Assembly: GCA_021157845.1 (NCBI GenBank)
Contig: JAGGVU010000008.1
Location: 1-37,813 of the forward strand
DNA length: 37,813 nt
Direction: 5' to 3'
Source of the DNA: Candidatus Aenigmatarchaeota archaeon
Lineage (GTDB): Archaea; Aenigmatarchaeota; Aenigmatarchaeia; GW2011-AR5; JAGGXF01
Shown: positions 1 to 37,813 of the stretch, one piece after another
Layout: each line of letters starts with the position of its first letter
Position numbering within the stretch: the stretch's first letter is position 1
The notes under the pieces: model-generated
Databases searched by the model: none
The model's input: only the letters and a program-made list of their open reading frames with translations
Told to the model about the DNA's origin: nothing
Position numbers and translations under genes: made by a program

Positions 1-394
1 CATATTTTCCACCAACTTCATAACCCTTCGAATCGGTCAGTTTTCTAAAAGCTAGTTCAAATCTATCATAATTGTTCCCAAAAGCATCTCCAGAAATTAT
101 CACAACACCATTATTCAACAGTTGTTGCTTTTGCTTTTCGTTTAGGTTGTAGTCAAGCTTGCCTTTAATGTCTCTCTCATAATTTTCAGGTAATTCTAAA
201 AGTGGCAAGTCGTATTCTTTATGATTATACTGCTTTTCAACATAATCATATGAAGGCGGACTATAACTCAAAGACGGCTCATCTATTTTTCCGGCAGTAT
301 AACTTGCTATTTTTCCACCAATATATTTGTCAACACAGCCACTCAATAGAATCAGACTTATAATGGATAATATTAAAAATAATTTAATCCTCAC
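1..394 (-). CDS. Lipoprotein, N-terminal part of a DUF3160-like protein (runs off the left edge)
   Basis: Reverse-strand ORF from GTG at 394: VRIKLFLILSIISLILLSGCVDKYIGG... has a signal peptide and lipobox (LLSGC), preceded by GGGGTGA. Downstream '...YDLPLLELPENY...LNEKQKQQLLNNGVVIISGDAF' resembles the DUF3160 N-terminus. Not in the ORF track because it is open-ended. Confidence 0.55.
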   Translation of the reverse strand, partial: MRIKLFLILSIISLILLSGCVDKYIGGKIASYTAGKIDEPSLSYSPPSYDYVEKQYNHKEYDLPLLELPENYERDIKGKLDYNLNEKQKQQLLNNGVVIISGDAFGNNYDRFELAFRKLTDSKGYEVGGKY

Positions 395-457
395 CAAATC
401 ACCCCTCTATTTATAATTAGCTCAACAGTTTAAAAATCTTCTGATTTTTTTCGGTCT

Positions 458-1012
458 TTACCTAATCATCCGAATAATTACATATGGTAGATACGTGGCC
501 AAAAATAAAACTATAATTGTCTTCAGAAAAACCCATCCCCTTGATTGGGCAAACCCATGTTTTATAGCAAGTTGCCTGAGTTTAACACCGTCTATTAGTA
601 TTATTCCTTTCTTTTTTGCATAATTTTTGGCAGGCCTTGTGAAAGAAGAGGATGTTATAAATAATCCATATTTCTTTTTCAACCATTTGCTTTCATCTTC
701 TATTTTAGCATAAAAGTTTCTTATCTCCTTTATGCCAACTGGCCTTGACCACCTCTTGCACTCGACAAAATATTTCCTTTTGAAAAGCCGATTGAAGAGC
801 AATCCCCTTTCAGCTGTTATGTCTATCTGATGCTTTCCTGTAAAAGAGCCCATTTTCCATTCTGTTTTATATCCATCCTTTTCAAGAATTTGTGAACATA
901 AGCGCTCAAATTTTTTTGGAGATAAATCAAAAATATCTTTTTGTAAGTAAGCTCTAAATGCAGAAAAAAGAGCTAAAATAAAAAGGTATATAAATATCTG
1001 AAAAGGACTCAT
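458..1012 (-). CDS. Membrane-anchored Mrr-like restriction endonuclease-fold (PD-(D/E)xK) protein
   Basis: FERLCSQILEKDGYKTEW...GKHQIDITAE...YFVECKRW is the Mrr_cat pattern, with hydrophobic segments at both termini. Confidence 0.75.
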   Translation of the reverse strand: MSPFQIFIYLFILALFSAFRAYLQKDIFDLSPKKFERLCSQILEKDGYKTEWKMGSFTGKHQIDITAERGLLFNRLFKRKYFVECKRWSRPVGIKEIRNFYAKIEDESKWLKKKYGLFITSSSFTRPAKNYAKKKGIILIDGVKLRQLAIKHGFAQSRGWVFLKTIIVLFLATYLPYVIIRMIR

Positions 1013-1059
1013 GATATTTCTTTAGTGTTAATTATTAAATATTTCTTATAACTTTAATT

Positions 1060-1479
1060 ATGGTGAAAATGATAAAATCATGCAAAATTTATCTTAAAAT
1101 AAAGGAAAATGCTATTGTCAACATAACAGAAAAAGTACAAAAGTTCGTTGATGAATCAAATATAAAAGATGGAGTCGTAATGATTTTTACAAAGGGCTCT
1201 ACATCAGCTGTGACAACAATTGAATATGAACCAAACCTTGTAAAAGATTTCTTAGATTGTCTGGAAAAGATCGCTCCTATGGATGCTGATTATGAACATC
1301 ACAAAACATGGGGAGACAGAAACGGAGCAAGTCATTTGCGCGCTTCCTTAATAGGGCCAAGCCTTGCTGTTCCTATTGAAAATGGCCAGCTGGTTTTGGG
1401 AACATGGCAACAAATAGTTGTATGTAACTTTGACAGATGCAAAAGAGAAAGAGAGATTCGTCTCTATTTTATACGTTAA
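1060..1479 (+). CDS. YjbQ/UPF0047 family protein
   Basis: FTKGSTSAVTTIEYEPNLVKD...HHKTWGDRNGASHLRASLIGPSLAVPIENGQLVLGTWQQIVVCNFD is the YjbQ family signature. Confidence 0.9.
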   Translation: MVKMIKSCKIYLKIKENAIVNITEKVQKFVDESNIKDGVVMIFTKGSTSAVTTIEYEPNLVKDFLDCLEKIAPMDADYEHHKTWGDRNGASHLRASLIGPSLAVPIENGQLVLGTWQQIVVCNFDRCKREREIRLYFIR

Positions 1480-1515
1480 GAATAGTTTTTATATTCCTTT
1501 TATCAATTATTAATT

Positions 1516-1617
1516 GCGGCAATGATTTAACCGTCCCGGTGCGAGAACAGGTTAGCACCAAAATGCGCATGGAATTCGATGAACATATGGGTAGCTAATG
1601 AGCCGCCTTATATTTTT
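1516..1617 (+). ncRNA. Candidate structured RNA or 5' leader: kink-turn-closed terminal stem plus H-type pseudoknot
   Basis: GCGGC(1516-1520)/GCCGC(1602-1606) terminal stem; C/D-type K-turn elements AAUGAU and AUGA at its inner end; UAACC(1528-1532)/GGUUA(1550-1554) and GGUGC(1538-1542)/GCACC(1555-1559) form an H-type pseudoknot; TATA-like TTTTTATATT ~25 nt upstream; T5 tract at 1613-1617. Confidence 0.5.
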
Positions 1618-1631
1618 CATAAGTGGCATAA

Positions 1632-2063
1632 ATGCGAAAAGGAAAGGAATTTTACAATAAAATATATAGCCAATTTCTTGAGCTTGCAAAAAAAGGAGCA
1701 TCTGCCAAAGAAATATCCAAGAGCTTAAACATAAGTTATTCAACTGCGTATGCCTGGCTCGTAAAAAAAAGAAAACCAAAAAACAGCGCGTTAATGGAAT
1801 TCAGGAATTTTCTAAGAAAAAATGGCCCAACAGCAGCAAGCGAATTAAAGAAAAAAATACCAAAACATAACGAGTTTTACCATATATCCAGCAAAAGGGG
1901 GCTTGGAATAAGGCGTATGCACATAAAGGGCCTTCGTCTCGGCCAATATGCATATTGGTATTATCTCGATGGGCAAGAGGAATTACTAAAAAAAAGAATA
2001 AAGAGCCTAGTTAAAAAATATAAGAAAGCTAAAGAAAAAATTATTAAAACAATTGAATTTTAG
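1632..2063 (+). CDS. Small helix-turn-helix protein
   Basis: ASAKEISKSLNISYSTAYAWLVKKRKPK is an HTH; the C-terminal part is basic. Confidence 0.6.
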   Translation: MRKGKEFYNKIYSQFLELAKKGASAKEISKSLNISYSTAYAWLVKKRKPKNSALMEFRNFLRKNGPTAASELKKKIPKHNEFYHISSKRGLGIRRMHIKGLRLGQYAYWYYLDGQEELLKKRIKSLVKKYKKAKEKIIKTIEF

Positions 2064-2090
2064 TTCCAGTCTGATGCAAAAATAATTATA

Positions 2091-3824
2091 TCAATATTCC
2101 ATTAGGCTTGACGTGTCCCCTATTTTTTCACCAAGCTCTTTTGCCTTTAATACGCGCCGCACGATCTTGCCACTCCTTGTTTTTGGCAACTTATCAACAA
2201 ATTCTATTTCTCGCGGATAGGCATGGCCAGCAAGGTGTTTTTTGACAAAATTTGAAAGCTCCTTTTTTAGCCGTTCTGATGGCCTTACTCCTTTTTTTAG
2301 TTTTACAAATGCCTTTATTATTTCTCCTCTAATTGGATCTGGCTTTCCTATTACACCAGCTTCTACAACAGCTGGGTGTTCGACAAGCGCTGACTCAACT
2401 TCAAATGGACCAACCCTCTCTCCTGAAGTTTTTATAACATCATCATCACGCGCAACAAACCAAAAATATCCGTCTTTATCTTTATAAGCCCGATCTCCAC
2501 TTATATACCATTTACCAAGGAAATAACTATTGTACTTCTTTTTATTCTTCCATATTGTCTGCATCATAGATGGCCATCCCGGCTTTATAGCCAGTATTCC
2601 CTCTTTTCCTGCAGAAAGTTTTCTTCCTTTCTCATCTATTATAGCTGCCTCAACACCCGGAACTGGCTTGCCCATGGAGCCAAGTCTTATATCCATGCAA
2701 GGATAGTTTGCTATCATTATGCCTCCTGCTTCGGTCTGCCACCAATTATCATGAAATGGTATGCCGAAGGTTTTCAAAGACCATCGTATAGGCTCTGGAT
2801 TTAATGGTTCTCCGACGCTTGCTATGTGCCTCAAACTGCTTAGGTCATATTTTTTTACAAGTTTGCCATTAGAAGCCATGAGCATTCTAACGGCTGTTGG
2901 TGCAGTATACCATACTGTCACATGATACTTCTCTATTATAGAATACCATTTTTCAGGATTAAATCTGCCAGAGTAAACAACTGTCGAGGCACCGTTAGAC
3001 CATGAACCAAGTATTCCATATGCTACACCAGTAACCCACCCCGGATCAGCGGTACACCAATAAACATCTTTATCCTTTATGTCAAGAACAAGTTTCATTG
3101 TCATATGTTCCTGCACAATTGCTCTATGTATATGCATAACACCTTTTGGCTTCCCTGTTGTTCCCGATGTATAAAGCATGAATGCGTGGTCGGTTGCCTT
3201 TGTTTTACATATCTTGAAATTTTCATCTGCTGTCATCATTTCTTTTTTGTAATTCACTTCTCCTCTTTTTTTTGTCTCTTCGTCAACAACTATGATATAT
3301 TTTAATTTTGGCAGGTCTTTTTTAACTTTGTAAATTCTTTTTTTAAGTTCCTTTGTTGTTACAACAGCAACAGCTTCGCTATCACCAAGCCTGTCCTGAA
3401 TCCCGGCTGGGCCAAATGCTGAAAACATTGTACCTGCTATTGCACCTGTTTTGAGAATACCCAGAAAAGCTATGTATAATTGTGGCACCCGTGGAAGGAA
3501 TAAAAAGACCCTGTCGCCTTTCTTAATGCCTAACTTTTTTAAGACATTTGCAAACTTATTAGACAGTGTATAAAGGTCTAAAAAGCTATACTCTTTTCTT
3601 TTATCATCCCCCTCCCAATAAAGAGCTACCTTATTTTTTCGCCATGTTTTAATATGTTTGTCAACAGCATTATAGGCAGCGTTTATATGGCCTGGAGAAA
3701 ACCACCCAAGCTCTTTTTCAGCCTTTTTCCAGCTGAATGCCCTTCTTGTCTTTTCATAATCAAGCATATTTGGTTTTTCCTTAAGCAATTTTTTCGTCTT
3801 TTTTATAATTTCCATGGATAACAC
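2091..3824 (-). CDS. acs: Acetyl-CoA synthetase (AMP-forming); the likely true start is ATG at 3815
   Basis: YTSGTTGKPKGVMH, DNWWQTEAGG, YISGDRAYKDKDGYFWFVARDDDVIKTSGERVGPFEVES, PKTRSGKIVRR. AAGGTG lies upstream of ATG 3815; the codon at 3824 is GTG. Confidence 0.93.
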   Translation of the reverse strand: MLSMEIIKKTKKLLKEKPNMLDYEKTRRAFSWKKAEKELGWFSPGHINAAYNAVDKHIKTWRKNKVALYWEGDDKRKEYSFLDLYTLSNKFANVLKKLGIKKGDRVFLFLPRVPQLYIAFLGILKTGAIAGTMFSAFGPAGIQDRLGDSEAVAVVTTKELKKRIYKVKKDLPKLKYIIVVDEETKKRGEVNYKKEMMTADENFKICKTKATDHAFMLYTSGTTGKPKGVMHIHRAIVQEHMTMKLVLDIKDKDVYWCTADPGWVTGVAYGILGSWSNGASTVVYSGRFNPEKWYSIIEKYHVTVWYTAPTAVRMLMASNGKLVKKYDLSSLRHIASVGEPLNPEPIRWSLKTFGIPFHDNWWQTEAGGIMIANYPCMDIRLGSMGKPVPGVEAAIIDEKGRKLSAGKEGILAIKPGWPSMMQTIWKNKKKYNSYFLGKWYISGDRAYKDKDGYFWFVARDDDVIKTSGERVGPFEVESALVEHPAVVEAGVIGKPDPIRGEIIKAFVKLKKGVRPSERLKKELSNFVKKHLAGHAYPREIEFVDKLPKTRSGKIVRRVLKAKELGEKIGDTSSLMEY

Positions 3825-3849
3825 CTTATTTAGATTTAGAAAAATTTGT

Positions 3850-3888
3850 ATTTATAGTTTCTATCTATCTAAACCATAAACTATAAAT
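3850..3888. promoter_or_regulatory. Divergent TATA boxes arranged as an 11-bp perfect inverted repeat
   Basis: ATTTATAGTTT (3850-3860) and AAACTATAAAT (3878-3888) lie between acs (-) and the pilin gene (+); each arm carries CTATAAAT facing outward. Confidence 0.55.
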
Positions 3889-3945
3889 ATAGAATTATTC
3901 AATTATATCTTAGTTAACAACTATTATTTAATCTGAGGTGACTTC

Positions 3946-4347
3946 ATGAAAAAAGGTATTACTCCTGTTATTGCTATAGTTTTGTTGTTATTGATAACAA
4001 TAGCACTTGTAGGATTTGCATATGTATGGTTTAACCGTATTGCACTTGGTATAGGAGGTAGTATAGAAAACCAGAGTACACAACAAACTAGGCAGATGGG
4101 CCAAAGAGTGAGGATAGAAAGCTGTTCTGGTGGTAACGCTACGATAAGAAACAGCGGAACAGAGACCTTTAATATCGACACTGATCTTGTTTTTCTAGTT
4201 AATAATGTAGCAGACAGCAGCCCTGGTTGTAGTGGAGATTTGGCACCAGGAGCAGTAGCAACTTGTAACACCCTTGAGGATGCTACATCTGGTAAGACTT
4301 TACAAGTATCAGCACCTGGAAATTCCGACTCAATGACATGCTCTTAG
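3946..4347 (+). CDS. Archaeal type IV pilin-like protein
   Basis: MKKGITPVIAIVLLLLITIALVGFAYVWFN is a class III signal/pilin N-terminus; GAGGTGA 4 nt before ATG. Confidence 0.85.
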   Translation: MKKGITPVIAIVLLLLITIALVGFAYVWFNRIALGIGGSIENQSTQQTRQMGQRVRIESCSGGNATIRNSGTETFNIDTDLVFLVNNVADSSPGCSGDLAPGAVATCNTLEDATSGKTLQVSAPGNSDSMTCS

Positions 4348-4371
4348 CTAGGCATAAATGGATGGGATAAC

Positions 4372-4977
4372 ATGGATTTGGGAACTATCGGGGTTATCGG
4401 CCTTGTTCTTTCTCTTCTTTCCATCCCCTTCTTATCCAATTCAATAACCATGTCAGCTATTTCTGACTATAAATACCCTGTGGCTGGTATTTTAAATGAA
4501 ACCGACTTTGACACGCAGGATGCACAAAAATACCCAGGCACTGCTGAAAAAACATTTGGACCGAAAATTTTTTCATATAAAACTGATACATCCTTTGGCT
4601 CTTTTGAACTAACAGCAACAAATGATGGTACACTAAAAATAAGTCAAAGTCTGACAAATCCAGAATTAAAAATAGAGCGAATAATAATCAATAATAACAC
4701 ACTTGAGGAAACATGGGTTTTAACAACCAATATGGGTATTCTGAAATCTGCCAAAAATTTCAATATGGTGAAAGAAGAGTTCAGTACACCAGCAGGTTCG
4801 TGTTTTAAAGAAGAGAACATGGGAGAAATAACAGAATATTGCACAGGCCAAATCCATAAAATAGATGATATATGGGAAAAGCATAAGGATTTGATGGCAG
4901 AATGGTCAGAAAAGCTGGCAAATATTTCTTCTAATATAGAGCTGCCAAATATCAAATCAACCCAATGGAACTATTAA
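4372..4977 (+). CDS. Hypothetical protein with an N-terminal membrane anchor, downstream of the pilin gene
   Basis: MDLGTIGVIGLVLSLLSIPFLSNSI hydrophobic N-terminus; 24-bp gap after the pilin gene. Confidence 0.65.
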   Translation: MDLGTIGVIGLVLSLLSIPFLSNSITMSAISDYKYPVAGILNETDFDTQDAQKYPGTAEKTFGPKIFSYKTDTSFGSFELTATNDGTLKISQSLTNPELKIERIIINNNTLEETWVLTTNMGILKSAKNFNMVKEEFSTPAGSCFKEENMGEITEYCTGQIHKIDDIWEKHKDLMAEWSEKLANISSNIELPNIKSTQWNY

Positions 4978-5042
4978 CTAATTTTAGTTGAGAATCTAGT
5001 TCGATTTCTCGCCCAATTCGATAGTAATCCATACCAAATGGG

Positions 5043-5417
5043 CTAGACAGCATCAAGAAGCTCAAGACTAATAATTTTATTTTTCTCTACTAAATGTTCA
5101 GCTCCATCATTTTCGGTTAATATAATAACCTTGGAGCCGTCTGCCTTGACATTACCAGATAAAGCGCCATTATTCGTAGTTATTTTAACATCTTTTCCAA
5201 GAATACTACCCGTTTCATTGATTTTTTTACTGGTGGTTAAATCTGGTGAATTCCTTATCTTAGAGAGTACGTAACCAGTTAAGGCACCTGTAACAGGAAC
5301 AGAATAATATAAAAGTATAGCTGTGTGTTTTGTCATGCCAAAAGAAAGGAATATCGGCATTAATAAAAATAATACACCAGCGCCAATGAATATACCATAT
5401 ATAACTTCTTTTTCCAT
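5043..5417 (-). CDS. Hypothetical small membrane protein (two hydrophobic segments)
   Basis: GIFIGAGVLFLLMPIFLSFGM and HTAILLYYSVPVTGALTGYVL followed by a soluble domain. Confidence 0.6.
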   Translation of the reverse strand: MEKEVIYGIFIGAGVLFLLMPIFLSFGMTKHTAILLYYSVPVTGALTGYVLSKIRNSPDLTTSKKINETGSILGKDVKITTNNGALSGNVKADGSKVIILTENDGAEHLVEKNKIISLELLDAV

Positions 5418-5467
5418 GTCCTATAATTGTATACGATTTTTAAAAAGATTTTAGTTAAAATGAAGAT

Positions 5468-6166
5468 ATGTTTGTTAAAAACTGGCCAGCAGTAAAACTA
5501 AAGAAAACCGTTATCATTGCAGATTTGCATATTGGGGTAGAAAGAAAATTCTGGAAAAATAATATAACTGTACCAAAACAGACAAAATCGCTTGCGAAAA
5601 GAGTGGTGGCATTAATAAAAAAACTAAAAACTAAGCAATTGATAATACTGGGTGATGTCAAAGATGCTTTGTATTCAAAAGACTTTGACAAGCAGGAACT
5701 ATTTTATTTTTTCGAGAAATTAAAAAATTATGAAATTATAATTGTAAAAGGAAATCACGATGGCAACCTAGAAAAAGAGCTAGCCCAATTCACATCAATA
5801 AAAATTGTGCCTTCCTTTTCAATAAATCATACGTTTCTGACACATGGCCACAAAAATATAACAAAATGCTCTGAACAAACAATCATAATAGGGCATAATC
5901 ATCTGGGAGTTAAACTAAAAGATGCTCTTGGCGGTATATTTATAGAGCCGTGTTGGGTTGTTGGTAATATTAAAATTGAAGGTGAAAAAAAGAAATTAAT
6001 AATAATGCCGCCCTTTAACCAGCTATGTGGTCTTACGCCTGTCAATAATCTGGAAGGGAATAAATTACTTGGGCCGATTGCTAAAAAAATTGATATAAAG
6101 GCAGCAAAGATATATTTGGTTGATGGCACATATCTTGGCCGTCTTAAAGATATAGAAAATCAATAG
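5468..6166 (+). CDS. SbcD/Mre11-related archaeal metallophosphoesterase
   Basis: IADLHIGVE, ILGDVKDAL, VKGNHDGN, THGH, IIGHNH metallophosphoesterase motifs; adjacent to Lhr. Confidence 0.85.
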   Translation: MFVKNWPAVKLKKTVIIADLHIGVERKFWKNNITVPKQTKSLAKRVVALIKKLKTKQLIILGDVKDALYSKDFDKQELFYFFEKLKNYEIIIVKGNHDGNLEKELAQFTSIKIVPSFSINHTFLTHGHKNITKCSEQTIIIGHNHLGVKLKDALGGIFIEPCWVVGNIKIEGEKKKLIIMPPFNQLCGLTPVNNLEGNKLLGPIAKKIDIKAAKIYLVDGTYLGRLKDIENQ

Positions 6167-6176
6167 GTTGTAAATA

Positions 6177-8987
6177 ATGGTATTCAGACAATTTTCAAAA
6201 GAAATCCAAAAACTTATAGAAAAAAAAGGGTTTACAGAACCGACAATCAGTCAAAAAATGGGCATCCCTGAAATTCTTAGTGGAAAAAATGTATTAATAA
6301 TAGCTCCAACAAGCTCTGGAAAAACAGAATCAGCTTTCCTCCCTTTATTAGACATAATTCATAGAAAAAAAATGAAACCGGTATCCCTTTTATATATAAC
6401 TCCTCTCAAATCCTTGAACAGAGACATGTTAAAAAGGTTATTCTGGTGGGCAGATAATCTTGACATTGATATTACTGTTAGGCATGGGGATACGAGCCAG
6501 CAAGAAAGAAAAGAACAGAGAGAAATGCCGGCAAAGGTTTTCATAACAACTCCAGAAACGTTGGGTGCTATTTTGCCCGGTAAAAAAATGCGAAAACATC
6601 TCAGAAACGTTGAGTTTGTAATAGTCGATGAAATACACGAATTGTGTGAAAATAAACGCGGGACACAACTTTCATTGCTTCTTGAAAGACTTAAAAATAT
6701 AGCTGGTGATTTCCAAAGAATTGGTTTATCTGCAACTGTCGGATCACCAAAAGCAGTTGCTGAATTTCTCGGAAAAAATGTAAAAATAATCAGAGCAGAT
6801 AGTGAAAAAAAATTTAAAATAAAGGTAATTCTGCCAGAAGAAAATGCAAAAAAAACAGCAGATCAACTGTTAATAACAGAATCAGCAGCAGCAAGATTAA
6901 ACGCCTTATATAAAATTATTAACAACCATAAATCATCGCTTGTGTTTACAAATACCAGACAAACAGCAGAGGTTTTATCATCGAGATTAAGACAATTGGA
7001 TAAAGAGTTTTTACAAGATGTTCATCACTCATCTATATCGAAGGTAGCGAGGATAAATATAGAAGAAAATTTCAAAAAAGAAAAACTTAAGACGCTTATA
7101 TGTACGTCTTCTCTTGAACTTGGAATAGATATAGGGTCTATTGAAACAGTCATTCAGTATATGTCACCACGACAGACAATAAAGCTTATTCAGCGTGTTG
7201 GGAGATCTGGCCACACAATAAAAGAAGAATCAAAAGGCATTATCCTAGCGTCTTCGGACGATGATATTTTTGAATCAGCAGTTATAGCAAAGCGCGCCTT
7301 AGAAAAGCGGTTAGAAAAGATAAAAATATACAAAGAGCCAAAAGATGTTCTTGCTTCCCAGATTGTGGGGCTAACATTAGAAAAATACGGAATAACTAGC
7401 AAAGAAATATTTTCTATCATTAAGGAAGCATATCCATTTAGAAAGATGGAAGAAAAAGAATTTATAAAACTTATAAAATTCCTGGCAAACCTCCATTTCT
7501 TTTGGCTTAGCCCATATAAAGCTAATAAAAACAGCTGTGGTGAAAATTACCGGTTAAGAAGGTCCAGAAAAGCGTGGCAGTATTATTATGAAAATCTTTC
7601 AACTATACCAGACATCTGGAGATATAAAGTAATAAGTGTAGTTGAGAACGAACCAGTTGGATATTTAGACGAAGGATTTGTTGCAGAATATGGAGAACCC
7701 GGCAATAGCTTTGTATTCAGGGGAAGAACATGGAAAATAGTAGACATATCTGAAAATAAAGTATTTGTAGAGCCATTTGAAGACATGCAGTCTGCTGTTC
7801 CTGCATGGGAAGGTGAACTAATTCCAGTCTCACTAACTGTTGCCAAAGAGGTTGGAGAGCTAAGAAAAACTATAGCAAAAGCGTTGAATTCTAAAAAAAA
7901 TATAATAGAAAAAATTAAACAGCAATATCATGTAAATGATTTTGGAGTAAAAAATATGATTAAAACTATAAAAAAGCAAAAAAAATATTTTGTCCCAGAT
8001 TTTTATAACTGGTTATTAGAACAGCATCAAGATTTTTTAATACTGCACACATGTGCGGGCTCTCTCGTTAACAATACACTTGGTCGTTATCTTTCTTTCA
8101 TAATAAGCGAAGAAACTGGAATTTCTGTTCAGCTTAAGACAGATCCGTACAGAATAATTATAAAGAGTTTTGCAAAACCAGAACAGGTAATAAAAATTTT
8201 AAATAATGCGCATGACATGAAAAACACGCTAATAAAAAACCTTGAACGCTCTTCACTTTTCAAATGGCGGTTTATCCACGTCGCCAAAAGATTTGGAGTT
8301 ATGCAAAGAAATGTAAAATTTCAAAACATCAGCTTACCTAAGGTTATAGATATATATCGTAACTCACCTCTATATGATGAAACATTAAAGGAGATTTTCA
8401 AGGAGAAGATGGACTTAGCAAATACAAAGAAAATTTTGGACATGATAAAGAATGGCCAAATAAAAATAAAATTTATAAAAAAGTTGACCCCACTTGGGGA
8501 GATAGGGCTATTATACCAGTTCTCAGAAATTATGAAACCTAAAACGCCAAAGCATGAAATTTTCCGGGCCTTCAAGAAACGCCTGCTTAATACAAAGCTT
8601 CAGCTCATATGCACGCATTGCCTCAACTACCATATTGTAAAAAGCGTAAAAAATATAAAAAACCAGCCAGTATGCCCAAAATGTGGGTCTGGCCTTTTGG
8701 CTGTCTTAAGCAAATATAATAACAATGCGCTCAAATTACTTAAAAAAGAAAAATCAGTTAAGCTAACTAAAAAAGAAAAAAAAGAAATTGAAAAAATGCA
8801 AAGAACTGCGAGTCTTATGATAACCTATGGCAAAAAATTTGCAATGGTTCAGGCGGCAAGGGGAGTTGGCCCTGAAACAGGGGCGCGCATCCTTGCAAAA
8901 CTTCCAAAGGACGAAGAGCAACTCTTAAAATACATATTTGAAGCTGAAAAAAATTATCAAAAAAACAAAAAATATTGGAAAGAATAA
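6177..8987 (+). CDS. lhr: Lhr-family ATP-dependent superfamily 2 helicase
   Basis: APTSSGKTESA, VDEIHEL, LSATVGSP, QRVGRSGH; C-terminal CTHC...CPKC zinc ligands. Confidence 0.9.
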   Translation: MVFRQFSKEIQKLIEKKGFTEPTISQKMGIPEILSGKNVLIIAPTSSGKTESAFLPLLDIIHRKKMKPVSLLYITPLKSLNRDMLKRLFWWADNLDIDITVRHGDTSQQERKEQREMPAKVFITTPETLGAILPGKKMRKHLRNVEFVIVDEIHELCENKRGTQLSLLLERLKNIAGDFQRIGLSATVGSPKAVAEFLGKNVKIIRADSEKKFKIKVILPEENAKKTADQLLITESAAARLNALYKIINNHKSSLVFTNTRQTAEVLSSRLRQLDKEFLQDVHHSSISKVARINIEENFKKEKLKTLICTSSLELGIDIGSIETVIQYMSPRQTIKLIQRVGRSGHTIKEESKGIILASSDDDIFESAVIAKRALEKRLEKIKIYKEPKDVLASQIVGLTLEKYGITSKEIFSIIKEAYPFRKMEEKEFIKLIKFLANLHFFWLSPYKANKNSCGENYRLRRSRKAWQYYYENLSTIPDIWRYKVISVVENEPVGYLDEGFVAEYGEPGNSFVFRGRTWKIVDISENKVFVEPFEDMQSAVPAWEGELIPVSLTVAKEVGELRKTIAKALNSKKNIIEKIKQQYHVNDFGVKNMIKTIKKQKKYFVPDFYNWLLEQHQDFLILHTCAGSLVNNTLGRYLSFIISEETGISVQLKTDPYRIIIKSFAKPEQVIKILNNAHDMKNTLIKNLERSSLFKWRFIHVAKRFGVMQRNVKFQNISLPKVIDIYRNSPLYDETLKEIFKEKMDLANTKKILDMIKNGQIKIKFIKKLTPLGEIGLLYQFSEIMKPKTPKHEIFRAFKKRLLNTKLQLICTHCLNYHIVKSVKNIKNQPVCPKCGSGLLAVLSKYNNNALKLLKKEKSVKLTKKEKKEIEKMQRTASLMITYGKKFAMVQAARGVGPETGARILAKLPKDEEQLLKYIFEAEKNYQKNKKYWKE

Positions 8988-9033
8988 CAAATTAATAGTT
9001 AACCGTTAAGATAAATTATTTCGAGATGACGCT

Positions 9034-9933
9034 ATGAACGAAGAACTAAAGAAAAAATATATCTTGGCTGGCAAAATAGCTGGCGAGGCTAGGGAATTTG
9101 CAAGACAAATGACCAAGCCGGGTGCAAAAATTAGAGACATATGCCAAAAAACTGAGGAAAAAATAAGAGAGCTTGGTGGCGAACCCGCATTCCCAACAAA
9201 TATATCTATAAATGAACGCGCTGCACATGATACAGCTCTTTCCAATGATGAGCGTGTTATAAAAGAGGGCGACCTTGTTAAAATAGATGTCGGCGCCCAC
9301 GTAGATGGATATATAGGAGATACTGCATGCTCTGTTACATATAATAAATCTTATGAAACTCTTATAAAAGCTGTTGAAAACGCGCTATCCGAAGCAATAA
9401 AATTATGCACACCTGGTCGAAAATTAGAAGAAATATCAGCCACAATAGAAAAAATAATAAAGAGTTATGGGTACCTGCCGATATCAAACCTTACTGGGCA
9501 TGGACTGGAAAGATTTAATCTTCATGCACAACCGCAAATACTTAACGTATCTTGCAAAACAACATACCAGTTGAAAGAAGGGCAAGTCATAGCTATAGAG
9601 CCATTTGCTACACTTCCGAGCGGTGCCGGAAAAATAAAAGACATTGCTGAAAAAAAAATATACATGCTAATCAACCCCAAACCTGTCAGAAATAGAAATG
9701 CTAAATTAATTATGAATTTCGCAAAAAGATATAATGGTCTCCCATTTGCGCTGCGATGGCTGCCTGTGCAAGGATTTGGACTGTTGGTTGCCTTAAAAGA
9801 GCTCGAGCAAAAAAACATTATCTACGACTATCCTGTCCTTAGCGAGATAAATAAAGAGCCGATAAGTCAGGCAGAACATACTGTAATAGTAGCAGAAGAG
9901 CCGATTGTCACAACAGAAATAAGAGCAAAATAA
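9034..9933 (+). CDS. map: Methionine aminopeptidase, type II
   Basis: NISINERAAHDT, KIDVGAHVDGYIGDTA, GHGLERFNLHAQPQI, EGQVIAIEPFAT. Confidence 0.9.
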   Translation: MNEELKKKYILAGKIAGEAREFARQMTKPGAKIRDICQKTEEKIRELGGEPAFPTNISINERAAHDTALSNDERVIKEGDLVKIDVGAHVDGYIGDTACSVTYNKSYETLIKAVENALSEAIKLCTPGRKLEEISATIEKIIKSYGYLPISNLTGHGLERFNLHAQPQILNVSCKTTYQLKEGQVIAIEPFATLPSGAGKIKDIAEKKIYMLINPKPVRNRNAKLIMNFAKRYNGLPFALRWLPVQGFGLLVALKELEQKNIIYDYPVLSEINKEPISQAEHTVIVAEEPIVTTEIRAK

Positions 9934-9988
9934 AATATTTATAATTTTCTTAACAGAGTTTTAAATTCTTTTTTGATATAATTATATC

Positions 9989-10492
9989 ATGGTTGTGGTT
10001 ATTGATGATGGGCAAGGATTTACAAACTTTGTGACCAAAGAAAATATCATAAAGTCAAAAGAAGCCTTGAAAACAGTTAAAAAAGCAGATGCTGTTATAC
10101 TTTCTAACAATATTGATGAAAATGCATGTGAAAAAATAGTTAAAAATTTATCCTCCCCATGCTTAGCAGTTGGAAAGTCTGCAGCAATAGTTGCCAAAGT
10201 ATTTGGTGCAAAATCTGAAGGTAATATAAAAAATAAAAGAGCGATTATTATAAAGGCCCATTCTCCCATTACACTTGGGCTTAAAAAACGCTTTGTAGCA
10301 GATGGTTCAGTATATAAAATAAAAGACATGCCAGAAGATTTTAAAATAATTGCAAACTCGCGCCTTGGGATAGAAATATATCAACATATACAATTTCCTA
10401 TATTTGGTGTCTGCTTTTCTGCTGGAACTGAAATAAAAACGATTGTAAAAAATTTTTTGAGCTTTCTGGGCATATGGAAAAAATATCACTAA
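9989..10492 (+). CDS. GuaAa-like class I glutamine amidotransferase homolog lacking catalytic residues
   Basis: Collinear with archaeal GuaAa (MVVVIDDGQGFTNFV; PCLAVGKSAAIVAKVFGA; MPEDFKIIANSRLGIEIYQHIQFPIFGVCFSAGTEIKTIVKNFL), but the CxGHQ and HPE motifs are gone. Confidence 0.7.
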   Translation: MVVVIDDGQGFTNFVTKENIIKSKEALKTVKKADAVILSNNIDENACEKIVKNLSSPCLAVGKSAAIVAKVFGAKSEGNIKNKRAIIIKAHSPITLGLKKRFVADGSVYKIKDMPEDFKIIANSRLGIEIYQHIQFPIFGVCFSAGTEIKTIVKNFLSFLGIWKKYH

Positions 10493-10597
10493 ATGAGTTG
10501 AAAATTAATAAAATTCTGCCAAAAGATTGGAAAAAGCATATCTCTATTTCTGTAATCAAGTTAGGATAAACATCTCTAGAAACGCCTTCAACAACTC

Positions 10598-10632
10598 TGG
10601 CAATAAAAAAACTATTGCCAATCTTTTTTTTA
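10598..10632 (+). terminator. Hairpin plus T-tract, intrinsic-terminator-like
   Basis: TGGCAATA-AAAAAAC-TATTGCCA followed by ATC and a T run; located between convergent genes. Confidence 0.5.
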
Positions 10633-10643
10633 ATTCAGCCCAG

Positions 10644-10931
10644 CTACTTTAAGTCAAACTTAATTCCGCCAATTTTTTTGGCAACAAAGTTATATATTAT
10701 TGCTATTAGGCCACCTGTGATAAAACCAGCAACTGCGTAGACAATTACTGCCACTATGATTGCGGATATCCCAATACCAACTCCTGCCATAACTGAACCA
10801 AACAATGCTCCAGCCGTTGCTCCGAATAACGATATAAAAATACCTGCAATTAACCCAAAAATTGCCATTACCACTGAATAGATTTTTGCAACAGACATAA
10901 CGTCTAATTTTTTCAGAGTTTTCATAGCCAT
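10644..10931 (-). CDS. Small glycine/alanine-rich integral membrane protein
   Basis: Two long hydrophobic Gly/Ala-rich segments, no recognised catalytic motifs. Confidence 0.65.
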   Translation of the reverse strand: MAMKTLKKLDVMSVAKIYSVVMAIFGLIAGIFISLFGATAGALFGSVMAGVGIGISAIIVAVIVYAVAGFITGGLIAIIYNFVAKKIGGIKFDLK

Positions 10932-10990
10932 TAAAAAACCTCCAATTATAAATTATTTTGGGTATTTATATAATTTTAGTTAATTTAACT

Positions 10991-13306
10991 TTATTGTGTG
11001 TAGTCCAAATCTTCCTGCGTTGTCTTTTTTACATTGGTTAAAATTTTTTCATAAAACTTATTCATGGCCTCTGAAACAGATGGTGTCACTTCTTTAAGCG
11101 CTTTTTCAAAATCTTCTTTTGTAATAGTTTCAACATTTTCTCCACGCCTCAAAGCGTTCATCGCAGCTTCCCTGCATATCAGTTCGATATCTGCGCCAGT
11201 ATAGTTTTTGGTATTTTTTGCAAGCTCTTTCAGGTCAACATCTTTGCTGATTGGCATTTTTTTTGTATATATTTTAAATATTTCAAGCCTTGCTTTTTCG
11301 TCTGGAGTTGGAACAAGTATTTGCCTTTCGAATCTACCTGGCCTTAACAAAGCCGGATCAAGTATATCAGGTCTGTTCGTTGTTGCTATAACAACAACGC
11401 CATGCAACTCTTCAAGTCCGGATATTTCTGTAAGTATCTGTGAAACGATCCTTTCTGTATGCGTTTCTATAGAAGAACCTCTGGCAGGAACAAGAGAATC
11501 TATTTCGTCAAAAACTATTATTGAGGGTGATACTTGCTTTGCCTTTTTAAATATATCTCTTATCCGTTTCTCTGACTCTCCAACCCACTTGCTCATTATT
11601 TCAGGTCCTCTTATAGCTATGAAATTGGCATTAGACTCGTTTGCAACAGCTTTTGCTAACAGAGTCTTGCCTGTTCCTGGCGGACCGTACAGCAAAATTC
11701 CTGATGGCGCCCTTATTCCAAGTTTTTTAAATCTATCTGGATATTTTAAAGGCCACTCAACAGATTCTTTCAATTTTTCCTTTGCTTCCTCAAGCCCGCC
11801 AATATCATCCCATGAAACATTTGGTATCTCTAACAATACTTCACGCATGGCAGAAGGCTCGACTATATTCAAAGCATAGTCAAAGTCTTTTTTTGTGACA
11901 ATAAGTTTTTCCAAAATAGATTTTGGCAGTGGCTTGTCTTCTTTTATTTCTGATAACTCTGATGTTACCCTTCTAAGTGCGTGCATTGCTGCCTCTTTTG
12001 TTAATGCCTCTAAATCAGCACCAACATATCCATATGTTATATTTGCAAGTTTATCCAAATCAACATCGTTGGATATTGGTATGCCTCTTGTATGAATCTC
12101 TAGTATTTCCTTTCTTCCCTCTTTATTTGGAACGCCTATTTCTATCTCTCTGTCAAATCTTCCTGGTCTTCTCAGGGCGGGATCAACAGCATCTGGCCTA
12201 TTTGTAGCTGCTATAACAATAACCTTGCCCCTTGACTTTAACCCATCCATTAGTGTCAGTAGTTGTGAAACAACTCTTCTTTCCACTTCTCCTGTCACAT
12301 CTTCCCTTTTTGGTGCTATTGCATCTACTTCGTCCACAAATATAATTGATGGTGCATTCTTCGAGGCTTCATCAAATATTTTTCTAAGATTTTCCTCACT
12401 CTGGCCATACCATTTGCTCATTATCTCAGGGCCGTTTATAGATATAAAATGAGCTCCAGATTCGTTTGCAACAGCTTTTGCTAACAGAGTCTTACCTGTT
12501 CCTGGCGGACCGTGTAATAAAACCCCTTTTGGCGGTTCTATCCCAAGTCTTTCAAATAATTCGGGATGCTTCAATGGAAGTTCAATCATTTCTCTAACTT
12601 TTCTTATCTCTTCATGAAGCCCGCCCAAGTCCTCATATGTAACTTCTGGTATCGCCTCCTCCTTAACAGGAGCTTCTGCTCTTTCTTTAACTTCTAACTC
12701 TGTAGATTCTGTAACTCTTACAATGCCTTTTGGCCTTGTATTCACAATAATAAATTTATGCTCACCAAAACCACCTAAAAAGTTATTTCCAAAATTAAAG
12801 TTAACGCCCGTAATTCCAAATGACTTTAATAATTCATTAAATGGGTCTTCGAAAGAGTCAAAATCCTGATCTCCCCTTCTTCTGACAACAGGGTTTGGTA
12901 TTATTATATCTCCTGTTTTAAAAGGTCGCATCAATAATTTTCTCTTAAAGAATTCTGGGTTTGCCTTAACAATAACATCATTTCGCGCAGGAGCTACAAC
13001 AACGTATTCAGCGTCTTTCACATCTGCCTTTTTTATCTTAACCATTTCTCCTATACTTGTTCCTGCATTTCTTCGAACAATTCCGTCTATTCTTATTATT
13101 TTTTTACCTATATCAGACGGATAAGCCCTGACAGCTAAAGCCCCGGTTGAATTTTTTCCTTCTATTTCTATGATATCTCCTTCTTTTACACCCAATTTCT
13201 GCAGAACTTTTATGTCAACCCTTGCTATACCTCTTCCATAGTCTGTTCTGTCAGTTAATTCACCTACCCTTAAGCGCATTTCAGGTGGATTCTGCTTCCC
13301 AAACAT
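10991..13306 (-). CDS. cdc48: Cdc48/VAT-type AAA+ ATPase with N-domain and two AAA modules
   Basis: Two Walker A motifs ([18 protein letters not shown]), [25 protein letters not shown]; double-psi-barrel-like N-domain. Confidence 0.95.
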
Positions 13307-13323
13307 ATAAATTACCTCCTTTA

Positions 13324-13647
13324 TTAAATATCATTATCATCTTCTAATATAATTTTTCTCATATTCCATTCAACTTTATTAGACCACTTATTAAAATAAT
13401 CTATCATTCGTTTCATTTCTTTTAGGGCAACTATAAAAACCGAGTTATCTATTTTTATATGTGGAACTTCGTCAAGTAAACCACGCCTGTAATACTCATA
13501 TCTTTTTATCTTTCCATTTGTATTTTTTATTACCACCTGTTTCCATCCATAAAGTCCTCTAAAAAATGTGTTTCTTTCACTCGGCGACTTGAATTTTTCT
13601 GATTTAGTGCAAAAGCGGATAATAACTGCCCTCTTTTTAGTTGTCAT
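13324..13647 (-). CDS. Conserved-looking hypothetical protein (107 aa)
   Basis: ORF with compositionally normal protein; follows the promoter/palindrome at 13679-13711. Confidence 0.5.
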
Positions 13648-13687
13648 ATTAAATCCAATAAAATGATGGTAATAAAAACTATTTAAA

Positions 13688-13711
13688 GTTATTGTTTATG
13701 TAAACAATAAC
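13688..13711. promoter_or_regulatory. Operator-like palindrome between the divergent 107-aa gene and radB
   Basis: GTTATTGTTTA-TG-TAAACAATAAC: 11-bp perfect arms, 2-nt spacer, directly upstream of a minus-strand TATA-like TTTAAATAG. Confidence 0.5.
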
Positions 13712-13748
13712 AAGTAAGCATTAATATTTTTCTTTTAGTTAGATAATC

Positions 13749-14435
13749 ATGAATGTCCAAAGGCTGCCAACAAATTCACCAATAGATAAGATATTGGCCG
13801 GTGGATTGGAATACGGAGTTGTTACAAATGTTTATGGCCCAGCAGGCTGTGGAAAAACAAATATAGCATTATCGTCACTATTATCTGTAAATGATGGAAA
13901 AATAATTTTCATAGATACAGAAAATAATTTCTCCCTTGAGCGTTTAGGACAATTAACAGACAGTGAAGAAATTCTGAAAAGGATAATTTTTTTCAGACCT
14001 GAAAATTGGGCAGAGCAGGTAAAAATAGTAAATCAGCTCAAAGATGTTGCTGAGAAAGAAAAAATCAAATTTATAATAGTAGATTCTCTAGTAGCACTTT
14101 ACAGGTTAGAAATTAATCAGGAAAATTTTCATAATATAAATCGGCAATTGGCTACACAGTATTCACAGCTCTCAAAAATAGCAAGGGAAAAAAACATACC
14201 AGTATTAGTGACTAATCAGATTTATTCGACAGGCTCTGGTAAGGAAGATATAGAAATGACATCAAAGACCATCGCAAGATATTGGTCAAAAGCATTGGTA
14301 GAGTTGCAGAAAACAGACAAACCAAATCACAGAGTCGGAATAGTAAGAAAGCATCGCTCATTGCCAGAAGGCAAAAGGGTAGAGTTCATAATAACAAAAA
14401 ACGGACTAGAAGAACCAAAATTTAAATTATTTTGA
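13749..14435 (+). CDS. radB: DNA repair and recombination protein RadB
   Basis: YGPAGCGKTNIALSSLL Walker A, FIIVDSLVALYRLE, IPVLVTNQIYS; short RecA core without the RadA N-terminal domain. Confidence 0.88.
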   Translation: MNVQRLPTNSPIDKILAGGLEYGVVTNVYGPAGCGKTNIALSSLLSVNDGKIIFIDTENNFSLERLGQLTDSEEILKRIIFFRPENWAEQVKIVNQLKDVAEKEKIKFIIVDSLVALYRLEINQENFHNINRQLATQYSQLSKIAREKNIPVLVTNQIYSTGSGKEDIEMTSKTIARYWSKALVELQKTDKPNHRVGIVRKHRSLPEGKRVEFIITKNGLEEPKFKLF

Positions 14436-14521
14436 TTATAATAAGTTTCTACAAGACAGTCATAATATAAAAAGCTTTTGTAAAACAAAATAGTAGTATA
14501 TCGACAGGACTTGGTTTATAT

Positions 14522-15889
14522 ATGTGCGGAATAGTCGGCATAAAATCAAAAAATGCTCCAGAAGAACTAGTAAAAGCCTTGAAAAAATTGCAAAACAGGG
14601 GTCAAAGCTCATGCGGCATATCAGTTTATCCAAATAGACCAAAAAAGAAAATAGGTCTTGTATGGGAGCTGGAACCTGAAGTAGGATTTTTAAAAAGTTC
14701 TGTTGGAATAGGGCATGTCAGATATCCGACTATCGGTCCAAATAAATATATAGATAGAGATGCACAGCCATTTTATGATGACAAAATTTTCGACAAACCG
14801 ATTTCACTGGCCCATAACGGGAATATAACAAATTGCGAAACATTGAAAAATGAGCTAGCTCAAAATAAAATAAAAATAAATTCTACATCAGACGGGGAAA
14901 TTTTGCTAAAATTTTTTGCAAAAGAGTTAGAAGAAGAAAAAGATATACCAGATGCTGTTAAAAATGTTATGAAAAGAGCTGAAGGTGCGTATTCCGCAGT
15001 TGCCTTGGTAGGTGATGAATTAATTGCATTTAAAGATCCACATGGAATACGGCCACTTGTCTACGGAAACCGTGGAAAGGATATTTGTTTTGCGTCAGAA
15101 ACAGCTGCACTTGATAAAATTGGATATGAACCTGTTAAAGACTTAAACCCCGGGGAACTTATGATTGGCAATGATTCATATGACCTAGATAACCGTGGAA
15201 AGAAAATCTGTATGTTTGAGTATGTCTATTTCTCAAGGCCAGAGTCAGTTCTAGAAGGAAAGACCTTATACGATGTTCGCCTTGACCTTGGGAAGAGATT
15301 AGAATTGGGTGAAATACCTGATGTTGTTATACCTGTGCCAGATACTGCAAGACCAGCTGCGCAGGGATTTGGAGAAAAACATGGAATAAAGGTGAGGGAA
15401 GCGTTAATAAAGGACAGGTATGAAAAAAAGAAGAGATCGTTTATAGAACCTACAAAAAAAGGTAGGAAACGGGTGGTAGAAAATATGGGCTTTGTGAAAT
15501 CGCAAATATGTGATAAAAAAATTGCCCTTATTGATGATAGCATTGTGCGCGGTACAACTTCGAAACGCATAATTGAAACTATACGTTCACTGGGCGCGAA
15601 AAAAATAGATTTTTTTTCAACATGCCCAAAAATTCAACATCCGTGCTTCTACGGAATAGATTTTCCAACCTCAGAAGAACTAATAGGATATGGAAGAACA
15701 GAAGAAGAAATAGCAAAAATTATAGGTGCAGACTCTATTACATACCAGTCAATAGACGGTCTTGTTAAAGCCATAGGATTAAAAAAAGAAGAACTCTGTA
15801 TGGCTTGCCTAACTGGAAATTACCCAACAAATATTACTAAAGAAGACATTATAAGGCTTGGGGAAGAGAGGAGGAAAGAGAGAAAATAA
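14522..15889 (+). CDS. purF: Amidophosphoribosyltransferase
   Basis: MCGIVGIKSKN, GHVRYPTIG, LAHNGNITN, IALIDDSIVRGTTSKRII, CMACLTGNYP. Confidence 0.92.
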   Translation: MCGIVGIKSKNAPEELVKALKKLQNRGQSSCGISVYPNRPKKKIGLVWELEPEVGFLKSSVGIGHVRYPTIGPNKYIDRDAQPFYDDKIFDKPISLAHNGNITNCETLKNELAQNKIKINSTSDGEILLKFFAKELEEEKDIPDAVKNVMKRAEGAYSAVALVGDELIAFKDPHGIRPLVYGNRGKDICFASETAALDKIGYEPVKDLNPGELMIGNDSYDLDNRGKKICMFEYVYFSRPESVLEGKTLYDVRLDLGKRLELGEIPDVVIPVPDTARPAAQGFGEKHGIKVREALIKDRYEKKKRSFIEPTKKGRKRVVENMGFVKSQICDKKIALIDDSIVRGTTSKRIIETIRSLGAKKIDFFSTCPKIQHPCFYGIDFPTSEELIGYGRTEEEIAKIIGADSITYQSIDGLVKAIGLKKEELCMACLTGNYPTNITKEDIIRLGEERRKERK

Positions 15890-15919
15890 AAATTTAAGCT
15901 CTCATATTTATTATTAATT

Positions 15920-17356
15920 ATGGTCTATGACTTTCCTTTTTTGACCATGGATGATATTAATGTGCGTGGCCAGCTCTGTTTATGGAGGCCTGATTTTAAT
16001 TCTCCTATTTCTGACGAATATAGGGAAATAAAACATGAAATTGAGAAAGCATTTTATGATGGAAATCTTGAAGATTATTCTAAATTGGACGCGTCAAAAT
16101 TTTTTGAGACAACTTTTAGAATAGATGAAAGTCTGAAAACCCTAAATGAACTTCGTGAAAGGGGCGCAAAAACCGTTGTTTGGTTTCATCAAGGAAAGTG
16201 TAAACGTTCTGATAAAGATTTTACAACTTCTGCACCACATATCCTTTATTTAAAGGAAAAATTCGACATAGAATATACATCAGACTGCATAGATAGTGTG
16301 TACGTAAGAGATAAAATAAGAAAAATGGAAAATGGCGACATAATTATTCTTAACAATTCAAGATTACTCAGTGAAGAGTTGCTTAAAGGCCCTGTTGAAG
16401 ACATATCAAAATTAGGACTCTCGAAACTAATAAACAAAAGAACAGATATATTTATTCCAGATTGTTTTGGAGCTGCACACAGGTCGTATTCTTCTATAGT
16501 CGGAGCGATACCAAATGAAATAACAGCTGCCGGTCGTATAATTGAAAGAGAGTATGAGGTTTTCAAACAAATAAAGGAAAATCCAAGAAAACTAGCCAAC
16601 GGTGGAGAGGTCGTTATTTGTTTTGGTGGAAGGAAATCAGACAAATTTGAAGCAGCTAAGCGTATGCTTGAAACAAACTCAGAAAATATTGATAAGATAA
16701 TCTTTACCGGGTTATTAGCCACACTTGGTGTGTACTCATCAACAGAAGAATGGACAAAAATTTTTAAAACAAAATCAAATAAAAAAGTCCTTGAAGATGC
16801 ATATGAAAAAGACCTTGATGATATAATAAAAGGTTTTCAGGGGTTGGAACATATTGCAGAAGTTAAAGAAAAAAATTTAATTTTGCCTAAAGATTTTGCT
16901 TTAGATGTAAACGGTGAACGAATCGAGATAAATCATAAATCCAAAGAACTTGACTATCCAATAAAAGATATTGGAACTGAAAGTGCTAATAAATTTGGAA
17001 AAATTATAGAAAATGCTGGCTTGGTCGTAATAAATGGGCCACCCGGTTGTTACGAAGATATTGCTTTTGCCGAAGGCGGAAAAATAATGTTTTCTTATTT
17101 AAAGGATGTAAAAGGAAAAATAGTTCTATGTGGCGGAAATACTATACCAATCATAGAACAGCTTGGAATAAAAAAGATTTATCATAAAAGCACCGGAGGA
17201 GGTGCTGCAACATTATTTTTGGGGGCAGAGCCACTGCCACTCATAGCCGCACTTGAAAATAGAACATATATAAAAAACAGCCTGAAACTGGCAAAAGCAA
17301 AAAATATATTAACAGATTATGGAAAAGAAAGGTGGAGTCAACGGGGTTTATTTTGA
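15920..17356 (+). CDS. pgk: Divergent phosphoglycerate kinase family protein
   Basis: RPDFNSPI, FGAAHRSYSSIVG, FGGRKSDKF, INGPPGCYED, CGGNT, STGGGAATLFL match the PGK framework with substitutions and an N-terminal insertion. Confidence 0.75.
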   Translation: MVYDFPFLTMDDINVRGQLCLWRPDFNSPISDEYREIKHEIEKAFYDGNLEDYSKLDASKFFETTFRIDESLKTLNELRERGAKTVVWFHQGKCKRSDKDFTTSAPHILYLKEKFDIEYTSDCIDSVYVRDKIRKMENGDIIILNNSRLLSEELLKGPVEDISKLGLSKLINKRTDIFIPDCFGAAHRSYSSIVGAIPNEITAAGRIIEREYEVFKQIKENPRKLANGGEVVICFGGRKSDKFEAAKRMLETNSENIDKIIFTGLLATLGVYSSTEEWTKIFKTKSNKKVLEDAYEKDLDDIIKGFQGLEHIAEVKEKNLILPKDFALDVNGERIEINHKSKELDYPIKDIGTESANKFGKIIENAGLVVINGPPGCYEDIAFAEGGKIMFSYLKDVKGKIVLCGGNTIPIIEQLGIKKIYHKSTGGGAATLFLGAEPLPLIAALENRTYIKNSLKLAKAKNILTDYGKERWSQRGLF

Positions 17357-17408
17357 TAGCATTATCTTAGTTTCAACCAACGGCAGCGCTTGAAAAAATC
17401 AAGCAAGC

Positions 17409-18035
17409 TTAATTTAGCAACGCGTCTCTTATTTCTTCCCCAAACTTTAGTGCAGCAGAAGGACCAACTGCTGTTATTATCTTTCCATCCTTTTCAACAT
17501 CATTCCCAGTATAAATTGCTCCCTTATCATTAAGATTTTGTTTTTCGGATGGGAATGAGGTTGCTTTTTTTCCTTCAAGCAATCCTGCATTTGCAAGAAT
17601 AGATGGAGCTATACAAATTGCACCAATTATATCTGCACTTTTATATGCTTCTTGTGCTAGATCAAGAATTTCTGCATCATCAAAGTAAACAGCAGCACCA
17701 GAGCCGCCAACAAATACTACAGCATCATAATCATGTATATTCAGATTTGACACATCTTTATCAACTTTTACAACAGCTCCTAACATTCCTCTTGCCTCAT
17801 CAACACTCTTTGAAGCTACAGTGACATTAAACCCCGCCGTCTCAAATACCTGTTTTGGCTCCAATAATTCCTCGTCTCTAAAATTTTCCGGAGCAATTAT
17901 CATCACTATTTTTTTGTTCATACCAACACCTCCATTTGATTTATTAACACAGCCAGAAACAAATGCCAATAAAAATATAACTATGAGCAAACAACTAAAG
18001 ACCTTTTTATCAAGATAAAATTTACTGTTAACCAT
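17409..18035 (-). CDS. DJ-1/PfpI family protein with lipoprotein signal peptide
   Basis: FSCLLIVIFLLAFVSGCVNKSNGG lipobox followed by KIVMIIAPENFRDEELLEP...VGGSGAAVYFDD...IGAICIAPSILANAGLLEGKKATSFPSEK. Confidence 0.85.
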   Translation of the reverse strand: MVNSKFYLDKKVFSCLLIVIFLLAFVSGCVNKSNGGVGMNKKIVMIIAPENFRDEELLEPKQVFETAGFNVTVASKSVDEARGMLGAVVKVDKDVSNLNIHDYDAVVFVGGSGAAVYFDDAEILDLAQEAYKSADIIGAICIAPSILANAGLLEGKKATSFPSEKQNLNDKGAIYTGNDVEKDGKIITAVGPSAALKFGEEIRDALLN

Positions 18036-18044
18036 AATTAACTA

Positions 18045-20198
18045 TCAAATTTTATTCTTTTTATTTTTATTATTTTTTGTAAATGTTCCGTTCTCTTTTG
18101 CTTTTTTTGTGGACGCCCTGCTTTTCTTTCTTACAGCCTTTAGCAGATTGTCATCCCTCCAGTCTTTTTTTGTCGGGCAGTCTATATTGACGCATGTCCT
18201 GAACGGTCTTTTGCCAACGCGCCTAACTTGTATTATCGGTGAACCACACTCTGGGCAAACCTTTCCTGTTGGTTCTATTAATCCTTCTCTTGGCAACGGC
18301 TGTCCGTAATCACATTTAGGATAGTTAGAACATCCAACAAACCTCTTTTTAGTGCGCCACGATTTGTGGACTTTAAGTATTCCGCCGCATTTTGGACATT
18401 TTCCCAGAATTGATCTTCTCTCTTGTGTCTCAATTACAGATTTGGTCAACTCCTTGCCGATTTTCTTTTCCTTTTTTTTAAATTTTGCAAGGATTTTTGT
18501 TATGGTTTTTTTGGCCTCTTCTAATACATCAATCCTTCTTATTTTTCCCAGTTCTATTTTTTCTGTTTCATTTTCAAAATATCTTGTCAGTTTTTCTGAA
18601 ATAATTTCAGGCACGTATCTTTCCAATATATTTGACACACTCAGCCCTATATCTGTAACTTCTATGCTTTTTCCGATAATATATCCCCTATTGTAAAGCG
18701 TTTGGAGTATTTGCGCGCGAGTTGCTTTTGTACCCAGCCCCCTTTCCTGCATTTCCTTTAATACAGATCCTTGAGAATATCTCTGAGGTGGTTGTGTCTT
18801 TTTTTCAAGCTGTTCAACATTTTTTATAGGCAATTTGTCTTTTTCATTAATTTCGGGTAAAATGATTTCTTCCTTTTTTGAATACTTTCCATACAAAGAT
18901 GTCCATCCTGGCTCAATGGTTCGTTTCCCTCGAAGTATAAACTTTTCTCCATTTATGTCCAAAAGAATTTTTACTGATTCCCTCTTAGCAGGCTCTCCAA
19001 AAACTGCAAAAAACCTGTGAACTATCAAATCATAAACTTTCTTCTGCTTTGCTCCAATTCGTTTTGGCACTTCTCCTGTTGGAAATACTGCAGGATGGGC
19101 CGGATCCTTTCTTCGGCCGCTTGTCGGCTCAAGCTTGTCTTTTTCTAACAGCAATTGTGCAGTTTTTTTGTAACTGACTTGCTTAGATAAATTAGATAAT
19201 ATTTTCTTGTACCCTATTGATGCCGGAAGTTGCTCAGAAGACGTTCTCGGATAAGATATTAGTCCTGCCTGGTAAAGTGATTCTGCTATATTCAACGCCT
19301 GCTGTGGACTATATCCAAAATATCTGTAAATATCTGCTAAAAGTGAAGTTGTATTATACGGCTTTGGCGGTTTCTGCTTGTAAACTTTCTTTTCAATTTT
19401 TTGTACAGTTGCATATTTTCTTTTTGCATTTTTTAAAATTTTATCTGCTTTACCTTTATCCCATATCTTTTCATCTATGTATTCTGCATCATGGATTTTC
19501 TTCCCTATCTTTATTTTTAGAATAAGTTGCCAGAATGGCTTGGATTTAAACGCCTTTATTTTTTTCTCATGTTTTGCCAGCATATGAAGAACGGGCCCCT
19601 GAACACGGCCAGCTGATAAAATTTTGAACCTTTTTGACGCATTCTTAATAGATAAGGTTAATGCCCGTGTAAGATTTATCCCCCAATACCAGTCAAGATA
19701 ATGTCTTGCGAGACCGGATTCTATAAGATTTTTGTCTAAAGACTTAGAAGCAGATTTGAATGCTTTAGTCAAATCTTCTTTTGTCATGGTAGAAAATTTC
19801 ATTCGCTTGGCATTTTTTCGTTTGCATATAAACCTCACAATGTTATAACCTATCACCGCCCCTTCTGTATCGTAATCAGTGGCAACTATAAAATCATTTG
19901 CATTTTTTGCAAGCTTCTGTATATTTTCAAAGTATATTTTAGAAAATGCAGCAGTTCTTCTTGCTTCAAAACTCGGTATCCATGTCACATCAAATCTCGG
20001 ATAGTCCCAGCCTTTTGATTCTTGCTTCAGAGAAAAAAGATGACCAACTGCTGGAACACTAACATATTTTTTCTTTCCAACTTTAAACTCAAACCATGTA
20101 GCATTTTTTTCACCAAACTGTCTGGGTCTTTTATCTGCCAGTGCTTCTGCAATTTTCTTTGCAGCAGTTGGCTTTTCTGCTATAATTAATGTATACAA
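18045..20198 (-). CDS. topA: DNA topoisomerase I (type IA); TTG start
   Basis: LIIAEKPTAAKKIAEAL Toprim, ATDYDTEGAVIGY, SYPRTSSEQLP active-site Tyr, two C-terminal zinc-finger motifs; GAGGTGATATT then TTG. Confidence 0.93.
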   Translation of the reverse strand: MYTLIIAEKPTAAKKIAEALADKRPRQFGEKNATWFEFKVGKKKYVSVPAVGHLFSLKQESKGWDYPRFDVTWIPSFEARRTAAFSKIYFENIQKLAKNANDFIVATDYDTEGAVIGYNIVRFICKRKNAKRMKFSTMTKEDLTKAFKSASKSLDKNLIESGLARHYLDWYWGINLTRALTLSIKNASKRFKILSAGRVQGPVLHMLAKHEKKIKAFKSKPFWQLILKIKIGKKIHDAEYIDEKIWDKGKADKILKNAKRKYATVQKIEKKVYKQKPPKPYNTTSLLADIYRYFGYSPQQALNIAESLYQAGLISYPRTSSEQLPASIGYKKILSNLSKQVSYKKTAQLLLEKDKLEPTSGRRKDPAHPAVFPTGEVPKRIGAKQKKVYDLIVHRFFAVFGEPAKRESVKILLDINGEKFILRGKRTIEPGWTSLYGKYSKKEEIILPEINEKDKLPIKNVEQLEKKTQPPQRYSQGSVLKEMQERGLGTKATRAQILQTLYNRGYIIGKSIEVTDIGLSVSNILERYVPEIISEKLTRYFENETEKIELGKIRRIDVLEEAKKTITKILAKFKKKEKKIGKELTKSVIETQERRSILGKCPKCGGILKVHKSWRTKKRFVGCSNYPKCDYGQPLPREGLIEPTGKVCPECGSPIIQVRRVGKRPFRTCVNIDCPTKKDWRDDNLLKAVRKKSRASTKKAKENGTFTKNNKNKKNKI

Positions 20199-20301
20199 AA
20201 TATCACCTCATACAACCTGAAATATAATATAGTAAATAAAAAAGAATAAAAAGATTAAAAAGCAATAGGAAGGATCTTTATTTATAAAACTTCATACGCT
20301 T

Positions 20302-21549
20302 CTATTCATACTCGATTGTTGCAGGTGGTTTTGGAGTTATATCATAGGCCACGATTCCTACATCTGTTTTCTTGATTATTTTTTCTCCTAGACTTGTCAA
20401 CTGGCTCAAAGGAATTGAAAGAGGTTGTGCATAGAGAGCATCCTCAGAATCAACAGCTCTAATTGCTACAAGATAATCTCCTATCAGATTATCGGGTCTA
20501 TCAAACACCTCATAAAAAACTCTTGAATATTCAAAATTTTCTGGAATTTTCTCTCCCAACTTCTTTAACATAACCGAATCTAAGCACCCTCTCAAGAGTA
20601 TTGGATGTGAATAAATCCGCTCTCTTCTTATTTTTTCATCCTCTTCTTTAACTTCTTTCACACCCGTGGTCTTATTTCTTAAAACAAATGGAAAAACATT
20701 TTTCAGTCCCATTTTTTCTAAATATTTTTTTACTTCAGGAACTATGTCCATATCTGAATCAAAAGTTCCAGCAAAATACTGGAAAGGTATTCTATTACCT
20801 TTAACTGGCTCGAAAAGACATTCTTTTCCATAGAGGCTCATAAAATAATTTTCAATAAATCTTTCTGTAATATCATTCGCAACCCTCTCATTTTTCAATT
20901 TTTCAGCATCAATCTCTCCTACGGTTCTAACAGAAAGCCCAGGGCCAGGAAATGGTTGTCTCATATATGTTTCAAGCCCCAATTTTTTTGCCACGATTCT
21001 AACATCGGGCTTATAAAGTCCTGCTATAGGCTCTACTAGTCTATTGACATTAAAGATAGTGTCGACATTATTCTGGCTTTTTATATTACCTTCCGTCTCT
21101 TCAATATCTGGCCTTATAGTTCCTTGGGTTGCTAGAGAAGCACCAATCTCTTCTATCTTTTCATTGATAACATCTTCATATGTTTTTCTGAAAGCCTTTC
21201 TTTTTTCTTCAGCATCCTTTATACCAAAAATTCTATCATAGAACATTTCTCTTTTATTAACAACCTCAAAATTTTCCACATCTTTAAACCTTTCTTTTAT
21301 AATCTCTGACTCATATTTTCCATTTATAGATCTCATAAATCCTGTGTCGATATGAATAAGATGCAATCTTTTCCCAATAGCCCTAGTAAATAACCCAGCT
21401 ACAACAGAAGAATCAACACCGCCTGAAAGAGCACATATCACTTTCTCTTCAGGTCCAACATTTTTCTGAATAAAATTTATGGCTTCAGCCACATAGTCAT
21501 CAACATTTCCTTCTAATTTTTTAACAAATCTTATAGATCTGGCCTGCAT
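20302..21549 (-). CDS. guaAb: GMP synthase PP-ATPase (GuaAb-like) subunit, extended
   Basis: ICALSGGVDSSVVAGLF PP-loop, QGTIRPDIEE, MRQPFPGPGLSVR, YLVAIRAVDSEDAL, AYDITPKPPATIEYE. Confidence 0.92.
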   Translation of the reverse strand: MQARSIRFVKKLEGNVDDYVAEAINFIQKNVGPEEKVICALSGGVDSSVVAGLFTRAIGKRLHLIHIDTGFMRSINGKYESEIIKERFKDVENFEVVNKREMFYDRIFGIKDAEEKRKAFRKTYEDVINEKIEEIGASLATQGTIRPDIEETEGNIKSQNNVDTIFNVNRLVEPIAGLYKPDVRIVAKKLGLETYMRQPFPGPGLSVRTVGEIDAEKLKNERVANDITERFIENYFMSLYGKECLFEPVKGNRIPFQYFAGTFDSDMDIVPEVKKYLEKMGLKNVFPFVLRNKTTGVKEVKEEDEKIRRERIYSHPILLRGCLDSVMLKKLGEKIPENFEYSRVFYEVFDRPDNLIGDYLVAIRAVDSEDALYAQPLSIPLSQLTSLGEKIIKKTDVGIVAYDITPKPPATIEYE

Positions 21550-21590
21550 TAAAAAACCTCAAACTTTTGTTTAACAAGACCCTACTCTAT

Positions 21591-22868
21591 TTATTTTAGC
21601 TTCTTAAATCCTGTATAAGGCCATAACACCTTAGGAATTTTTACTGTTCCATCTTCCTGTTGGAATTGCTCTATAATGGCCAACATTGTCCTGCTTGTCG
21701 CAAGAGCTGTATTGTTAAGCGTATGAACAAAACCAGCAGGAGCCTGTCCTTCTTTCTCTCTATATCTTATATTAAGCCGTCTGGCCTGATAAGATGTGCA
21801 ATTTGAGTTTGACCCAAGTTCTCTAAATTTACCATCAGCCATCCACATTTCTATATCGTATTTTTTTGCAGCTATTGAGCCTATATCTCCAGTGCACACA
21901 TTAACAACCCTAAAGTGCAAGCCTAACTGTTTATAAAGGGTCTCGGAATTTTTTTGTAATTCCTCATGTAATTTCCACGAATCATCAGGATGACAAAATA
22001 TAAATTGTTCAACCTTGTTAAATTGGTGCATCCTGTATAATCCTTTTGTATATTTACCATGCGTGCCGACTTCTCTCCTAAAACAAGGACTAACGCCAGC
22101 TAGTTTTATAGGGAGGTTGTTCTTGTTGATTACTTCATTCATAAACATCGATGCCATTGGATGCTCACTTGTAGCTATCAAATAAAGATCGTCTCCTTCT
22201 ATCTTGTACATCACGTTTTCAAAATCTGCTAGGTCTGTCACGCCCTCATACGGTTTTCTTCTTATCATAAAAGGTGGCTCTATTAACAGAAATCCTCTTT
22301 TTGTCAGAAAATCAATCGCATACGACATTATCGCCCTGTCAAGCTTAACTAAATCTCCTTTGAAATAAAAAAAACCGTGGCCAGAGACTTTAGCAGATCT
22401 CTCTTCGTCTATCAATCCCAAATCAAGAAGGATATCCAAATGGTTTTTCGGCTCAAAATCGAATTTCGGTGGGTTTCCATAAACCTTTATGACAACATTG
22501 TCATGTTCATCTTTTCCAACAGGAACAGATTTGTGAAGTATGTTAGGAAGCCGCATTAGTATATAATTAATTTTGTCTTTATATCCTATCTTCTTCTTAT
22601 CTAGTTTTTTAATCTCTGATGATATTTTTTTTACATCTTTCATCTCTTTTGATGCAGATTTACCTCTTTGCTTTAACACTGCTATCTCATTTGTTAGGGT
22701 ATTTCTTTTATGTTTTAGTTTGTCAACTTCTTGCACAACCTTTCTCCATTCTTTGTCATATTTTATAACCTTTGCTAACATTTCAAGTTTCTCTGCCTCG
22801 CCCCGCTTTCTCAGATCATCCTCAACAATTTTTGGATTTTCTCGTATTAGCTTTATATCAAGCATCAA
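21591..22868 (-). CDS. serS: Seryl-tRNA synthetase (class II, bacterial/eukaryal type)
   Basis: MLDIKLIRENPKIVEDDLRKRG coiled coil; CFRREVGTHGKYTKGLYRMHQFNKVEQF; LNNTALATSRTMLAIIEQFQ. Confidence 0.95.
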   Translation of the reverse strand: MMLDIKLIRENPKIVEDDLRKRGEAEKLEMLAKVIKYDKEWRKVVQEVDKLKHKRNTLTNEIAVLKQRGKSASKEMKDVKKISSEIKKLDKKKIGYKDKINYILMRLPNILHKSVPVGKDEHDNVVIKVYGNPPKFDFEPKNHLDILLDLGLIDEERSAKVSGHGFFYFKGDLVKLDRAIMSYAIDFLTKRGFLLIEPPFMIRRKPYEGVTDLADFENVMYKIEGDDLYLIATSEHPMASMFMNEVINKNNLPIKLAGVSPCFRREVGTHGKYTKGLYRMHQFNKVEQFIFCHPDDSWKLHEELQKNSETLYKQLGLHFRVVNVCTGDIGSIAAKKYDIEMWMADGKFRELGSNSNCTSYQARRLNIRYREKEGQAPAGFVHTLNNTALATSRTMLAIIEQFQQEDGTVKIPKVLWPYTGFKKLK

Positions 22869-22926
22869 AGCACCTTTATTTATCTTTGTGAGAAAGTTTA
22901 AAAATGCTTTTTTTTGTTATAAGATT

Positions 22927-23241
22927 ATGACCAAAGTTGGGAGGATTGAAAGCATTTTAAAAATAATGAAAAAAATCCCAAAAGGGAAGGTTGTATCATA
23001 TGGATCTTTGGCTAAATTATTGGGAACATCGCCAAGAGCAGTTGGACAACTAATGAAGCACAACCAAGATCCAAAAAACATACCATGCTATAAGGTTGTA
23101 TGTTCAGACGGTTCCATTGGCGGTTATTCTAGAGGGATTAAAAGAAAAATAAGAATGCTTGAAAAAGATGGAATAAAAATTATAAATCAGGGTGGTAAAT
23201 TAAAAATAGATAAAAAATATTTTTATAAATTTACCTTGTAA
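22927..23241 (+). CDS. ogt: Minimal MGMT/Ogt-type DNA-binding domain protein (true start inside the ORF-track call)
   Basis: MTKVGRIESILKIMKKIPKGKVVSYGSLAKLLGTSPRAVGQLMKHNQDPKNIPCYKVVCSDGSIGGY; ATG at 22927 is in frame with ORF 22573-23241, whose N-terminal part is antisense to serS. Confidence 0.8.
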   Translation: MTKVGRIESILKIMKKIPKGKVVSYGSLAKLLGTSPRAVGQLMKHNQDPKNIPCYKVVCSDGSIGGYSRGIKRKIRMLEKDGIKIINQGGKLKIDKKYFYKFTL

Positions 23242-24319
23242 TATTTTGTTTTTTGACAAATTCGTATAGATTGCGTGCTTTTTTATTTTTCTCAAAATGT
23301 TCTCTTATCGGTCTGACTAAATTGTTCAGGTAAAATGCAACCGCGTTCTTTAAGTCAAGGGGGTGTATTTTACCCATTCTAAATGCGTCTCTAAGCTCTT
23401 CATAGCTGAAAAATTCTACATCTCCGCCAAACTTCGCCGCTCTTTCTATTTTAACCGATTTGTACGCCTTAAATAAGATATACTTACAGTACTCGATGAT
23501 TGGATTGTTCTCTATTATCTTTTCAGGGCAATATGCTTTCTGAATTTTTCTTTTTATTTCTTCTTCGCTGTCGTGCACAAATATCGAGGTATCTGGCTTG
23601 CTTTTGCTCATTTTTGATGTTATCTCTTTATCATAACTGCTGTTGTCATCAAATCCGGATTTGGCTTTTGGCCCTGCTAGGCCTATCAACATATGATGAC
23701 TTATTACAACTGGCTTCCACCAGCCAAGCTTTGGCCCAATTTCTCTCGCTAACATATTAATTTTTCTCTGGTCAAGACCAAGCTGTGTTATATCTGCATT
23801 GATATGAAATATATCTGCACACTGCATCATGGGATAAAAAAATTGGGCAGTTTCTTTTAATTCCCCCTCTTTTCGTCCCATTATTGTTAAACATCTTGCT
23901 GCCCTTTTGACAGTCGTATTTTTTGCGATGAGCACAACTCTTTTCCAGTATTCTTTATCATCAACCAAATCAGAAGTCCATAAAATCTCTACCTTTTTTA
24001 TGTTCAAACCAGATGCTTTCCACACTTCTACAAAATACTTTCCAACCGCTTGTATCGTTTTAAGGTCTCCTCCCATTTTATTATTTATCCAACCAAACCA
24101 GTCAGCCAGAAGCAGTTTAAAATGGATGCCTGCCTTCAAAAGGTCTTCTAACAATATTTTTCTATAAATGCCAAATGCTATATTAGCTATACCGCTTGGT
24201 TCAAATCCGTCGTAAGCAATTGGGTGTTGTTTTGTCTCTAACAATTCCTTAAGCTCTTTTTCAGTTATTACTTCTTCGCCAACTCCCCGGATTAACTCGA
24301 ATTTTTTTTCCAAGTCCAT
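23231..24319 (-). CDS. tyrS: Tyrosyl-tRNA synthetase
   Basis: AYDGFEPSGIANIAFG, ITQLGLDQRKINMLAREI, SKMSKSKPDTSIF. Confidence 0.94.
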   Translation of the reverse strand: MDLEKKFELIRGVGEEVITEKELKELLETKQHPIAYDGFEPSGIANIAFGIYRKILLEDLLKAGIHFKLLLADWFGWINNKMGGDLKTIQAVGKYFVEVWKASGLNIKKVEILWTSDLVDDKEYWKRVVLIAKNTTVKRAARCLTIMGRKEGELKETAQFFYPMMQCADIFHINADITQLGLDQRKINMLAREIGPKLGWWKPVVISHHMLIGLAGPKAKSGFDDNSSYDKEITSKMSKSKPDTSIFVHDSEEEIKRKIQKAYCPEKIIENNPIIEYCKYILFKAYKSVKIERAAKFGGDVEFFSYEELRDAFRMGKIHPLDLKNAVAFYLNNLVRPIREHFEKNKKARNLYEFVKKQNITR

Positions 24320-24441
24320 TAAACCACATAAATAATTTGAACTGTGAAGTTAAAAAGTTAATTAATTTATTATTTTATACAATATAGATTTAAAAATACT
24401 AAATTTAAATTAAGTTTGTTAATATTTTGAGGTGATTTAAA

Positions 24442-25686
24442 ATCGAAATAGAATTTTTAGGTGGGGCCGGAGAAGTCGGCAAATCAGCATATCTTTTAAA
24501 GACAAAGGACTGCAACATGATGCTCGATTATGGCGTAAAGGTGCAGGAACTTCCAATTGAATATCCGAAAATACCAAAAGAAAGAATTGATGGTGTGCTT
24601 CTGTCTCACGCACACCTGGACCACAGCGGTGCAATACCAGTTCTCTTTAAAAGAGGAAAACCGGCCTTCTTTGCAACAGAGCCAACAATAAGCCTCTCTA
24701 GTATGCTTATAGAAGATTCTATAAAAATAGCTAAAAAAAATAAAGAGCGAATCCCGTTTTCTAAAGTAGACCTTAAAAAGGCTATAAGAAATTCTATAAC
24801 TAAAAACTATAACGAGCGCTTCAGGCTTAATCACACCTATATTGAGTTTTTTGATGCCGGGCATATACCAGGAAGCTCATCTATTATGATAGACGGAAAA
24901 AAGAGAATAATGTATACTGGTGATATAAAACTAAACCCAACGCATCTTCTTGCTGGGTGTTTACCCCCGAAAAATGTAGATATTTTGATAACAGAAAGCA
25001 CATATGCCGGGCAGAGACACCCAAAAAGAGAAAAAGAAGAAGAAAGGTTCAGAAAAAAAATAGATGAATCGCTAAGCCAAAACCGATTAACACTTGTGCC
25101 GTCCTTTGCTGTTGGCCGCGCACAGGAAATTCTTCTAATTTTGGAGGATTACGCCTCAAGTCTTTATATAGATGGGATGGCAAAAAAAGCAACTGAAATA
25201 ATATCTTATTACAGAAATTATATCCGTGACAATAAAAAATTAAAACATATTATGAAGAAAATCAACTGGATTGGAACAAACCAAGAAAGAGATAAAATAA
25301 TTAGAAAGGGCGGTATTGTAATAACAACTGCCGGCATGCTTGGTGGAGGACCAATTGTTTATTTCATTCGGCAGGTTTATAATGACCCGTCGGTTAAAAT
25401 ATTAATGACCGGCTTTCAAGTGGAAGACACACCGGGTTACCAGTTGTTAAAAACCGGTACTTTTCGTATTAATGGTGAGAATAAAAAAGTGAATTGTGAA
25501 ATAGAAAAATTTGATTTTAGTGCACACGCTGATGATGCTGAATTACAACAGATTATAAAATATGTTAATCCTGAAAAGGTTATATGTGTGCATGGCGATA
25601 ACTGTGCAGGATTTGCAAAAGAGTTAAGAAAAAAATTTGACATTGAAACTTTTGCACCAAAAATAAACGATATACTTAATTTTTAG
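24442..25686 (+). CDS. Archaeal CPSF-like beta-CASP metallo-beta-lactamase ribonuclease; probable AUC start
   Basis: In-frame extension upstream of ORF-track ATG 24517 encodes (M)EIEFLGGAGEVGKSAYLLKTKDCN; then LLSHAHLDHSGAIP, GHIPGSSSIMI, YTGDIKL, STYAGQRHP, TTAGMLGGGP, FSAHADDAEL. GAGGTGA at 24429-24435. Confidence 0.85.
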   Translation: MEIEFLGGAGEVGKSAYLLKTKDCNMMLDYGVKVQELPIEYPKIPKERIDGVLLSHAHLDHSGAIPVLFKRGKPAFFATEPTISLSSMLIEDSIKIAKKNKERIPFSKVDLKKAIRNSITKNYNERFRLNHTYIEFFDAGHIPGSSSIMIDGKKRIMYTGDIKLNPTHLLAGCLPPKNVDILITESTYAGQRHPKREKEEERFRKKIDESLSQNRLTLVPSFAVGRAQEILLILEDYASSLYIDGMAKKATEIISYYRNYIRDNKKLKHIMKKINWIGTNQERDKIIRKGGIVITTAGMLGGGPIVYFIRQVYNDPSVKILMTGFQVEDTPGYQLLKTGTFRINGENKKVNCEIEKFDFSAHADDAELQQIIKYVNPEKVICVHGDNCAGFAKELRKKFDIETFAPKINDILNF

Positions 25687-25694
25687 TGATGTGA

Positions 25695-26735
25695 ATGAAT
25701 GTTATAGAAATAGATGGAGGAATTGGTGAAGGCGGGGGACAAATAATTAGAACCGCGATTGCTCTTTCTGCTCTAACTGGCAAAGGAACTAAAATAAAAA
25801 ATATAAGGGCCAAGCGGTGTAATCCGGGCCTTAGACCTCAACATTTAACCTGTATAAAGGCTGTAGGAGATCTCTGTAATGCGGAGCTAAAATATGGAGA
25901 AATAGGATCTCACAAACTAGAATTTTTCCCAAAAAAATTATCTGAAAAGCATATGAATATAGAAATAGGCACAGCAGGTTCTGTAACACTTGTTATCCAG
26001 TCCCTCTTACCTGTTCTAACAAAAGTACGCAAGCCAGTAGATATAGTAATTCATGGTGGAACATCAGTTAAATGGGCACCAACAATAAGATATTTTGAAT
26101 ACGTAACAATACCGTTGTTAAATAAATTTGGTTTTGGGTTTGAATTAGAAATGATAAAAGAGGGCTTCTATCCAACAGGTGGGGGCGAAGTTATCTTACA
26201 CGTTACTCCATCGTTTCCAAAAACAATAAAGTTAATCGAATTTGGCAAAATAGAAAAAATATCCGGATGCTCGTATGCGTCTGATAAGCTGGGAGTTGCC
26301 AGAGTTGCGGAGCGACAAATGCATGCTGCACAGGAGCTTATTAAGAAAGAACTGGGTATCACACCAGAAATAGAAATAGAATATCACCCAGCAAGTTCAA
26401 TTGGATCTGGGATAGATTTATGGTGCAAATCTAGTTACTCCATAATTGGGGCAAACCACCTTGGAGAAAAGAAAAAACGTGCTGAAGATGTTGGAAGGCT
26501 GGCTGCGGCAGATTTGATAAAAGAACTAAAGACGTCAATGCCAATCGATCATTATATGGGAGACCAACTAATACCGTTTATGGCTATTTCAACCCTAAAA
26601 AATAAGAAAGAGTGTGAAATAGCAGTATCAAAAATAACCGAACATTGCAAAACCAATATAAAAATCGTGGAAAAATTTCTGCCAATTAAATTCAATATAA
26701 AAGAAAATAAAATTAAAAGCAAAATCAGAAACTAA
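25695..26735 (+). CDS. rtcA: RNA 3'-terminal phosphate cyclase
   Basis: IDGGIGEGGGQIIRTAIALSALTGKGTKIKNIRAKRCNPGLRPQHL; HGGTSVKWAPTIRYFEYV. Confidence 0.93.
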   Translation: MNVIEIDGGIGEGGGQIIRTAIALSALTGKGTKIKNIRAKRCNPGLRPQHLTCIKAVGDLCNAELKYGEIGSHKLEFFPKKLSEKHMNIEIGTAGSVTLVIQSLLPVLTKVRKPVDIVIHGGTSVKWAPTIRYFEYVTIPLLNKFGFGFELEMIKEGFYPTGGGEVILHVTPSFPKTIKLIEFGKIEKISGCSYASDKLGVARVAERQMHAAQELIKKELGITPEIEIEYHPASSIGSGIDLWCKSSYSIIGANHLGEKKKRAEDVGRLAAADLIKELKTSMPIDHYMGDQLIPFMAISTLKNKKECEIAVSKITEHCKTNIKIVEKFLPIKFNIKENKIKSKIRN

Positions 26736-26748
26736 TTTTTAATATTTT

Positions 26749-26826
26749 TTAAAAATCTTCATCTTCTTCATCATCCCATTCATCATCAAAATCGTCTTCA
26801 AAATCGTCAACAGAGCGGACACGCAT
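26749..26826 (-). CDS. 25-aa acidic microprotein candidate
   Basis: MRVRSVDDFEDDFDDEWDDEEDEDF* with a strong AGGAGG upstream of ATG and a TATA-like TTTAAATA further upstream. Confidence 0.5.
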   Translation of the reverse strand: MRVRSVDDFEDDFDDEWDDEEDEDF

Positions 26827-26917
26827 GGGTTGGCCTCCTGACCAAATAGATGGATACGATAAATCTAGTTAGATAAATAAAGGAATAACTATTTAAACCT
26901 TAACTTCTTGCTGAAAT

Positions 26918-26999
26918 ATATTTAATTGACGTAAAGTCAATTAAATATCAAAATCAGCTTCGCTGATTTAAATATATTTAAACAACGTTAAACGTTGTT
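26918..26999. repeat. Cluster of adjacent inverted repeats (three hairpins plus a palindrome)
   Basis: 26918-26930/26936-26948 (13 bp, loop GTAAA); 26951-26958/26962-26969 (8 bp); palindrome TAAATATATTTA 26969-26980; 26981-26987/26993-26999 (AACAACG TTAAA CGTTGTT). Confidence 0.75.
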
Positions 27000-27002
27000 G
27001 GT

Positions 27003-27467
27003 TTATTCGATTTTCAGTTTTCTCTTTTTAGCGGGTATGTGTGCTTTTGGCAGAACTAATTTTAAAATGCCGTGCTCCATAGTTGCCTTTGCCTTTTCTG
27101 GCAATACGTGTTTTGGTAATGAAACACGTTTATCTACATTTGATACAAATGACCTAAATAAGTCTTTTTCTGTTTTTTTAATCTTTTTTTGTGCCTTTAT
27201 ATGGACAAAATCTTCACCAACTTCTACGTCAATATCATTTTTGTCAAATCCCGGTAGCTCTGCTAAAACAATTATTTCTTTTTCGTGCTCCCCTATTCTT
27301 ATTCCTCTAAAGAACTTCATTCGCGGCATTCTAAACTGAAATGTAAATGGCATATCAATGTCTGCGAAGGCTCTGTGCATTTTTTCTTCTAATTGCTCTC
27401 CAAATTTATTTATATCATCCAAAGGTTCTTCCCAGAAAAATGTAAATTTCTTCTTGTTCTTTTTCAT
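27003..27467 (-). CDS. hsp20: Small heat shock protein Hsp20/alpha-crystallin family
   Basis: EIIVLAELPGFDKNDIDVEVGEDFVHIKAQK...RSFVSNVDKRVSLPKHVLPEKAKATMEHGILKLVLPK. Confidence 0.9.
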   Translation of the reverse strand: MKKNKKKFTFFWEEPLDDINKFGEQLEEKMHRAFADIDMPFTFQFRMPRMKFFRGIRIGEHEKEIIVLAELPGFDKNDIDVEVGEDFVHIKAQKKIKKTEKDLFRSFVSNVDKRVSLPKHVLPEKAKATMEHGILKLVLPKAHIPAKKRKLKIE

Positions 27468-27514
27468 CTAAATCACCCCCAATAACTTGTTTAATTAAGA
27501 TTAGAATAAAAAGC

Positions 27515-28153
27515 TTACTGTATGGCATATATTTGCTTTATAAGTAAAGATGCTCCTCCTATTTTTGGCATGCCATGCCCAGGTAAAAGTGTTTTTACTT
27601 TTAATCTCGTAAGTTTTTTTATAGAAAAAAGCAAATCTCTTTTACTTCCGCCAGGGTAATCTGTCCTCCCAATGCCGTCAGAAAAAATCGTATCACCAGA
27701 AATAAGTATACCATGATTCTTTTCGTAAAGGCATATAGAGCCTGGTGTATGTCCGGGCGTATGTATGACTTCAAATGTGAAGTTTTTAGTTTTTATTTTA
27801 CTTCCTCTCTCAAGTACCTGATCAACAGTTATCGACCTGGCCTGTTCATTAAATGATTCCGCCAATGTGTTCCGGCCAGACTCAAGCCACGCCTTGTCCT
27901 TTTTATGTATTGCTATTTTTGCTTTTGTCCAGTCTCTGAATTTTTTGTCAGCACCCGTATGATCAAAATGACAATGTGTATTTACTATAAGCTTTATTTT
28001 TCTTGGGCCAAACCCAAGTTTCATTATTTCATCCTTTGTTTCAGAAAAAAAGGCTCCTGTGCCTGTATCTACAAGTACTTCGCCATCTATCAGATAGATG
28101 TTTGAATCATAACCAACCCCATCAAACAAAAAAATATTTTTATGAACCTGCAT
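27515..28153 (-). CDS. MBL-fold hydrolase (glyoxalase II-like)
   Basis: LIVNTHCHFDHTGADKKF, VIHTPGHTPGSICLY, LISGDTIFSDGIGR, LLPGHG. Confidence 0.88.
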   Translation of the reverse strand: MQVHKNIFLFDGVGYDSNIYLIDGEVLVDTGTGAFFSETKDEIMKLGFGPRKIKLIVNTHCHFDHTGADKKFRDWTKAKIAIHKKDKAWLESGRNTLAESFNEQARSITVDQVLERGSKIKTKNFTFEVIHTPGHTPGSICLYEKNHGILISGDTIFSDGIGRTDYPGGSKRDLLFSIKKLTRLKVKTLLPGHGMPKIGGASLLIKQIYAIQ

Positions 28154-28208
28154 ATAGACCTTATGTTATTTACACATAAAATTTTTTAAAGGGTTAAGAA
28201 ACAAAAAA

Positions 28209-29015
28209 TTATATAAATTTTATCTTTCTTCCGAGAAGTTCATGTGTATTTACAGCAATAAAGCCGTCGTCTGTCTCTACAATCATCAGATTTCCCTTCA
28301 ACGAGACTATTTTTCCGTTCAAGGTTTTATTTTCCAATTTTGTAATAAATTTCGGAATAGCAGATATTTTTTCTAGGTGATAAAACTTTCGAAGATCGAA
28401 AATCTCTGCATCATTTTTTAACATGCCTATCTTTTTTAATCGTTTAATCCCATCTGAAAGGTTTTTTAATGAAAGATTCGGATCCGCGAACAGGTTATTA
28501 AATTTTTGTTGTCCGTTTACCCTGTCAATTATGTTGAGGGTTTTTGCTATTTTTTGTTCTGTTTGCCTTGCAATTTTTCCATCTTTTATACGCACTATCT
28601 TTGCTCCGAAATCTGCTCCCTGTTCTATCAGTCTGAGTCTTAATCTGTAAGGCCTTGAAATACCTACTTTAAGAAGGGAGTCAAAAGAAGCAAGATAAAT
28701 ATAAAACTCATCATTCATGCACATCTTTCTTTTGCCTTTATTAAGGCATTTTGATCCGTCACATTTTACACAGCTAAAGTATTCATCTAATTGTTTGCAA
28801 ACCTCGCATTTAGAGCCGTAAGAAATCTCTGCATTATTGGGGCATGGCCGGTACCCATTTTTCCAATAACCCACACAATATTTTTTTCCTATTTTCCAAC
28901 TAATTTTCTGTTCAAACAGCGGCCAACTCTTTATCCCGCCATCTTCCCTTATCTCTATTGTCGGGCTGAAATTTTGCCACTGTATACGGAAAATCTGGCC
29001 ATCCCAATCAGTCAT
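28209..29015 (-). CDS. DUF2797 family protein
   Basis: Cys-rich segment (CEVCKQ...CVKCDGSKC) followed by FYIYLASFDSLLKVGISRPYRLRLRLIEQGADFGAKI. Confidence 0.78.
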   Translation of the reverse strand: MTDWDGQIFRIQWQNFSPTIEIREDGGIKSWPLFEQKISWKIGKKYCVGYWKNGYRPCPNNAEISYGSKCEVCKQLDEYFSCVKCDGSKCLNKGKRKMCMNDEFYIYLASFDSLLKVGISRPYRLRLRLIEQGADFGAKIVRIKDGKIARQTEQKIAKTLNIIDRVNGQQKFNNLFADPNLSLKNLSDGIKRLKKIGMLKNDAEIFDLRKFYHLEKISAIPKFITKLENKTLNGKIVSLKGNLMIVETDDGFIAVNTHELLGRKIKFI

Positions 29016-29073
29016 GTATTTATATTTGCCAGCTTATACTTAAATATTAAAAAACTTCTACCAAATATTAAAT

Positions 29074-29466
29074 ATGAAAAATTTTAAAAAAATAACTATA
29101 GAAGATTTAGGAAAAGTTTTGGAAGATGCGTGGTGTAAAGAAACTTCATATGACCCTGAAAATTGGACTCCTGAAAATCCCGCCTACGGTCAATGTGCAG
29201 TAACCACCCTTGTCGTCCAAGACTATTTTGGAGGGGAAATAGTACATGCTGATGTGATTGTTAATGGAAAAAGCGTATCACATTACTTCAACAAAATAAA
29301 TAACGAAGAAATCGACTTTACCAGAAAACAATTTCCTTCTGATGCTATTATCACAAAAACGAGAACAGGCGATTATAGGTGTCATATATTAGCGAATCCA
29401 AACACTAAAAAAAGATATGAAATTCTGAAAGAAAGGGTTGATTTCGAAATTAACTCCAGTTCCTAG
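29074..29466 (+). CDS. YunG-like family protein
   Basis: WTPENPAYGQCAVTTLVVQDYFGGEIVHA...SHYFNKINNEEIDFTRKQFP. Confidence 0.8.
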   Translation: MKNFKKITIEDLGKVLEDAWCKETSYDPENWTPENPAYGQCAVTTLVVQDYFGGEIVHADVIVNGKSVSHYFNKINNEEIDFTRKQFPSDAIITKTRTGDYRCHILANPNTKKRYEILKERVDFEINSSS

Positions 29467-29543
29467 CTTTATTTTTTCACTGGTCTAATCAACTCATCAA
29501 TGGCTTAAAAGGTGTATAATTTTTAGTCAGTACGTTAACACAT

Positions 29544-29702
29544 GTGCTCACTCAATATTTTTTATATATAGAAGTTAGGGCTGATAAAAAAGAAAAAAAT
29601 ATTACGACGCTCTTGAGAATATCAAAAAATAGGAATATCAGACCAATGATAGAGCTGGTAATTAAAGAATACAAATCACTGAAGAAAATAATAAATGGGT
29701 GA
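29544..29702 (+). CDS. Possible 52-aa small protein or gene remnant (GTG start)
   Basis: VLTQYFLYIEVRADKKEKNITTLLRISKNRNIRPMIELVIKEYKSLKKIING*; not in ORF track (too short); no clear SD. Confidence 0.3.
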   Translation: MLTQYFLYIEVRADKKEKNITTLLRISKNRNIRPMIELVIKEYKSLKKIING

Positions 29703-29728
29703 CTACAAAAATAAAGACCGTAGTCACC
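29698..29728 (+). terminator. 9-bp perfect hairpin overlapping the stop codon of the small ORF
   Basis: GGTGACTAC-(13 nt)-GTAGTCACC. Confidence 0.4.
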
Positions 29729-29776
29729 TAGATAATTTTGCTGTCAACTCCAATCTTTAGTTAGAAATTGCTAGCT

Positions 29777-30502
29777 TTAATTTTTAACGATTTCTATTAA
29801 TTTGTTTCTTCTTTCATTTATCAGATCTTTATAGTTTTTATCTATATCAGTTATATCTAAGTACTGCCTTGTTTTTTCTAAATTCATCATTCCATCCTTA
29901 TAAAATCCTTTGTCCTTGTCCCATCTGTGTTTTATATATGCTGCATTTATTTTATCTTTTTCTTCATGATCAGATATTTCATGACCAAAGAGCAATACAT
30001 TTATATCTACCAAGTCCTTTTTGTTTATCTCTATTATCTGCAACTTTTCCAGCATCAAATCAGCCAAGGATATTGTTGGATAATCTATTTTTAATCTATC
30101 AAGTTTTTCTCCGAAACGTGGGTTTTTATAAAACGGGACCTCATGACAATAAGATAATTTATCAAGAAAAATGTCAACAGCAAATCCTCTGGTCTTGTCT
30201 ATAAAAACTTCTCTTCTCCCAGTTGTCAACGTGCTTATTCCTCTCTCTTTTTCAAATCCATGAGATATAAAAAATTTTCTGATCTGCTTAATTTGGCTGC
30301 TATATCCTGCTACATCCAAATCTGTGAATGCTTTCTTGTCTTTGCCTAGCCGTTCTAAACTGGTTAATAACTCTCTGGCCTCTGGCGAGCTATGCATGTA
30401 TACAGCTACAGCACCCATAGCACGCAGTGTTATACCTTTATCTTGTGCAGCATCTATTAGGTCATTTGCGATACGGACAAATTCCTCTTCTAGTATGTCC
30501 AT
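29777..30502 (-). CDS. Nucleotidyltransferase-fold protein
   Basis: LRAMGAVAVYMHSSPEAR...FTDLDVAGYSSQIKQIRKFF...FAVDIFLDKL; helical C-terminus. Confidence 0.6.
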   Translation of the reverse strand: MDILEEEFVRIANDLIDAAQDKGITLRAMGAVAVYMHSSPEARELLTSLERLGKDKKAFTDLDVAGYSSQIKQIRKFFISHGFEKERGISTLTTGRREVFIDKTRGFAVDIFLDKLSYCHEVPFYKNPRFGEKLDRLKIDYPTISLADLMLEKLQIIEINKKDLVDINVLLFGHEISDHEEKDKINAAYIKHRWDKDKGFYKDGMMNLEKTRQYLDITDIDKNYKDLINERRNKLIEIVKN

Positions 30503-30525
30503 CCTAAATCCTCTCAGCGAAAAAA

Positions 30526-31488
30526 TTATCCTTCTACCTTGTAATAATTCTCCACGCCTTTGTCACTGAGCTCTATAATAAATCCTCTCAGTATTCCTTC
30601 CATATATTCTGAACCTGGGTTCACTACAGGCGTGTTTCCTATCTTATCCTTTGCATAACTCTCATGAATATGGCCATGCAATCCTATCATGGGCTGATAT
30701 TTTTCTATAACTTCCCTTACAGCCTTACTTCCTACATGCTCCATCTCAACAGTTCCTGCAACTATGACAGGCTTTAAATTTTTAAGTTTAGGGGCAAAAT
30801 CAAGTCTTGTATTATATGGGGGTGCATGGGTGTTTAGTATTGTTTTTTCTGGGTTTTCAACCTTCTTAAATAATTTTTCAAGGTCTTTTTTTAAGTTCTT
30901 TTCTTTCTTTTCCCTGGGAGTATTCCATGGCGTTGGGTTGACATACTCATAACTTATAGTTTCAAATCCTCCTATTTCAACGACCCTGTCTAACGGCCAT
31001 ATAACACCCTTATCTTCATAGGATTTTATTATATCATCTACCAAGAAGTCATCGTCATTTCCTGGCATTGCCATAACCTGAACTTTTTTTGTGTCTACCT
31101 TTTCTATTAAAAAGTCCATCCACTCTCTTATCCGGTTACCTATAGCTTCGAATATCTTCTCATCCACCAGCTTTTTATCCTCCTGCATAGCTTTCACTTC
31201 TTCTGGATTAGTCCTGAAAGAATATGCTCCTGAGTCTCCTATCCTTCTTTCATAGTCCTTTATTTCATCTTCGGTCCTAAAAGTCCATTTTCTCCCAAAA
31301 TAATGGGATATCCATGTCCCATCATCACGCTCTATTATTGGAATAAGAGCTTTCCCTGTTAGATCTCCGCATAGCATCAATATATCTGCTTTATGAAATT
31401 CCGGAACATTCACCCATTTTCTCCATACATAATTACTGCCATGGGCATCTGCAGAAAAAAACATTCGTGCCATTCTTATCATCCCCAT
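30526..31488 (-). CDS. Calcineurin-like metallophosphoesterase
   Basis: FFSADAHGS, LMCGDLTG, MPGNDDD, LNTHAPPYNT, GLHGHIHES, NPGSEY. Confidence 0.85.
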   Translation of the reverse strand: MGMIRMARMFFSADAHGSNYVWRKWVNVPEFHKADILMLCGDLTGKALIPIIERDDGTWISHYFGRKWTFRTEDEIKDYERRIGDSGAYSFRTNPEEVKAMQEDKKLVDEKIFEAIGNRIREWMDFLIEKVDTKKVQVMAMPGNDDDFLVDDIIKSYEDKGVIWPLDRVVEIGGFETISYEYVNPTPWNTPREKKEKNLKKDLEKLFKKVENPEKTILNTHAPPYNTRLDFAPKLKNLKPVIVAGTVEMEHVGSKAVREVIEKYQPMIGLHGHIHESYAKDKIGNTPVVNPGSEYMEGILRGFIIELSDKGVENYYKVEG

Positions 31489-31718
31489 ATTTTAAATCTA
31501 GACTTCAAATTTAGTTGAAAATTTTCCTAAAAATGTTATAAATGCTAAGTAATAACTATACTTTAAAATATTTAAGAGTGATGTAAAAAAAATAATCTTA
31601 ATTTTGTCCGCATTTTCTTGTTTTAAAATAAAAGTAATTGACTTGGTGAGATTGAAAAAAAATAACACCATTTTTAAATGGAAAATAAATTTAAAAACAT
31701 TTACACTATTTAATAACT

Positions 31719-31871
31719 ATGAACAAAAGTTCTGAAAAATCAATAGTTGTAACATGTCCGGCCTGCCACACAAAAAATAAGGTGGAGGTTAGACTTTTAT
31801 ATGACGGCGGTGACCATTTCTTTGAATGCAGGAAGTGCGGAGAACCGCTTCTTGAAGAAATAGAAGCATGA
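31719..31871 (+). CDS. 50-aa zinc-ribbon protein
   Basis: MNKSSEKSIVVTCPACHTKNKVEVRLLYDGGDHFFECRKCGEPLLEEIEA*: paired CPAC/CRKC ligands; below ORF-track length cutoff. Confidence 0.65.
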   Translation: MNKSSEKSIVVTCPACHTKNKVEVRLLYDGGDHFFECRKCGEPLLEEIEA

Positions 31872-31902
31872 CTAACATTAACTATAGCCATACCAAACTG
31901 AT

Positions 31903-34900
31903 TTAAATATTAATATCAAATTCTTGTCTAACCTTATATTCTGCTGTTTCTCTTGCGTTGTTCATAGCTGCTATCGCCTGATTCATAATATCACTAAGCT
32001 CCGAATAGTCGCCATTAAATGTTTCATCTGCTGTTCCATTATACTCATCTACCATCAGAAACCCCTTCGGACATGTAAGAATTTTTTTATAATGAGAAAT
32101 ATTTGAAATCACTTCTAAGTTTGCATCAGCATTTGTAAAATAAGTCTTAATAGAATCGGGCGACTTTTCTATTTTAATGTAAAATCGGACATTCCAGTAA
32201 CTTGTATACGATAGGTTATGTTCAATTCCATATTCAATAGTCTCAAAAGCATTTGTTTTCTTTTCAGTTATTTTTCCAGGCCCATATACTTTCTTATGTT
32301 CAACTGGCATAATTATCTGCTTGGTCTTTTTGACATCAACTAAGACAGATTTTGGACCTGCTTCGCAATCAGCAGATCGTAAAACTGCTGTTGCCTTCCA
32401 TGACCCTACTGTCAGCTCTTTTTCTATTATCACATCTTTTATCCCAACAAAATCCAAAGATTGATTTATATCCTCTTTTTGTTCATTTTCCAGCCTTAGT
32501 GTTAAATTCGCTTCGCCATCTGACTTTATTCTCAGAATAAATTTCTTTCTTGTTGGCGTAATATTTTCATATCTAAATGATAAAATATCTGCTGGTGAAC
32601 TGTACTTTATGCTGACATTTACTTTTTCTATTATTGTTGCTTTTGTGTCATTATACTGAACAGGTGCTATCGTTAAAATTATCACAGAACGGCCATCTAT
32701 CAGTTTTTTTGTATTATTCCAATAAGTGTTTCGTGGATACACACCTGTAAAATTAAGAGACTGATAATAATCATCTGGTTCTAGTATGTATGGATTTGCC
32801 ACGAGTGTTTTGTTGTTCAGTGTAAATTTAATATCTTCTATATCTGCTCCTTTTGGCAAAATAATCCTATACTGGTAAAGTGGTATGACCGGCTTGTTGT
32901 ATTCTAACAGATAATTGTCAGCATCATTAACTATTATTGTTCCATTTACCAAAGAATAATTTGTTTCCTTTGACCAGTAAGTTGTCTGGTTATCTAAGAC
33001 AACCCAGTTGTTTTTTCCATAATCAATTGGATCAATAACCAATGCCGGATCGCCGTATAGAATTCTTGTATAATGCTCCTTAAGTGCGTTGTTAATACCT
33101 TCTCTACAAACACCGAATGTTATTCTGTTTCTTGCTTCTTCATTATTGTCGCCCCATATAACTATATCATGCATTTCTTCAACTGCCTTGCCAATTGGTT
33201 TGCTCTTGACTATGTTCTGTATGAAAGGTCCAAGTGTCATCATAGAATTTATTTGGTGTAGTATTCCTGTTTCACCTATCAAGGCCAAGTTACTCTTACA
33301 GAGAAATTTGCTTCTGCTATTAGCACTCATGTCATGCTCCAAGAACAAGATCTTTGGATCATATAATTTTAAATCATCTGCGTAAACTGTTTCATCTGAT
33401 ATTGGATAAGGGTCTGAAACCGGGCTTGCTTCTTGTGGTCTTATTAACCATTTCTCTTTGTCACCCGGTCCAAAATAGAAAAATATGTTGTAATCATAAG
33501 CAGTTCCATGTCGGTTTAAGTATTCTAAAAGCGACTTCTTAGTTAACCTATCCAACGTTCCAAATCTTGCGTATTCAAAAAACCTTTCCCAGTCGGTTTC
33601 AACTAAAATATATTTCGCCTGCACTGCCCAGTTTATATAATTATTCACGCCAAGATATCTCATAATCTCCTGAACAAACAGATGTTCAAGTTCTTTCCAC
33701 GTCCATGCTTCATCTATTGCTTTTTGTTTATCAATAGCTGTAAACTCTGCCAACCTTTCTTCTATAAGCCGTTTAACATTAAATCCGTATAAATCAAGAG
33801 CCCAGTGTGTTACCATCCCCTCATCCATGCCATTTGGCAACAAATCCAAATAAGAACGAGACCTGTACTGGGCACCTATCAGGACATTTTTATTATTCTT
33901 GTCCCATAAATCTATATTTGCTATCTGCACAGCATTAGAAAACCTGCCAACTGCCAAATCCTGGTAGCCGTCTCCATCGCTGTCTCCGTAAAAAACATCT
34001 GTTTCCAGATAATCGCCATCCTTGTCATTGAAATATTCATCAGCCGGGTCTTTCACCAATCCGAGTGGTATGCCGATTATGCCCAGAAACATCGTATTAT
34101 CAAACAAGTATTCATCTGACAGCAGACCTTCAAACATTAGTCTATCTAATGTCTCTCTTATTGCAAGTCTGGTCTCATTAACAATTTTCTCGTTTGTCCA
34201 TGCCGGATCTATATCAACAATAACAGGAAATGCTCTCCTATCCCTGACAAGCTCTGGCATCAGGCCAGACAGGTTGCTGTTGCTGTTGACAACAACTAGA
34301 TAATTTATCTTTTGGCCAGTTGATTTCAAAATGTCTATATAATAATTTCTCAATTTATCTTCGTTATCATATATTCTCGCTCCACTAACATTACAACTAA
34401 ATGTGCATATCCACGGCTCGTCGCTTCGCTCCTTAGTTAAACGCATATTCATTATCTGTGCAATGGCCGAAGCCCACAATCCTTTTGTTCTGTTCCTGTC
34501 GACCCATATAACAGCAGCACCAGGCCATTGAACTTTCACCGACTCTCTGTCTGTCCTGTATCCACCTGCTGTTGCATCTACTAGAGAAAATATTTCATTT
34601 GGCCTGTAAACAGAAATAAACCTCTCAACAATATCGTATTCAAACGGCTCATATGTCAGCACAGGATAATCTAAAGTAGAAGAAAAAAGAAGATTCCAGA
34701 AATTTTTATCACTAATAATCATCAAATGCCTTTCATGACGTGTTGTCATCACAAATGGCTTTTCATCACTGACATTAACATCATCAATAAAAACAGAGAG
34801 GTTAAACAAAAGCCTGCCAGCAAACCTTGGCTTTTCTATTGTATATGTATAAGAGCCATTCAGGCATGTGGCCCAGTATATGTCGCCTTTTATATACATC

Positions 34901-35814
34901 TCCTGGCCAATAGAATCTTTCATAATTATATCCACATCTTGGCTTGTTAAGTCTCCTATATACGATCGGCCATCAGTACTATTTCTGTAAATATCAAATG
35001 TTATATTTATTTTATCACCCTGGCCAGCCAGACCAATATTGGTTATGTTAATAACCAGTTGGCCACTTGGAGGACCTGGTGGGCCGGGCTCATACGTGCT
35101 CTTGGCCACAAGATAGGCCAGCGAAGCGTTTAATATCTTTTTCATGTCCTGCGACGGCGAATATGACGAATTAAGACGAACTGCTCTAAAAAGAATAACA
35201 TCGTCATATAAAACTAGAAGTGGGCTATTCACGTAATCATGATATTCCTTATTCCAATATCTCATCTCGTGTGTAATTACATCTCCCTTAATTATCTCAT
35301 CTCTTCCTAAAAAATATATAGAATAGTCTTGCCCGTGCTTTTGCTGCCACAAGAAAATAGGCGAATACAGGGGATAGTTAATTATATTGTTCTGTTTTTC
35401 GAATATTATATAAATTTTATCATCATCCCAAGGATTCCAACGAACCCTTTGTGTGACTGGATGACCTTCTATACCCAAATAATCGATAATTTTTATCGCA
35501 TTATGTGTTAGAAGGATCTTTCCACCATCGTCTATATAATTTATTAATGTCTGGTTTTGTGGACTTAATTTGTTCATCATGTAATCTGGTTTGTTCCGCT
35601 CAGAAGAATGAATCCACAAAACCTTTGTCAAACCTTCGCTTAAATTATCAATAACTTTATAATCAAATCCATATTCGTCCAAAAAATTTATGGCAGCCTG
35701 TTCTTCGTCTGTCGGATTTGTTGCATTATTGATAAATAAAGAAATATCAACTGCGTTTGCAGTCATCGGGAGCGATATCAATAAAAAAATAAAAACAAAT
35801 TTCCTAAAAGGCAT
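31903..35814 (-). CDS. Large secreted C25 (gingipain)-like protein, probably catalytically degenerate
   Basis: Signal peptide MPFRKFVFIFLLISLPMTANA; FYGDSDGDGYQDLAVGRF, ALIGETGIL, TRILYGDPALVIDP are C25-family landmarks; long beta-rich N- and C-terminal regions. Confidence 0.65.
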   Translation of the reverse strand: MPFRKFVFIFLLISLPMTANAVDISLFINNATNPTDEEQAAINFLDEYGFDYKVIDNLSEGLTKVLWIHSSERNKPDYMMNKLSPQNQTLINYIDDGGKILLTHNAIKIIDYLGIEGHPVTQRVRWNPWDDDKIYIIFEKQNNIINYPLYSPIFLWQQKHGQDYSIYFLGRDEIIKGDVITHEMRYWNKEYHDYVNSPLLVLYDDVILFRAVRLNSSYSPSQDMKKILNASLAYLVAKSTYEPGPPGPPSGQLVINITNIGLAGQGDKINITFDIYRNSTDGRSYIGDLTSQDVDIIMKDSIGQEMYIKGDIYWATCLNGSYTYTIEKPRFAGRLLFNLSVFIDDVNVSDEKPFVMTTRHERHLMIISDKNFWNLLFSSTLDYPVLTYEPFEYDIVERFISVYRPNEIFSLVDATAGGYRTDRESVKVQWPGAAVIWVDRNRTKGLWASAIAQIMNMRLTKERSDEPWICTFSCNVSGARIYDNEDKLRNYYIDILKSTGQKINYLVVVNSNSNLSGLMPELVRDRRAFPVIVDIDPAWTNEKIVNETRLAIRETLDRLMFEGLLSDEYLFDNTMFLGIIGIPLGLVKDPADEYFNDKDGDYLETDVFYGDSDGDGYQDLAVGRFSNAVQIANIDLWDKNNKNVLIGAQYRSRSYLDLLPNGMDEGMVTHWALDLYGFNVKRLIEERLAEFTAIDKQKAIDEAWTWKELEHLFVQEIMRYLGVNNYINWAVQAKYILVETDWERFFEYARFGTLDRLTKKSLLEYLNRHGTAYDYNIFFYFGPGDKEKWLIRPQEASPVSDPYPISDETVYADDLKLYDPKILFLEHDMSANSRSKFLCKSNLALIGETGILHQINSMMTLGPFIQNIVKSKPIGKAVEEMHDIVIWGDNNEEARNRITFGVCREGINNALKEHYTRILYGDPALVIDPIDYGKNNWVVLDNQTTYWSKETNYSLVNGTIIVNDADNYLLEYNKPVIPLYQYRIILPKGADIEDIKFTLNNKTLVANPYILEPDDYYQSLNFTGVYPRNTYWNNTKKLIDGRSVIILTIAPVQYNDTKATIIEKVNVSIKYSSPADILSFRYENITPTRKKFILRIKSDGEANLTLRLENEQKEDINQSLDFVGIKDVIIEKELTVGSWKATAVLRSADCEAGPKSVLVDVKKTKQIIMPVEHKKVYGPGKITEKKTNAFETIEYGIEHNLSYTSYWNVRFYIKIEKSPDSIKTYFTNADANLEVISNISHYKKILTCPKGFLMVDEYNGTADETFNGDYSELSDIMNQAIAAMNNARETAEYKVRQEFDINI

Positions 35815-35864
35815 GAAAAAATTTATTAAAAAGAGATAAAAAGTTAGCTGTTAAACCTTAATCT

Positions 35865-36848
35865 ATGAAAAACCTCCCTTTCGTGTCTGTCGCTCTACCT
35901 GTCAGAAACGAAGAAGAATATATAGAAGAGGCTCTGATGAGTCTGATTAACCAAGATTATCCAAAAAATAAATACGAAATAATAATTGCAGATGGTATGT
36001 CAACTGACAGAACTGTTGAAATAATTAAAAAAATAAAAAGGAAATATAAACGGCCAAAAATTAGGATTTATGAAAATAGGAAAATAACGACTGCGAGTGG
36101 ATTTAATTTATGTGTTAAGAAATCAAAATCGAAGTACATAGTTAGATTTATGGGACATGCTCTTGCTCAGAAAAATTTTATAAAAGAAACTGTTTTGAAG
36201 TTACTACAAGAACCGAAATCGACAATTATGGTTTCCTGTATCAATTCTGTGGCAAATAAAGGTGGGGTAGGACGGCTATCTGGTCTCGCTATGAAAAGTT
36301 TTTTAGGTGGAACGTCTAGTTGTTATAGAATAAAAAAAGGGTATATCTATGACTACTCGGGTGGTTTTGGAGCGATTAGAAAAAAATTATTTAAGGAAAT
36401 TGGTCTGATTGATGAAAAAATTAAATGTGGAGATGATGCCTACTTTAATTTGAAATCAAAACTGAATAATTATAATGTTTTGATTTCTCCTAAAACAGAA
36501 GTTAAAATCTTCAAGAGAAAGTCGATTAAGAAATTCGTAAAACAAATGTTTGAGTTCGGAAAAGCCAGAATGGAACTAATAAAAAAATTTCCGAGTTCGT
36601 TTAAAATGTTATACCTAGCGCCACTTCTCTTCTTTATTTATATGTTAGGTGTTCCTCTGGCCTTCTTATATAAATTAAATTGGTATTACTGGCCACTCTT
36701 CCTATACACAATATTGAATATGATTTCATCAATAGAAGTTTCAGAAAAGATCACAGATATTATTCCTATATTTTTTTTAACATTTGTTTTACATTTATCA
36801 TACGGGGCAGGAGAATTTCTGGAAATCTTAAATTCAAGTGATTTTTAA
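35865..36848 (+). CDS. Family 2 glycosyltransferase with C-terminal membrane helices
   Basis: VSVALPVRNEEEYIEEALMSLINQDYPKNKYEIIIADGMSTDRTVEIIKK; GGFGAIRKKLFKEIGLIDE; hydrophobic C-terminus. Confidence 0.9.
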   Translation: MKNLPFVSVALPVRNEEEYIEEALMSLINQDYPKNKYEIIIADGMSTDRTVEIIKKIKRKYKRPKIRIYENRKITTASGFNLCVKKSKSKYIVRFMGHALAQKNFIKETVLKLLQEPKSTIMVSCINSVANKGGVGRLSGLAMKSFLGGTSSCYRIKKGYIYDYSGGFGAIRKKLFKEIGLIDEKIKCGDDAYFNLKSKLNNYNVLISPKTEVKIFKRKSIKKFVKQMFEFGKARMELIKKFPSSFKMLYLAPLLFFIYMLGVPLAFLYKLNWYYWPLFLYTILNMISSIEVSEKITDIIPIFFLTFVLHLSYGAGEFLEILNSSDF

Positions 36849-36879
36849 ATAATTAAAAATATAGTTAAAGTGTGATAAA

Positions 36880-37164
36880 ATGAAAATATGTGTTATTGGG
36901 CTGGGATATATAGGATTGCCGACTTCGTTATTACTTGCAGCTGCCGGATATTCCGTCGTTGGCTTTGATGTTGATAAGAAAAAATTTAGCTGGTATTCAT
37001 TTGGGAGCTATGTACATTTATACCAAAACGACTTATTACAGTAGAATACTATAAAATATGTATATAAAAATAAAATAAAAATATATGATATGCTTAGCAA
37101 AGGTGTGGGGGGTATCAGAAAGTTTAAACTTAGCGACAGAATAATAAATTATTTACTCAAATAA
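36880..37164 (+). pseudogene. Chimeric remnant: N-terminus of a UDP-sugar dehydrogenase fused in frame to the C-terminus of a FemAB/GNAT-like transferase, with an internal TAG
   Basis: [93 protein letters not shown]. Confidence 0.6.
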
Positions 37165-37229
37165 AAAACTAGAAACCTATCATTTTTATTCTTCGAGTGG
37201 GTCTAAAATGAAAAATTCGGTGAGGAATT

Positions 37230-37813
37230 TTGAAAGATAAAAAAAACATTTTGATGTTATTGACTAATGGATTTGAACCAGATGAAAGAGTTCGAAAAGA
37301 AGGAAAATGTTTAGTAAAAAATAATTACGATGTAACGATTTTCTGTTGGGATAGAAGCTGCAAATATAAAAAATCGGAAATAATTGATGGTATAAAAATA
37401 ATTAGGTTTAGAACAGGTAAATCCAGAATAAGGTCTGCTTTTTCGGTGGCGTTTGGTTTTTTGAAATTATACAAAAAGATTATATCTTTTGTTAAAAGAA
37501 ACGGAAAAAATTATGAAATAATCCATTGTAATGATTATGACACACTTTTTTTAGGTTCGTATCTAAAAAAAAGAATGAACGCTAAAATGATTTACGATTC
37601 GCATGAATTATTTTTTTCTTATACAAATAATCATTTATTAAATTTAGTGTTTTTTTTAATAGAAAAAATGAATTTAAAAAATGTTGACGGGCTTATTCAT
37701 ACAAATAAGAAAAGGTTGCATTTTTTTCTTAAAAAACATAAAATAAAAATTAAAAATAAAGTAATAATCAATAATTATCCAGAAAAAAATAGGAATTTTA
37801 ATAAAAGAAAAAA
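37230..37813 (+). CDS. Glycosyltransferase family 4-like N-terminal domain (partial, TTG start, runs off right edge)
   Basis: LKDKKNILMLLTNGFEPDERVRKEGKCLVKNNYDVTIFCWDR...EIIHCNDYDTLFLGSYLKKRMNAKMIYDSHELF; GGTGA upstream. Missing from ORF track because it is open-ended. Confidence 0.8.
   Translation, partial: MKDKKNILMLLTNGFEPDERVRKEGKCLVKNNYDVTIFCWDRSCKYKKSEIIDGIKIIRFRTGKSRIRSAFSVAFGFLKLYKKIISFVKRNGKNYEIIHCNDYDTLFLGSYLKKRMNAKMIYDSHELFFSYTNNHLLNLVFFLIEKMNLKNVDGLIHTNKKRLHFFLKKHKIKIKNKVIINNYPEKNRNFNKRK

Follow-up and report, generated by a model that had tools for sequence, protein, structure and literature searches.

Locus and genomic context

The window, by which we mean the whole stretch of 37,813 nt that was analysed, corresponds to contig 10 in a genome of 718 kb. 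It carries a gene for a small HTH protein, whose homologues all come from Candidatus Aenigmatarchaeota (DPANN) and share many invariant residues beyond the HTH part. Just upstream of this gene lies a predicted RNA with the layout of an archaeal box C/D sRNA. The partner proteins of that RNA class are encoded in the same genome, with the fibrillarin and Nop5 genes adjacent to each other and an L7Ae gene also present. The features of the locus are as follows, with the basis for each assignment.

1489–1494 (+): TATA-like promoter element TTATAT; fixed offset among free-standing homologues
1516–1606 (+): whole box C/D sRNA, predicted mature RNA of ~91 nt; homologues, covariance models R1 and R2, covariation
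1516–1520 (+): terminal stem, 5' strand GCGGC; covarying stem
1522–1528 (+): box C, AUGAUUU (consensus RUGAUGA); alignment
1529–1540 (+): D' guide, 12 nt; 1530–1540 pairs over 11 bp with 23S rRNA ACUGGGGCGGU
1541–1544 (+): box D', GCGA; D'1–C'6 pair
1545–1577 (+): expanded D'–C' spacer, 33 nt; alignment with relatives
1579–1585 (+): box C', AUGAACA; alignment and D'1–C'6 pair
1586–1597 (+): D guide, 12 nt; 1589–1596 GGGUAGCU pairs over 8 bp with 23S rRNA AGCUACCC
1598–1601 (+): box D, AUGA (consensus CUGA); alignment and covariation
1602–1606 (+): terminal stem, 3' strand GCCGC; covarying stem
1613–1617 (+): T5 tract, possible archaeal terminator; sequence only
1632–2063 (+): small HTH protein gene; neighbour kept within the order, outside the RNA

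Architecture of the RNA

Box and guide coordinates in the window were obtained from alignment with the two nearest relatives, G001 and G002, which carry a homologue at the same place, 5' of the same HTH gene. The G001 homologue is GGCGAUGAAGAAACGUCCCAGUGGGAGGCAACGAUGACCGCAUGGGUAGCUUCUGAGCC, and that of G002 is nearly identical; both have the textbook form of an archaeal box C/D sRNA and align with the window RNA through all boxes and both guides. The initial annotation of this DNA had described a terminal stem, GCGGC/GCCGC, closed at its inner end by a box C/D kink-turn, and both elements are present. The kink-turn consists of an AAU bulge, tandem G.A pairs and a U.U, with U1527–A1598 replacing the usual G-C pair, and an internal C'/D' motif accompanies it. 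Boxes C, D and D' of the window RNA deviate from consensus, a point against a box C/D identity; the departures are compensated. The guides, 12 and 12 nt long, match the archaeal guide optimum of 12 nt (PMC8413462). Free-energy folding of the whole RNA gave a value no better than that of shuffled sequences (z = −0.9), as expected for guide RNAs, in which the guides are single-stranded. Box C/D sRNAs are usually 50–70 nt long, and longer ones exist, e.g., in the tRNA-Trp intron. The window RNA, at ~91 nt because of its 33-nt spacer, lies beyond this range, which is a typical value and not a defining requirement.

Homologues and covariation across the phylum

Covariance model searches revealed exactly one copy in each of 56 genomes and, after refinement, in 87 of the 156 genomes of the phylum. 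The homologues were mostly 60–72 nt long, with 12 nt from box C to box D' in 50 of 55 and 12–13 nt from box C' to box D in 49 of 53. Box D itself varied among relatives (CUGA 15, UUGA 12, AUGA 11, GUGA 6, and others).

Covariation was computed on 85 distinct homologues for the terminal stem and the C6–D1 pair. Standard pairs occupied 97.6% of these cells, compared with 6–48% when the partners were slid, and 81 double-sided changes were counted, in an alignment that was fitted to these four pairs and whose register was set by the boxes and guides. The kink-turn layout was likewise above chance across the homologues. The A-U pair that had been singled out as unusual in the window is one state of the freely covarying C6–D1 pair (GC 35, UA 25, AU 13, CG 7, GU 1, other 4). 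Its internal counterpart, D'1–C'6, which the model did not include, was Watson–Crick in 48 of 54 relatives, with four pair types represented.

The RNA had not been recognised as a known Rfam family, and our Rfam scan agreed, yielding no match in the window at the gathering score, while permissive scans were blank at the sRNA. DNA similarity searches in the same genome and in the family retrieved only promoter-like and chance matches. Among these, a 92% match to the core in G001 (L010) was rejected because of its unrelated context.

Promoter and relation to the HTH gene

The previously noted TATA-like box, TTATAT, lies 28–33 nt 5' of box C and ~25 nt 5' of the predicted RNA 5' end, and the T5 tract described downstream of the RNA is also present. 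At least five of six positions between −33 and −28 from box C were A/T in 56 of 63 free-standing homologues, compared with about one third elsewhere upstream, which backs a promoter belonging to the RNA itself. The copies located inside 23S rRNA genes (see below) lack the TATA box, the A/T pattern being found in 2 of the 23 and the motif in none.

The initial annotation had also offered the RNA as a riboswitch-like leader, and we considered a leader of the HTH mRNA, either riboswitch-like or controlled by L7Ae, in which the terminal stem would compete with a hairpin at 1602–1627 acting as an expression platform. Such a leader would account for the 26-nt distance from the RNA end to the HTH start codon in the window and for the HTH gene being nearby at 17 of 56 homologous loci; however, the distance at those loci ranges from ~20 to >1000 nt, the gene lies once on the opposite strand, and most homologues lack it, with 23 of the 87 copies sitting in 23S genes. 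Furthermore, the 1602–1627 hairpin had no conserved counterpart among the homologous loci, and conservation fell on the boxes and on the guides matching 23S rRNA, not on a platform. With variable gene distance, an opposite-strand case and residence at other genomic sites, the leader and its switch were rejected, and we consider this reading extremely improbable.

Guides and predicted 23S rRNA targets

In the 23S rRNA of the same genome as well as in that of G001, the D' guide matched ACUGGGGCGGU best, the window duplex comprising 11 bp including two G.U pairs. The D guide paired with AGCUACCC over 8 bp in the window and 9 bp in G001. Matches of the guides to 16S rRNA were weaker than those to 23S rRNA. 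The two targets lie ~190 nt apart, both in 23S domain V, the D target being the further one. The fifth guide position (N+5) points to G2251 for the D' guide and to U2438 for the D guide, in E. coli 23S numbering taken on MG1655 rrlB. G2251 is part of the P-loop, where the CCA end of the P-site tRNA is bound, and U2438 lies close to the peptidyl-transferase ring.

Shuffled rRNAs reached the window scores in 2.3% of cases for the D' guide, 27% for the D guide and 0.3% for both jointly, and the target evidence from this single genome is therefore suggestive, not conclusive. Among 56 homologues, D' guide positions 4 and 5 and D guide positions 2, 5 and 6 were invariant, and most other changes within D' positions 3–11 and D positions 2–8 retained a Watson–Crick or G.U pair with the target. 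It is this guide conservation and kept pairing across the family that settle the targets. Both guides were retained in 76 of the 87 copies.

The box architecture, covariation, guide–target fit, promoter and protein genes are supported by computation. The RNA at 1516–1606 is almost certainly an archaeal dual-guide box C/D sRNA with its own TATA promoter, predicted to guide 2'-O-methylation of 23S G2251 and U2438. The second alternative given in the initial annotation, a structured ncRNA that is plausibly an L7Ae-bound sRNA, was the right one. From the sequence we infer expression of the window sRNA, assembly of its RNP and methylation. Once 1516–1606 had been transcribed from the TATA promoter of the RNA, two kink-turn-type motifs would form, one from the terminal stem and boxes C and D, the other from boxes D' and C', and L7Ae would bind both. 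Nop5 and fibrillarin would then join the L7Ae-bound RNA, and the RNP would place 2'-O-methyl groups on the 23S rRNA nucleotides that face the fifth guide base counted upstream from D' and from D, namely G2251 and U2438. Because one RNA would bind both of these sites, it may also assist the folding of the region.

That possibility can be taken further, to a box C/D RNA whose main task would be to bridge two parts of domain V and chaperone rRNA folding, in place of guiding methylation. The binding of the two guides to separate domain V sites would fit this role, which has been proposed for other archaeal dual guides (PMC7994747, PMC4644070). However, both guides kept an invariant pairing at position 5, the predicted methylation position, in 56 of 56 sequences, which is what a catalytic role would predict, and genus g46 has changed its D' guide while keeping its D guide, so bridging of these two sites is not universal. 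We regard a mainly chaperone function as unlikely and retain the methylation guide as the preferred reading.

Comparison with known guide systems

The window RNA shares with the archaeal dual-guide C/D sRNAs of Pyrococcus, Sulfolobus and Nanoarchaeum a terminal stem, C/D and C'/D' motifs, two 12-nt guides, the N+5 rule, rRNA targets, and the accompanying fibrillarin, Nop5 and L7Ae genes. Unlike in those sRNAs, where these pairs are a fixed G-C, C6–D1 and D'1–C'6 here swap freely among Watson–Crick pairs; the D'–C' spacer, moreover, has 33 nt in the window RNA and reaches 83 nt elsewhere in the family, which has no Rfam entry. The RNA is of a kind already known, of which it is a somewhat divergent member. 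What appears to be new in the family is residence in introns of its own target, an exchangeable kink-turn pair and an expandable D'–C' loop. Free exchange of the kink-turn pair may help to find C/D sRNAs overlooked by strict RUGAUGA/CUGA searches, and the D'–C' loop, which is usually short, evidently tolerates inserts of up to 83 nt.

The predicted modification concerns the ribosomal P-loop in an uncultured phylum. In bacteria, Gm2251 is made by RlmB, a protein-only methyltransferase that acts without a guide RNA; RlmB and the window sRNA would thus address the same P-loop nucleotide, the former without and the latter with a guide. C/D sRNAs of three other archaea have also been predicted to target the equivalent of G2251 (PMC4644070). 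Those sRNAs share with ours the predicted P-loop nucleotide; a companion U2438 guide, as in the window sRNA, was not seen for them in the text consulted. The 8-bp D duplex taken by itself would fall short of the nine-pair criterion of PMC4644070.

The long D'–C' spacer and the proposed pseudoknot

The D'–C' spacer is 33 nt long in the window, compared with 6 nt in G001 and G002. The initial annotation had drawn an H-type pseudoknot in this region, and its two 5-bp helices can indeed be written (1528–1532/1550–1554 and 1538–1542/1555–1559). On the 5' side, their strands correspond to the D' guide edges together with box D'; on the 3' side, they fall within the spacer and are absent from the nearest relatives. 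Among dinucleotide shuffles of the RNA, 26% held some 5+5-bp H-type pseudoknot within 60 nt; one with a 3'-strand gap of ≤2 nt occurred in 9% of whole-RNA shuffles and in 3.4% when the insert was shuffled. Because no relative shares the window spacer, the pseudoknot lies beyond covariation support. Compensatory changes had been anticipated for the pseudoknot and the terminal stem alike; the stem covaries, and the pseudoknot helices are not conserved. A covarying pseudoknot aptamer was accordingly rejected, its 3' strands being absent from the nearest relatives and its occurrence near the chance level.

These pairings bear on a further reading, in which the C/D sRNA is self-inhibited or switched in this species by its spacer, which would pair either with the D' guide, giving the pseudoknot, or with the D guide, giving the minimum-energy hairpin. 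Both alternative pairings are present in the sequence, and the window spacer does not form a hairpin of its own (p = 0.79; z = 0.9), unlike most long spacers of relatives. The shuffles nevertheless place the chance expectation between 3.4% (insert) and 9% (whole RNA), and a spacer shared by no relative offers no covariation in favour. Self-inhibition is in our estimate quite improbable. The 33-nt spacer is a lineage-specific extension of the D'–C' loop.

Long D'–C' spacers recur in the family, reaching 83 nt, even between close relatives (L038/L044; L045/L057). Those of the relatives mostly form strong hairpins, through which the D'/C' motif becomes a closed kink-turn. The spacers of L044, L058, L035 and L076 contain independent hairpins with a common GACG...CGUC core. 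L038 and L044 are almost identical apart from the hairpin, and small mobile inverted repeats are conceivable.

Copies inside 23S rRNA genes

An Rfam scan of three odd homologous loci revealed an archaeal LSU rRNA match spanning the sRNA, and alignment of these loci placed the sRNA as an insertion in 23S near E. coli position 2306, between its own two targets. No tRNA genes were found in the window or near the odd loci. Across the family, 23 of the 87 copies lie inside 23S genes, at four sites:

E. coli 23S ~2306 (2306/2307; 12 copies): L062, L071, L077, L081, L116–L119, L124–L126, L128
E. coli 23S ~2477 (3 copies): L059, L079, L127
E. coli 23S ~2534 (1 copy): L121
E. coli 23S ~2597 (2597/2598; 7 copies): L037, L056, L068, L075, L115, L122, L123

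A canonical bulge–helix–bulge (BHB) was identified at the exon junctions of 21 of the 23 intronic copies (exceptions L117 and L121), each junction being the best candidate within a short range and held at the same 23S position for all copies of a site. In this motif the 5' exon pairs over 4 bp with the 3' part of the intron to give the central helix, and the 3-nt bulges are cut after the second base; in 19 of those 21 copies the inner helix has at least 5 bp. The central helix at 2306 shows compensatory changes (CGGG/CCCG, GUGG/CCGC, CUGG/CCAG, GAGG/CCUU), and the predicted excision restores the intronless 23S sequence of G001. The smallest sRNA-bearing introns are 88–109 nt long, with little content beyond the sRNA. 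Each genome yielded a single match, so that no copy besides the intronic one was detected in these genomes.

From these junction sequences we infer splicing of the intronic copies. The sRNA family is likely to shift between free-standing promoter-driven genes and BHB introns of the target 23S gene. In ~22 Aenigmatarchaeota genomes, the spliced-out and probably circular intron would then be the guide for its own host 23S rRNA at G2251 and/or U2438, so that guide dosage, like rRNA splicing, would be linked to the synthesis of rRNA. Such an intron would be for rRNA what the tRNA-Trp intron guide is for tRNA, and it is seen at no fewer than three intron sites. With a guide placed at several sites in introns of the very rRNA to be modified, the link between archaeal introns, circular RNA and rRNA modification becomes directly testable.

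Residence of such a guide in an intron of its own target rRNA was not found described. A literature search for C/D guides in rRNA introns, with thin coverage of subscription journals, returned none. The only precedent found was the pre-tRNA-Trp intron box C/D RNA sR50 (D'Orval 2001 and Singh 2004, as cited in PMC7994747). Like the intronic copies of the relatives, sR50 is a C/D guide whose target RNA also contains it, within a BHB intron. The host of the intronic copies, by contrast, is 23S rRNA with several intron sites, and the window copy stands free and has a promoter.

In genus g46, the P-loop guide has been lost from all five intronic copies (L118, L124, L125, L126 and L128); they carry a different D' guide and keep the U2438 guide. 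In G016, the sRNA (L076, 1527–1627, minus strand) lies ~250 nt upstream of a 23S gene and on the same strand as that gene, probably in the 16S–23S spacer, a possible further rRNA-linked home. The 23S rRNA gene of the window genome (L015, G000:C13:9832-14359) contains two large inserts of about 770 and 709 nt, the second of which lies immediately downstream of GGGGAUA, at E. coli ~2449/2450 and 11 nt beyond the U2438 target region. Their open frames, 174 and 209 codons long, look by eye like LAGLIDADG homing endonucleases.
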